A stretch of 64,000 nucleotides of DNA, taken from the NCBI GenBank assembly GCA_003353795.1, contig PIVY01000003.1, forward strand, positions 1-64,000, given 5' to 3'. Positions within the stretch are counted from its first letter, which is position 1, and every line of letters starts with the position of its first letter. Source of the stretch: a bacterium (GTDB taxonomy: Bacteria > Krumholzibacteriota > Krumholzibacteriia > LZORAL124-64-63). Both the position numbers and the translations under genes were made by a program. Below, one piece after another: positions 1 through 64,000 of the stretch. Below the pieces are notes generated by a model. It was not told the DNA's origin. It ran no database searches and was given only the letters and a program-made list of their open reading frames with translations.

Positions 1-1
1 C

Positions 2-2920
<2,919 letters not shown>

Positions 2921-2931
2921 CCGGGTCAGGT

Positions 2932-3462
2932 TCAGATCAGGTAACCGAACACCAGCAGGTCGGAGATAGCGCCCTCTTTCACGACGGCGCCACGCAGCGT
3001 TCCCTCGAGGCGGAACCCGCACCGTTCCAGCACCGCCACGGAAGCATCGTTGCCGGCGTAGACGTTTGCCGTGAATCGCCGCAAACCGTGCGCGGCAGCC
3101 GCCCAGGCCAGGAATGCGGGCAGGGCCGTGGTCATCAACCCCGAGCCCCAGTGCGGCTGGCCCAGCCAGTATCCCACCTCGCCGTCGTGGGCATGATTCG
3201 GCGCGTCGGTGAGGTTGAGACCGATTCCGCCCACCAGACCCTCGGGTCCCGCCAGTGCCAGGTTGCGAGGCGGATCGTATTCCAGTTGCTCCTCCAGCCA
3301 GCGCTGCGCCGCGGCCTCGTCGTAAGGGCGGGGAAAGAGATCGGAGAGCCAGCGCCAGATCTCGTAGTCATTGGCCAGCCGGCAGAGGCGGAAGATGTCC
3401 TCCTCGCCGAATTCGCGCAGCGCATAGCCCTCGATCTCCAGCGGCAGAAACAGTTCTTCCAT
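2932..3462 (-). CDS. GNAT-family N-acetyltransferase (RimJ/RimL-like)
   Basis: LREFGEEDIFRLCRLANDYEIWRWL..GEVGYWLGQPHWGSGLMTTAL..NVYAGNDASVAVLERCGFRLEGTLR; TGATG overlap with the upstream gene. Confidence 0.85.
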   Translation of the reverse strand: MEELFLPLEIEGYALREFGEEDIFRLCRLANDYEIWRWLSDLFPRPYDEAAAQRWLEEQLEYDPPRNLALAGPEGLVGGIGLNLTDAPNHAHDGEVGYWLGQPHWGSGLMTTALPAFLAWAAAAHGLRRFTANVYAGNDASVAVLERCGFRLEGTLRGAVVKEGAISDLLVFGYLI

Positions 3463-4262
3463 CACGACTCCTGATTCACGGCTGCATCGTCGGCGCTCGT
3501 GGCGTCCACCGCGTTCCAGGCGATGGTCCAGCCCAGCAGAACCTGCGAGGTGTAGTGCTTGCGGTCGTTGATGCGGGACCAGCCGGTCAATCCGCCGAGG
3601 CCGCGCACGGCGCCGCGCGCCCACACGGGATTCAGTCGCTGAGCCAGAGTCCAGAAGGGAATCGCCGCGATGAAGGCGTGACCGCTGGCGGCGTTGGCGT
3701 GCTGGAACGGGCGCCACCGCGGCGAACCGTCACGGCTCGAGGGACGGTTGGCGCCGAGCACTCGTTGCGCGGTCCACAGCATGGGCAGCCCGACGCACAT
3801 GGCCTCGAAGGTGCTCCGCCCCCAGCGCGAGACGGGGCTCGAACTCCAGAGCCAGTCGACCGCGCCGGTCAATGCCCACACCAGGAACCACTCCCGTTCA
3901 CCCGCGGGCTTGACGGCGACCGAGACACGGTCGCTGGGCGATGACGGAAAGTCCTCCACCTGGAGGCGGTCGGCCTCGTCATGGCGCCCCTCGGCGCGCA
4001 ACTTCACGCGAGCTTCTTCCAGGCGGCCCTCGGGCACGTCGAGCTGCTCGGTTTGGCCGCTCTCGATGGCCTCTTCTGCGCCCGAGTAGGCCAGCACGGC
4101 GGCGGCACCCAGAGCCAGCCCCAGTCGCATGAAGGCGCGCCGGCCGTATCCGCGCCGCCACTGCGGTCCCGTGTGGCGAAAGAGCGCGCGGCCACGGACA
4201 CGGCCGCGGCGCATCGGCCAGACCAGGGTCAGGATCAGGATGACGAGGGCGACGATCCACAC
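3462..4262 (-). CDS. PAP2-family phosphatase, membrane protein
   Basis: N-terminal hydrophobic segment, GANRPSSRDGSPRWRPFQHANAASGHAF...GWSRINDRKHYTSQVLLGW pattern. Confidence 0.8.
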   Translation of the reverse strand: MWIVALVILILTLVWPMRRGRVRGRALFRHTGPQWRRGYGRRAFMRLGLALGAAAVLAYSGAEEAIESGQTEQLDVPEGRLEEARVKLRAEGRHDEADRLQVEDFPSSPSDRVSVAVKPAGEREWFLVWALTGAVDWLWSSSPVSRWGRSTFEAMCVGLPMLWTAQRVLGANRPSSRDGSPRWRPFQHANAASGHAFIAAIPFWTLAQRLNPVWARGAVRGLGGLTGWSRINDRKHYTSQVLLGWTIAWNAVDATSADDAAVNQES

Positions 4263-4266
4263 GGTT

Positions 4267-4635
4267 TCAGCTCCAGGGAATCAGGGGAGTCTTGTTGCCT
4301 TCATCGTCGACGGCCACGAAGACGAGTTCCGCCTCGGTCACCGCAGCGCGATCGTGCCCCTTGCAGCGTTGCGTCTCGGCCTGGATCCGCACCGTCACCG
4401 AGGTGGTGCCCTGGGCCACCACTTCCCCGCTGAGCGACAGCAGGTCGCCCACGTGCACCGGCTGCTTGAAGACCAGTTCCCGGACGACGACCGTGGTGAA
4501 CTTGGCGTTGCGGAAATGGTCGTGACAGCACGCGGCAGCCGCCAGATCGATGTAGGACATGATCACGCCACCGAAGATGGTGCCGTGGCTGTTGGTGTCC
4601 TTGGGAAGCATCGTAACTTTTTGATATTCTTTCAC
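4267..4635 (-). CDS. Acyl-CoA thioesterase, hotdog fold (YciA-like)
   Basis: MLPKDTNSHGTIFGGVIMSYIDLAAAACCHDHFRNAKFTTVVVRELVFKQPVHVGDLL. Confidence 0.85.
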   Translation of the reverse strand: MKEYQKVTMLPKDTNSHGTIFGGVIMSYIDLAAAACCHDHFRNAKFTTVVVRELVFKQPVHVGDLLSLSGEVVAQGTTSVTVRIQAETQRCKGHDRAAVTEAELVFVAVDDEGNKTPLIPWS

Positions 4636-4666
4636 TTGAAAATCCCTTGTGGTAGCGAGACAACGG

Positions 4667-5806
4667 TCATTCCTGTACCCATTCGACCACCTGACGGGCC
4701 AGGGCGGGCGCGCTGGTGAGTCCGGGCGACTCGATGCCCACCAGATTCACGAGGCCCTCGAAGTCGCCCACCTCTCGCTGCACCACGAAATCGGTGAACT
4801 GCCCGGGTCGCCACGACTTCAAGCGCGGCCGCAGCCCGCACATGTCCGGGGAGAGATCGTCCATCTCCAAGAACGGCAGGAACCGCCGCCCCCCCGCGAA
4901 GAACGCCTCCTGTCGGTCGGGATCCACGGAATAGTCCTCCCCCACGCCGCCGTCCATGGGCTCGACGTCGGGCCCCAGCCGCATCCGCCCGGCCAGATCG
5001 AGGCACAGATGCACGCCGAGACTCGACCCGTCACGCGGCGGCACGGGATAGACCAGGCGGCCGACCCGGCCGTCGTGGCGGGGCGAGATGGCGAAGTAGT
5101 TGCCCTTGGACCATTGCAGGCGCCACCCGCGTGCGTCCACGTCGATGCCCGCCATCGCCGCGATCCGATCGCAGTGAAGACCGGCGGCGTTGACGACCCA
5201 GCGGCTCGTATGGGTCCAGCCCTCGCGACCGCTGCCAGCCGGCGGATCCACGGTGACGCGCCAGCCGACGTCGACCCGCTCGAGGCGGGTCACCTCGGCG
5301 CCGGTCATGATCTGCGCATCGGCGTGGCGCGCCTGCAGGCCGAAGGCCCGTGCTGCGCCCTCGGCGTCGACCAGCGCGGTGCGCCGCGACCACAGCGCCG
5401 CCACCGCGCGGACCTCGGGTTCGAGGGTCGTCACCGCGTCGCCGTCGAGCATCTCGAGGTCCTCGACACCGTTGGCTGCGCCCAGGACTTGCAACCGTTC
5501 GAGCTCCGCCACCTCGTCGGCGGACACGGCCACGATGAGCTTGCCGCACTCGCGGTAGCGCACGTCGTGAAGCTCACAGAACTCCTTGAGCAGTCGCCGG
5601 CCCTCCACGCAGAAGCGCGCCTTGTGCGAACCGGTGGGGTAGTACATGCCCCCGTGCACCACCTCGCTGTTGCGACTGGTGGTGCCGGCGCCCAGCAGGC
5701 GGTCGCGTTCGATGAGGACGGTCGAGAGTCCCGCCGTGGCGGCTCGGGCCGCAGCGGCACAACCCACGACACCTCCCCCGACCACGGTGATGTCGACGTC
5801 CGCCAT
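4667..5806 (-). CDS. FAD-dependent oxidoreductase (L-2-hydroxyglutarate oxidase / DAO-like)
   Basis: MADVDITVVGGGVVGCAAAARAATAGLSTVLIERDRLLGAGTTSRNSEVVHGGMYYPTGSHKARFCVEGRRLL. Confidence 0.85.
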   Translation of the reverse strand: MADVDITVVGGGVVGCAAAARAATAGLSTVLIERDRLLGAGTTSRNSEVVHGGMYYPTGSHKARFCVEGRRLLKEFCELHDVRYRECGKLIVAVSADEVAELERLQVLGAANGVEDLEMLDGDAVTTLEPEVRAVAALWSRRTALVDAEGAARAFGLQARHADAQIMTGAEVTRLERVDVGWRVTVDPPAGSGREGWTHTSRWVVNAAGLHCDRIAAMAGIDVDARGWRLQWSKGNYFAISPRHDGRVGRLVYPVPPRDGSSLGVHLCLDLAGRMRLGPDVEPMDGGVGEDYSVDPDRQEAFFAGGRRFLPFLEMDDLSPDMCGLRPRLKSWRPGQFTDFVVQREVGDFEGLVNLVGIESPGLTSAPALARQVVEWVQE

Positions 5807-5807
5807 G

Positions 5808-6254
5808 CTAACCCTCTGTCGCGGAGAATTCCTCGAACGACTGCTCGGCGTAGGCGCCGCTGGAGACCCAGGCCAGCACCTTGCGGAACGTGGGGGCGTC
5901 GACATAGCCCGGGATGTAGGTGATCCCCTCGCCCTCGCTGGTCACGAACCAGATGGTCGGCAAACCCTGCACACCGTACCGCGCCTTGAGGTCGGGATGC
6001 TTGTCGGCATCCACCATGGACGGCACGAAGTCGGTGTTGAGCGTGGCCGCCACATCCGGCAGGTCGTAGACCTCTTTCTTCATCTTCTTGCACCAGCCGC
6101 ACCAGTCGGCGGTGAAATGGATCATCACGGGTTTGTCGGCCGATTCCGCCTCGGCCAGGGCCGTATCGTGATCGCGCCAGACGACGCCGCCGGCCGTGGC
6201 CGAACCGACTGACAGCACGATGATCAGTGCTACGATGCTCAGGATGCGGGTCAT
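5808..6254 (-). CDS. Secreted thioredoxin-fold protein
   Basis: Signal peptide then VMIHFTADWCGWCKKMKKEVYDLPDV..YGVQGLPTIWFV; ATGA overlap with upstream gene. Confidence 0.9.
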   Translation of the reverse strand: MTRILSIVALIIVLSVGSATAGGVVWRDHDTALAEAESADKPVMIHFTADWCGWCKKMKKEVYDLPDVAATLNTDFVPSMVDADKHPDLKARYGVQGLPTIWFVTSEGEGITYIPGYVDAPTFRKVLAWVSSGAYAEQSFEEFSATEG

Positions 6255-6952
6255 GATGTCTCCTCGCTGTCTCGCCAGGGCCAGTCCGCAGGGAGCGGAG
6301 CCTCCAGCACCACGGGGGCGCCGCCCACCGGATGAGCGACCTCCAGCCGCCACGCATGCACCGCGATGCCGGCCGGACTGCGCCTGCGGCGGGCGCCGTA
6401 CTTGACGTCGCCCCATACGGGCCAGCCGGCCATGGCCAGCTGGGCGCGGATCTGATGGCGCCGGCCCGTGATGAGCTCGACATCCACCAGCGCCCGGTCC
6501 GCGGCGCGGTCGATCACATTGTAATGCAAGCGCGCCGGCTTCGATCCCGGAAACGGTTCGACCGCCGCCGTGGTCACTCCGCGTTCGTCACCCTTGGCCG
6601 CGAGGTGATGCGTGAGTTCGCCCGCCTCGGGATCCGGCACCGCCTCGGTCACCACGCGATAGAACTTGCGCACCGAGCCATCACGGAACTGCTGCGAGAG
6701 CCGCGACGCCGCCTTGCTGGTTCGTGCCAGCAGGAGCACGCCGGTGACGGGACGATCGAGTCGGTGCACCAGTCCGAGATACACGTTCCCCGGCTTGGCG
6801 TACTTCTGCTTCAGGTACGCACGCGCGGCATCGAGCAGCGTGGCGTCGCCGGTACGGTCGCCCTGCACGAGCACATTCGCCGGCTTGGCCACGGCCAGCA
6901 GGTGGTTGTCCTCGAGGAGGACCGTGAGTTCCGTTGGATCCAGCAGCGCCAT
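6251..6952 (-). CDS. RluA-family pseudouridine synthase
   Basis: YLGLVHRLDRPVTGVLLLARTSKAASRLSQQF..KFYRVV..ITGRRHQIRAQLAMAGWPVWGDVKYG. Confidence 0.9.
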   Translation of the reverse strand: MALLDPTELTVLLEDNHLLAVAKPANVLVQGDRTGDATLLDAARAYLKQKYAKPGNVYLGLVHRLDRPVTGVLLLARTSKAASRLSQQFRDGSVRKFYRVVTEAVPDPEAGELTHHLAAKGDERGVTTAAVEPFPGSKPARLHYNVIDRAADRALVDVELITGRRHQIRAQLAMAGWPVWGDVKYGARRRRSPAGIAVHAWRLEVAHPVGGAPVVLEAPLPADWPWRDSEETS

Positions 6953-7072
6953 GGGACGAAGTTATCATCCGCATGGACGCCGCCCAAGCTCTCGTTGCTG
7001 ACACGCTGTCGACCTTGCGGTACATTCCCGACCAGGAGACCATCCCCCGACCGATCGAGGAGCGATCCGATC

Positions 7073-9253
7073 ATGCGCTCGATTCGACACGCCCTGCTGC
7101 GTGCGGTCTGCCTCGTGCTGCCGACTGCGCTCGTGTTGCTGACCGCCTGTTCCAGCGGCCACGACGACGATCCTCTGACCCGAGACGCGAAAACCATGAC
7201 GAAGCTGTCCTACCCCGAGAGCCGCACCGACGAGGTGATGGACAACTATCACGGCACCCAGGTCCCCGACCCATACCGTTGGCTCGAGGACACCGACAGC
7301 CCCGAGACCGCAGCCTGGGTCGCCTCACAGAACGAATTGACGTTCGGGTATCTCGAGGGCATTCCTGCCCGCGAGACCTACCGGGCCCGGTTGACCGAGT
7401 TGTGGGACTACGAACGCATCGGCGTGCCGCTCCAGCGCGCCGGCCGCATCTTTTTCTCGCGCAACGACGGCCTGCAGCCCCAGTCGGTCCTGCACGTCCG
7501 GGACGATGCCGACAGCCCGGCCCGCGTCCTGCTGGACCCCAATGCCCTGAGCGAGGACGGCACCGTCGCCCTTGGTGGCTGGGCCGTGAGCCGCGATGGA
7601 CGCTGGCTCGCCTGGGCGACCAGCGTCTCGGGCAGCGACTGGCGCATCTGGCGGGTGCGGAACGTGGCCACCGGCGAAGATCTGCCCGACGAGGTGCACT
7701 GGTCCAAGTTCTCCGGCGCCACCTGGGACGAATCCGGCGGCGGATTCTGGTACAGCCGCTACCCCGAGCCCGCCGACGGCGATCACCTGCAGGCCCAGAA
7801 CCTCAACCAGCAGCTCTGGTACCATCGCCGCGGCACCGACCAGTCCGAAGACGTCCTGGTGTACGAGCGCCCCGACCATCCCGAGTGGGGCTTCGCCGCC
7901 TCGCTGTCGGACGACGGTCGCTACCTCATGATCAGCGTGTGGCAGGGCACGAGCCCTAAGAATGGTCTCTTCTACAAGGACCTGCGCGACCGCTCCCTCC
8001 GCGTCCACGAGTTGTTGCCCGCCTTCGACGCCGCGTACGTGTTCCTCGGCAATGACGGTGGCCTGTTCTACCTGCGCACCGATCACGATGCTCCGCGCGG
8101 CCGCGTCGTCGCGGTGGATCTGTCGCTACCCGAGGCCCGGCACTGGCAGACCATCGTTCCCGAGGCTTCCGAGGTACTCGAAGGCGCCACCGTGGTGGGC
8201 GAGCAACTTGTGCTGACCTACCTCCAGGACGCCGCCAACTCCGTGCGTCTGTTCACTCTCCAGGGCGACCCGCGCGGCGAAATCCCCCTGCCGGGGCTGG
8301 GATCCGTGGGCGGATTCACCGGCCGACGCGCCGACACGGAGACCTGGTACAGTTTCGACGGCTATCTCAGCCCCTCGGTGATCTATCGCCACAACCTGGT
8401 CACCGGTCAGAGCAGCGAATTCCAGCGGCCCGAGCTGGATTTCCCGTTCGACGAGTACGTCACCGAGCGCGTCTTCTACACCAGCGCCGACGGCACCCGG
8501 ATCCCGCTCTGGATCACTCGCAAGAAGGATCTACCACGCGACGGCAGCAACCCGGTCATCCTCTACGGCTACGGCGGCTTCAACGTGTCGCTGTCACCTT
8601 ACTTCTCGCCGGCACGCCTACCCTGGCTCGAGCAGGGCGGCATCTGGGCGGTGGCCAATCTGCGCGGTGGCGGCGAGTACGGCGAGGACTGGCACGAGGC
8701 CGGCATGCTGGCCGCCAAGCAGAACGTTTTCGACGACTGCATCGCCGCCGCCGAGTACATGGTGCAGCAGAACTGGACCTGCGCCGACCGCCTCACCGTC
8801 ATGGGCGGAAGCAACGGCGGACTGCTCGTCGGGGCGGTCATCAATCAGCGTCCCGAACTGTTCGGCGCAGCGTTACCCGCCGTGGGCGTCATGGACATGT
8901 TGCGGTTCCAGCACTTCACCATCGGCTGGGCCTGGACCAGCGACTACGGCAGCAGCGAAGACCCCGAGCTGTTCCCCTATCTGCACGGCTACAGCCCGTA
9001 CCACAATCTCCAGCCCGGCACGCGATACCCGGCGGTCCTGGTGACCACGGCCGACCACGACGATCGGGTGGTCCCCGGGCACAGTTTCAAGTACGCGGCC
9101 CGGCTCCAGCACTGTCAGGCGGGCGACCTGCCGACGTTGATCCGTATCGAGACCAAGGCGGGGCACGGGGCCGGCAAGCCCACCGATATGGTCATTGCCG
9201 AGTATGCCGACCGGTACGCGTTCCTGACGCGCGTTCTCGGACTCGAGCCTTGA
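7073..9253 (+). CDS. Prolyl oligopeptidase family (S9A) lipoprotein
   Basis: Lipobox LLTAC; DPYRWLEDTDSPETAAWV; GYGGFNVSLSPYFSPARLPWLEQGGIWAVANLRGGGEYGEDWHEAG; GGSNGGLLVGAVINQRPELF. Confidence 0.95.
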   Translation: MRSIRHALLRAVCLVLPTALVLLTACSSGHDDDPLTRDAKTMTKLSYPESRTDEVMDNYHGTQVPDPYRWLEDTDSPETAAWVASQNELTFGYLEGIPARETYRARLTELWDYERIGVPLQRAGRIFFSRNDGLQPQSVLHVRDDADSPARVLLDPNALSEDGTVALGGWAVSRDGRWLAWATSVSGSDWRIWRVRNVATGEDLPDEVHWSKFSGATWDESGGGFWYSRYPEPADGDHLQAQNLNQQLWYHRRGTDQSEDVLVYERPDHPEWGFAASLSDDGRYLMISVWQGTSPKNGLFYKDLRDRSLRVHELLPAFDAAYVFLGNDGGLFYLRTDHDAPRGRVVAVDLSLPEARHWQTIVPEASEVLEGATVVGEQLVLTYLQDAANSVRLFTLQGDPRGEIPLPGLGSVGGFTGRRADTETWYSFDGYLSPSVIYRHNLVTGQSSEFQRPELDFPFDEYVTERVFYTSADGTRIPLWITRKKDLPRDGSNPVILYGYGGFNVSLSPYFSPARLPWLEQGGIWAVANLRGGGEYGEDWHEAGMLAAKQNVFDDCIAAAEYMVQQNWTCADRLTVMGGSNGGLLVGAVINQRPELFGAALPAVGVMDMLRFQHFTIGWAWTSDYGSSEDPELFPYLHGYSPYHNLQPGTRYPAVLVTTADHDDRVVPGHSFKYAARLQHCQAGDLPTLIRIETKAGHGAGKPTDMVIAEYADRYAFLTRVLGLEP

Positions 9254-9281
9254 TCACAACGATCTGGCGATGATTCAAGAA

Positions 9282-9314
9282 AGCGGCCCCGAGAGCAATT
9301 CGGGGCCGCTTTTT
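9282..9314 (+). terminator. Intrinsic terminator
   Basis: AGCGGCCCCGA (9282-9292) / TCGGGGCCGCT (9300-9310), 7-nt loop, T-run. Confidence 0.9.
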
Positions 9315-9498
9315 GCGAGTCCTTACCACTTATTTTGACAAGATTCATCGTGAATCGGCCGCCGCGATGTAGTCTAATACGAGACCCACCCCCGGGCCGG
9401 CTTGGCACTCGCCCTATCGGAGCGGGCCCGACGGGCAGGGAGGCGGTCACAGTGTCGATTCGCCCATTGAACTTGGCACCAAGACCCCGATGCAGACA

Positions 9499-9528
9499 AA
9501 GGCCCCGAGCTGCTTGCCCGGGGCCTTC
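9499..9528 (-). terminator. Hairpin between convergent genes, probable terminator
   Basis: AAGGCCCCG (9499-9507) / CGGGGCCTT (9520-9528); on the minus strand it ends in a short TTT. Confidence 0.6.
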
Positions 9529-9544
9529 TCCATGCCGGCCGGCT

Positions 9545-10420
9545 TCATGACCGGTCATCGGCTGTCTCGCCGAAGTTGGTCAATGCCAGCGCCGCGACGA
9601 TGACCGCGAGCCCCACCGCCGCGCGCAGATACGGCACGCTCTCGGAGAACACCAGCCACGCCACCAGCACCGCGAGCGGGACCTTGAGATTGTTGGCCAC
9701 CGCCAGGCGTGCGGTCGAGGTTCGCGCAGCGCCCTTGTTCCAGAACCAGAAGCCCACGGCCGTGGGCACGAGTCCCAGGTAGAGCAGCACCGGCGCGGTG
9801 GTCGCGTCCACGCCGACCCACGGCTTGCCGGTCATCAGGAACGCGCCCGCGATCGCGAACCCAGCGCCGCCGAGATACATCCAGCCCAGGAGACCGGCCT
9901 CGCGGCCACGCGCGACGCCGCCATCAGCCACGGCCGCGGCCAGCAGCGAGCGGTATCCCAGTTGCCCCACGGCGAAGCAGAGATTGGCAGCCTGGATCAG
10001 CAGGACGCCGGTCAACGTGTCGCCCGTCGGCAGGCGCCCCTGCGCGAGCAAGGCCCCGCCCACGGCCAACGACGCTGCGGCCCACGGTCGCCAGCTCCAT
10101 CGCCGACCATGCAGGTCGCTGAGCAGGACCACCAGGATGGGTGTGAACACCGTCCACAGCGCGACCTGCCAGGCCGCGAGATGGCGGTAGCTGGAGATGT
10201 AGAGGGTGTACATGGCCCCGAACTGGACAACGCCCAGCCCGGCCGCCCGCCAGCGCAGGCGTATCGACGGCGCCCGGCGGATCAGCCAGGGCAAGAACGC
10301 GACCGCAGCCAGTAGCAGACGCGCGGCCGCCACCTGCCAGGGATCGAGGTCCGGCAGGAAACGCTTGATCAACCCGAACGAGAAGGCCCACAGTAGGGAC
10401 GTTGCAAACAACCAGAGCAT
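9545..10420 (-). CDS. EamA/DMT-family transporter
   Basis: Multiple TM segments; MLWLFATSLLWAFSFGLIKRFLPDLDPWQVAAARLLLAAVAFLPWL.. Confidence 0.85.
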   Translation of the reverse strand: MLWLFATSLLWAFSFGLIKRFLPDLDPWQVAAARLLLAAVAFLPWLIRRAPSIRLRWRAAGLGVVQFGAMYTLYISSYRHLAAWQVALWTVFTPILVVLLSDLHGRRWSWRPWAAASLAVGGALLAQGRLPTGDTLTGVLLIQAANLCFAVGQLGYRSLLAAAVADGGVARGREAGLLGWMYLGGAGFAIAGAFLMTGKPWVGVDATTAPVLLYLGLVPTAVGFWFWNKGAARTSTARLAVANNLKVPLAVLVAWLVFSESVPYLRAAVGLAVIVAALALTNFGETADDRS

Positions 10421-10534
10421 GGGCGCCAGTATGGGGCGGCCGGCTGGCCGACGGCAAGGTCGAACCGGTGAACAACGAGACTCGCGCGCGGGTACACCGG
10501 CGCACCCTGACCCGAATCGAGCGAAAGGACTGCC

Positions 10535-11371
10535 ATGGCATCGACGGGAAAGAAGTGGGCTATCGGTTGCGGCGGCGGCTGCCTGTTGATGGTGATCATC
10601 CTCGGCGGCATCGCTGCCGGCGGCTACGTCGGCATCAAGAACATCACCGAACGCGCCGACGATCTCGAGGTCCATCTGGACGAACTGGACGATCGCTTCG
10701 GCTCGCTCGACACCTGGACCCCACCGGTCGACGGCACCGTCGATCAGGCGACCATCCAGATCTTCCTCGCCGCCCGCGAGGACCTGCGGGTGCAGAGTAT
10801 CGACCTGGCCCTGGTACTCGAGACCCTCGAGGGCGACGCCAACGCCCTGGACAAGATCCGCGCCGGCCTGAAACTCGTGCCGAGCTTGCTCGAGTTCGTG
10901 GGGCAACGGGCCGCGGTCCTGCTGAAGCACGACCTGCACCCCGGCGAGTACACCTACCTCTACGCCCTGGCCTACTACTCGTGGCTGGGCCACGACCCGG
11001 GCGACGGCCCCGGCTTCAGCATGGACGGCGACGACGAGAACGAGAGCGGCTTCCGCTGGCAGGTGCAGGACGGCGATCATGACGTCCACGTCGACCGTGG
11101 CCGGCGCGCTCGTCGAGCCCTCAACGATCTGATGATCACGTGGCTGCGGAGCCAGCGCGACGCCCTCGACACAGCGGGCGCCGATGCAGCCTGGGCCGAA
11201 GCGCTGGACGGCGAGCTGGCCAGGTTGCAGGGCGATCCCGAGAGGATCGCCTGGGAGGATGGTCTTCCCGAGCAACTGGAGATGTCGCTGGCCCCGTATC
11301 GCGACGCCATAGAGGACGGTTATTCCGAACTGCTCAACGGTCTCGAAGTGGCGGTCGTGACCGACGACTAG
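10535..11371 (+). CDS. Hypothetical protein with N-terminal TM anchor
   Basis: 278-aa ORF, GCGGGCLLMVIILGGIAAGGYVGI TM segment, terminator downstream. Confidence 0.7.
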   Translation: MASTGKKWAIGCGGGCLLMVIILGGIAAGGYVGIKNITERADDLEVHLDELDDRFGSLDTWTPPVDGTVDQATIQIFLAAREDLRVQSIDLALVLETLEGDANALDKIRAGLKLVPSLLEFVGQRAAVLLKHDLHPGEYTYLYALAYYSWLGHDPGDGPGFSMDGDDENESGFRWQVQDGDHDVHVDRGRRARRALNDLMITWLRSQRDALDTAGADAAWAEALDGELARLQGDPERIAWEDGLPEQLEMSLAPYRDAIEDGYSELLNGLEVAVVTDD

Positions 11372-11396
11372 CCGGACGGCTTCGGGCTTACGAGAC

Positions 11397-11424
11397 GAGG
11401 CCCCGACCAGACGGCCGGGGCCTC
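11397..11424 (+). terminator. GC-rich hairpin terminator
   Basis: GAGGCCCCG/CGGGGCCTC perfect 9-bp stem just after a stop codon. Confidence 0.7.
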
Positions 11425-11483
11425 TCTTCGTGTTGGGTCGTCGAGCCTCGGATGCGCTTCGCGCCCGTCGGCCCGAACAGCCG

Positions 11484-14400
11484 CTACTTCACCAGGACGA
11501 GTGGCTTGACGCTGGTCTGACCAGCCGCCACCAACCTGCCGTAGTAGGTGCCGGACGCCACCTGGCGACCATCACCATCGCGACCGTCCCACCGCGCCTC
11601 GTTCTGACCGGCGGCCCGCTGGCCGTCGACCAGGGTGCGCACCAGCCGTCCCTGCACGTCGAAGACCCGCAACTCGGCGTGGCCGGCGGCCGGCAGGCTG
11701 AAGTGCAGTACGGTGGCAGGGTTGAACGGGTTGGGAGCGGCACCGTCGAAGCGGAACGCCACCGGCATGTCGTCCACCGGCGTGGTGCTGTCGGTCACCA
11801 CCATCGTGGCGGGGATCAACATCGTCGGGTCGGTCGCGTCGTTGGACGAGAAGGTCACTTCCGCGTGGTAATCACCCAGCACGAGGCCCGTGGCGTCGAA
11901 GTCGAAGACGACGTCCACGGTCTCGCCCGAACCGACCACGCCGGCCAGGGGATCGTAATCGAGCCACGGCACCTGCGAACCGGCGCTCAATCGGATCGCC
12001 ATGCCGTTGGTCAGGTGATTGCCGTTGTAGACAACCTGCAGGCCGTCGCTGGCGTCGTGGTTCTCGATGCCCACGGTGCACTCGTTGCCGTACGAGAAAT
12101 CGTTGTATTGGTAAACGATCACGCCGCTGGCGTAGAGGATCACCTGGAAGGTGAATGAGCCGTCATTGGAGTAGTGAGGCACATCCTGCCACTGCACGAT
12201 GTAGCGGTCGTTCGCCGCATCGTAGTAGCGATAGATGTTGCCGCCGTTGCTCGGATTCAGATCATCCCAGAACGGCGCCACCATCAGGTCCGGGGCGTCG
12301 GTATTGGGCATGGGCTGGTTGGTGTACGGATCGGCGTTGGAGCTGTCGAAGGTGACGAAGCCGTTGGTGCAGATCCGCAGCTGGGTGAAGGTGTCGCCGT
12401 AGTAGGGGAAGCCGAAGCCCAGATCGAACGGACCGTAGCTCTCGTCGTCGGCGTTGCCCACGGTGGTACCCACGCCGCTGACGTCCACCCAGTCGTAGAC
12501 CGGACCGCCGGGTTCGTTGCTGTCGACCCAGACATAGCCGTAGACGTCGGGGCCGCCGACGTCGGTGGCCGGCGACTGGCCGTCGCGCGGATCCTTGGCG
12601 CCCTTGGGCAGATGCAATGGATCGTGCACGGTGACCGCCTCACGAGGCGCGCCACCAACCTCCTCGGCTGCCAGGCGCCAGCTCAGGTCGTCGGCGCCGG
12701 TGTTCGTGATGCTGAAACCGCGCGATCCTTGTTCGCCCGTGGGCACGATCATGTAGAGAGGCGCCTGGGGATAGATCTCCGCGTGGGCGTCCAGAGGCAG
12801 CAGATACAGGTCCATCTCCAGGGGGCCCACCATCTCGATGGAGGTCTCGAGCCTGCCGACGAAGTCCTTGTTCGCCAGGATGTCGTAGGTCAGGCCCACC
12901 GGCAGGTCGATGGAATAGAAACCGCCGGCGCCGCTGGTGACCGGCGCCAGGGGCGTGTCCAGAGCTTCCACCGTGGCGCCCACGGCGACCACGCCATGAG
13001 GTCCGACGACGCGGCCCGAGAGGGCATACGCCGGCGCGGGGTCGATCTGGAAGGTCTGCTCGAGGGTCTCGTCCTCCACGATGGTGATCGAGTAGTTGCC
13101 CTCGAGATAACCGAAGCGCGTGACCACGAGGTCCACGTCGCCCTGCTGAAGGGTCATGCTGAAGGTACCGTCGGCGGCGGTCGTGGCGGACTGGTATCCG
13201 CCCACCACCTGAACCTGGGCCTCGGCCACCGGCGCGCCGGAATCGGCATCGACGAGGGTGCCCTCGAGATAGCCGAGTCCGTCCATCACCGCGATCACGC
13301 ACGCGTAGGCGTCGATGAAGCCGTGACCGTAGTCGTTGTCCTCACCGGGTGCGCCGAGGTCGATGGCCGTCGACATGATGACCTGCTTGATGGTGATCAC
13401 GTCCACGTTCGGATTGGCCGAGCGCATGAGCGCCACCACGCCGGCCACGTGCGGGCCGGCCATGGAGGTGCCGCTCTTGTAGCCGTAGCCACCGCCAGGC
13501 ACGGAGCTGTAGATGTCGCCGCCGGGTGCGGAGATCTCGGGCTTCATGAGGTTCTCCGACGGACCGCAGTTGGGACCCGCCGGGCCGCGGCTCGAGAATC
13601 CGTCGATGGAGAACGGCGGCGAGTGGCCGGTCGAGCCCACGGAGAACACGTTGTACAGGGTCGTGGCGCGATCGGCGGGGGAACGCAGGGAATGCCCGCC
13701 GGGGCCCTCGTTGCCGGCCGACCAGGTGACCACACAGCCGGCGGCTTCGAGGGCGTCGATGCCGTCCCACCAGCGGCTGTCGCAGTCCACGTAGGGCGGA
13801 TTGCCGGAGAAGTTCTCGTTGATGCCCCAGGAGTTCTGGACCACGTCGGGCACGTCGTCGGTGGTGCCGGGGTCACCGTCGGGGTCGGCCATGAAGGCCA
13901 GGGCGGCGAGCACGTCGCTGTCGAACTCGGCACTCACACCCTGATCGATGACGTTGCTGGCGATCCAGACGGCTCCTGGCGCCACGCCGATGGTGTCGTC
14001 GTCGGCCAGACCGGTGATGGTACCCATGACGTGGGTGCCGTGGCTGTTGAAGTCGGTGGGGAAGCTGGGATTGCTACCGATCACGTCGAGCCAGCACTCG
14101 CTCGGCGGAGCGATGAGGCCGCGCCAGCGACTGGCCAGCGCCGGGTGGTTGCCGTCGACGCCGGTGTCGAGGATACCCACGATGACGCCCTCGCCACGAA
14201 TGCCGAGCTCGTCCCAGACACGGCGCGACCCGATATTCTTCACGCCCGGCGTGATACCGATGCCGCGGTTGTCGGAGGCGGCATGCTCGTCCACCGGCTT
14301 CATGAGTTCGGGAACCAGATCCGGCTCGATGCGATCCACGTCGTCGCGCTCGGCCAGGCGATAGAGCATGTCCTTGGTGGCCACCACGACCACGCCGTTG

Positions 14401-14735
14401 ACGATCCAGTGGGGCGTGTAGCCCATGACGCCGCCGCCGGCCTTGTTGATCTCGAGCTCAGCCAGCAGATTCGCCTGGCTCGTTGCGGCGACATGTTTCA
14501 GCTCGTTGATCACGCGCAGGTGGCGGGTGGCCAGGGTCGCCTTCTCGAGATGGAGTTCGATGTCCATGCTCGTCACGTCGACCCGGTCGCGCATGAAGAC
14601 AAGGGCCTTCACGGGCGTGGAATCATCGGTGCGGTCGAGGAGGTCCTGTAGACCCGGGGCGATCTCGCCGGCCAGGGCGGCGCCGCTCAACAGCGCGACA
14701 GCCAGGGCCGAGAGAAGGAGCTTTCGCAACATCAT
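11484..14735 (-). CDS. S8 (subtilisin) family secreted peptidase with FlgD-like C-terminal domain
   Basis: GILDTGVDGNHPAL, NSHGTHVMGTITG, GTSMAGPHVAGVVALMRSANP; C-term APNPFNPATVLHFSLPAAGHAELRVFDVQGRLVRTL...GTYYGRL. Confidence 0.95.
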   Translation of the reverse strand: MMLRKLLLSALAVALLSGAALAGEIAPGLQDLLDRTDDSTPVKALVFMRDRVDVTSMDIELHLEKATLATRHLRVINELKHVAATSQANLLAELEINKAGGGVMGYTPHWIVNGVVVVATKDMLYRLAERDDVDRIEPDLVPELMKPVDEHAASDNRGIGITPGVKNIGSRRVWDELGIRGEGVIVGILDTGVDGNHPALASRWRGLIAPPSECWLDVIGSNPSFPTDFNSHGTHVMGTITGLADDDTIGVAPGAVWIASNVIDQGVSAEFDSDVLAALAFMADPDGDPGTTDDVPDVVQNSWGINENFSGNPPYVDCDSRWWDGIDALEAAGCVVTWSAGNEGPGGHSLRSPADRATTLYNVFSVGSTGHSPPFSIDGFSSRGPAGPNCGPSENLMKPEISAPGGDIYSSVPGGGYGYKSGTSMAGPHVAGVVALMRSANPNVDVITIKQVIMSTAIDLGAPGEDNDYGHGFIDAYACVIAVMDGLGYLEGTLVDADSGAPVAEAQVQVVGGYQSATTAADGTFSMTLQQGDVDLVVTRFGYLEGNYSITIVEDETLEQTFQIDPAPAYALSGRVVGPHGVVAVGATVEALDTPLAPVTSGAGGFYSIDLPVGLTYDILANKDFVGRLETSIEMVGPLEMDLYLLPLDAHAEIYPQAPLYMIVPTGEQGSRGFSITNTGADDLSWRLAAEEVGGAPREAVTVHDPLHLPKGAKDPRDGQSPATDVGGPDVYGYVWVDSNEPGGPVYDWVDVSGVGTTVGNADDESYGPFDLGFGFPYYGDTFTQLRICTNGFVTFDSSNADPYTNQPMPNTDAPDLMVAPFWDDLNPSNGGNIYRYYDAANDRYIVQWQDVPHYSNDGSFTFQVILYASGVIVYQYNDFSYGNECTVGIENHDASDGLQVVYNGNHLTNGMAIRLSAGSQVPWLDYDPLAGVVGSGETVDVVFDFDATGLVLGDYHAEVTFSSNDATDPTMLIPATMVVTDSTTPVDDMPVAFRFDGAAPNPFNPATVLHFSLPAAGHAELRVFDVQGRLVRTLVDGQRAAGQNEARWDGRDGDGRQVASGTYYGRLVAAGQTSVKPLVLVK

Positions 14736-14786
14736 ATTGGGGTCCCCTTTTTTTACGGTGAGGGTGAATCAGGGACAGCAGTGCGA

Positions 14787-14816
14787 CCGGCGGCGGGCCG
14801 GATGGCCCACCGCCGG
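14787..14816 (-). other. 13-bp hairpin between the M1 peptidase stop and S8 peptidase start
   Basis: CCGGCGGTGGGCC-ATCC-GGCCCGCCGCCGG read on the minus strand (one G-U pair). Confidence 0.5.
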
Positions 14817-14954
14817 TGACGATCGCATCTCATGGGAAATTTTATCACATACCGGGCTGTCGGGCTCGACATTTCGCGATCGAAATCGAAAATCACCCCG
14901 AATTCGGCGGCATGCCCGCGTCACCGGGCCGCCGACCACGATCTCGATCAGCCC

Positions 14955-16952
14955 CTACTTGACGAGCGCCAGACGCGCGGTCTCCCGCTTGCCCCCGGCC
15001 TCGGCCACGGCGAAGTAGACACCCGCCGCCACGGTACGGCCCTGACCGTCGCGACCGTTCCAGGCGATCTCGTTGGCCCCGGCGGGCAGATCGCCATCCA
15101 CCAGGACGCGCACCAGGCGGCCGGCGGCGTCGTGCAGGGCCAGCCGCGCCGGACCTGCCGCGCCCAGCTCCATCCGCAGGGTCGTCTGCGGGTTGAACGG
15201 ATTGGGATAAGCGGTCAACGACAGAGCCGACGACGTCGAGGGCACGTCGGTGATGGTGCCGGCGAACGCGTCGCGCAGGATCCACTCGTCGGGATCGAAC
15301 TGCGCCGCCCAGCCCTCGCCCGGCACGGTGAGGGTGTAGTACTGGACCTCGCGTTCATTCTCCAGGGTCACCCAGTGGTCGCCCTGGTCGGTGATGAACC
15401 GGATCGGAATGGGCATGGTGAACAGGCCGGTGTTGGTCTGGATCTGATCGATGCGCACGTGGGCGGTGGTGTTTTCGCCGTCGGGCACGAAGAGATAGGC
15501 GAAGCGGTAGCGCGGATAGTACTCGCCGTAGATCCATTGCTGGAAGAACGGTCCGAGATCCTGGCCGGACACCTCTTCCATCGCGCCCTGCAGGTCCTCG
15601 GTATCGGCCGCTCCGTACTCGAAGCGTTCGCGGTAGAGGGCGAGCCCCGCGAAGAAGTCCTCGTCGCCGACCACGCCGCGTAGCATGTGCACCACCCAGC
15701 TGGCCTTGTTGTAGCTGAGGTTGGAGTCGAAGATGCTGCCGAAGTTGTCGGGATTCTCCACGTAGATGGTGCCGCCGCCGGTGTAGCGGTTGTTCGCCAG
15801 GTCGTCCCGGTACGCCTGCGGCCCGTCGCTCTGCTCGAGCCAGTAGGCCTCCGACCAGGTTGCGAAACCCTCGTTGAGCCAGATGTGGTGGAAGCTCTTG
15901 CAGGTCACCATGTCGCCCCACCACTGATGTGCCAGTTCGTGGGCGGTGAGGCCTTCCCCGAAGTACCAGTAGATCATGCTCGAGCAGGTCTGGTGCTCCA
16001 TGCCGCCGCCCCAGGTGAAAGCGGCGTGTCCGTACTTCTCGTCGATGAAGGGATATTCGCCGAAGCCGTCGGCGAAGGCGCTGATCATCTCGGCGGTGAC
16101 CCCGTAGCCGTCGCGCGCTTCCTGCTCGTAGCTGGGGACCACGTAGTTGACGATGGGCATGGTCGCGCCCGACTCCGAGGTGTAGGTGTCGGTGAAGACC
16201 AGATAGGGATAGGCCGCGACCGATACCAGGTACGTGCAGATGGGATAGCGTTCCTGCCAGTGGAAGACGCGCCGACCGTCCACCATCTCCTCGCCCACGA
16301 GCAGACCGTTGCTGGCCACGATCATATTGGGATCCACGGCGATGTGCAGATCCACCGAGTCGGCCTTGTCGTGATTGAGGTCCTTGCAGGGCCACCAGGT
16401 GCGGGCGCCGAACGGCTCGCTCAGGGTCCAGATCAGGCGCTCGGTGTCGGCCCAGGCCCAGCCGAAGGCGCCGAGGCCGTTGGGGTTGCCGTGATAGTCC
16501 ACGGTGACCTCGATCTCCTGGCCCATGGTGTGGTCGCTGCCCAGGTCCACCGACAGCAGATTCGCCACGTGGGTATAGGCCGCCGGCTGCCCGGCCACCC
16601 GCACCGCGTCTACGATCAAGGCGATACTCTGCATGTTCAGGTCGACCATGCGCAGCAACGGGCCCACGACGGTGGCCCGCATGGTGACCGTGCCGGTGAT
16701 CAATTCATTCACGTGGTCGAGGTCCAGATCGAGATCGTAGAAGTGGACGTCGTAGAGATCCTGCTCCGTGCTCAGCTTGACGGGCCGGTCGTTCACGGCC
16801 CGGGCGGCGGCGGCGGTCTTGGCCTCGCCTTCCCACTGACGCCAGAATCCGGGCGTGTCGGGGACCTCGCCGGGGGTGGGTCCGGAGGTCGTCTGGGCCG
16901 AGATCGGTGCGGTGGCGAGCGCGACGAGGCACGCGAGCATGACGAAGCGCAT
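14955..16952 (-). CDS. M1-family aminopeptidase, secreted, FlgD-like C-terminal domain
   Basis: GGGMEHQTCSS, LTAHELAHQWWGDMVTCKSFHHIWLNEGFATWSE; C-term AYPNPFNPQTTLRMELG..LHDAAGRLVRVL..GVYFAVAEA. Confidence 0.95.
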   Translation of the reverse strand: MRFVMLACLVALATAPISAQTTSGPTPGEVPDTPGFWRQWEGEAKTAAAARAVNDRPVKLSTEQDLYDVHFYDLDLDLDHVNELITGTVTMRATVVGPLLRMVDLNMQSIALIVDAVRVAGQPAAYTHVANLLSVDLGSDHTMGQEIEVTVDYHGNPNGLGAFGWAWADTERLIWTLSEPFGARTWWPCKDLNHDKADSVDLHIAVDPNMIVASNGLLVGEEMVDGRRVFHWQERYPICTYLVSVAAYPYLVFTDTYTSESGATMPIVNYVVPSYEQEARDGYGVTAEMISAFADGFGEYPFIDEKYGHAAFTWGGGMEHQTCSSMIYWYFGEGLTAHELAHQWWGDMVTCKSFHHIWLNEGFATWSEAYWLEQSDGPQAYRDDLANNRYTGGGTIYVENPDNFGSIFDSNLSYNKASWVVHMLRGVVGDEDFFAGLALYRERFEYGAADTEDLQGAMEEVSGQDLGPFFQQWIYGEYYPRYRFAYLFVPDGENTTAHVRIDQIQTNTGLFTMPIPIRFITDQGDHWVTLENEREVQYYTLTVPGEGWAAQFDPDEWILRDAFAGTITDVPSTSSALSLTAYPNPFNPQTTLRMELGAAGPARLALHDAAGRLVRVLVDGDLPAGANEIAWNGRDGQGRTVAAGVYFAVAEAGGKRETARLALVK

Positions 16953-17116
16953 GGAAGCGGTCTCCTGGGCTGGTGGCGATGAAGCGGTCGGGGTCCATGA
17001 ATCTAGGGACAGAACGGTCCTGATTCCAGGGCCGGCACTCGAATTCGCTGTCAATTATAGCACGTCGGCCCGGATCACGGTCGGCGGGGCCGGCGAAACG
17101 CTCCAGGCGTCGCCAC

Positions 17117-17148
17117 GAAAAAACCCGGGGCCAGTCGACCCCGGGTTT
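17117..17148 (-). terminator. Intrinsic terminator after gapdh
   Basis: Minus strand: AAACCCGGGG..CCCCGGGTTTTTT. Confidence 0.9.
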
Positions 17149-17175
17149 CACGATGCACGGAGATCGGGCTGGGCT

Positions 17176-20000
<2,825 letters not shown>

Positions 20001-20004
<4 letters not shown>

Positions 20005-20477
20005 GGAGAGACGAAGGTCTCGCTCAGCGCCTCGAGCGCCGTCTCGGCGCCGTCCATGTCCACCAGGAACGCCACGGTGGTGAACGACGTGCTGATCATG
20101 TGCACGGTGATCCCGACGCCATCCATGGCGTCGAAGATCCGGCCGCCGATGGCGGGGCTCGAGCTGAACTGGGGCCCGTACACCGCGATGGCACTACAAC
20201 GCCGGTAGACTTCCACCCGTTCGGCGCCGATCTCCTCGCGGATGTCCTGCAACAATCCCAGAGCCTGATCCAGATCGTCGCAACCGATGGCCAGGCCCAG
20301 ATTCTGGTGCCCCCGGTCGTCGGTGATGGATGAGCAGCACACGATGTTGATGCCGGCCTTGCCCAGGGCGCCCAGCGAGCGGCTGGCGAATCGCGAGCCA
20401 GGCTCGGCGCCGAGAACCCGTACCAGCACGATCTGGTCAGTCCTGGTGATGCCGCCGACGGCGATCTTTCCGGTCAT
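20001..20477 (-). CDS. Stand-alone tandem ACT-domain protein (aspartokinase regulatory-like)
   Basis: ITRTDQIVLVRVLGAEPGSRFASRSLGALGKAGINIVCCSS..AIAVYGPQFSSSPAIGGRIFDAMDGVGITVHMISTSFTTVAFLVD; no kinase domain. Confidence 0.75.
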
Positions 20478-20783
20478 GTGTTGCGCGCTCCTTCGAGAAG
20501 TCGGTCCGTCACCGGGTGGCGGGCGGGTCCCGCTAATATGGTTCCTGGCATGCCGGACACCAAACCCGGCCTCCGTTTCGAGCCGACGCGGTGCGCCCGA
20601 AACGGTCGTCATTCGGTGATTCTTTACTCTGGAGCGGTTTTTTGTAGCCTGAGACAATTTTGCCGTTGAAGGAAGTCGCTCAGGTCGGATACATTGCCTC
20701 GGCCCGACCGACGCTCGCCCTCCGCGCCGGGCGTCGAGAACCATGCGACGGTTTGCACCCCACACATCCGAGGAGAGGCGCCG

Positions 20784-21965
20784 ATGGACCACGCCGACCC
20801 CGCACCCGCCACCCCCAAGCGCCGCACTCCCTGGAACACCCTCTCCGCCCGCGTCATCGCCATGGTCAGCCGCAAGGGCGGCGTGGGCAAGACCACGTCG
20901 GCGGTAAACCTCGGCGCCGCGTTCGCACTCTCGGGACATACCGTTCTGGTCATCGGCGTGGATCCCCAGTGCGGCGTGTCCCGCACCCTCGGCTGCGGCC
21001 CCGACGATCTTACCGGCGGTCTCGTCGACCTCTTCGACCAGGATCTGCCGCTGACGCACCTCGCCCAGACCAGCCCCCTCAAGGACCTCTTCTTCGCCTC
21101 CACCCGCGTGCGCGACATGTCCGAGGAGGAGCGCTTCCTGAGCCTCATGCACGAGCGCCCCGACACCTTCGTGCAGGAGGTCGACCGCGCCCGCAATCTC
21201 TACGACACCATCATCATCGATTGCCCGCCGCACCTGGGATCTCCCACCCGTGCGGCACTGAGCGCGGCCGACAGCGTCCTGGTGCCCGTGCAGGCCGAGG
21301 AACTGTGCCGCGATTCCCTGGGCACCCTGCTCGGTGCTCTCGACACCTTCAAGGAAGCCCGCGGCGGCCAGGTGCTCGAGGACGGTCCCGAGCTGGAAGG
21401 CATCTTCCTGACCATGCTCAACGAGCGCACCCGCATGGGTCGTCACGTGGCGGCCGCCGTGGCCGAGGAGTTCGGCCCCGTGCTGCTGGAATCATCGGTG
21501 CCGCGCACCACCCGCCTCAGCGAGATGGCGCTGCGCGGCAAGCCCAGTGTGATCTACGACCGCCGCTCGCCCGGCAGCCGAGCCTATTTCAATCTGGCCG
21601 ACGAGATCTTGACCCGATATCGGATTCGCGAAGGCCTTACGGCCGGCGGAAAATCGAAGGCCGACGCCCCGTCCGACGGGACGGCGGCGGACGTCGCCGG
21701 CGCGGTGAGCGCTGCTGCGGCCCCCACCGGCTTGCAGGAATCGCCGGGCGCCGGAATCCGCCTGGCCGAGAACCTCGAGAGCCTGCTGGGCGACCTGCGG
21801 GCCTCCGGATCCCTCGAAGTGCCCTCCGCCCCGTCGGCCAACGAGATCTCGGCCCCGGAGATGGTGTCCCTGGAAGACCTTCTCGCCGAGGAGGAGTCCG
21901 GCGCATCCGATCCCTGGGACGAGGCGTTCCGGTCGGGAGAGAACCGGCCGGACCGGCTGAACTAG
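20784..21965 (+). CDS. ParA/Soj-like partition ATPase with C-terminal extension
   Basis: VIAMVSRKGGVGKTTSAVNLGAAFALSGHTVLVIGVDPQ; TIIIDCPPHLGSPTRAALSAADSVLVPVQAE. Confidence 0.9.
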   Translation: MDHADPAPATPKRRTPWNTLSARVIAMVSRKGGVGKTTSAVNLGAAFALSGHTVLVIGVDPQCGVSRTLGCGPDDLTGGLVDLFDQDLPLTHLAQTSPLKDLFFASTRVRDMSEEERFLSLMHERPDTFVQEVDRARNLYDTIIIDCPPHLGSPTRAALSAADSVLVPVQAEELCRDSLGTLLGALDTFKEARGGQVLEDGPELEGIFLTMLNERTRMGRHVAAAVAEEFGPVLLESSVPRTTRLSEMALRGKPSVIYDRRSPGSRAYFNLADEILTRYRIREGLTAGGKSKADAPSDGTAADVAGAVSAAAAPTGLQESPGAGIRLAENLESLLGDLRASGSLEVPSAPSANEISAPEMVSLEDLLAEEESGASDPWDEAFRSGENRPDRLN

Positions 21966-21990
21966 CCACTCGTCACCGCCGCGAATTCTG

Positions 21991-22025
21991 CCGGGAGGAT
22001 CCGGGGTTTGCCCGGATCCTCCCGG
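21991..22025 (+). terminator. Perfect 15-bp hairpin, probable terminator
   Basis: CCGGGAGGATCCGGG-GTTTG-CCCGGATCCTCCCGG, 26 bp after the ParA-like stop. Confidence 0.75.
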
Positions 22026-22107
22026 TATTCTAGATTTGGCCCTGCCCGGGCGTCGTATACCACGCCCAGCCACCGATCCGTCGCGAACCGGTCCCCGGAG
22101 GTCCGCC

Positions 22108-23283
22108 GTGCAACCCGACCAGATGCTCGCCCTCGTCTACGACAAGTCCACCATGCCCTGGGACACTACCCGCGGTTTCGAGAAACGCGCCGTCGCTCGC
22201 CCGGTCCTGGACCCGGAGCAGGATCCCGTGGACGCCGACAGCGTCATCGTCAAGGTCATCTACGCCGGCTTCTGCGGCAGCGACCGTGGCATCTGGAACC
22301 GCACCGCCTTCAAGGGCATGATCTTCGACAGCCTCAAGCGCGAACAAGCCGCCGTGCGGGTGATCGGTCACGAGATGGTGGGCGAACTGGTGGAAGTGGG
22401 TGCGCGAGCCGCGAGCCAGTACGGCTACCGGGCCAAGGACATCGTGTCGACCGAGAGCCACATCATCTGCAACACCTGCTACCAGTGCCGCATCGGTCAG
22501 ACCCACATCTGCGCCAACGACATCATCATCGGCATCGCCCAGAACGGCTGCTTCGCCGAGTACATCAAGCTGCCGGCCCAGACCCTCTGGCCCACCGACC
22601 AGCGCAAGATCGACCTGAAGGTGGCCGCAGTGCAGGAGCCCTTCGGGAACGCCGTACACGCCGCCTCGGCCGCCGACCTGCGCGGCAAGACGGTGGCCGT
22701 GTTCGGCTGCGGCACCATCGGATTGTTCTGCATCATGGTGGCCCGGGCCCTGGGCGCTACCCGGGTCATCGGCGTCGAGCCGGTAGCCAAGAACATCGAG
22801 ATGGCGCGCCAGCTTGGCGCCGATGACGTGATCCCGCTGGACATGAAGCAGTCGGCCAAGAACGGCTGGAGCGCCGACAAGGAACTCGTCCAGCAAGTGC
22901 GCGAGGCCTTCGGCGGCATCGGCGCCGACGTGTCGCTGGAGATGGCCGGCTTCAACACCAGCGTGAACAACGCCATCCAGTCGACGCGACGCGGCGGTGA
23001 CGTTATCCTGTTCGGCCTGAAGCAGGGCAACTTCCGGATCCAGGCCATGGACCGGATGATCGTCAACGGCATCACGCTCCGCTCGGTCATCGGTCGTCGA
23101 CTGTTCGAGGACTGGTACACCACGCGCAATCTCCTGGAAGACCGCAGCAACGGCATCCAGGACCGCATCAAGGACGTGATCCTCGGCGGCGGCACCGAAT
23201 CGGTGGTCCACATCCAGGACTTCACCCCCGAGGGCTTCGAGCAGACCCTGGCGGCCTGGCCCAAGCCGCTCATCCAGTTCTGA
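22108..23283 (+). CDS. Zinc-dependent medium-chain dehydrogenase (threonine dehydrogenase-like)
   Basis: GTG start; GFCGSDRG, GHEMVGE, structural-Zn ESHIICNTCYQCRIGQTHIC, VFGCGTIGLFCIMVARALGA. Confidence 0.88.
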   Translation: MQPDQMLALVYDKSTMPWDTTRGFEKRAVARPVLDPEQDPVDADSVIVKVIYAGFCGSDRGIWNRTAFKGMIFDSLKREQAAVRVIGHEMVGELVEVGARAASQYGYRAKDIVSTESHIICNTCYQCRIGQTHICANDIIIGIAQNGCFAEYIKLPAQTLWPTDQRKIDLKVAAVQEPFGNAVHAASAADLRGKTVAVFGCGTIGLFCIMVARALGATRVIGVEPVAKNIEMARQLGADDVIPLDMKQSAKNGWSADKELVQQVREAFGGIGADVSLEMAGFNTSVNNAIQSTRRGGDVILFGLKQGNFRIQAMDRMIVNGITLRSVIGRRLFEDWYTTRNLLEDRSNGIQDRIKDVILGGGTESVVHIQDFTPEGFEQTLAAWPKPLIQF

Positions 23284-23319
23284 CAGCGCCTGTCCTCACC
23301 GGCGCGAGGGAGGATCGAC

Positions 23320-23553
23320 ATGAAGGTCAGCATCGAGTACTGTCGCGTCTGAAACTACGAGCCGACGGCCGCCGGTCTGGCGGAACGCATCCGTGAAACG
23401 CTGGATGTCGAGGTCGAGCTCGTGGCCTCCGGTGGGGGCGTCTTCGAGGTGACGGCTGACGGAAACCTGGTCTTTTCCAAGAAAGCCCAGGGCCGTTTCC
23501 CCGATGACGAGGAGGTGCTGGGTCCATTGCGGGACCTCAAAGACGGATCGTGA
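23320..23553 (+). CDS. SelW/Rdx (SelT/SelW/SelH)-family selenoprotein; TGA at 23350-23352 read as selenocysteine
   Basis: Not in the ORF track because of the internal TGA. Readthrough: MKVSIEYCRVUNYEPTAAGLAERIRETLDVEVELVASGGGVFEVTADGNLVFSKKAQGRFPDDEEVLGPLRDLKDGS. CxxU in the Rdx position, GAGGGAGGA SD at 23306-23314, GTGA overlap with the next gene. Confidence 0.9.
23366..23387 (+). promoter_or_regulatory. Candidate bacterial SECIS hairpin
   Basis: CG-g-CCGCC-GGTCT-GGCGG-aa-CG. Apical loop GGTCT (23374-23378) closed by a 5-bp stem; loop begins 21 nt after the TGA. Confidence 0.75.
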
Positions 23554-24272
23554 GTAAGCCCATGGTCGACGCCAAGCGCCTGGTCATATTCGATACCGAC
23601 GGCACCCTCATGGACGGTCGATTGGCCGTCATCGATGCGGTGGCCGCGGGGCTCGTGGCGACCTACGAGCATTTTCAGCTGCCGATCCCCGAGCCCGACA
23701 GCGAACGGATCGGGCTCGCCATGGGGCTTCCTTCCAGTACGTTCTTCCGCACCGCATTCGACCCGGCGTCGGTTCCCGAGGATCTGCGGGGCCCGTTCGT
23801 GGCCGAGTTCGAGGTACAGTCGACCCGGGCCGAAGTGGCCGCGCTGCGCGGTGGCAATTCCCAGCTCTACGCCGGCACCGAGGAGACCCTGACCGCCCTG
23901 CGGGATCGCGGGCACGACCTGGCGCTCATGAGCAATGCCGGCGAGCCGTATTTCCAGACCGTCATCGAGGTTCACCACCTGGACCAGTGGTTCTGCCGCA
24001 CCCTCTCCCTGGAGTACGCAGTACGGCGCCGGCTGGCGCGTCACAAGTCCGGCGTGGTTCGCTACCTGGCGCAGGGATATGACGAGGTCGTGGTGGTCGG
24101 CGATCGCATTCACGACATCGATGCCGGGCGGGCCCTGGGCGCCCGCACCGTGGGTTGCCGCTACGGGTTCGGTTGCCAGGAAGAGCTCGAGCAAGCCGAC
24201 TGGGTCATCGACGAACCGCGGCAGCTCCTGGATCTGCCTCTGGCCCGCGAGGAACGCTCCGCTCGGGGGTGA
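23550..24272 (+). CDS. HAD-superfamily phosphatase (phosphoglycolate phosphatase-like)
   Basis: LVIFDTDGTLMDGRLAVIDAV..LMSNAGEPYF..VVVGDRIHDIDAGRALGARTVGCRYG; GTG start. Confidence 0.88.
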   Translation: MSKPMVDAKRLVIFDTDGTLMDGRLAVIDAVAAGLVATYEHFQLPIPEPDSERIGLAMGLPSSTFFRTAFDPASVPEDLRGPFVAEFEVQSTRAEVAALRGGNSQLYAGTEETLTALRDRGHDLALMSNAGEPYFQTVIEVHHLDQWFCRTLSLEYAVRRRLARHKSGVVRYLAQGYDEVVVVGDRIHDIDAGRALGARTVGCRYGFGCQEELEQADWVIDEPRQLLDLPLAREERSARG

Positions 24273-24291
24273 GCGTCCGGTCCGGACACGA

Positions 24292-24335
24292 CGAGAGAGC
24301 GGCCGCCGGAATCCATCCCGGCGGCCGCTCTCTCG
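24292..24335. terminator. 18-bp perfect hairpin between convergent genes
   Basis: CGAGAGAGCGGCCGCCGG-AATCCATC-CCGGCGGCCGCTCTCTCG. Confidence 0.8.
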
Positions 24336-24359
24336 TTGATCTGGCGCTTCGCTCCGCGG

Positions 24360-24896
24360 TCAGTGAACGTCTTTCAGTTCATCCTTGAGTCGATCCAGCT
24401 CCGCTCGCAACTGATCGAGTTCCGCCTTGAGGTCCTCGGTCGTCTCCTGCTCGTGTCCGTGATGAACACGGCGGGTATGCTTGAGTTCCCGCCCGACGTT
24501 CCGATGCACCTCGGCAAGGGTGTTGCTCAGTTCCTGGGCGAGCACGGAAATGTTGACGGCGCAGGCCTGATCGCCATGGGACATGTGGATCATGTTGTCG
24601 CTATCGACGCGAATATTCAGTTCCTCGTCGAAGACTTCATCCAGGCCTTCCATGGCGGCCGAGACGGCTCCGTCGATGATCTCGCTCAGATGGGAGAAGT
24701 CGATCTCGTGCACGGACACGTCACCGTCTTCGACTGAGACGACCTGCAGGTGGTTGCCGTCGAGAGTCACGGTGGCGTGCTCGCCATCATTGCCGATCAC
24801 GATCACCCGGTTCCCGGATCCGTCGGCGTCGGCAAGGGCAAACGGTGCGGCCAGGAGCGCGGCACCGAGAATGAGCGTGAAGATCCTGGCGGTCAT
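24360..24896 (-). CDS. Secreted protein with C-terminal coiled coil, unknown function
   Basis: Signal peptide; C-term TEDLKAELDQLRAELDRLKDELKDVH heptads. Confidence 0.7.
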   Translation of the reverse strand: MTARIFTLILGAALLAAPFALADADGSGNRVIVIGNDGEHATVTLDGNHLQVVSVEDGDVSVHEIDFSHLSEIIDGAVSAAMEGLDEVFDEELNIRVDSDNMIHMSHGDQACAVNISVLAQELSNTLAEVHRNVGRELKHTRRVHHGHEQETTEDLKAELDQLRAELDRLKDELKDVH

Positions 24897-24960
24897 GACA
24901 AGGCCTCCGGTCGAAGTACGTGGGCAATGACGCACCTACGCGACCGGAGGCCTCAGGGTT

Positions 24961-27891
24961 TCACAATGACGCCGGCCCGCCCAGTTCGGGAAGCGCGATG
25001 TCCTGCCAGTACGGCCCCGCCAGTCGCCAGGCGACACGAACACCGTCGCCGGCATCCAGACCGCTGAGATCCTGCGGACCGCGGTCCACCAGCCAGCTGC
25101 CCGCGGGCAGCTCGCCGAGGACGTCGCCGCTGGCGGCGTCCAGGACCCTCAAGGACACGGACGTACCGGCGGACAGGCCCAGTTGCCAGTCCAACTCGCC
25201 ACTCCCGACCCAGCCGGTTCCCGCAGGCGCGGCGGGGCCCAGTCGCACCCAGTCGGTGGTGTACAGGGCTTCGGCCCCCACCTTCAATTCCACGACCACG
25301 TCGCGGGATTCGGTAGACAGATCCTGGTTCAGACGCACGGTCACGCCGGATAGCGCCAGCGGCGGCGTCTGCCGGAGAGCCGCCGCCAGGACGGCGACCC
25401 GGGCGTGGGCCTCACCGTTGGCCACGCTGTCAGGGAAGACACCCTGGTATTCGTCGCGCACCCGCTCCGATTCACTCGAGAGATCCCGCCAGGCGGCGGC
25501 GCAGTCGCCTCCGCCGGCCACCAGCTGCATGAGCTCGGTCCGCCGGATCTGCAGGGCAGCGAGATCGTCGGTGAAGGCCTCGATTCGCCGGGTGGTCGCG
25601 GCATCCAGTTGATCGGCGCGATGCTGCGCCCAGCGGATGAGGAATGGTTCCTCGAAGTTCTGGGCCAGGAGGCGCCAGCCGGCACCGTCGAGCCCGTCGT
25701 GGCGGGCCTGCACGAAGTCCAGGTAGTCCTGGCGATCCCCACCATCGAAGCAGACCTGCGGCAATGAGTCCGGGTCGGCGCCACCGGCCATGGCCTCCTC
25801 CAGGAGCAGGAAGCGCAGGCGACTCACGTGGTCGCCGTAGATGGCCGCGTCGAAATCCAGGGCGCGATTGCTGGTCAGGTTCTGGATACTGGCCGAGCGC
25901 TGATTCACCGACGCTTCGGTGTCGGCGGCGCGATGGAGATTGAGGTATAGATTCGAAGTGGCCGTCAGAAGCGCGGGACGGCTATCGGTGGCGCCGGCAC
26001 GTTCGTGCACGTTCGGCAGGATGTCGGCCACCGCCGGGGTGATCTGGCTGGTGGTGGCGTAGTCGTCGCGGTAGGCCCGATTCGCCATGTCCGTGGCGTG
26101 TTCGGCACGCTTGAGCCGGACCAGGACGTGGGCGTCGTCGCGCAGTTGCCGCGCGCGAGGCTGGCGCACCCCGCCGAGATCGTCGATGGCTGCGTCGCAA
26201 CGGCGGCACCACTGCGCGTCCCACGCGTCGCGGTTCAACAGTTCCTGCAGTCGCGCCAGACCGCCCACTTGCCGCGAGCGGATATCCACGCTGCGAAGGA
26301 GGTGGTCGACCTCGGCCAGTTCCGGCTCCAGCGACTGCTTGCTCTGGGGGTTGGCCAGCAGGGAATCGAATCGGGCTTCCAGATCGCGGGTCTCGAGGTC
26401 CGAGAGGTCGTGCCAGTCGATCTGACCCCGCAGCGAGATCTGAGCCAGGGCCAGGCGCCGCAGTTCACGAGCCAGGACCTTGCCACGTTCGTGGAGCCGG
26501 GCCGGAGGCGCCGGCGCGATGCCGTCGAGTTCGTCGCCGGAAAGCGTCTGGTCTGCCTCGTCCAGGTAGTCCTGGCCCTGCTTTTCGAGCAGTTGACCGG
26601 CCTGCTGCAGCATCTCCAGGCCGCGACGGCGCTCGGGGGCGTCCACGGCTGCGGTGCCGCCGATGCCGGCCTCCTGCACACCCTTCAATGCGCCCTGGTA
26701 GATGATCGCGACATCCACCACGCCATGACTGGTGTCGGTCTGCAAGCGCACGTTGTTGTTGCCAACCCCAGGCAGCCGGGTCCACTGACCGGACGTCCAG
26801 AGATAGTAGGCGCCGGCCACCAGGATGGCGCCGGAGAGCATCACGGCGAATCCGCGCCGCATGCCACCACCGGACCGGCGGCGTTTGGGCCGCGGCCGGG
26901 ATCGCGGGCGAGGCGATGTCAGGCTGGCCGTCAGTTTTTTGGGTTCGGGCCGCGCGCGAGCCGCTGTGGGGTTGCCGGTAGCGGGCGTCGAACGACGCTT
27001 GGGTGACGACGGCGGCGGCTTGGGATTCGACCGCGTATCCACCGTGGCGGCGAGCGACTGCGGCTTCTTGCGAATCAGGCTGGACGCCATGCGGGTGAGG
27101 TCCACCCGCGCGTTGCGGCTATGGCGTTCGAGACCGGCCAGGTCGCCCGAACGCAGATGCACCTTGAGCTGCTCCAGGTACTCCTCGCAAGGGTCGTTCA
27201 GCTGACCGAAGACGCTGGTCATGAGGAACGGCTGCCACGATGTGTACAGCGCGTTCTCCTTGTACGTGGCTGCCAGAGAGTAGCTGTTGGTCCCACTCGG
27301 CGCCCAGGACGCGAAGCGGAGTTCCTGCCGTAAGGTCCGCGGCAGCCCGGCCACCACCAGGGCCAGAAAGCGGTCGCTGTCGCTGCTGGCGCCCTCGAGG
27401 GGCAGCAGCAGACGCTGGTTGGCCAGCATCTGGCGTACGGCCTCGTCTGCGAAGCCCACGTCACTGGCACCGGGCGGCGGGGAGACCAGGGGAGCCAGGG
27501 AACCCGGACGGACGTCGCGGCGAGGCAGGTCCTCCCCCGCGCTCCAGGAGTCCAGGAACACGTCTTCCTGTGCCAGGGCGAAGGGATTCAGGTCAAACTC
27601 CTGGAAGTCCACCCGGCTGAGAATCTGTGCGTGGTAGATGGGCTTGAGCCCCTGCGCGATCCGGACCACGACGTGCAATTCGCCAGGCAGCGAGGAGAGA
27701 CGGGTGGTCAACGGGAAGCAGAGCAGGACGGGGCGGCGCAGCCCCTCGGCGGGGACGGCTCCCCAGCCCTCGCAGAGACGCACCACTTCCTGGGCGCAGT
27801 CTCGCGAGATTCCGGGGGACGAGCCCAGGACCTCGCGTCCCTTGTCGCGATCGGGGGCGAGTCCGAAGACGAGTTGTTCGATGGCGGCCAT
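24961..27891 (-). CDS. Large TM protein with N-terminal GAP1-like (GTPase-associated protein 1) region
   Basis: N-term IEQLVFGLAPDRDKGREVLGSSPGISRDCAQEVVRLCEGWG..RPVLLCFPL..; basic/proline linker; TM FAVMLSGAILVAGAYYLW; ~570-aa extracytoplasmic region. GAP1 assignment is by eye. Confidence 0.6.
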   Translation of the reverse strand: MAAIEQLVFGLAPDRDKGREVLGSSPGISRDCAQEVVRLCEGWGAVPAEGLRRPVLLCFPLTTRLSSLPGELHVVVRIAQGLKPIYHAQILSRVDFQEFDLNPFALAQEDVFLDSWSAGEDLPRRDVRPGSLAPLVSPPPGASDVGFADEAVRQMLANQRLLLPLEGASSDSDRFLALVVAGLPRTLRQELRFASWAPSGTNSYSLAATYKENALYTSWQPFLMTSVFGQLNDPCEEYLEQLKVHLRSGDLAGLERHSRNARVDLTRMASSLIRKKPQSLAATVDTRSNPKPPPSSPKRRSTPATGNPTAARARPEPKKLTASLTSPRPRSRPRPKRRRSGGGMRRGFAVMLSGAILVAGAYYLWTSGQWTRLPGVGNNNVRLQTDTSHGVVDVAIIYQGALKGVQEAGIGGTAAVDAPERRRGLEMLQQAGQLLEKQGQDYLDEADQTLSGDELDGIAPAPPARLHERGKVLARELRRLALAQISLRGQIDWHDLSDLETRDLEARFDSLLANPQSKQSLEPELAEVDHLLRSVDIRSRQVGGLARLQELLNRDAWDAQWCRRCDAAIDDLGGVRQPRARQLRDDAHVLVRLKRAEHATDMANRAYRDDYATTSQITPAVADILPNVHERAGATDSRPALLTATSNLYLNLHRAADTEASVNQRSASIQNLTSNRALDFDAAIYGDHVSRLRFLLLEEAMAGGADPDSLPQVCFDGGDRQDYLDFVQARHDGLDGAGWRLLAQNFEEPFLIRWAQHRADQLDAATTRRIEAFTDDLAALQIRRTELMQLVAGGGDCAAAWRDLSSESERVRDEYQGVFPDSVANGEAHARVAVLAAALRQTPPLALSGVTVRLNQDLSTESRDVVVELKVGAEALYTTDWVRLGPAAPAGTGWVGSGELDWQLGLSAGTSVSLRVLDAASGDVLGELPAGSWLVDRGPQDLSGLDAGDGVRVAWRLAGPYWQDIALPELGGPASL

Positions 27892-27964
27892 TGCGACCTT
27901 TCCGAAAGAGAATCCATGTCCTCTATAGATCGGCAGATCGCTGGAATCATTGAGCCCTGAACGG

Positions 27965-29077
27965 CTATTCGTCGGGGTCGAAGAGGACCGCAGCCGTCTC
28001 GTCGAGCATGCGGGCGGCGTCGAGCCGGGATTCGGCCAGCTGGCGACCGCGGCGGCCCATGGCTCCCAGCGCGACGCGGTCGGCCAGGAGTTGGCTCAGG
28101 GCCCCGGCCAGGGCGCCGGAATCGCGAATGGGCACCACCTGGCCCGTCTGGCCCGATTCCACGCAATGCCGGGCGCCGGACACGTCGGTGGTCACGATGG
28201 GCAGACCGCTGGCGGCCGCTTCCATGAGCACCCAGGCCATGCCCTCGTTGTCGGACGAGAGAGCGAAAACGTCGGCCGCAGCCAGGGCAGGGCCCGGATC
28301 GGACACGAATCCGGCCAGGGTCACGGTCTCGGCCAGGTCGCGACGCTCGATCTCCGCCTCGAGGCTCTCCCGGAGCTCCCCCTCACCCAGGATGAGGACG
28401 CGAACGTCGGCGAACCGGTGGCGCAGTTGCTCGCTGGCCGCGATGAGATTGGCGTGGTCCTTCTGCAAGGTGAGATTGCCCACGGTGATCACCAGTGGCG
28501 CGGTCGCGGGCACGCCGTGCGCCTCGCGGAATGCCAGGCCCTCGACCTGGCGCTTCGGCTCCCAGCGCGGACGCCACCGATCCAGGTCGACGCCGTTGAC
28601 CACCACGTCAACCTTGGCAGGCGGGATCCAGGGCCGGGTGCAGAGGGCGTCCTTGATCTCCGGAGCGTTGACCAGCACCCGGTCGGCCAGACCGAACACC
28701 AGGCGGCGTTTCCAGTCGTCCTGCGGCACCAGCAAGAGGCCCAGGCCCATGACCACCCTGGGGCGCCCGGCAAGCCGAGCGGCCAGACCGCCGAGCAGGT
28801 ACTCGCGCCAGCGGGTCAGCAGCGTGGCGCCGGCGTTGACGCGGACCATCTCTCGCCGCAGGGCCAGCATGGCCACCAGATCGCCGTCGTTGCGCATGGG
28901 GATCCGCACGCCGTCCAGGCCCGCGGCTTCCACGCGCTCGCCGACCACGTCGTGACACCAGGCGAAGCGCACAGGATGGCCCCGGTCGGCCAGTCCGCGA
29001 GCCACTCGCACCGACCAGAATTCGTTGCCGCCCCAGGTGGAGCTGGAGTTGGCCACCAGCAATCCAGGCCGGCTCAC
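27965..29077 (-). CDS. Glycosyltransferase family 4
   Basis: STWGGNEFWSVRVARGLADRGHPV..ITVGNLTLQKDHANLIAASEQL..VFALSSDNEGMAWVLMEAAASGLPIVTTDVSGARHCVESGQTG. Confidence 0.9.
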   Translation of the reverse strand: MSRPGLLVANSSSTWGGNEFWSVRVARGLADRGHPVRFAWCHDVVGERVEAAGLDGVRIPMRNDGDLVAMLALRREMVRVNAGATLLTRWREYLLGGLAARLAGRPRVVMGLGLLLVPQDDWKRRLVFGLADRVLVNAPEIKDALCTRPWIPPAKVDVVVNGVDLDRWRPRWEPKRQVEGLAFREAHGVPATAPLVITVGNLTLQKDHANLIAASEQLRHRFADVRVLILGEGELRESLEAEIERRDLAETVTLAGFVSDPGPALAAADVFALSSDNEGMAWVLMEAAASGLPIVTTDVSGARHCVESGQTGQVVPIRDSGALAGALSQLLADRVALGAMGRRGRQLAESRLDAARMLDETAAVLFDPDE

Positions 29078-30939
29078 CCGCGGTACTCCTGGTCACGGAA
29101 CTGGAGATTGTAGAGGTCGGCGTACACGCCCCCAGCCGCCAGCAGTTCGGCATGATTGCCCGCCTCGACGATCCGGCCTTCCTTGAGGGCGTAGATGCGG
29201 TCGGCGCTGCGAATGGTGCTCAGCCGGTGGGCGATGACGAACGTGGTGCGGTCGCGGACCAGATGATCGATGGCCTCCTGCACCAGCTGCTCGCTCTCGG
29301 TGTCCAGCGCGCTGGTGGCCTCGTCGAGGATCAGCACGGGCGGATTCTTGAGGATGGCCCGGGCGATGCTCAACCGCTGGCGCTGACCGCCGGACAGCTT
29401 GGTGCCCCGGTCGCCGATGACCGTGTCGTAGCCCTGGGGCATGCGGGCGATGAAATCGTGGGCGTTGGCGGCGCGGGCCGCCGCCTCGAGCCGATCCTGC
29501 GCCACATCGTCCAGACCGTAGGCGATGTTGTTGCGCACGCTGTCGTTGAAGAGGATCACTTCCTGGGTGACGATGCCCAGGCTCTGTCGCAACGACCGCA
29601 ATGAGATCTCGCGCACGTTGCGGCCGTCGATGAGGACCTCGCCGCTCTGGGGGTCGTAGAACCGCGGGATGAGGTCCACCAGGGTGGATTTGCCGGCACC
29701 GCTGCTGCCCACCAGCGCGACGACCTCGCCGGGCTCCACGGTCAGGTCGACGTCGCGTAGCACGGGCTCGCCGGGTAGGTACTCGAAATTCACGCCGCGG
29801 AACTCCACCCGGCCCTGCACGTCGTCGAGTTCGGCGTGTTCATCGCCGTCGCTGGTCTCCGACTCGTTGTCGATGATCTCGAACAGCCGGTCGGCCGCCG
29901 CCATGCCCTCCTGGATGCCGTTGTTGACCCCGCTTAGCTCCTTGATCGGGTGGACCATGGAGAACAGCGCGCCGAGGAAGGTGAGGAACTGTTCCGGCGC
30001 CAGCGTCTGATTCACGAATACCTCACGGCCGCCGAACCAGAGGATGCCGGCGCCCACGAAGGTGGTGAGCTGCTCGGAGAGGGGCGACGTGAACCGCTGC
30101 ATCCGCGAAATCTTGAACATCTGCTGGAAGAGCCGCTCGCTCTCGCGCAGGTACCGGTTCTCCTCGAACCGCTCCATGGCGAACGCCTTGACCACCCGGA
30201 TGCCGTAGACCGTCTCCTGCAGCACGCTGGTCAGGTCGGCCAGGCGCTCCTGCTGGCGGTGGCTGTAGCGGCGCAGGTGCTTGCCGATGGTCACGATCAC
30301 CAGCATCGACAGCGGCAGGATGATCAACGCCAGCAGCGTGAGCTTCCAGCTGATCCAGAGGCAGATGGCCAGGAAGCCCAGGATCTGCGCGGGGTCGCGG
30401 ATCAGGTTGGTGAAGCTCACGTTGATGGTCTTGTTGGCGATCTGGACGTCGTTGGTGGCGCGGCTGATGAGCTCGCCGGCGCGATAGCGATGGTAGAATC
30501 CCAAGGGTAGCTCGAGGAACTTGGCGAACACGTCGTCGCGCAGGTCCTTGATCAGGCGCAGACCGATCCAGTCGGTGAGCACGGTGCTGAAGTATTGCAG
30601 GATGTTCTTCAGCAGGATGACCAGCACCACGATGATCACCACGCGCTGCAGCGCGTCCACCGGTTCGCCGGCCAGGAGCCAGCCCTCGAACTGGGCATAG
30701 GCCGCGTCGAGGCGCGCCTTGACGCCGAAGTCCTCAACGCCGTCGAGCATCTCCACGGGGGCGGCGCCCCCGGGCTCGGCGGCATTCTCGCCCGCCGAGA
30801 ACAGGGCCTTGAACGTGGGCATGACCATGAGGATGGTCAGGCTGGTGACCACGGCGAACAGGAATGTCAGGATCACCGACACCACCACCTGAGGCAGGTA
30901 GCGGCGGATGCGACGGAGCATGCGCAGATAGGTGTTCAA
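29074..30939 (-). CDS. MsbA-like ABC exporter (fused TM/ATPase)
   Basis: VALVGSSGAGKSTLVDLIPRFYDPQSG, LSGGQRQRLSIARAILKNPPVLILDEATSALDTESE. Confidence 0.92.
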   Translation of the reverse strand: MNTYLRMLRRIRRYLPQVVVSVILTFLFAVVTSLTILMVMPTFKALFSAGENAAEPGGAAPVEMLDGVEDFGVKARLDAAYAQFEGWLLAGEPVDALQRVVIIVVLVILLKNILQYFSTVLTDWIGLRLIKDLRDDVFAKFLELPLGFYHRYRAGELISRATNDVQIANKTINVSFTNLIRDPAQILGFLAICLWISWKLTLLALIILPLSMLVIVTIGKHLRRYSHRQQERLADLTSVLQETVYGIRVVKAFAMERFEENRYLRESERLFQQMFKISRMQRFTSPLSEQLTTFVGAGILWFGGREVFVNQTLAPEQFLTFLGALFSMVHPIKELSGVNNGIQEGMAAADRLFEIIDNESETSDGDEHAELDDVQGRVEFRGVNFEYLPGEPVLRDVDLTVEPGEVVALVGSSGAGKSTLVDLIPRFYDPQSGEVLIDGRNVREISLRSLRQSLGIVTQEVILFNDSVRNNIAYGLDDVAQDRLEAAARAANAHDFIARMPQGYDTVIGDRGTKLSGGQRQRLSIARAILKNPPVLILDEATSALDTESEQLVQEAIDHLVRDRTTFVIAHRLSTIRSADRIYALKEGRIVEAGNHAELLAAGGVYADLYNLQFRDQEYRG

Positions 30940-31034
30940 GCTCGATGAGCGGCGCCGGGGCCGCGGGGTCGGAGTCAGGGTCGTGGCGGTCGGAACGGAC
31001 CGTCAACCAACCTTGGCCCCAATCGTTCCCGCGG

Positions 31035-32447
31035 TCAAGGGGCGGGCGGTCCCTGGGCATCGGCGACGAGGGCGGCCAGGGCCGCGATGGTGTCACCCGC
31101 GGGCCCCGCCAGGGTGACCAACGACCGCTCGGGCCCGGCGGCGAGGGCCACCAGACCCGCGCGGGCCACGTCGTAGCGCCCGGACGGGTTCCAGAGGCAC
31201 CAGCCCGAGGCGCCGGCCGCCTCGGCGGCCTGGACCTGCACGGCCACGTAGCGACCGTCGTACTGTCGCACGCGCCAGGGGAACGCCTGCAACCACGGCC
31301 GGACCAGCAACTCCGCGCCGGCCTGCTCGCGGCAGCGGCGCACGCCGGCTTCCACCACGTACTCGGGGTGGTCGCCGGGATTGTCGAGTCCCTCGAAGCC
31401 GGGACCGAAGTGCGACGGATAGATCATGGGGCAGATCACATCGAGGTGCGGCGCCAGGCTGGGCACGTGCTGGCCGGTGAGAGCCAGGTCGGCGGTGCGG
31501 TCCCAGGCCATGATGCCGAAGAGGTCGGCCGACAGCACGCAATCCAGTGTCTGCAACGAGTCGTGAAGCACGGCCACGAAACCGGTGATCACCTCGCGAC
31601 GGCGGGCGGCGGTGGATGCGAGATCACCCTGCCAGTCGCCGCGCCAGCCGCTGGTGGGATAGCGCACGTAGTCCACCTGGACCTCATCCACGCCGATGCG
31701 GGCCAGTTCCATGGCCAGACTCAGATTGTAGCGCTGGACATCCGCGGCGGCGGGATCCACCCAGAGGCAGCCGCGTTCGCCCCACGGCTCGCCGTCGGCC
31801 CCGCGTAAGACGAGATCGTCGCGCTGGCGGCCCAGTTCGCCGTCCAGGAACAGGGCCAGGCGGGCCACCACCCAGAGATCTCGCTGGTGCAGTCGCTCGA
31901 CCAGTTCGCTCAGGTCGGGGATCAGGGGTACCGGACGCCGTTTGCCCCAGACCGCGAGCGGGTGTGTGCTGCCGAAGCTCACGCCGCCGTCGATGTCCTT
32001 GGCGTCGATGACCACGCCGTTGCCCCCGGCGGCGGTGAAGCTGTCGACCCGCGCGAAGACGGCCTGGAAGCCGCAGATCGGCGCCGGCAGGTAGAGGCCG
32101 CGCAGATCGGCACCGCCGGACACCGGCTGGTCGGTCCGCACCGGCTCGGGGTCGTGTCGAACCGGCACCAGCAGTGCCTGGCCGATGCGCAGCAAGTGGC
32201 TGTCTTCGAGATCGTTGGCGCGCCGAATGGCCGCCAGGCAGTCGGCCTGGCCGTACCAGCCCGCCGGAGCCCGATAGCGAACCGACAGCGCATTGAGTGT
32301 GTCCCCGGAGCGGACGGTGTGCACCAGTGTATCGGCCTGCGCAGGATTCTCGGGGGAGGCGGCCGCGGTCGCGGCAGAGGGGGAGGCCGCCAGCAACGCG
32401 GCCGCCAACCCACCGAGGATCGAGATCAGGAGTGTGGCTTTCTGCAT
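31035..32447 (-). CDS. LysM-containing putative glycoside hydrolase (DUF4015-like)
   Basis: LysM HTVRSGDTLNALSVRYRAP..; GLYLPAPICGFQAVFARVDSFTAAGGNGVVIDAKDIDG..IGVDEVQVDYVRYPTSG. Confidence 0.8.
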   Translation of the reverse strand: MQKATLLISILGGLAAALLAASPSAATAAASPENPAQADTLVHTVRSGDTLNALSVRYRAPAGWYGQADCLAAIRRANDLEDSHLLRIGQALLVPVRHDPEPVRTDQPVSGGADLRGLYLPAPICGFQAVFARVDSFTAAGGNGVVIDAKDIDGGVSFGSTHPLAVWGKRRPVPLIPDLSELVERLHQRDLWVVARLALFLDGELGRQRDDLVLRGADGEPWGERGCLWVDPAAADVQRYNLSLAMELARIGVDEVQVDYVRYPTSGWRGDWQGDLASTAARRREVITGFVAVLHDSLQTLDCVLSADLFGIMAWDRTADLALTGQHVPSLAPHLDVICPMIYPSHFGPGFEGLDNPGDHPEYVVEAGVRRCREQAGAELLVRPWLQAFPWRVRQYDGRYVAVQVQAAEAAGASGWCLWNPSGRYDVARAGLVALAAGPERSLVTLAGPAGDTIAALAALVADAQGPPAP

Positions 32448-32656
32448 GGTGCCCCAGGTGCGTCGGTGCGACGAGGTTTCGGGATGCAATGTCTGAGGGC
32501 GACATCGGGAGTCGTTGCAACTTCCGGACCGGCGGGAAATACTGGGAAGCATGCACCGGTGCCGGGTCTCATGGGGCACGGTGGCGAATGATCGACCGAC
32601 CGTCCGGGTATCCGCCACCGACCTCGCCGCCATTCACCGTCGAAGGGATCTCGCCC

Positions 32657-33619
32657 ATGTCCATCCGCTACTGGGAACCCCTCGAGGACGCGCTCCGCCG
32701 CACGCGCACGTTCCTCTTCCAGCCGTTCGACCTCGTCCGCTGGCTGGTGCTGGGATTCACGGCCTGGCTCATCCATCTGGGGGAATTCGGCGGTTCGGCC
32801 GCGGGTTCGGATCCCGAGGTGAGAACCCACGTCAGCACCGGCGACTGGAACGGCGCCCGCGAGTCCCTGGTCGACGCCGCCGCCAACGCCCTGCCCACCG
32901 GTCTGGCGCTGGCAGCCATCGTGATCCTGGTGACGGCTTTCCTGCTGGTCGCCCTGGTGCTCCTGTGGGTGAGTTGCCGCGCGCGCTTCGTCTGGCTCGA
33001 GAATCTCACCGCAGAGGATCACGCCATCGGCCGCCACTGGTCCCGCTTCGGCGGCCTCGGCGACGCCTATTTCCTCTGGAAGCTCGCCTTCTACGCCCTG
33101 AGCCTGCTGATCGTCGTCCCCCTGGTATTCTTCGGCGGCGTGTTCGGCATGCTAGGGTTCGCGGGTTTCGACGGTCCCGGCTCGGTGGCCGGCTGGGCGC
33201 TCCTGGGCGTCGCGGTCTTCATGGTGACGGTGATCCTGGCCTACGTCGATTTCTTCGCCGAGAGCTACGTCACGGTGATCATGCACCGTCGCGGGATCGG
33301 CGTGCTGGCCGCCTGGCGCGAGTTCCGCATCCTGTTCGAGACCCATCCCGGCCATTTCGTCCTGGTCGGGTTGATGAAGCTGGTGCTCACCGTGATCGCC
33401 GGCGTGCTCTTGACGACTCTGGGCCTGCTGACCTGCTGCGTGGGCCTGGTCCTCATGGCTCTGCCGTACGTGGGCGCCGTGTTCAAGCTGCCTGTCTTCA
33501 CGGCCCTGCGGTACTTCGACCTCTGCTGGCTCGGCCAGTTCGACCCCGACCTGGCGCTCCCGGTGACCGCGACGGTCAGTCCAGATGCACCGACACCGGA
33601 CAGTGGTCCGACCCCATGA
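32657..33619 (+). CDS. Multi-pass membrane protein, unknown function
   Basis: 321-codon ORF with several TM segments. Confidence 0.75.
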   Translation: MSIRYWEPLEDALRRTRTFLFQPFDLVRWLVLGFTAWLIHLGEFGGSAAGSDPEVRTHVSTGDWNGARESLVDAAANALPTGLALAAIVILVTAFLLVALVLLWVSCRARFVWLENLTAEDHAIGRHWSRFGGLGDAYFLWKLAFYALSLLIVVPLVFFGGVFGMLGFAGFDGPGSVAGWALLGVAVFMVTVILAYVDFFAESYVTVIMHRRGIGVLAAWREFRILFETHPGHFVLVGLMKLVLTVIAGVLLTTLGLLTCCVGLVLMALPYVGAVFKLPVFTALRYFDLCWLGQFDPDLALPVTATVSPDAPTPDSGPTP

Positions 33620-34328
33620 CCTCGGGATGGATGGCCGCGGCGACGAGCCGCGGCCGCAGCTTCCGTGAGACCAGGACGTAGTCGATCCGCCAGCCCACGT
33701 TTCGCGCGCGCACGCCGGGGCGGTTGCTCCACCAGCTGTAGTGGCCGCCGCCGGATTCGAACTCCCGGAAACTGTCCACGAAGCCGCCGTCCAGGATCCC
33801 GTCGAAACCGGCGCGCTCTTCATCGGTGAAGCCCGCGTTACGCCGATTGGACCTGGGATTGGCGAGGTCGATCTCGCGGTGGGCCACGTTCAGGTCGCCG
33901 CAGAAGACCACCGGCTTACGGCGATCCAGTTCGCGCATGTGCTCGAGGAAAGCGGGATCCCATTGGTGCTGGCGATGGTCGAGGCGGACCAGGCCGTGCC
34001 GCGAGTTCGGTGTGTAGACGGTGACCGCGAAGCAATCGTCGAACTCGGCGGCAAGGACACGACCCTCGGTGTCCAGATCGGCGATGCCGAGGCCGGCGGT
34101 CACCTCCAGCGGTTCGCGTCGGGCGTAGATGGCGACTCCGCTGTAACCGGGCTTGTCGGCGGGATTCCACCACGACTCGTAGCCGGGAATCTCGAGGTCG
34201 ACCTGCTCGGGAAACGCGCGCGTCTCCTGCAGGCAGATGACGTCGGCGCCGCAGGCGCGCAGCCAGGCGTCGCCGCCCTTGCGAACCAGGGCTCGAATAC
34301 CGTTGACGTTCCAGGACACCAGATGCAC
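33576..34328 (-). CDS. Exodeoxyribonuclease III
   Basis: GTG start; LVSWNVNGIRALVRKG..DVICLQETRAFPEQVD..FCGDLNVAHREIDLANPRSNRRNAGFTDEERAGF..RIDYVLVS..GSDHCPVSVHL. Confidence 0.93.
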   Translation of the reverse strand: MHLVSWNVNGIRALVRKGGDAWLRACGADVICLQETRAFPEQVDLEIPGYESWWNPADKPGYSGVAIYARREPLEVTAGLGIADLDTEGRVLAAEFDDCFAVTVYTPNSRHGLVRLDHRQHQWDPAFLEHMRELDRRKPVVFCGDLNVAHREIDLANPRSNRRNAGFTDEERAGFDGILDGGFVDSFREFESGGGHYSWWSNRPGVRARNVGWRIDYVLVSRKLRPRLVAAAIHPEVMGSDHCPVSVHLD

Positions 34329-34507
34329 GGTCGCTCCTCGCGTTGTGGGTCCGGGGAATATCCCACCGTACGACCATCCGTCAAGAGTGGCGACGTGCCA
34401 CCCGGTTTGAGTAGTCTGGTGAGGAACGATGGCCCGAGTCGTCATCGCCGATGTCGACGGCCGAGTGCCCGGCACGCAATCACCCCAGCTTCAACCGGGA
34501 GCAGAGC

Positions 34508-35275
34508 ATGAGTACGACCCCTCCCCCTGAAGGTCGGTTCGTGTGGTACGAACTGGTAACCCCCGACACCGACGCGTCCAAGAGCTTCTACTCCGAGCTG
34601 TTCGGCTGGGAATGGCAGGACGAGAACATGGGCGAGATGGGCGTCTACCCCATGTCACGGACCGGCGAAGCATTCCACTGCGGGCTGATCACCCCCAAGG
34701 AAGGCATGCCGCCGCACTGGATGGCCTACGTCACCGTGGCCGACGTGGACACGGCGTGCGAACAGGCGACCGAGCTCGGCGGCACGGTCATGCTGCCGGG
34801 AACCGACATTCCCAAGGTGGGCCGGTTCGCCGTGCTCCAGGATCCCGGCGGCGCGGTCATCATGCCGTTCAAGGGCGAGAATCCGGCTCAGCCCGAAACG
34901 CCGTCGCCCGCCCCGAAGGGATTTTTCTGCTGGAACGAACTCCTGACCGGCGACCCGGCCGCCAACGTCGAGTTCTACACCCAGATCTTCGGCTGGAACG
35001 TGGAGTCGAGCGAGATGCCCGAGATGGGCACCTACTGGGTGTACCGCCGCGGCGATCGCATGGAGTGCGGCATGATGCCCATGCCCGAGGACGCCGGCGC
35101 TCCGCCCCACTGGCTGCCCTACGTGGCCGTGGACGACGTGGACGCGGCCGCCGCCAAGGTCGCCGAACTGGAAGGCAAGGTCTACTGCGAGCCCACGGAC
35201 ATCCCGCAGATGGGGCGGTTCGCTGTGGTGGCCGATCCTCACGGCGCCGTGTTCGCCATGTTCCAGTACGCCTGA
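34508..35275 (+). CDS. Two-domain VOC (glyoxalase/bleomycin resistance) family protein
   Basis: Duplicated FVWYELVTPDTDASKSFYSELFGWEW / FCWNELLTGDPAANVEFYTQIFGWNV. Confidence 0.88.
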   Translation: MSTTPPPEGRFVWYELVTPDTDASKSFYSELFGWEWQDENMGEMGVYPMSRTGEAFHCGLITPKEGMPPHWMAYVTVADVDTACEQATELGGTVMLPGTDIPKVGRFAVLQDPGGAVIMPFKGENPAQPETPSPAPKGFFCWNELLTGDPAANVEFYTQIFGWNVESSEMPEMGTYWVYRRGDRMECGMMPMPEDAGAPPHWLPYVAVDDVDAAAAKVAELEGKVYCEPTDIPQMGRFAVVADPHGAVFAMFQYA

Positions 35276-35362
35276 CCGCGCCGATCCGGCAGGGTGCACC
35301 GCGGGTTGCGTGATGGCCGTTTCCGTGCCACTATGCGCGGAGACGGCCACACGGAGGTGGAC

Positions 35363-37333
35363 ATGCCCAGGCGGTTCCTGCTGACCGGGGGCGGTACCGG
35401 CGGTCACGTGACCCCGGCGCTCGCCGCGGCCGGTGCACTCGCGGAACGATATCCCGACGCGGAATTCCGGTACGTTGGACTCGGCGACAAGGCCGAGGGC
35501 GTCATGGCGCCCAGAGCTGGATTGCCGCTGTCGCGCGTGTCCAGCCGTGGTCTTCCGCCGCTGGGCCCCGGCCTGATTCCATTCGGCTGGCACCTCGGCT
35601 GCGGCGTGCTCGCGGCCCTGGGAATCCTGCTCCGGCACAAGCCCGATCTCATCATCGCCACCGGCGGATACGTGGCCGCGCCCGTGGTCCTGGCCAACGC
35701 ATTGCTCCGACGGTTGCGACTGTCCCGGGCCCCGTTGCTGGTTCACGAGCAGAACTCGCACCTGGGTCGCCTGAATCGCCTGGCGGCCGGCGTCGCCGAT
35801 CTCGTGGCGGTCTCGTTTCCCGAGACGCTGCGCGAACTGCCCACCGGCAAGGGCGTTTACGTCGGTTACCCCGTTCGATCCAGTTGCCAGACCGGAGACC
35901 GCGACGAGGCCCGGCGAAACCTGGGGATTCCCGCCGACGCCCGGGTGATATTCGCCTTCGGCGGCAGCCAGGGCGCCCGGACGATCAATCGCGCCGTGGC
36001 CGACGCTGTAACCGACCTCCTCGCCCAGCCGGAGACCTGGATCCTCCACGGATGTGGACAGCCCTTCGGCAAGTCTCGCAATGGCGCCTATCACGGTTTC
36101 GCAGACGTGGAAGCTCGGCTACGGGAGCTGGATCCGGCACTCCTCGAACACCCGCGATACCGTCGCGAAGCCTTCATCGACGACATGGCCACCTGGTACG
36201 CCGCCAGCGATCTGGTGATCTGCCGGGCCGGCGCCGGTTCGCTCATGGAAGTGTGCGCCCAGGCGCGACCGTCGCTGGTGATTCCCAAGGCCAATCTGCC
36301 CGGCGACCACCAGGTCCGGAACGCCCGGCTGCTGGAGCGGGCCGGCGCCTGCCGCGTGCTCTACGAGCGCCTGGATCCGGCCTCGGGACCCGGCGCCGTT
36401 CCCTTCGTTCCCGGCGAGCGTCTGGTCGGCCTCGCGCAGGATCTCCTCGGCGACGCCGAACGGCGTGACGTCATGGGCCGTGCCGCCGCCGGCCTGATCA
36501 CCACCGATGCCCGCGGTTTGCTCGCCGACTGCGCGACCCACCTGCTGGGCGAGGGCGATCGGCCCACCGCGGCCGTGGCCCCACGGTACCCCGACGACCG
36601 GGTCCTGGGACTCGGCGCCGGAGCCATGGAACGATTGCTGCAGGACGTGGCACACGAGGCAGCGCCGCCGCTGGAATCCGCCGAGCGGGAGCTGATGCTC
36701 AGCAAGATCGACGGGCTCCTGGGCAGTTCCGGTTGGGTCGACCGTGCCCGGGGCTGTCGCATCGCCGGCCTCGCCGGATATCGAGAAGTCGCCGGCCTGT
36801 TGCGGGACCGAGCCGCCGACGACCTGCCCATGGTCCGGCGCGATGCCCTCAAGGGCCTGCGCGGACTCGGGCCCCGGGCATTGGCGCCCGACGCGTTCGC
36901 CGACGCGCTCGCGCGCGGCCTGTCCGACAATTACTACGAAGCGCGCATGGAGGCGGCACTCACCACGGCGGTGTGCAACGGTCTGCTGGCACCGGACGCA
37001 CGATCGCGTCTGGCAGGCATCCTGGCCCGCCTCTGCCGCGATCACAGTTTCGAGGTCCGCATGGCGGCAGTGCGCGCTCTCGGCCGCATCGCCGACACCC
37101 CCGAGCCGGCGGTACCCGCCCTGCGCAAGGTCCATTTCGATCCGGTCTGGAAGGTTCGCGGGGCACTCTACGAGGCCTACGCCGAGCTCACCGAACGCGG
37201 AGTCCTCTCGGCCGCCGAGGCCAACGAAGAGATCGACGCCGTCCTGATCACGGCCAACGGCTACCTGACCGAGTACCAGATCCGGCACCACCGCAACGAA
37301 GCCGTGCGGCGAGTGCGGCGCCGGGAGGCGTGA
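35363..37333 (+). CDS. MurG-like glycosyltransferase fused to C-terminal HEAT-like repeats
   Basis: LLTGGGTGGHVTPALAAAGAL, FAFGGSQGARTINRAV, CRAGAGSLMEVCAQARPSLVIPK; then helical repeats (SFEVRMAAVRALGRIADTPEPAVPALRKV). Confidence 0.82.
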   Translation: MPRRFLLTGGGTGGHVTPALAAAGALAERYPDAEFRYVGLGDKAEGVMAPRAGLPLSRVSSRGLPPLGPGLIPFGWHLGCGVLAALGILLRHKPDLIIATGGYVAAPVVLANALLRRLRLSRAPLLVHEQNSHLGRLNRLAAGVADLVAVSFPETLRELPTGKGVYVGYPVRSSCQTGDRDEARRNLGIPADARVIFAFGGSQGARTINRAVADAVTDLLAQPETWILHGCGQPFGKSRNGAYHGFADVEARLRELDPALLEHPRYRREAFIDDMATWYAASDLVICRAGAGSLMEVCAQARPSLVIPKANLPGDHQVRNARLLERAGACRVLYERLDPASGPGAVPFVPGERLVGLAQDLLGDAERRDVMGRAAAGLITTDARGLLADCATHLLGEGDRPTAAVAPRYPDDRVLGLGAGAMERLLQDVAHEAAPPLESAERELMLSKIDGLLGSSGWVDRARGCRIAGLAGYREVAGLLRDRAADDLPMVRRDALKGLRGLGPRALAPDAFADALARGLSDNYYEARMEAALTTAVCNGLLAPDARSRLAGILARLCRDHSFEVRMAAVRALGRIADTPEPAVPALRKVHFDPVWKVRGALYEAYAELTERGVLSAAEANEEIDAVLITANGYLTEYQIRHHRNEAVRRVRRREA

Positions 37334-37334
37334 C

Positions 37335-38432
37335 ATGCTCTACCTGTTGCTGCGAGCGCTCGAGGACATGGGCGGACCAGCGGTTTTTCGCTACGTGACC
37401 ACGCGGTCGGCGCTGGCCTTCATCTTCGGCTTCATCTGCGTCATCGCCGTTGGTCGACCGCTGATCAACTGGCTCTACCGCCGGGGCATCCGCTCCTTCG
37501 AACGGTCGTACGGCGACATCAACACCACCGCCAAGACCGGCACCCCGATCATGGGCGGCCTGCTCATGGCCCTCGGTGGACTCGGATCGGCGCTCCTGTG
37601 GTGCGACCTCACCAATCCGTTCGTGTGGGTTCTCTTCGCAGCGGCCATCTACTTCGCCGGCTTCGGTCTGCTGGACGACTGGCTCAAGATCCGGCACCGC
37701 GATCCCGATCGCGGCCTCTCGCGCACCGCGAAGCTGGTCAGTCAGATGATCTTCGGCCTGGGCATCGGCCTCTACCTGGCGTGGCCGGAGATCTCCCCGT
37801 TCCCGGGCAGCGTGGGCACAGAGATCCAGATTCCCTTCTTCAAGGGCGCGGTCATCGATCTGCGCTACGGGATCCTGGCCTGGAGCGCCTTCTACATCGC
37901 CTACCACGTCAACGCCGTGAACATCACCGATGGCATGGACGGGCTGGCGACGGTTCCGGCGATCCTGGTCTTCTCCGTGGTCGCGGTCTTCGCCTACATC
38001 GCGGGCAACGTGCAGTTGTCGGGCCATTACCTCTACGCCTTCATTCCTCGTGCGTCCGAGATCACCGTGTTCTGCGCCGCGGTGATCGGCGCCGGACTCG
38101 GCTTCCTGTGGTACGTGTGCCATCCCGCCAGCGTGTTCCTCGGCGACACCGGCTCGCTGTTCATCGGCGGCGTGCTCGGCACCGCTGCGCTGATGATCCG
38201 CCAGGAACTGGTGTGCCTGCTGGCGGGAATGATCTTCCTGGTCGAGTTGCTGAGCACGTTCGTCCAGGAGCAGGTGGGATTCCGCTTGCTGAAACGGCGA
38301 CTGCTGCCGCGCGCGCCGCTCCATCACGCGTTTCAACACCGGGGCATGGCCGAGAGCAAGATCGTGGTGCGCTTCTGGATCATCTCGCTGATCTGCACCG
38401 CCACGGCCGTCATGACCATCAAGTTCCGCTGA
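37335..38432 (+). CDS. MraY-like phospho-N-acetylmuramoyl-pentapeptide transferase
   Basis: TAKTGTPIMGGLLMALGG, GLLDDWLKI, NAVNITDGMDGLATVPAI, HPASVFLGDTGSLFIGG, RAPLHHAFQHRGMAESKIVVRFWII. Confidence 0.93.
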   Translation: MLYLLLRALEDMGGPAVFRYVTTRSALAFIFGFICVIAVGRPLINWLYRRGIRSFERSYGDINTTAKTGTPIMGGLLMALGGLGSALLWCDLTNPFVWVLFAAAIYFAGFGLLDDWLKIRHRDPDRGLSRTAKLVSQMIFGLGIGLYLAWPEISPFPGSVGTEIQIPFFKGAVIDLRYGILAWSAFYIAYHVNAVNITDGMDGLATVPAILVFSVVAVFAYIAGNVQLSGHYLYAFIPRASEITVFCAAVIGAGLGFLWYVCHPASVFLGDTGSLFIGGVLGTAALMIRQELVCLLAGMIFLVELLSTFVQEQVGFRLLKRRLLPRAPLHHAFQHRGMAESKIVVRFWIISLICTATAVMTIKFR

Positions 38433-38627
38433 GACCGTGGCAGGCGTCCGATCGGGCGTATCAATTCCGCAAAAACGACCACTCTAGACTGGGGCTGTGA
38501 CAAGGCCCGTTCAGCCGCGTTATCCCATCTGGATCCCACAGCCGCGGCAGTGACGAACCGATCCCCTGAGGGGGGCAGGATCGGGAGTAGCTGGCGCGTG
38601 CGCCACAACCCATCCAGGAGGTCGTCC

Positions 38628-40301
38628 ATGTCTCGCCCCTGTCGTCTCGCAACCCGATGGGGCTGCCCTGTGCTCCTGCTCCTTGCTCTGCTTCTGGCCA
38701 GCACCGCCCAGGCCGAATACCTCGGCAACGTGACCTTCGACCAGCCCATCCCCAGTTTCCTTCCTCACGGCGTCCAGGTGAACGTCTCGATCGACTACAA
38801 GATCGATGTTCCCGAGGGACGACGGGTCTACGTCATTCCCTACACCAACGGATCTCCCACTCCGCACTATGCGGTGAACGGATCCCCGGTGTACCCGCAG
38901 GGTACGGGCACCGCCACCGGGTACTTCAGGATCACCCAGGGTACCGCCGTCGTGGACGAGGTCCGGGTCTACACGCGGGATCCGGATTTCACGGAGACGC
39001 CCCTGGAGATGTTCGTGCCGGTGGTCTACCGATACGGACCGCATGGCGTGTACAACGTCCAGCCGGCCTACTCGCAGCACAGCCGTCTACCCTACGACAC
39101 GAGCTTCGGCATGACCTTCGACTACGCCACCGACCAGCCGGGTTGCAAGATCTACGCGCGGCCGTTCAACAGCGGCTCGCTCGAGCCCGGCTACTCGGCC
39201 AGCGGCTCGGCCGACCTGCCGCCCAGCGGCAGCTACAATCAGCAGTTCACCTTCGCCGGCGACGCCGACGTGACGCACATCCGCTTCCAGGTCTTCGCCC
39301 TGGACAACTCCACGCTGCTCGACGAGTTCTTCGTGCCGTGGGACGTGCACTGGCGCCAGTGGGGCGTCTACGACATCTCGCTCAATCACGGCAACGTGAC
39401 CTCGCTGCACAACAGTCAGGACCTGGTCGGCTCGTTCACCTTCGACCACCAGGAGACCCAGGACTTCCACGTCTGGATGTGGAGCATCCAGGACGGAAAC
39501 TACTGCCCCGGCAGCGTCTACCAGGGCAGCGTCGCCGAACCGACCGGGCCCCACGCCATCACCCGATATACCCGCGTCAACGACGGCACCGAGACCGTGG
39601 ACGCGGTCCGTTTCATCGTGGGTACGCCCACGGAGATCTACATGCAGTTCGACATTCCGGTGCTCATCGACTACGGCCCCCACGCCCTGCAGAACTTCGA
39701 GTTCATTCCCGGATCGCCGGCGATCCTGGACTACGGCGAGCATCTCGACATGACCTACATCTACCTCACCGACGAAGCCCCGGGCGTGCGAATTTACGGC
39801 CGCGGCGCCTACCAGGAAGAAGCGCTGTTCGGCATGACCAGCGCCGGCTCGCCGCTCTACGCCGCGCCTTCCGGCTCCGGCACGTTCTGGCTGACCTACA
39901 ACGACGACATCATCGCCGACAGCATCCGCTTCCAGATGGTGAGCGAGGACCAGAGCCTGACGTTTCTCGAGTGGTACCAGCCGGGCCACTTCATCTGGGG
40001 TGCGTCGGGGCACGTCACCGACGCACCGGAGATCCCGGTGCTGGCGGATCTGGGTCTCTGCTATCCCAATCCGTTCAACCCCACGACCACCATTCCGGTG
40101 TCCCTGGGCCGCGACGTCCACGTCAAGCTCGCGGTCTACGACGTGCGCGGGCGACTGGTGCGGACGCTACAGGACGGATATCTGGCGGCCGGCGAGCACG
40201 TCTTCACCTTCCGTGGCGACGGTCTCGGCAGCGGGGCCTACATCTGCCGGCTGGAAACTCCGGCCGGTATCCAGACCCAGCGCCTGACCTTGATCAAATG
40301 A
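38628..40301 (+). CDS. Secreted protein with four ~95-110-aa internal repeats and FlgD-like C-terminal domain
   Basis: Signal peptide; repeated blocks ending in YGPHGVYN / WGVYDI / YGPHALQN / FIWG; C-term CYPNPFNPTTTIPVSLGRDVHVKLAVYDVRGRLVRTLQDG..SGAYICRLETP. Confidence 0.8.
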   Translation: MSRPCRLATRWGCPVLLLLALLLASTAQAEYLGNVTFDQPIPSFLPHGVQVNVSIDYKIDVPEGRRVYVIPYTNGSPTPHYAVNGSPVYPQGTGTATGYFRITQGTAVVDEVRVYTRDPDFTETPLEMFVPVVYRYGPHGVYNVQPAYSQHSRLPYDTSFGMTFDYATDQPGCKIYARPFNSGSLEPGYSASGSADLPPSGSYNQQFTFAGDADVTHIRFQVFALDNSTLLDEFFVPWDVHWRQWGVYDISLNHGNVTSLHNSQDLVGSFTFDHQETQDFHVWMWSIQDGNYCPGSVYQGSVAEPTGPHAITRYTRVNDGTETVDAVRFIVGTPTEIYMQFDIPVLIDYGPHALQNFEFIPGSPAILDYGEHLDMTYIYLTDEAPGVRIYGRGAYQEEALFGMTSAGSPLYAAPSGSGTFWLTYNDDIIADSIRFQMVSEDQSLTFLEWYQPGHFIWGASGHVTDAPEIPVLADLGLCYPNPFNPTTTIPVSLGRDVHVKLAVYDVRGRLVRTLQDGYLAAGEHVFTFRGDGLGSGAYICRLETPAGIQTQRLTLIK

Positions 40302-40361
40302 CCGCCGGTCCGTGATGGTGCGCAGCGAAGGGTGGAGTCCCGCGGCTCCACCCTTCGTCCG

Positions 40362-41537
40362 TCAATCCCGCCAGCGGGGCTTGGTGTCGACGAGCAGACC
40401 GTGACCGTCCACGGCGGCAAGCCAGCGGCCGTCGTCGAGCCGGATGCACCAGAGCGTATGCATGCCGCGAACGTTCCACGCGTCGTGTCCCACCAGCGCC
40501 GGCTCCCCGTCCGCAGGCGTCTGGACATACTCGGTGGGCGAGAGCGCGGCGATGTCCAGGGCGCGCACCCGGTTGCCATAGTAGGGCGTCACGTCCTGCG
40601 CGAAGCGGCGCAGTTCCCCGTCGTGAACGACGACACTGCCACCGCCGCGGGCATGGTCCCCATCGTCGGTCACCACCGGATTGCGCGCGTGGGGATGCCA
40701 CGGGCCGCGAGGATCGTCAGCGTGGAAGATCAGGAGATTCGTTCCGTAGTCTGCCGTGGTCAGCAGATACCAGAGGCCGTCGTGCTCGATCACGTTGGTG
40801 TCGCGGTAAGGAGCGCCGTCGAGCAGCACGCGGTCGAGAACCCATTGGTCGGGGAACCGCTCGGCGCGGTAGAGCCGTAACTCGCCCAGCTCACGGGTTT
40901 CGGGGATCATGAACCATGACCCGTCGTGACGGAAGACCGTGGGATAGGAGAGGCTGCACGCCTCGTCGAGGACCCGGCCGCCGTAGATCCAGGTCAGCCC
41001 GTCCCGGCTGGTGGAGACGCAGATGTCGCCATGACCGCTGCGGGTGTTCCAGGCCTCGTAGAAGAGTGCGTACCCGTCGCCGTGGTCCACCAGGACCGGA
41101 TCGGCCACGAAGGCGCACGGAAGGTCGGTCACGTGGTCAGCGGCAAGGACGGGCTGATCGCCGAGGGGTTCGAAATCTGCAGGTTCGGTGCCGCGCGAGA
41201 CGTAGATTCCGACCGACCAGTCGCCATGCCATGACGGCGCCGTCGCACGCTGCCACGCCAGCCGGCCGACCCCAAGCGCGGCGCCCAGCACGATCAGCAC
41301 CAGCAGCCAGGCTACCGGATGCGCGGCCAGGATCCAGCGACGATGATCGCGATGCTCCAGCCGACCCGTGATCCAGCGAGCAGCGAATCCGGCAGCCGCC
41401 ACCACCGCGGCAACCACGGCCAGCTTCACCAGTCCCGCATCCGAGACCAGCGCCGTACGCCCCGTGGCCAGCAGGGTCAGCGACGCGGCAGCAAGGAGCA
41501 GGGCGAAGATCGCGGCGATCAGGCACAGGTGCTTCAT
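40362..41537 (-). CDS. Membrane-anchored beta-propeller protein (GH43/GINT1 N-terminal-like)
   Basis: N-term TM segments; FVADPVLVDHGDGYALFYEAWNTRSGHGDICVSTSRDGLTWIYGGRVLDEACSLSYPTVFRHDGSWFMIPET. Confidence 0.7.
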   Translation of the reverse strand: MKHLCLIAAIFALLLAAASLTLLATGRTALVSDAGLVKLAVVAAVVAAAGFAARWITGRLEHRDHRRWILAAHPVAWLLVLIVLGAALGVGRLAWQRATAPSWHGDWSVGIYVSRGTEPADFEPLGDQPVLAADHVTDLPCAFVADPVLVDHGDGYALFYEAWNTRSGHGDICVSTSRDGLTWIYGGRVLDEACSLSYPTVFRHDGSWFMIPETRELGELRLYRAERFPDQWVLDRVLLDGAPYRDTNVIEHDGLWYLLTTADYGTNLLIFHADDPRGPWHPHARNPVVTDDGDHARGGGSVVVHDGELRRFAQDVTPYYGNRVRALDIAALSPTEYVQTPADGEPALVGHDAWNVRGMHTLWCIRLDDGRWLAAVDGHGLLVDTKPRWRD

Positions 41538-41608
41538 GGTGGTCTCCAGGTGTCGGGGCGGCAGTTGCACCAGGATAGCCGGTTCGGTGGCGTCTTGCCC
41601 ACCGGCGA

Positions 41609-42427
41609 TCACACCGAACGGGCCAGACCGGGTCCGGGGCGCACCAGAGCGACGCGGGTGTAGCAGGGCGCCATCCCGCAGCGCCGGGCATTGCGTTCGG
41701 TGGCCACACCCGACAGGGTGCCCACCGTGGCCAGTCGGCAGCCGGAGGCGACGGCGATGGACAGGCGTTCGCGCATGAGGGCCAGCTGGATACCGCGTCG
41801 GCGGGCGGCCGGCAGGACGGCTCCCAGATAAAGCCCGGCCAGGTCGCCCCAGATGTCGAGGGAAGCGCCGCCTGCTGCTTCACCGTCGAGGCGGGCCAGA
41901 AGGTTGATGGCACGCGGGTGCCTGGCGGCGCGCTCCATGAGCTCTCGTTGCACGGGATCGTCGCGCTCGTCCAGGAACGCTCGGCACACCACGTCGGCGA
42001 ACTGCGCCACGCCGACCGTGTCGTCTCTCGAGACGCGTTCGATCCGCAGGCCGTCCGGGAGTTCCCAGGGCGTCCGCAATGCCGCCGCCGGATTCACGGC
42101 CAACACCAGTTCCATTTCCAGGAGTACGAAACCCGCCTCCCCCAGTCGCCGCGCCAGCGAAGGGTGGTTGTAGGCGCAAGCCTGAACCCGCGGTTCGATG
42201 CCGCGCGAAGCGTACCAGTCGATCAGTTCTTCCACGTCCCGGGCCGTGACGCGTTCTCCCCGGAGGGAGCAACCCAGAGCCATGTTGGCCCAGGTGCCCG
42301 GCTCATCGGCGCACAGGAATCCGCCGCACCACTCGCGCTGATCGCGCGCGATGTCGGCCACGGCGCGGGCGATGCGGGTCTCCTCGTCCAGGGCCGCGGC
42401 GGCGGGGTCGAAGAGGTCGAAGGCCAT
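41609..42427 (-). CDS. GNAT-family acetyltransferase
   Basis: LYLGAVLPAARRRGIQLALMRERLSIAVASGCRLATVGTLSGVATERNARRCGM. Confidence 0.7.
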   Translation of the reverse strand: MAFDLFDPAAAALDEETRIARAVADIARDQREWCGGFLCADEPGTWANMALGCSLRGERVTARDVEELIDWYASRGIEPRVQACAYNHPSLARRLGEAGFVLLEMELVLAVNPAAALRTPWELPDGLRIERVSRDDTVGVAQFADVVCRAFLDERDDPVQRELMERAARHPRAINLLARLDGEAAGGASLDIWGDLAGLYLGAVLPAARRRGIQLALMRERLSIAVASGCRLATVGTLSGVATERNARRCGMAPCYTRVALVRPGPGLARSV

Positions 42428-42431
42428 GGTC

Positions 42432-45400
42432 TCATCCCTTCAGCGCCCGCTCCTCGCGCCAGGCGTAGAGCACCGGCACCACGAAGAGCGTGAGCAACGC
42501 CATGAGCATACCACCGAATGCGGGGATGGCCATGGGCACCATGATGTCGGCGCCGCGGCCGGTCAATGTGAGCACCGGCAGCAGGGCGAGGATGGTGGTG
42601 GCCGAGGTCATCAGGGCGGGGCGCACCCGGCGGCAGGCGCCGGCGATGACCTTGCGGCGCACGTCGTCACGGTCGACCGCGGTCCGGTCGCGGAAGCTCT
42701 GGCCGAGATAGGTGGCCATGATCACGCCGTCGTCCGTGGCGATGCCGAAGAGTGCGATGAAGCCCACCCAGACCGCCACCGAGAGATTCACGGTGTCGAT
42801 GCGGAAGAGTTGGCGCAGGTCGACGCCGAAGGGCGCCAGGTCCAGGAACCAGGGCTGACCGTAGAGCCACACCAGCCAGAAGCCGCCGGCCCAGGCCACG
42901 AAGATTCCGCCGAAGACCATGAAGGTCACCGCCAGCGACCGGAACTGCAGGTGTAGCACCAGCACGATCAAGAGCAGCACCACCGGCAGTACCAGCATGA
43001 GCGTTCGCTCGCTGCGAATCTGATTCTCGAAGCTGCCCGCGAAAGTCCAGCTCACGCCCTCGGGAATGACCAGGTCGCCGTCGGCACGCAGCCGCTCGAG
43101 ATGGTCGCGGGCCTGCGCCACCACATCCACCTCGGCGACGTCGGGTTGCTTGTCGAAGATCACGTAGCCCACCAGGAAGGTGTCCTCGCTCTTGATGGCC
43201 TGGGGACCACGCACGTAGCGCACGTCGGCCACCTCGCCCAGAGGCACGGCCACGCCGGAGGGAGTGCGGACCTCCACGGCGGCGAGATCTTCGAGGGAAT
43301 CACGACGTTCGCGCGGGTAGCGCACGCGCACCCCGTAACGCTCGCGGCCTTCCACGGTGACGGTGGCTTCGCGGCCGCCGACCGCGATCTGCAGGGCGTC
43401 TTGCACCTTGCTCACCGTGAGCCCGTGGCGGGCCAGCCGGTCGCGGTCGGGCACCATCTCGAGGTAGGGTTTGCCCACCACGCGGTCGGCCACCACGGTG
43501 GCCGGATTGATGGTCGGCACATCCTTGAGCGCGGACTCGATGGCCAGGGCCGCGGACTCGATGGCCTCCAGCGTGGGTCCCTTCACCTTCACGCCCATGG
43601 GCGCCCGCATGCCGGACTGGAGCATGACCAGGCGGGTGCTGATAGGCTGTAGCTTGGGGGCGCCGGTGGTGCCGGTAAGCCGGGCAACCGCCACGATCTC
43701 GTCCCAGATGTCGTCGGCGGAGCGGATGTGGTCGCGCCACTGGCGGACCCGATTCCCGTCGGCGTCGCGACCGTATTCCGGCACGTAGTTGATCACGGTC
43801 TCGATCATGGAGATGGGCGCCGGGTCGAGCGCGGTCTCGGCGCGACCGAGCTTCCCGACCACCTGATCCACCTCGGGCACCGTGAGCATGGCTTGGTCGA
43901 GTTTGCGCAGTACATCCATGGCCTCGCCCAGGCTGGCATGAGGCATGGTGGTGGGCATGTAGAGGAACGACCCCTCGTCCAGAGGGGGCATGAACTCCTT
44001 GCCCAGGCCGGGAAACGCGTGACGGGGACCGTTCCAGAGGCGGGCCCAGAACGTGCCGTCGCCGCGATCGCCGCCCACGCCGGGCAGCGGCGCGAACACC
44101 CGGTCGAAGCCGAGCCAGATCGTGGCGCCGCCGAGAACCACCAGGATCGGCAGCAGCAGGAACCGGCGCTTGCGCTGCAGGGCCGCCGCCAGGAGCCGCG
44201 GATAGGCGCGCTGGAATGCAGCGAACAGCAGCAACAAGCCGGCCACCGCCAGGGCCACGAACACTAGACTCACCAGCCACGATCGGTCGAGCCCCAGCGG
44301 GCGCCAGCGGTCGGCCAGGATCAGCAACGCCGTCACGGCCACCACGGCGCTCAGCACGCGACCGCGCAGCCAGCCAGGCAGGCGATGGACGGCGGCCTGC
44401 AGCCAGTCCGGACCGGGCCTGGTGCGCCGGCCGAGCACCAGATGTGCCATTGGCGGCAGCGCCACCACGGCCAGCAGCAGAGCGGCGACCAGGGCGAAGG
44501 TCTTGGTGAAGGCCAGCGGCCGGAATAGCTTGCCCTCCGCCGCGGTGAGCGCGAATACAGGAAGAAAACTGAGCACGGTGGTCAACAGCGCCGTGATGAT
44601 GGCCGGAGCCACCTCGGCGGCGGCGTCCCGGATCACCAGTCGACGGTCGGCATCGAGGTCGGACTCGCCGAGCCGGCGCTGGACGTTCTCGATGAGGATC
44701 ACGCCCATGTCCACCATGGTGCCGATGGCAATGGCGATGCCCGACAGCGCCACGATGTTGGCCTCGACCCCCACGGTCTTCATGGCCACGAAGCAGAGCA
44801 GCACGGCCACCGGCAGCAAGCCCGACACGAGCAGACTGCCGCCCAGGCTGCGCAGCATGAGCACGATCACCAGGACGGTGATCAGGATCTGCAACGTGAG
44901 CGCTTCACCCAGGGTGTCGAGGGTCTCGTGGATGAGCCCGGTGCGGTCGTAGAAGGGCACGATGGTGACCTTGCTCACGGTCCCGTCGGCCAGGGTGCGC
45001 TCGGGCAATGCGGGCGCGATCTCGGCGATGCGGGCCTTCACCCGTTCGATGGCCGCCAGGGGATTCTCGCCATAACGAACGACGACGATGCCGCCGGTCG
45101 CGTCGGCGCCCCCCACGTCGAGGGCGCCGCGGCGCAGGGCCGGCCCCCGCGTGACGTGGGCGATCTCGCCCACGGTGATCGGCACGTTGTCGCGCACGGC
45201 GACCACGCTGCGGGCGATGTCGTCGGTGCTGCGATAGAAGCCGGTGCCACGCACCACGTACTCCACGTGGTTGATCTCCATGGTGCGGGCGCCCACCTCG
45301 CGGTTGCCCTCGCGCACGGCACGGACGACCTCGTCGAGGTCCAGTTCGTACAGGCGCAGGGCGTCGGGATCCACCTCGACCTGGTACTCGGACCGATGGC

Positions 45401-45995
45401 CGCCCACCGAGGCCACCTCGGCGATTCCCTCGGCCGCCAGCAGCGCGTCGCGAACCTGGAAATCTTGGATGGTCCGCAGTTCCTGGGGATCCCAACCACC
45501 GGCCGGTCGGCCCTCGGCAGAACGACCCTCCAGGGTGTACATGAAGACCTGACCGAGCGCCGTGGCGTCCGGACCAAGGGCTGGCTGCACCTCGCCCGGC
45601 AACGTACCGGCGGGCAGGCTGGCGAGCTTCTCGAGAATGCGCGAGCGCGAATCGTGGAAGTCGGCGCCCTCCTCGAAGATCACGTAGATGGTGGAAAACC
45701 CGAAGAAGCTGTAGCTGCGCACCGTGCGCACCATGGGCACTCCGAGGAGCGCCGACGTGAGCGGGTAGGTGATCTGATCCTCCACGTCCCGCGGCGAACG
45801 ACCGGACCATTCGGTGAACACGATCTGCTGGTTCTCGCCCAGGTCAGGGATGGCGTCCACCGGCACGGGATCGCGCGGCACGCCGCCCAGATCCCAGTCG
45901 AACGGCGCCACCAGCACGCCCCAGCCCGCCAGCATGAGCACGCCCAGCAGCACCACCAGCTTGTTGTCCAGGCAGAAGCCGATGAGTCGGGTCAC
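42432..45995 (-). CDS. cusA: CusA/CzcA-type heavy-metal efflux RND permease
   Basis: VDAIPDLGENQQIVFTEWSGRSPRDVEDQITYPLTSALLGVPMVRTVRSYSFFGFSTIYVIFEEG; GLGKEFMPPLDEGSFLYMPTTMPHAS. Confidence 0.93.
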   Translation of the reverse strand: MTRLIGFCLDNKLVVLLGVLMLAGWGVLVAPFDWDLGGVPRDPVPVDAIPDLGENQQIVFTEWSGRSPRDVEDQITYPLTSALLGVPMVRTVRSYSFFGFSTIYVIFEEGADFHDSRSRILEKLASLPAGTLPGEVQPALGPDATALGQVFMYTLEGRSAEGRPAGGWDPQELRTIQDFQVRDALLAAEGIAEVASVGGHRSEYQVEVDPDALRLYELDLDEVVRAVREGNREVGARTMEINHVEYVVRGTGFYRSTDDIARSVVAVRDNVPITVGEIAHVTRGPALRRGALDVGGADATGGIVVVRYGENPLAAIERVKARIAEIAPALPERTLADGTVSKVTIVPFYDRTGLIHETLDTLGEALTLQILITVLVIVLMLRSLGGSLLVSGLLPVAVLLCFVAMKTVGVEANIVALSGIAIAIGTMVDMGVILIENVQRRLGESDLDADRRLVIRDAAAEVAPAIITALLTTVLSFLPVFALTAAEGKLFRPLAFTKTFALVAALLLAVVALPPMAHLVLGRRTRPGPDWLQAAVHRLPGWLRGRVLSAVVAVTALLILADRWRPLGLDRSWLVSLVFVALAVAGLLLLFAAFQRAYPRLLAAALQRKRRFLLLPILVVLGGATIWLGFDRVFAPLPGVGGDRGDGTFWARLWNGPRHAFPGLGKEFMPPLDEGSFLYMPTTMPHASLGEAMDVLRKLDQAMLTVPEVDQVVGKLGRAETALDPAPISMIETVINYVPEYGRDADGNRVRQWRDHIRSADDIWDEIVAVARLTGTTGAPKLQPISTRLVMLQSGMRAPMGVKVKGPTLEAIESAALAIESALKDVPTINPATVVADRVVGKPYLEMVPDRDRLARHGLTVSKVQDALQIAVGGREATVTVEGRERYGVRVRYPRERRDSLEDLAAVEVRTPSGVAVPLGEVADVRYVRGPQAIKSEDTFLVGYVIFDKQPDVAEVDVVAQARDHLERLRADGDLVIPEGVSWTFAGSFENQIRSERTLMLVLPVVLLLIVLVLHLQFRSLAVTFMVFGGIFVAWAGGFWLVWLYGQPWFLDLAPFGVDLRQLFRIDTVNLSVAVWVGFIALFGIATDDGVIMATYLGQSFRDRTAVDRDDVRRKVIAGACRRVRPALMTSATTILALLPVLTLTGRGADIMVPMAIPAFGGMLMALLTLFVVPVLYAWREERALKG

Positions 45996-47764
45996 GAGCC
46001 GCCCTCCTCGGCGCCGATTCGCGCGACCTCACTGCCGCAGCGCAGCATCATGGAGCCGTAGTAGGGGTTGGCCGTGGTCGGGTCGCGCTGGATCCAGTAC
46101 GCGCCCTTGTTGTCGAAGGCCATGGGACAGTGGAACCGTCGCACGGCGCCGTCCTCGCCGTAGCCGGCGGCCTCGAGAGTCGCCCACAGCAGGTCGGACA
46201 CCGGCTCGAAGGCCTGCCGACGGGCCGCGATGTCGCCGGCGGCGGCGAGAGTCGAGGCGGCGGGATGCAGGTCGGCGGGCACCGCGGCGCCGGCGCCGTG
46301 AAGCGCCTTGGCCAGGGCGGCGGCCGCCTGCTCTGAATCCTCGGCGGCGTCGGCCGCCAGGGCAGTCTGGAGGTCCAGGTAGCGGCCGAGCAGGTCGGGC
46401 GCCACGGCCAGGAATCCGTCGGGCACCGTGATCGATTCGGGCTCGGGGGCCGCCGGCGCCGACCCGGGTTCACCGTGATGGTGACCGCCGCCGGATCCGC
46501 CGCCATCGGGCAGCATCATGCTGGGCCGAGCCTGGATCTGCAGCTCGCTGTCGAGCTTGAAGGCGCCGTGCACCACGACCAGTTCGCCCTCGCCCAGGCC
46601 GTCGCTAACCAGGTACCAGTCGCCGGCTCGCGGACCGAGCGTCACTTCGCGACCGCGAAAGATCGGCTCCTCACCCGGCTCGCGCAGGTAGACCACGGCG
46701 CGTTCGCCGGTCACGAGCGGCGCGGTGGCCGGCACCACCAGCGGCGGCATGGCATCGTCGCGGCCGGCGCGTGGCCGACCGTCGGCGGCGAGTTCCACGA
46801 GCACTCGTCCCCGGGCCAGCATGCCCGGGCGCAACCGCCCGTCCGGGTTGTCGGCTTCGAGTCGAACCGACACGGTGCGCGTGCGGTCGTCCACCACCGG
46901 ATCGACGAAGACGATGATGCCGTCGAACACCTCGCCAGGCGAGGCGGTGACCGTGAACGCCACCGACTGCCCCGCTGCGAGCCAGGGCAGGTCTCGCTCG
47001 TAGGCGGCGAGCTCGACCCAGACACTGGAGAGGTCGGCAATGGTCAGCAGGGGTTGACCGGTGGCGACGTACGCGCCCTCCACGGCGTCCTTGCGCACCA
47101 CGGTGCCGGCCACCGGTGAGCTGATGGTGATGCGATCGCCACCCTCGGCGGCGACCTGATCGGGATCGACGTCCCACAGGCGCAGCCGTTCCCGCACCGA
47201 ACGTAGGTTGGCCTCGGCGCCCGGCTCGCCGCGTTCCGCTGCGGCGCGGGCGGCCAGCAGTTCGGCCCGAGCGCGATAGAGATCCGGCGAGTAGACATCG
47301 GCCAGAGGTTCGCCCTGCCGCACCTCGCGACCGGTGAAGTCCACGTGCAGGCGGTCGAGCCGGCCCGGCACCCGCGCGGTGATTACCCGTTGCCGAGTCT
47401 CATCGGCGGTGACCTTGCCGACGAGCGCCAGTTCCCGCGCCACGAAACGGCGCTCGATCGGGGCGGTGGTGATCTCGGCCAGCGCCACGGCACTTTTGGA
47501 AAGCCGCAGGTCGCGCGGGCCGAGTCCCTCGCTGGTGTCCGACATCAGGGGAATCAGGTCCATGAAGCAGATGGGACACTGGCCGAACTCCGGCAGCTGG
47601 ATCTGCGGGTGCATGCTGCAGGTCCAGGCCGTGGGCTGGTCGGCGGTCGCCATGTCATGCGCGGGATCACCGGCGGTACCACCACCGCCGCGCAGGACGA
47701 ACCCGAGCAGGAAGGCGGCCACGATGGCGGCGACGGTGATGGCGGTCCGGTAGCGGCGGAGCAT
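45992..47764 (-). CDS. cusB: Efflux RND periplasmic adaptor (CusB-like) with N-terminal heavy-metal-binding motif
   Basis: TCSMHPQIQLPEFGQCPICFMDLIPL; ITARVPGRLDRLHVDFTGREVRQGEPLADVYSPDLYRARAELL; C-term FHCPMAFDNKGAYWIQRDPTTANPYYGSMMLRCG. Confidence 0.92.
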   Translation of the reverse strand: MLRRYRTAITVAAIVAAFLLGFVLRGGGGTAGDPAHDMATADQPTAWTCSMHPQIQLPEFGQCPICFMDLIPLMSDTSEGLGPRDLRLSKSAVALAEITTAPIERRFVARELALVGKVTADETRQRVITARVPGRLDRLHVDFTGREVRQGEPLADVYSPDLYRARAELLAARAAAERGEPGAEANLRSVRERLRLWDVDPDQVAAEGGDRITISSPVAGTVVRKDAVEGAYVATGQPLLTIADLSSVWVELAAYERDLPWLAAGQSVAFTVTASPGEVFDGIIVFVDPVVDDRTRTVSVRLEADNPDGRLRPGMLARGRVLVELAADGRPRAGRDDAMPPLVVPATAPLVTGERAVVYLREPGEEPIFRGREVTLGPRAGDWYLVSDGLGEGELVVVHGAFKLDSELQIQARPSMMLPDGGGSGGGHHHGEPGSAPAAPEPESITVPDGFLAVAPDLLGRYLDLQTALAADAAEDSEQAAAALAKALHGAGAAVPADLHPAASTLAAAGDIAARRQAFEPVSDLLWATLEAAGYGEDGAVRRFHCPMAFDNKGAYWIQRDPTTANPYYGSMMLRCGSEVARIGAEEGGS

Positions 47765-47774
47765 CTCGCTTCTC

Positions 47775-49025
47775 CTAGTTTCGGTAGGCGGCCGGCACGT
47801 GGCCGGTCGCCTCGTCGAGATCGGCCGTCGCCACGACGAGATCGTGACGGGCGGCCAGCAGTCCATGCTCGAGTTCCAGCAGGGTTCGTTCGGCGGCCAG
47901 CACGTCTGCGAAGCTCGCACCGCCGGTCTGGTATCCCGCCAGGACGGCTTCGTAAGCCTGGCGCGCCCTCGGCAGGAGTTCGCGGTCGTGCAGGTCACGG
48001 CGTCGTTCGGCATCGCGCAGGGCCACGGCGGCCCTGGTACGCAGCGCGGTCAGCGCCTGATCGCGGGCCACGCGGGTGGCGTCGAGGGAGCGGGCGCGGG
48101 CCTCGGCGGCCGCGGTGGCGCCGTCGTGCTTGCCGCGCCAGAGTGGAACGGTCACGCCGAACTTGGCGACCCAGGCGTCCTTGCCGCTGTCGGGCATGGT
48201 CGGATCGACCGCGTCTCCGACCTGGATCCAGTCGACCCCCAGCGATAGAGCCGGCCAGCCACCGCGACGAGCCGCCTCGGCCTCGAGCCGGACCGCCGTC
48301 GCGTCGTGGTCGAGGATCTCCAGTTGCGGATGAACGGCCGTCGTATCGGCGGCGGTCGCGCCGACCTCGGGAGTGAGGTTCGCCGGCAGTTCCAGCGCCG
48401 CCCGGGGATCCCGACCGAGCGCAGCGTTGAGATTGGCCGCAGCGGCGAGGGTCTCGTCGGTCAGGCTGCGCAGCCGGTCCTCGAGACGCGCTATCTCCAG
48501 CTGAGCCTGCAGCAGATCGCCGTACCCGTTCTGACCGGCCTCGTATCCCGACCGGACCGCGCCCTCCAGCGAGCGCACGATCTCCAGCTGGCGGGCGGTG
48601 ACATCCAGGGTCTCGGCCAGCCAGGCCGCCTGAGCCCAGGACCGGCGCACGTTGGCCGCGACGGTCACCGCCACCTGACGCTGGCCTGCGGCGGCCATGT
48701 CGACCCGCGCGGCCGCCGCATCGCCCCGTGCTCCCAGGGTGCCGGGCCAGGGCAGCGGTTGTTGCAACGACAGCACGCGCTGCTGGGGACCGACCCGGGT
48801 CTCCACCGGCTCGATCATCTCGCCCCACCGGAACACGGGATCAGGCAAGGAACCCACCTGATCGACCCGGGCCACGGCCGCCTCCCAACCGGCATCGGCC
48901 GCCGCCAGCGCGGGATGCTGGTCCATGGCGTACGCCACCAGTCCGTCCAGGTCCTGGGGATCGGGGAGTTCGAGAGTTTCAGCCGCCGCCGAGGCCGCGG
49001 CCAGGAGCAGGAGGATCGCCACCAC
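47775..49025 (-). CDS. TolC-family outer-membrane efflux protein (CusC-like)
   Basis: GTG start; LDGLVAYAMDQHPALAAADAGWEAAVARVDQVGSLPDPVFRWGEMIEPVETRVGPQQRVLSLQQPLPWPG. Confidence 0.88.
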   Translation of the reverse strand: MVAILLLLAAASAAAETLELPDPQDLDGLVAYAMDQHPALAAADAGWEAAVARVDQVGSLPDPVFRWGEMIEPVETRVGPQQRVLSLQQPLPWPGTLGARGDAAAARVDMAAAGQRQVAVTVAANVRRSWAQAAWLAETLDVTARQLEIVRSLEGAVRSGYEAGQNGYGDLLQAQLEIARLEDRLRSLTDETLAAAANLNAALGRDPRAALELPANLTPEVGATAADTTAVHPQLEILDHDATAVRLEAEAARRGGWPALSLGVDWIQVGDAVDPTMPDSGKDAWVAKFGVTVPLWRGKHDGATAAAEARARSLDATRVARDQALTALRTRAAVALRDAERRRDLHDRELLPRARQAYEAVLAGYQTGGASFADVLAAERTLLELEHGLLAARHDLVVATADLDEATGHVPAAYRN

Positions 49026-49126
49026 TAGCGGTCCCTCCCGGATTGCTCCTCGCGCGGGCCCCGCAGGGCCAGCCAGATGAGGACGGCCAGCACGGTCGCC
49101 GCCAGGATATTCAGTATCAGCGTCAT
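49025..49126 (-). CDS. 33-aa single-TM small protein, first gene of the efflux operon
   Basis: MTLILNILAATVLAVLIWLALRGPREEQSGRDR; AAGGTGA SD upstream; TAG overlaps the GTG start of the TolC gene by 1 nt. Below the ORF-track length cut-off. Confidence 0.6.
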   Translation of the reverse strand: MTLILNILAATVLAVLIWLALRGPREEQSGRDR

Positions 49127-49161
49127 TTCGATCACCTTTCAGGAACGATGCATACCGGTCT

Positions 49162-49177
49162 TGCATGGATGGGGCCA
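49162..49177 (-). promoter_or_regulatory. Candidate sigma-54 (-24/-12) promoter for the efflux operon
   Basis: Minus strand TGGCCCC-ATCC-ATGCA against TGGCACG-N4-TTGCW; GG and GC with correct 10-nt spacing, ~25-nt leader to ATG. Confidence 0.55.
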
Positions 49178-49226
49178 CAATTCAACTCATTGCCATGAAG
49201 TGATTTAAGGATTGAAGAGATGCGGG

Positions 49227-49274
49227 ATGGAGAATATTCTCTATCGTGATTCATGGGTCCATGGAGAATATTCT
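49227..49274. repeat. Two direct copies of ATGGAGAATATTCT containing the palindrome AGAATATTCT; candidate regulator sites
   Basis: Copies at 49227-49240 and 49261-49274, 34 bp apart; first extends to GAGAATATTCTC. Confidence 0.75.
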
Positions 49275-49297
49275 TCACATCCTGGAGGAGGCGGCGC

Positions 49298-50356
49298 GTG
49301 ACTCGCATGCTCAAATCGTATGGTCTGGTGGCCCTGATGGTGCTGGTCGTCACGCTGATGCACTACAACACCGCCATGCACATCCACGCCGCCCACGGCA
49401 TCTACCGGCGACTCTACTACTTCCCCATCATCGTCGCCGCATTCCGGGGCGGCCGGACCGCCGGCGTGGTCACGGCCCTGGCGATCTGTCTGCTCTATAT
49501 CCCCCACGCCTTCGGACTGATCGGCCACGACCCGGCGCCAAACCTGGAAAAGATTCTGGAGATGGTGCTCTACCTGGCCGTGGGTCTGGTCACCGGCACC
49601 CTTGAGGACCGCGACCGCCGCACGCGCCGTCGCCTGCAGGATTCCCTCGACGAACGCGAGCGACTGCAGCAGGAACTGGTGCGCCGCGAACGGCTGGCCG
49701 CCGTGGGCCAGCTCTCGGCCGGGCTCGCTCATGAGATCCGCAATCCCCTGGCGAGCATCAAGGGCGCCACCGAAGTCCTGCAGGATCACGAGCCGGCCGA
49801 CTCAGGGCGGGGCCGCATGTTGACCATCGTGCGCGAGGAAGCCGCCCGCCTCAACGACGTGCTCACCCGCTTCCTGACCTTCGCCCGCCCCGCCACCGGC
49901 GACCGCACGCGCTTCGATCTCGCCGACGAGGTGACCCATCTCGCCGGGTTGCTCGACCACCGCGACGGGGCCCCCACCGTCCGCTATGAACCGACCGGCG
50001 AACCGTTCCCCATCGACGCCGACCGCGACGCCATCCGCCAGGTCATGCTCAACCTCGGCCTCAACGCCGCGGAGGCCGCCGGCCCGGCGCCCGAGGGGAC
50101 GGTCGAACTGTCTCTCGCACGCGACGGCGATACCCACCGGATCACCGTCACCGACAACGGCCCCGGTTTCACGACCGCCGCGGTGGCGAACCTCGGCACG
50201 CCGTTCTTCACCACCCGCGACGGCGGTACCGGGCTGGGCCTGGCCACGAGCCTGCGCATCGTCCGCGATCACGTCGGCGACCTCACCGTGGACGAGGCGC
50301 ACGCGGGCGGTGCTCGGGTCGTGATACGATTGCCTGCCGCCACGGGAGGTGCCTGA
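49298..50356 (+). CDS. Sensor histidine kinase with N-terminal TM domain
   Basis: GTG start with GGAGGAGG SD; AVGQLSAGLAHEIRNPLASIKGATEVL..RQVMLNLGLNAAEA..DNGPGF..GTGLGLATSLRIV. Confidence 0.93.
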   Translation: MTRMLKSYGLVALMVLVVTLMHYNTAMHIHAAHGIYRRLYYFPIIVAAFRGGRTAGVVTALAICLLYIPHAFGLIGHDPAPNLEKILEMVLYLAVGLVTGTLEDRDRRTRRRLQDSLDERERLQQELVRRERLAAVGQLSAGLAHEIRNPLASIKGATEVLQDHEPADSGRGRMLTIVREEAARLNDVLTRFLTFARPATGDRTRFDLADEVTHLAGLLDHRDGAPTVRYEPTGEPFPIDADRDAIRQVMLNLGLNAAEAAGPAPEGTVELSLARDGDTHRITVTDNGPGFTTAAVANLGTPFFTTRDGGTGLGLATSLRIVRDHVGDLTVDEAHAGGARVVIRLPAATGGA

Positions 50357-51726
50357 TGGCGCGCGTGCTGCTCATCGACGACGACCGCAACCTGCGCGAG
50401 GTGGTGGGGTTCATGCTGCGCGAAGCCGGCCACGAGGTGGACGACGCCGGGTCGGCCGAGGAAGGCCTCGCACTCTTCGGACGCGCCGGCACCGACCTGG
50501 TGCTCACCGACATGAAGATGCCCGGCCGCAGCGGCATGGATGTCCTGCGCGAGGTCCAGCCCACGGGCACTCCCGTGATCCTGCTGACGGCCCACGGAAC
50601 CGTGAGCCAGGCCGTAGAAGCCATGCGCCTGGGAGCGTCATCTTACCTGCTCAAGCCCTTCGAACGTGCCGAGTTGCTGGTGACAATGGAGAAGGCCCTG
50701 GCCGAGGGCGCCATGCGCCGCGACAACGCCAACCTGCGCGATCTCCTGCGACGCAAGCAGGCTGACGGCGGCATGGTCTACCGCTCCGACGCCATGGCTC
50801 GCCTGATCGACGAGGCCCGACTCGCCGCCGCCAGCGACGCATCGATTCTCGTGACCGGCGAGAGCGGCACCGGCAAGGAACTGATCGCGCGACTGATCCA
50901 CGACGGCAGCCCACGCTGGGAAGGTCCCTTCGTGGCGGTCAATTGCGGCGCCATCGCCGGCGACCTGGCCGAGTCGGAACTCTTCGGTCACCAGCGGGGC
51001 GCATTCACCGGCGCCGACCGCGACCACCCCGGCCGCATCCGCGCCGCCGACCGCGGCACCCTGCTCCTCGACGAGATCGGCGAACTCCCCACCGGGCTCC
51101 AGCCCAAGTTCCTGCGGGCTCTCGAGACGCGGCAGATCGATCCCGTCGGAGCCACGGCTCCCGTTCCCGTGGACTTCCGGCTGGTGTGCGCCACCAACCG
51201 CGACCTGGTGGCTGCGGCCCGCGACGGCGGGTTCCGCGAGGATCTCTACTACCGCATCGCCATCGTCACGCTCCTCGTGCCGCCACTGCGCGAGCGCCCC
51301 GAGGACATCGCCCCCATCTGGGATCACTTCACCCAGTTGCACGGCGGCGACGAGGTGACCACGTCGTCGCAGTTGCGAGCCGAACTCGAATCCCGCCCAT
51401 GGCCCGGCAATGTCCGCGAACTGCGCAACCTGAACCAGCGGCTCGTGGTTCTGCGTCGCACCGATGGCCTGGCCCTCGCCGACCTCGAGCGCGTCGAGCA
51501 AAGCGGAATCAGTCGCCCACGGATCGACGCCGTGACGGCTGCCGGCGACGACCGCCCCCTCCTCGGCGCACTGCCCGACGACCACCTCGATCTGCCCGGA
51601 CTCGAACGCGAGGTGATCCGCCGCGCCCTCGCCCGCTTCGACGGCAACAAGTCGCGAACCGCGGAGTACCTGGGGATTCCGCGACATGTCCTCGTATATC
51701 GACTCAAGAAGCAACGGGAGGCATGA
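50356..51726 (+). CDS. NtrC-family sigma-54-dependent response regulator
   Basis: Receiver DDDRNLRE..LTDMKMPGRSG; GESGTGKELIARLIH; ELFGHQRGAFTGAD; Fis-type HTH at C-terminus. Confidence 0.95.
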   Translation: MARVLLIDDDRNLREVVGFMLREAGHEVDDAGSAEEGLALFGRAGTDLVLTDMKMPGRSGMDVLREVQPTGTPVILLTAHGTVSQAVEAMRLGASSYLLKPFERAELLVTMEKALAEGAMRRDNANLRDLLRRKQADGGMVYRSDAMARLIDEARLAAASDASILVTGESGTGKELIARLIHDGSPRWEGPFVAVNCGAIAGDLAESELFGHQRGAFTGADRDHPGRIRAADRGTLLLDEIGELPTGLQPKFLRALETRQIDPVGATAPVPVDFRLVCATNRDLVAAARDGGFREDLYYRIAIVTLLVPPLRERPEDIAPIWDHFTQLHGGDEVTTSSQLRAELESRPWPGNVRELRNLNQRLVVLRRTDGLALADLERVEQSGISRPRIDAVTAAGDDRPLLGALPDDHLDLPGLEREVIRRALARFDGNKSRTAEYLGIPRHVLVYRLKKQREA

Positions 51727-51920
51727 GCATGCCCTACGACGAGGGACTGGCCGCCATGGTGGAAGACGCCACCGCCGGCCGCGACGTGCCTTTCGACATC
51801 ACCGGAAAGGCGCTCAAGGGCTGGATCATGGTTCCGCCCAAGAGCCTCGGCGAACCGGACGCGGTGACGGCATGGGTCGAACGTGGGCTGGCCTTCGCCG
51901 CGAGCCTGCCGGCCAAGTAG
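51723..51920 (+). CDS. Short TfoX N-terminal-domain-like protein lacking the central core
   Basis: MSMPYDEGLAAMVEDATAGRD-VPFDITGKALKGWIMVPPKSLGEPDAVTAWVERGLAFAASLPAK; ATGA overlap with the regulator. Confidence 0.65.
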   Translation: MSMPYDEGLAAMVEDATAGRDVPFDITGKALKGWIMVPPKSLGEPDAVTAWVERGLAFAASLPAK

Positions 51921-52009
51921 ATGAAGTCGACCGGCGGCCACTCGCGTGACCGCCGGTCATCCCCGCTCCGTGTTGTTCGCCGTCGGGGTGGGAATCGTTG
52001 ATCTATGAT

Positions 52010-52210
52010 TCAGCGCTGGACTGCCGGCCGGCCGACCAGTGCACGATAGCCCCGAGAATAAAGGAGATAGAGGCTCGGGAGCACGGGTAGGATGACCAGG
52101 AAAGCCACCGTCGACTTCAAGGCCGCCGCCCCCAGCAGAAGCAGTCCCAGGGTACTGGCGAAGAGCAGGAAGAACGCCACGAAGATGATGAAGTGTCCGA
52201 TGACCCGCAT
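52010..52210 (-). CDS. Small membrane protein, unknown function
   Basis: 66 aa, two hydrophobic segments. Confidence 0.5.
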   Translation of the reverse strand: MRVIGHFIIFVAFFLLFASTLGLLLLGAAALKSTVAFLVILPVLPSLYLLYSRGYRALVGRPAVQR

Positions 52211-52499
52211 GACTGTCCTCCCGTCTGGGAATCCTGGTCTCGTGCAACGGAAATATCATATCACAACATAATACATCTAATCAACATTCAATTACTTATA
52301 TTGATCTTTCGTGCGATAGCGCCACGCAAACGGCCTGGATCCCCCATTCCTGCTGTCCGTCCCGTCGGCTTTCTCTATATTCAGGGGTGGCGCCGCCCCT
52401 GGAAATCCGCCCCGCGCATTTCGAAACTGGAAATCGTGTGGCTGGAGCCTATAATCGCGGCGAACGACGTCACCCGGAATTCCCCTCGGAGGTACCTTC

Positions 52500-53561
52500 A
52501 TGTCCCGCCATAGCCTCGCAGCGACCGGTCTGTTCGTGGTGCTCGCCGCGCCGTTCCTGATCTTCGGTTGCTCCGACAGCAATCCCACCGATCCGCTGCC
52601 GCCGACCAAGGCCGTGATCGTGGCGCCCATCGGCGGGGCCGTCCTCATGGCGGATGAACCGGTGCAACTGGACGGCTACGGGGTCATGAGCACGGGCCAG
52701 CCGGTGATTCCCAATCGGTTGGTGTGGTACATGGGTGCGATCCCGGATACGACGTTCATCGCCACGGGCTTCACGCCCGTCACGGTCATCCCCAATGCGG
52801 GTGACTACACCATCACGCTGATCGCGTACGAGTCGGTCAGCTTCCATGGCGCGACCAGTGTCAACTTCACCATGGAAGAACCCGAGAACTGGGACCCGGT
52901 GGCCACCATCATCGAACCCATCGACGGCGAAGACTTTCTCCCGGCTCACGTGGTGACCGTCCTCCACGGCTCCGCCTTCGATGTCGAGGACGGCGACCTC
53001 GACGGTGACGACGTGGTCTGGACCAGCGATCTCCAGGGAACCCTTGGAACCGGCGCGCTCGTGGAGGTCGGCCTGTTGCCCGGCGACCATCAGATCGTCC
53101 TGACGGCCACCGACAGCGAAGGCCAGGCCGACGCCGACACCATCAACGTGGTTTCCCGCCACCGCCCCGCCTCGCCACTGGTTGACGGCGATTTCTTCTT
53201 CCGGGCCCGGGATTTCGTCCTGCTCTGCGCCGACAAGGAAATCACCCAGGTGTTCGGTGACTGCAGCATCGACGTACATGAGGACACCGGTCTGGCCGAC
53301 ATGTCCATCGACCAGATGGCCGGCACCGTGTCATGCGAGACGGCGGACGTCTGCTTCCTGCAGGGCGAGTTGGCCCAGGGCAACGTCCGCGTCACGGCCA
53401 CCGGCGACCTCGCGACCGGCGGCACGATTGAGCTGGAATTCTCGATCTTCCTGAGCGCACCGGACTTCGCTGAGGGCCTGCTCCGCGCCATCGAGTACCC
53501 GACCTCGGGCCCGGCCTGCGTCAGCCGCAGCTACGTCGAGTTCGCGCTCAAGACCGAGTAG
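52500..53561 (+). CDS. Lipoprotein with Ig/PKD-like repeats
   Basis: Lipobox FLIFGC; repeated PI.G...(G)YTITLIAYES / GDHQIVLTATDSEGQADADTINV. Confidence 0.75.
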   Translation: MSRHSLAATGLFVVLAAPFLIFGCSDSNPTDPLPPTKAVIVAPIGGAVLMADEPVQLDGYGVMSTGQPVIPNRLVWYMGAIPDTTFIATGFTPVTVIPNAGDYTITLIAYESVSFHGATSVNFTMEEPENWDPVATIIEPIDGEDFLPAHVVTVLHGSAFDVEDGDLDGDDVVWTSDLQGTLGTGALVEVGLLPGDHQIVLTATDSEGQADADTINVVSRHRPASPLVDGDFFFRARDFVLLCADKEITQVFGDCSIDVHEDTGLADMSIDQMAGTVSCETADVCFLQGELAQGNVRVTATGDLATGGTIELEFSIFLSAPDFAEGLLRAIEYPTSGPACVSRSYVEFALKTE

Positions 53562-53567
53562 ACGCGC

Positions 53568-54155
53568 ATGCGCTACAGCTCGGACATCGTCGTCATCGAC
53601 CTCGAGGCATCCTGCCCCACCGAGGACGAGGGAAACAATTCGGTGGCGCGCAGCAGCATCATCGAGATCGGCGCCGTCCGACTCGACCGGCGCAGCCTCG
53701 AGGTCACCAGCACGTTCAGCGAGTTGGTGCGTCCCGAGGAATACCCGGTCACCCCGTTCATCACCGGCCTGACCGGCATCACGCCCGAGATGGTGGCCGA
53801 CCGCGAGACCTTCGCCGCGGTCGGCCACCGTTTCCTCGAGTGGTACGGTCCCCGCAACAAGGCCATCATCGCCGCCTGGGGCGCCTACTACGACATCCCC
53901 CTGCTGCGCAAGGAGTGCGACTGTTACGATCTGCCGTTCCGGACCCATGTCGTGGGCGGCGCGTTCGACATCCGGGCCATCGGCATGGCCTGGCTCGCCA
54001 GCCAGGAGATGCGCACCAGCGGCGCCACCCTCGATTCGGTCCTCGAGAAGATGAATCTGAGCGGCAAATTCACCAGCCACCGTGCGGCCGAAGACGCCCG
54101 CGCCGCCGCCGCCGTGCTGCAGGTCCACCACCTCGGCCGCGCTCTGGACGATTAA
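53568..54155 (+). CDS. DEDDh 3'-5' exonuclease (ERI1/KapD-like)
   Basis: DIVVIDLEASCPTEDEGNNSVARSSIIEIGAVRLD..HRAAEDARAAAAVLQ. Confidence 0.88.
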   Translation: MRYSSDIVVIDLEASCPTEDEGNNSVARSSIIEIGAVRLDRRSLEVTSTFSELVRPEEYPVTPFITGLTGITPEMVADRETFAAVGHRFLEWYGPRNKAIIAAWGAYYDIPLLRKECDCYDLPFRTHVVGGAFDIRAIGMAWLASQEMRTSGATLDSVLEKMNLSGKFTSHRAAEDARAAAAVLQVHHLGRALDD

Positions 54156-54261
54156 TCGCCTCGACCTTGAATCCCCGCCCCCCGTCTACGACATTAGCCC
54201 GGCGCGCCGGCTGCCCGCCCACGCCGGAAAGGCTACACCCCCTGCCCCGGGAGGATGTCCC

Positions 54262-56619
54262 TTGGCCGACCCCCGCCAGCTTCTGGATGCCCAGAAACCT
54301 CATTTCAGCCACTGGGAACTCATCAAGGACGTCGCCGACCAGCTCATCGACCTGATGCTCGACACGCGTCAGAGCGGTCATCCGGGCGGTTCGCGGTCCA
54401 AGGCCCACATGCTCATCAGCCTCACCCTCGGCGGCGCCATGCGCTGGGACGTCCGCGATCCGGGCAAGCGTTTCGCCGATCGCTTCGTACTGGTGGCGGG
54501 GCACTGCGCTCCCCTCGTCTACGGCCTGCTGGCCATCTACAACGAGGCCCTGCGGCTGGCCCACGAGCGAACCGGTGACGCGAAGTACCTGGTCAAGGGT
54601 GGCGCCGAACGAACGCTCACCTGGGAAGATCTGACGACTCTGCGCCACCGCGGCGGCCTGCCCGGTCACGTGGAAATGGCGGGCAAGAATCTGTTCTGCA
54701 AGTGGAACACCGGCCCCAGCGGCCACGGCGCCCCGGCGGCCGTGGGCCAGGCTCTTGCGCTCAAGCGCGCCGGTTGCGAGGGCGTCACCGTATTCGCCAT
54801 GGAAGGCGAGGGCGGGCACACCGCGGGCTGCTGGCACGAAGCCAAGCACAGCGCCTACGGTCTCGGCCTGGACAACCTGAAGCTGATGCTCGACTGGAAC
54901 GACTTCGGCATCGACCCGCGCCCGTACTCCAGCGTGGTCCACGGCACGCCGTCCGATTGGTTCGAACCGTACGGCTGGCACGTGCACCGGGCCGAGAGCG
55001 GCAGCGACTGGGAAGCAGTCAACAGCGCGCTGTTCGACCTGGCTGCCGGCGACAACCCTGTCGGTCGCCCCGGCATGATGTTCGGCAAGACCCGCAAGGG
55101 CCGCGGCTACCACACCTACGACGACGAGAGCCACGGCGCCGCCCACAAGTACCACAGCGAGAAATTCTGGGCCGGCCGCCGCGACTTCGCCGACACGTAC
55201 GGCGTCACCTGGGAAGGCGAAGGCGAGGCTGCTCCAGCCACCGAGGACGAGAAGATCTCGCGCCTGCGCAGCCACCTGAACACGGCCCTCGACGTGCTGC
55301 GAGGGAACGAAGAGGTCGCCACCTACCTGGCCGATCGCCTCGTCGAACTGGGCGACTCGGTCCCCGAGGACCTGCCATCGTTCCAGCTCCCCGAAATGCA
55401 GAATCCCCTGGACCACGCCGACCTCCTCGACCCGAGCACCTATCCCGAGGACATGTGGGCCAAACCCGGCGAGAAGAAACCCAACCGTGCCGGCTTCGCG
55501 CGCTGGGGCAGCTGGATCAACAGCGTCTGCCGCGAGCGCTACGGCCGGCCGCTGTTCCTGGTGACGTCGGCCGACCTGGCCGGCTCCACCAACATCTCGG
55601 GCTTCGGCAAGGACTACTCGAGCGACCTGCCCAACTACGGCTGGTACGAGCGCGACGAGCATCCCGAGGGCATCATCCTGCCCCAGCCCATCACCGAGTT
55701 CGGCAACGCCGGCATCATGACCGGCTGCGCCTCGGTGAACCTGAGTGCCGACCCCGAGAACGCCTTCAACGGCTGGTGGACCGCGTGTTCCACCTACGGC
55801 TCGTTCAGCTACCTCAAGTACGGCATGTTCCGGCTCTACTCGCAGCTTGCCCAGGAGTGCGAGTTGAAGCTGGGCAAGGCCATCTGGGTCGCGGGGCACA
55901 GCGGCCCCGAGACCGCCGAGGACAGCCGCACCCACTTCGGCATCTTCTCGCCGGGCGTGACACAGCTGTTCCCCGACGACCACGTCATCAACCTCGTGCC
56001 TTACGAGTACAACGAGGTGCCGGTGATGCTGGCGGCCGCCCTGAAGCTGCCGCAGCCCATCGTGGTCCTGCACCTGACCCGGCCTGGTGTGGAGATCCCC
56101 GACCGCGAGGCCCTCGGCCTGGGCTCCCACCTGGACGCGGCTCGCGGCGCCTACATCCTGCGCGACTACCGGCCCGACGCGCCCCAGCACGGCTGCGTCT
56201 TCGTGCAGGGCACCATGAGCACCGCCAACCTGCTGAAGGCCCTGCCCGAGGTGGACGCAACCGGCCTGAACCTGAAGTTCGTGGCCGTGCCGAGCCTCGA
56301 CCTGTTCAAACTGCAGGACCAGGAGTACCAGGACACGGTGGTCTCCAAGGCCGACCGCTTCAACAGCACCTACGTAACCAACGTGTCACGGCGGTTGATG
56401 CGGGACTGGTCGCTCAATCCCCTGGCCGACGACTGGGCGCTGAGCAGCGATCGCGACAATCAGTGGCGTGACGGCGGTTCGGTGGACGAGGTCTGCGTGG
56501 ATGCGCAGATCGATCCGGCGAGCATCGCGGCGGGACTCATCGAGTTCGGCCAGAGCTACGACCAGCGCATGAAGACGCTGAGCTTGCTGGTGAGCCACGC
56601 CAAGGGCGAGAGTCACTAG
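54262..56619 (+). CDS. Transketolase-like protein (divergent)
   Basis: TTG start behind GGGAGGA; DTRQSGHPGGSRSKAHML, FCKWNTGPSGHGAPAAVGQALALK, AEDSRTHFGIFSPG. Confidence 0.85.
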   Translation: MADPRQLLDAQKPHFSHWELIKDVADQLIDLMLDTRQSGHPGGSRSKAHMLISLTLGGAMRWDVRDPGKRFADRFVLVAGHCAPLVYGLLAIYNEALRLAHERTGDAKYLVKGGAERTLTWEDLTTLRHRGGLPGHVEMAGKNLFCKWNTGPSGHGAPAAVGQALALKRAGCEGVTVFAMEGEGGHTAGCWHEAKHSAYGLGLDNLKLMLDWNDFGIDPRPYSSVVHGTPSDWFEPYGWHVHRAESGSDWEAVNSALFDLAAGDNPVGRPGMMFGKTRKGRGYHTYDDESHGAAHKYHSEKFWAGRRDFADTYGVTWEGEGEAAPATEDEKISRLRSHLNTALDVLRGNEEVATYLADRLVELGDSVPEDLPSFQLPEMQNPLDHADLLDPSTYPEDMWAKPGEKKPNRAGFARWGSWINSVCRERYGRPLFLVTSADLAGSTNISGFGKDYSSDLPNYGWYERDEHPEGIILPQPITEFGNAGIMTGCASVNLSADPENAFNGWWTACSTYGSFSYLKYGMFRLYSQLAQECELKLGKAIWVAGHSGPETAEDSRTHFGIFSPGVTQLFPDDHVINLVPYEYNEVPVMLAAALKLPQPIVVLHLTRPGVEIPDREALGLGSHLDAARGAYILRDYRPDAPQHGCVFVQGTMSTANLLKALPEVDATGLNLKFVAVPSLDLFKLQDQEYQDTVVSKADRFNSTYVTNVSRRLMRDWSLNPLADDWALSSDRDNQWRDGGSVDEVCVDAQIDPASIAAGLIEFGQSYDQRMKTLSLLVSHAKGESH

Positions 56620-56642
56620 CGACCGACAGCATCGGTTGGAGT

Positions 56643-56670
56643 GGCGGGGCGCTCGCGAGGGCGCCCCGCC
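56643..56670. terminator. 10-bp GC hairpin between convergent genes
   Basis: GGCGGGGCGC-TCGCGAGG-GCGCCCCGCC. Confidence 0.75.
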
Positions 56671-56679
56671 TTGCGTCGG

Positions 56680-57438
56680 CTAGCGGGTGAAGAGCCACTC
56701 GCCCGACGCCGGCGGCTCCTCGGCGGCCTCCCACCCGGCGGCAGAGAATCCCAGCAGACCACGCGGCTCATCGATGCCGTTCTCGAGCACGTACCGCGCC
56801 ATGAGGCCCCGGGCTTCCTTGGCGTAAACGGTGATCACCTTGAGCTTGCCGTCGTCGCGACGCTGCTTGAACACGGGCCAGATCAACGGACCCTTGAGCG
56901 CCTTGACGTTCACGGCCTCGAGGTACTCGCCGGCCGCCAGGTTGAGCACGGCCTCGCCGCGCTTCAGGTCGCCGTTGAGATCGGTCGTCACCAGCGGTTT
57001 CCAGAATGCGGCCAGCGAGGTGCGCGGCGCGGGTTTGAACCTGCAGCCCATCTCCAGCCGGTATGGCTGCACCAGATCGCGCGGGCGCAGCATGCCGTAG
57101 AGACCGCTGAGAATACGCAGGCGGCCCTGGGCATCATTCCACACCTCGGCAGGCAGCGACCACGCGTCGAGGTGCTTGAACACGAGGCCGACGAACACGC
57201 CCAGAGCCGGACGGCGCGGGCGGCGCGGTTCACCCCAGAAGGCGAGGTCGCGCACCGTGGCCTCGGCGAGCGCGGGGCTGAGGTCCATGAGGCGGGCGAT
57301 CTGCGAACGGCCGAGCCCCTTGAGCTTCGCGGCCAGTCGCTCGGCCTCGGCCAGTCGACGCGGACGCGTACCGCGCACTCCCGCGGGAGCCGCGAACGCG
57401 AGGTCCATGGTCTTGGTGGTGTTGTAGAGAACCTTCAA
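56680..57438 (-). CDS. yaaA: Peroxide stress protein YaaA family (UPF0246)
   Basis: MKVLYNTTKTMDLAF..LSGLYGMLRPRDLVQPYRLEMGCRF..VINLA-type EYLEAVNVKALKGPLIWPVFKQRRDDGKLKVITVYAKEARGLMARY. Confidence 0.88.
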   Translation of the reverse strand: MKVLYNTTKTMDLAFAAPAGVRGTRPRRLAEAERLAAKLKGLGRSQIARLMDLSPALAEATVRDLAFWGEPRRPRRPALGVFVGLVFKHLDAWSLPAEVWNDAQGRLRILSGLYGMLRPRDLVQPYRLEMGCRFKPAPRTSLAAFWKPLVTTDLNGDLKRGEAVLNLAAGEYLEAVNVKALKGPLIWPVFKQRRDDGKLKVITVYAKEARGLMARYVLENGIDEPRGLLGFSAAGWEAAEEPPASGEWLFTR

Positions 57439-57450
57439 TGGGCGTCCTTG

Positions 57451-58110
57451 TCAGGGGCAGGTGGCCCCCAGGCCATACACGAACAGGACCACGTCGGTCA
57501 GGTCGACGACTCCGTCCCAGTAGAAGTCGCTACGATAATGGTAGTCGCCCCGGAAGTCCTGGGTGAAGAGGGTGATGTCGGTGAGATTCACCCGGCGGTC
57601 ACCGCTGATGTCGGCGCTGTTGGCACGCAGGCTCACCGACGGATGACCGTGGCCGTCGGGCCCGGTGGCGCGCTCGCCGTTGAGGTAGACCCAGGTCGGG
57701 CCTTCCGACCAACCGCCCCCCAGCAATGGCTCCACCCACTCGGTGAACCCGTCCGCGTCGGTGGGGCCGTCGGGCACGAACACGCCGCCCGGGAAATTGC
57801 CGCCGTACTCCGTGCAGCCGATGGTGTTGCCCGGCTCGAGTTCCAGCTGCAACCAGATGTCCTCGGCCGGGAAGTTCGCGACCGGGTAGTAGTGGGAGTC
57901 CACGATGAGGACGCGAATGGTCGCGTCGACCTCCGTCCCGCCGAAACTCCGAGCCCCGGTGAGCGGCGGCCCGGAGCCGTCTGGTTGCATGACGAGCGAG
58001 GCCTCGTCGAAAAGATCGAACACGACGGCACCCACGTAGGGCACACCGGAGGCCGCGGCGCTGGAGACGAGACCGAGAAGCAACAGTGCGGTAATCGTTG
58101 GGCGATACAT
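57451..58110 (-). CDS. Secreted dockerin-like protein, paralogue 1
   Basis: Signal peptide; C-term SADISGDRRVNLTDITLFTQDFRGDYHYRSDFYWDGVVDLTDVVLFVYGLGATCP. Confidence 0.75.
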   Translation of the reverse strand: MYRPTITALLLLGLVSSAAASGVPYVGAVVFDLFDEASLVMQPDGSGPPLTGARSFGGTEVDATIRVLIVDSHYYPVANFPAEDIWLQLELEPGNTIGCTEYGGNFPGGVFVPDGPTDADGFTEWVEPLLGGGWSEGPTWVYLNGERATGPDGHGHPSVSLRANSADISGDRRVNLTDITLFTQDFRGDYHYRSDFYWDGVVDLTDVVLFVYGLGATCP

Positions 58111-58135
58111 ACCGATCCTCCCTGTCGAGATTCCG

Positions 58136-58792
58136 TCACGGACAGATGGCGCCGATCGCCTGCGCGAACAGCGTGACGTCCGTCAGATTGATGTTCCCAT
58201 CCCAGTTGTAGTCGCTGCGGTAGGCGTATTCACCGAGGTCCTGCACGAACAGCGTGATGTCGGTGAGGTTGACGACCCGATCACCGGTGATGTCCGGGCT
58301 GTTGACGCGCAGCGGCAATGGCGATTCCACCCAGCCGCCGATGTTCAGGGCCCGGGTTCCGAGCAGGAACGCGGCAACCTGGCCATCGCTCCAGCCACCG
58401 CCGACCAGGGGCAGGCTGAAGGTGACGTCACCGTTGACGTCCGACGGACCATCGGCCAGGAACATGCCGCCCGGATACTGCGCGGCGTGAGAGCAGCCCG
58501 TGACGCCGCCGGGCGCGTCGAGCCATTGCAGCCACATGTCCTCGCGGGGCAGCCCCACGAAAGGGATCCCCTCGATGGTCATGAGTTGCATGGTGATGGT
58601 CGCGTCGGTCACCGTCCCATCGGGCGACCGCGCCTCGCTCAACGGCGGACCGCTGCCGTCGGGCACCATGAAGGCCGAGGCTTCGCCGCCCGACTCCATG
58701 GTGATGATGTAGGTGTACGGCCAGGGTTGGTCGGCGAGGGCGGGCAGTACGAGCATGGACAGGAACAGGCAGGCGAGTAGCAGGCGATTCAT
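58136..58792 (-). CDS. Secreted dockerin-like protein, paralogue 2
   Basis: Signal peptide; C-term SPDITGDRVVNLTDITLFVQDLGEYAYRSDYNWDGNINLTDVTLFAQAIGAICP. Confidence 0.75.
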   Translation of the reverse strand: MNRLLLACLFLSMLVLPALADQPWPYTYIITMESGGEASAFMVPDGSGPPLSEARSPDGTVTDATITMQLMTIEGIPFVGLPREDMWLQWLDAPGGVTGCSHAAQYPGGMFLADGPSDVNGDVTFSLPLVGGGWSDGQVAAFLLGTRALNIGGWVESPLPLRVNSPDITGDRVVNLTDITLFVQDLGEYAYRSDYNWDGNINLTDVTLFAQAIGAICP

Positions 58793-58922
58793 GGGTCTCC
58801 CTCCCATTTGAAGACCCGTATATGATACCAGATCCGCAGGCGCACGGAACGACGAGTTCGTCCGGCACTTGGGGCGGACGCCATTCGATGCTAGATTCTG
58901 GCGGCAACCTGAGGAGGAATCC

Positions 58923-60152
58923 GTGTCCAGAATCGTCGCGACCCTGCTGCTCGTCTCTGCGGCCACCATCGGCCTCGCCCAGGACGAGCCACCCGGTACC
59001 GTCACCTTCGTCGAGTCGGTCCCCACGGAGGCGGACCTCGACCTGCCCGAGGTGCCCGATGCCCCGGCCGTCTGGCTAGATCTCGTGGAGGGCGCCCGGC
59101 GCTCCCTCGAGGTGTTCACGTTCTACTTTTCGCCCAATCCCGACGGCGTGGGTCCCCTGCGTCCCATCCTGGCCGCCATCGAGGAACGGGCCGGCTCTGG
59201 AGTGGCCGTTCGCCTGCTGAGCGACCGCAAGTTCCACGAGACCTATCCCGAGACCAGCGATCGCCTCGGCGCCGTGGAAGGCATCGAGTCGCGCCTCATC
59301 GACGGCCAGGCCGCCTGGGGCGGCGGCGTGCTCCATGCCAAGGGCATGATCATCGACGGCGAGCGCTTCTTCCTCGGCAGCCAGAACTGGGACTGGCGCG
59401 CCCTCGAACACATTCACGAACTGGGCGCCCTGGTATCGCACGAGGCCATGGCCGCCGACCTGGGTCGCATCTACGACCTCGACTGGGCGCTCGCCGGCGG
59501 CGAGGATCCGCCCGCGGTCCGCCACGACGTACCCGCCGTGCCGGAGTGGTCGCCCATCCGCATGCTGACCCTGCCGGACGGCGACGCTTGCGAGGCCGTG
59601 CTCGCGGCGAGCCCGCCCCACGCCCTGCCGCCCGGCGTGCCGTGGGACCTCCCACTTCTCGTGGAGCAGATCGACGACGCCGCCGAACGGGTCCGCCTGC
59701 AGCTTCTCAGCTACAACCCCGGTGACCGCGACGGCGGCTGGTGGCCCGACCTGGACAACTCCCTGCGCCGCGCCGCCGCCCGCGGCTGCGAGGTGCAGAT
59801 CATCTTCGCCAACTGGTCCAAGCGTTCCTACATGCTGACCCACATCCAGAGCCTCGCAGTTCTGCCCGGTATCGAGATCCGCTTCACCAACATCCCCGCA
59901 TGGACCGGCGGCTTCGTGCCCTTCGCCCGCGTGGAGCACGCCAAGTACGTCACCTGCGACGGCCGCGCCCTCTGGCTCGGTACCGCCAACGGCTCGCGCG
60001 ACTACTTCCACCAGTCGCGCAACATCAGCCTCTTCCTGCGCGGCCCGGGCTGCACCAACGAAGCCGATGCGTTCTTCGAGCGCAGCTGGAACAGTTCCTA
60101 CGCCGAAACCGTCGACCCTTGCGGCGAGTACGAACCGCCGCGCCGACAATAA
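58923..60152 (+). CDS. Secreted phospholipase D-like domain protein
   Basis: GTG start; two HxK motifs: VLHAKGMIIDGERFFLGSQNWDWR and VEHAKYVTCDGRALWLGTANGSRDYF. Confidence 0.85.
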   Translation: MSRIVATLLLVSAATIGLAQDEPPGTVTFVESVPTEADLDLPEVPDAPAVWLDLVEGARRSLEVFTFYFSPNPDGVGPLRPILAAIEERAGSGVAVRLLSDRKFHETYPETSDRLGAVEGIESRLIDGQAAWGGGVLHAKGMIIDGERFFLGSQNWDWRALEHIHELGALVSHEAMAADLGRIYDLDWALAGGEDPPAVRHDVPAVPEWSPIRMLTLPDGDACEAVLAASPPHALPPGVPWDLPLLVEQIDDAAERVRLQLLSYNPGDRDGGWWPDLDNSLRRAAARGCEVQIIFANWSKRSYMLTHIQSLAVLPGIEIRFTNIPAWTGGFVPFARVEHAKYVTCDGRALWLGTANGSRDYFHQSRNISLFLRGPGCTNEADAFFERSWNSSYAETVDPCGEYEPPRRQ

Positions 60153-60166
60153 CTATCGGAGACGCC

Positions 60167-60739
60167 ATGATTCCCTTCCACGCCGTTCCCGACCGCCTCG
60201 AGAAGCACCGCACCGCGCTGGTCGTCGTCGACATCCAGGAGCGGTTCCGTGGCCTCATCCACGATCAGGACCGGCTGCTTCGGAGTTCCAACCGCCTTAT
60301 CCGCGCGTATCGCGAACTGGACCTGCCGGTGCTCGTGACCGAGCACTACTCCCGCGGCCTGGGCGTCACCATGCCGGAGGTGCGGGCCGCTCTCGGGGGC
60401 ATCGACCCCATCGAGAAGATTCACTTCTCCTGCGACGGCAACCCCGAATTTCGCCAGGCCATCGACGGCCTGAACCGTGACCAGATCATCATCTGCGGGA
60501 TCGAAACCCACGTGTGCATCTACCAGACCGCCCGCGATCTCATGGACCGTGGCAAGCAGGTGGCCATCGCCGCTGACGCGGTGAGTTCGCAGAAGGCCAC
60601 CGATCGACAGATCGGGCTGGAGCATATGCGCCGCATCGGCGTGCAGGTGATGAACGTGGAGATGATCCTCTTCGAGATCCTGCGCGAGGCCAAGACCGCC
60701 GACTTCAAGGCCATCGCTCCGCTCCTGAAGGACAGCTAA
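60167..60739 (+). CDS. Isochorismatase-family hydrolase
   Basis: TALVVVDIQERFRGLIHDQDRLLRSSNRLIRAYRELDLPVLVTEHYSRGLG..IICGIETHVCIYQTARDL. Confidence 0.9.
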   Translation: MIPFHAVPDRLEKHRTALVVVDIQERFRGLIHDQDRLLRSSNRLIRAYRELDLPVLVTEHYSRGLGVTMPEVRAALGGIDPIEKIHFSCDGNPEFRQAIDGLNRDQIIICGIETHVCIYQTARDLMDRGKQVAIAADAVSSQKATDRQIGLEHMRRIGVQVMNVEMILFEILREAKTADFKAIAPLLKDS

Positions 60740-60828
60740 GTCCTACGGCAATCCCGGGGATTCCATCGAAACCCTCCATGAGGTAGACTGCGCGTCTCCC
60801 GTCATTCGTCGAACCTGGAGGTATCATC

Positions 60829-63060
60829 ATGTCATTGCGAACGTCCTGCATCCTGTTGCTGGTCCTGCTCGTCTCGGTACCGGCGCACGCTGCCCGGATC
60901 GACGCGTTGACCGGAGAGCCCATCCCCGCTCCTCTGGCCGACCTCGCCGCCGACGCGCCCTCGGCTCCGGCCTACCGCGACGGCGATCTCGAACTCCTCG
61001 CCCACATCACCGACGGTACGTCCAAGAGCGTGCGCGCCCTGCCGGGCAACGTGGTGATCTGGCAGAACGGCGCCGCCCTCGTGGCCACCGACCTCAGCGT
61101 TCCCGCCGCTCCGGTGGAACTCGGCCGCTTCGTGCTCACGGCCCAGCCGTCGGACATGCAGGTGATCGGCACCACGGTCTACGTGGCGCTGCGCAAGTCG
61201 GCAGGGCTGCTGATCCTCGACTACGCCGATCCGGCCATGCCGCAGGTGGTCGGAAACCTCATGGGATTCGATCTCCTCTCGGTGGCCGTGGAGGGTGACC
61301 GCGCCTACTGCGGCCGCGGCAGCTCCGGCGTCCTGGTCGTCGACCTCACCGACCCCGCCAACCCCACCGACATCACCCTCTTCGACACGCCCGGCTCCGC
61401 CAACGGCACCGACATCGACGGCAACATTCTCTACGTGGCCATGGGTACCGACGGCCTCGGCGTCTACGACGTCACCGACCCCCTGGCCCCCATCGCCCTC
61501 GGTTCGGCGGCCACCAACGGGTTCTGCACCTACGTCCAGGAACGCGACGGCGTGGCCTACGCCTGCGACGGCAGCGGCCTGAGCATCTTCGACGTGAGCT
61601 TCCCCGCCGTCCCCACGCCGCTCGGGACCTACAGCGCCGGCGGTACCTGCTACGAGATGTGCTTCACCGGCAACGCGAGCGTCATCTACCTCGCCGGCCT
61701 GCCGGGCATGTTCTCGCTGATGGTCGCCGACCCGACCAGTCCCGTGGTGCTGGACGCCGCGTCGGTGTCGGGTAGCTTCAGCTGCGCCGACGCCGGCGGC
61801 ACCGCCGTGCTGGCCGCCCGCTACTCCGGACTGCACGTCTTCGACGGCAGCTTCGACACCGTGGCCAACATCACCAACGGCGGCTTCGCCATGAAGCTGC
61901 ACCTCGACGGCACCGAGGTCTACGTGGCCGACCTCTCGGGCGGCGTGCGCATCTACGACCTCACCGACCCGGAGAACCCCGTCTTCGTCACCGAGGTCGC
62001 CACCGACCCCAACTGCCAGGACCTGGCCGTCCAGGCCGGCATCCTCCACGCCGTCAACGCCAACAACACCGGCGCCGGCCTGACCCTCACCGACGTGACC
62101 GACCCGGCGTCGCCCCTGCCGCTGTCCGAGTTCAACACCACGAACCAGACCATGGGCATCGGGCTCGACGGCGACCTCTGCATGCTGGCCAACGGCTTCG
62201 GCGGCCTGCGCTCGGTGAACGTGGCCGACCCGCTGGCCCCCGCACTTCTGGGCGACCTGCCCTTCGGCGCCAACTGCAACGACGTGATGCCCATCGACAA
62301 CGTGGCCTTCACCGTGTCCTTCGGCGGCGGCATGCTGTCCGTGGACATCACCGACGCCACGAACATGTCCATCATCCAGCAGCAGCCCTGGGGCTTCCTC
62401 AACGCCCTGGACATCACCGACGACCTGGCCTGGGTGGCCGACGGCCAGGCCGGCCTGCGCGTCGTCGACATCTCCGACCCGGCGAACCTCGTGTCCCTGG
62501 CGACCCAGGCCGTCGGCGGCCAGCCGCGCGACGTGGTGCGCTCGCGAGTGGGCAGCCCCTACGCCTACCTGGCCGACGATTTCTACGGTCTGCGCCAGAT
62601 GGACGTGAGTGACCCCACGGCGCCGATCCTCTTCGCGAGCTACCCGTCGGCCGACCGCGGCATGGGCGTGGACGCCGCCGCGGGTCTGGTGGTCCTGGCC
62701 GCCGGCGAGGGCGGCGTGTACGTCTACCGCAACCCCGCGGTGGTGGCCATCGACGAGGAGCCCGAGACACTGCCCGAACCGCCCCTCGCCCTGAGCCTCG
62801 ATGCCGCACCCAATCCGTTCAACCCGCGCCTCGAGGTCTCCTACTCCGTGCCGCGCGCCGGCTGGGCCACCCTGGAAGTGTTCGACGCCCGGGGCCGCCA
62901 CGTGCGCACCCTGATCAGCGCCAACGTCCCGCAGGGCACCGCATCGGTGATCTGGCCTGGCGACGACGCCAGCGGCCGCCCCGTGGCCAGCGGTGTCTAC
63001 CACCTGCGCCTGGTGACCGACGAGCGCGCCACGAGCCGGAGCGTGACTCTGGTTCGCTGA
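60829..63060 (+). CDS. LVIVD-repeat beta-propeller secreted protein with FlgD-like C-terminal domain
   Basis: Repeated L.V.D.(T/S)DP..P; C-term AAPNPFNPRLEVSYSVPRAGWATLEVFDARGRHVRTL..SGVYHLRL. Confidence 0.9.
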   Translation: MSLRTSCILLLVLLVSVPAHAARIDALTGEPIPAPLADLAADAPSAPAYRDGDLELLAHITDGTSKSVRALPGNVVIWQNGAALVATDLSVPAAPVELGRFVLTAQPSDMQVIGTTVYVALRKSAGLLILDYADPAMPQVVGNLMGFDLLSVAVEGDRAYCGRGSSGVLVVDLTDPANPTDITLFDTPGSANGTDIDGNILYVAMGTDGLGVYDVTDPLAPIALGSAATNGFCTYVQERDGVAYACDGSGLSIFDVSFPAVPTPLGTYSAGGTCYEMCFTGNASVIYLAGLPGMFSLMVADPTSPVVLDAASVSGSFSCADAGGTAVLAARYSGLHVFDGSFDTVANITNGGFAMKLHLDGTEVYVADLSGGVRIYDLTDPENPVFVTEVATDPNCQDLAVQAGILHAVNANNTGAGLTLTDVTDPASPLPLSEFNTTNQTMGIGLDGDLCMLANGFGGLRSVNVADPLAPALLGDLPFGANCNDVMPIDNVAFTVSFGGGMLSVDITDATNMSIIQQQPWGFLNALDITDDLAWVADGQAGLRVVDISDPANLVSLATQAVGGQPRDVVRSRVGSPYAYLADDFYGLRQMDVSDPTAPILFASYPSADRGMGVDAAAGLVVLAAGEGGVYVYRNPAVVAIDEEPETLPEPPLALSLDAAPNPFNPRLEVSYSVPRAGWATLEVFDARGRHVRTLISANVPQGTASVIWPGDDASGRPVASGVYHLRLVTDERATSRSVTLVR

Positions 63061-63083
63061 TCTCGCTGCTTGGATCTCACGAA

Positions 63084-63116
63084 GAGAGGCCCGGGTCATC
63101 ACGACCCGGGCCTCTC
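63084..63116. terminator. 13-bp perfect hairpin terminator
   Basis: GAGAGGCCCGGGT-CATCACG-ACCCGGGCCTCTC. Confidence 0.8.
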
Positions 63117-63134
63117 AATCGAGGTGCCGCAGCG

Positions 63135-63701
63135 TCAGTTCATCAACCCCACCACGAGGATCCGTAGGCCCACCAGCACGAGCACCACGCCACCGATGGC
63201 TTCGAGTCGAGGGCCCACCGCGCGCCCGAGGCGACCACCGAGCAGGCAGCCGCCCAGGGAGAAGAGCGCCGCCACGAGGCCGATGACCAGCGAGGGGCGC
63301 CAGACCGAAACATCGAGACACGCGAAGCTGAAACCGACAGCCAGGGCATCGATGCTCGTGGCGACCGACAGCCCCACCAGGTTGCGGCCGCGGGTCGGAT
63401 CCGAGCCGGCGTCCTGAGAGTCCTGGCCGCCCCGCCAGCCGCCGCGGATCATCCGAGCGCCGATCCAGGCCAGCAACAGGAACGCCAGCCAGTGGTCCCA
63501 GGCAGCCACCCAGCGGTTGACCCGGGCCCCCGCGAACCAACCGAGCACCGGCATGAGCCCCTGAAATAGCCCGAAGTGGAACCAGAGGCGGAAGCGGGCC
63601 CGACGGTCGGTGACCCAGCCGGCGGCAGCCGCGGCCAGCGACACAGCGAACGCATCCATGGCCAGCCCCACGGCCACGGCGAAGATCTCCAGACTGCTCA
63701 C
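63135..63701 (-). CDS. mntP: MntP-family manganese efflux pump
   Basis: GTG start; GLAMDAFAVSLAAAAAG..GLFQGLMPVLGWFAG..SIDALAVGFSFACL. Confidence 0.88.
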   Translation of the reverse strand: MSSLEIFAVAVGLAMDAFAVSLAAAAAGWVTDRRARFRLWFHFGLFQGLMPVLGWFAGARVNRWVAAWDHWLAFLLLAWIGARMIRGGWRGGQDSQDAGSDPTRGRNLVGLSVATSIDALAVGFSFACLDVSVWRPSLVIGLVAALFSLGGCLLGGRLGRAVGPRLEAIGGVVLVLVGLRILVVGLMN

Positions 63702-64000
63702 TAGGGACCCGCGTTCACCGGCACCACAACGATGTCGATGCGTCGGTTGCGCGCCCGCCCCTCGGCGGTGCTGTTGGGGGCCACGGGCCGGTCGGGGCCG
63801 TGCCCGACGGTAGCCACGCTGCCTTCGGTGAGTTGCAGCCGACGTTCGAGGCCACCGGCCACGGTGTCGGCGCGGCGTTTGGAGAGATTCTGGTTGGCCG
63901 AACGACTACCCGTATCGTCGGTGTGCCCCTCGACCGTGACGGCCGCCGACGGGAATCGACCCACGGCGGCGGCCAGCTTGTCCATGAGCCCGGCCTGCCC
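63701..64000 (-). CDS. OmpA-family C-terminal domain protein, truncated by the window edge
   Basis: AVTVEGHTDDTGSRSANQNLSKRRADTVAGGLERR..VATVGHGPDRPVAPNSTAEGRARNRRIDIVV. Confidence 0.88.
   Translation of the reverse strand, partial: GQAGLMDKLAAAVGRFPSAAVTVEGHTDDTGSRSANQNLSKRRADTVAGGLERRLQLTEGSVATVGHGPDRPVAPNSTAEGRARNRRIDIVVVPVNAGP

Follow-up and report, generated by a model that had tools for sequence, protein, structure and literature searches.

The window (the whole 64-kb stretch of DNA that was analysed) contains two divergent operons with a pair of palindromic sites between them. The minus-strand operon encodes a small ORF followed by TolC, CusB and CusA homologs, and the plus-strand operon encodes a histidine kinase and an NtrC-type response regulator. 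The features are as follows, with the two sites described as the predicted enhancer sites UAS1 and UAS2.

42432–45995, minus strand: CusA-like heavy-metal RND pump (TIGR00914, 745.5 bits against a cut-off of 701.45)
45992–47764, minus strand: CusB-like adaptor with a heavy-metal-binding domain (HMBD) and DUF3347 (Pfam HlyD_D23, HMBD and DUF3347)
47775–49025, minus strand: TolC/CusC-like outer membrane efflux protein (Pfam OEP, 2.1e-40)
49025–49126, minus strand: 33-aa predicted single-pass membrane small ORF MTLILNILAATVLAVLIWLALRGPREEQSGRDR, first gene of the efflux operon, with a stop codon overlapping the TolC start; it may encode a small protein associated with the pump
49162–49177, minus strand: predicted sigma54 −24/−12 promoter TGGCCCCATCCATGCA (GG-N10-GC) from a sequence scan, facing the efflux operon
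49227–49242, no strand assigned: UAS1 ATGGAGAATATTCTCT, proximal predicted enhancer site with the 12-bp palindrome GAGAATATTCTC; kept in G001, G002, G003 and other genera
49261–49276, no strand assigned: UAS2 ATGGAGAATATTCTTC, distal predicted enhancer site, its centre 34 bp from UAS1; the spacing is the same in G001 and G003
49298–50356, plus strand: membrane histidine kinase (Pfam HisKA and HATPase_c above cut-off; start GTG)
50356–51726, plus strand: NtrC-type response regulator (Pfam Response_reg 7.9e-26, Sigma54_activat 6.8e-63, HTH_8 7.1e-13)

The first-pass annotation had reported identical 14-mers 34 bp apart, and the counts bear this out. The window has two copies of ATGGAGAATATTCT and no more, at 49227–49240 and 49261–49274 (34 bp from start to start), and the expected count from 100 dinucleotide shuffles of the window was 0. 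At the first copy the palindrome is perfect over 12 bp (GAGAATATTCTC, 49230–49241); at the second, GAGAATATTCTT at 49264–49275, it has one mismatch. As had also been noted, 24 bp separate the end of the second copy from the kinase start codon, the GTG at 49298, which is preceded by GGAGGAGG at 49284–49291. The genome had been described as otherwise very GC-rich; the region has about 70% GC, but the spacer that holds the pair has 45–48% GC, so that some AT-richness there is to be expected.

The whole assembly to which the window belongs (G000; 5,721,045 bases in 953 contigs, 86% complete) was scanned for the core sequence AGAATATTCT, which was found only at these two places, and the reversed control sequence had no match anywhere in the assembly. 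Many random copies across the genome had been named as an observation that would speak against an operator, and the absence of AGAATATTCT from the rest of the 5.7 Mb disposes of that concern. The same scan had been proposed as a way of defining a regulon. It established that the pair is unique, but beyond the pair it returned just scattered 12-mers with one or two mismatches, and the regulon detectable in G000 is essentially this single locus. No bacterial paper printing GAGAATATTCTC was found in the literature searched, and the matches to AGAATATTCT that were listed had eukaryotic, viral or clinical titles, with no bacterial operators among them.

The CusA-like pump keeps Met at all three aligned Cu(I)/Ag(I)-site positions (flyMp, pisMie and rlvMlq in an alignment to CusA structures), which we take to correspond to the triad M573/M623/M672 in E. 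coli numbering. Relative to the inferred start of the efflux operon, the two sites are at about −84 and −118. The counterpart of TGGCCCCATCCATGCA in the same-genus genome G003 is TGGTCCATCCCTTGCG, at an equal distance from the sites. A scan of the region for sigma70 promoters and terminators returned none. Small ORFs similar to the 33-aa ORF occupy the corresponding position in G002 and G003, and that of G003 is readable in the sequence.

On the other side of the spacer, the N-terminal membrane domain of the kinase is histidine-rich and DUF4118-like (27.2 bits, just below the cut-off of 28.4), and comparison with relatives showed that its histidines are conserved. The response regulator has the sigma54-contact loop GAFTGA (within HQRGAFTGAD in the translation of 50356–51726) and a Fis-type HTH with the recognition helix IPRHVLVYR. 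The PRHxLxYR helix is kept in nearly all regulators that are associated with the motif, down to 43–45% overall identity. In G038, where the regulator has the helix ISRNTLIYR, the motif is absent upstream of the kinase.

Orthologs of the regulator, about 55–77% identical, are present in about 25 relatives. The first-pass annotation held that absence of the repeats from orthologous intergenic regions would count against an operator. Most orthologous spacers carry them; exceptions include genus g11 and G005, in which the helix is kept in the regulator ortholog yet the motif search before the kinase was negative. Both sites are present in G001 and G003 of the same genus with the 34 bp spacing, 33–34 and 67–68 bp before the kinase start. 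Alignment of G000 and G003 revealed an uninterrupted TGGAGAATATTCTCTATC amid diverged sequence, and the longest block of conserved spacer sequence includes the first site. The spacing between sites in other genera is mostly 19–23 bp, often 22, and reaches 41 bp in G047. The operator GGAGAATATTCTCC has eight matches (at most one mismatch) in the four genomes of the genus, every one of them located at this system or at one of the targets predicted for it, and the reversed control gave no match in the same four genomes.

The sites were also found at loci with other gene arrangements. The kinase–regulator pair at L127, L129 and L131 lies downstream in the efflux operon or away from it, and the site is before tolC, not the kinase. 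In G001 the kinase–regulator pair is not beside the pump and the sites are before the kinase; on another contig of this genome a site precedes an HMBD protein and then cusBA. A site precedes a DUF3347 protein and a Met/His-rich protein in G009, and a site with one mismatch lies 128 bp before an HMBD protein in G013. The motif and the regulator are kept without adjacent pump genes at L145, at L212 and in G001. At locus L056 of G028, upstream of 5209, the gene that follows the sites and a sigma54 element is not tolC but encodes a His-rich DUF3347-like protein.

A sigma54 element (score of at least 8 of 12) was sought 40–120 bp from the nearest site in 17 target promoters, taken from G000 and its relatives. 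Such an element was detected downstream of the sites in 16 of the 17 promoters compared with 1.2 expected (1000 shuffles, maximum 5), although these promoters are related and hence are not 17 independent cases, so that the shuffle statistics overstate their independence. The distance between site and element is within about 1 bp of 71–72 in nine promoters and 60–61, 83, 92–96 or 104 in others, values that differ by about one helical turn. No clear sigma54 element was found at the distant loci L162, L217 and L218. The gene for sigma54 itself, rpoN (Sigma54_DBD), was not found in the 86% complete G000 assembly. It is present in 56 of the 58 genomes searched, including all 39 well-completed ones and G001–G003 of the same genus, and its absence from G000 is probably an assembly gap.

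Public genome contigs were then scanned blindly with the pattern GAGAATATTCTN{4,34}AGAATATTCT. The scan returned at least 119 stretches, and 80 loci were analysed for members of the regulator family (E < 1e-90) and/or CusB homologs (E < 1e-45). Among the matches listed, 13 of the 24 loci with a GC fraction of at least 0.50 carry one or both, compared with none of the 36 loci below 0.45, and most of these 13 have the pair immediately in front of tolC, the kinase or the regulator. The organisms among those listed include Geobacter sp. OR-1, an uncultured Geobacter, Deltaproteobacteria and Proteobacteria MAGs, and a Zixibacteria MAG. On the Desulfobulbaceae contig L171 the pair is 60-odd bp from a partial regulator match. 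Most AT-rich matches (Bacteroidota, Treponema and Firmicutes) lack homologs of the genes of this system and were dismissed as chance occurrences or different elements. At the Geobacter-like loci L151 and L198, the sites are followed by the gene for an MTCGSC metal-binding protein or by that for an FtrD-like protein accompanied by MacB-type ABC genes, which suggests a different metal-handling target under the same regulator family.

We propose, with a probability of roughly 0.87, that the palindromes are paired enhancer (UAS) sites of the 50356–51726 regulator, which would activate the sigma54 promoter of the efflux operon. The assignment of the sites to this regulator, made in the first-pass annotation, is supported at the sequence level because the sites are conserved, because they follow the regulator or its efflux targets even where these are unlinked, and because the blind scan leads to this regulator and these genes in distant phyla. 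The membrane kinase (49298–50356) would sense a metal, probably copper or silver, and phosphorylate the regulator (50356–51726). Each site would be bound by one regulator dimer through its Fis-type HTH, and the bound dimers would assemble the AAA+ hexamer. Presumably by DNA looping, the hexamer would contact sigma54-RNA polymerase at 49177–49162 and open the promoter, and as a result the small ORF, tolC, cusB and cusA would be transcribed. The site nearest the kinase start may in addition repress or autoregulate the kinase operon. Such autoregulation, already raised in the first-pass annotation, is plausible, but in this genome it probably does not proceed by sigma54 activation since the second site is only 24 bp from the start and no −24/−12 element is found there. 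The control would most likely be negative here because no −24/−12 element fits in the 24 bp before the start codon.

Autoregulation could also be the main function of the sites, by promoter occlusion or by control of the regulator level, with control of efflux being secondary. The closeness of the second site to the kinase start is consistent with this explanation, as is G001, which keeps both sites before the kinase although it has no pump genes next to them and a search for a divergent GG-N10-GC element was negative. The class relatives G047 and G051 moreover have a forward sigma54-like element about 60 bp before the kinase. We nevertheless consider it improbable, given that the site precedes tolC and not the kinase at L127, L129 and L131 and that the sigma54 elements point towards the target genes.

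An operator does not always belong to the regulator encoded beside it, and the palindromes might be bound by another transcription factor, for instance a repressor of the spacer, instead of this response regulator. This is very unlikely: the motif is found together with this regulator family across several phyla, it accompanies the regulator at L145, L212 and G001 in the absence of adjacent pump genes, the recognition helix is conserved along with it, and its position with respect to the −24/−12 element fits a bEBP enhancer. The low GC content of the spacer (just 45–48%) and the many AT-rich genomes that have pairs without this gene system would agree with chance palindromes or a repetitive element. 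However, the pair is unique in the genome with none expected from the shuffles, and its conservation beside the same genes across genera and phyla already refutes this explanation, to which we assign a negligible likelihood.

The enhancer arrangement that we favour resembles several known systems. Upstream of glnA, paired dyad sites approximately 80–120 bp from a −24/−12 promoter are bound by dimers of NtrC, a REC-AAA+-HTH protein. The sites described here are also paired and at a comparable distance from a predicted −24/−12 element. However, the operator GGAGAATATTCTCC differs, the targets are metal efflux genes and not nitrogen genes, and the regulator misses the NtrC equivalog cut-off (345 vs 558.6 bits). 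CusR of E. coli is an OmpR-family regulator that acts with sigma70. The locus is similar to E. coli CusRS–cusCFBA in having two-component genes divergent from a CusCBA-type operon and a pump with the same methionine triad, but the regulator has HTH_8 and a sigma54 AAA+ domain and no OmpR-type winged helix.

A further parallel is ZraSR (HydHG) of Escherichia coli and Salmonella, which likewise combines a metal-linked kinase with an NtrC-family sigma54 response regulator. The ZraSR regulator binds the spacer between its own operon and a divergent target (zraP/zraSR) (PMC8249747; ChIP-exo, PMC7657598), and here too the predicted regulator site is in a spacer shared with a divergent metal target. 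In contrast, the target there is the chaperone ZraP and here it would be the TolC-CusB-CusA pump, the equivalog cut-offs are missed (296 vs 760 bits for ZraR and 166 vs 479 bits for ZraS), and the membrane sensor region of the kinase is DUF4118-like. The sigma54 and response-regulator regulomes of Desulfovibrio vulgaris have been mapped by comparison of genomes or by experiment, with bEBP regulators, palindromic sites and sigma54 promoters (PMC4641369, PMC3333781). The terms efflux, copper, heavy metal and zraR are absent from the main text of PMC4641369, and copper and heavy metal are absent from PMC3333781. NtrC/ZraR-like metal two-component systems are already known; the operator proposed here appears undescribed in the bacterial papers of the literature searched.

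We give about even odds to a wider proposal, that the locus belongs to a cross-phylum sigma54 copper/silver regulon. This regulon would comprise PRHxLxYR regulators, a paired GGAGAATATTCTCC operator whose distance from the promoter shifts by approximately whole helical turns, and a histidine-rich DUF4118-like kinase as the metal sensor. Its targets would be CusCBA pumps, HMBD and DUF3347 proteins, and Geobacteraceae-like FtrD-like/MacB-type genes. The analysis provides a specific predicted operator for an uncharacterised family of metal-response two-component systems in uncultured lineages, whose targets it makes predictable from sequence. The comparison also appears to connect copper/silver-type efflux with a DUF4118-like kinase, and it places CusCBA-type pumps under predicted sigma54 control and not that of CusR and sigma70. 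The helically phased distances between sites and promoters provide a natural series for tests of enhancer geometry.

Two other types of paired sites were encountered in the blind scan. TGAGAATATTCTCA-like pairs with a spacing of exactly 26 bp are present in Marinilabiliales-type Bacteroidota and one member of the Spirochaetales (L150, L163, L168, L174, L182, L186, L188, L194, L196, L199, L202, L213 and L220), mostly without two-component or efflux homologs, and look like an unrelated conserved operator. Many AGAATATTCT pairs with a 30 bp spacing, several per genome, were found in two Prevotellaceae/Bacteroidaceae MAGs (L147, L153, L154, L159, L178–L180, L187, L216 and L223), resembling a dispersed regulatory element or repeat.
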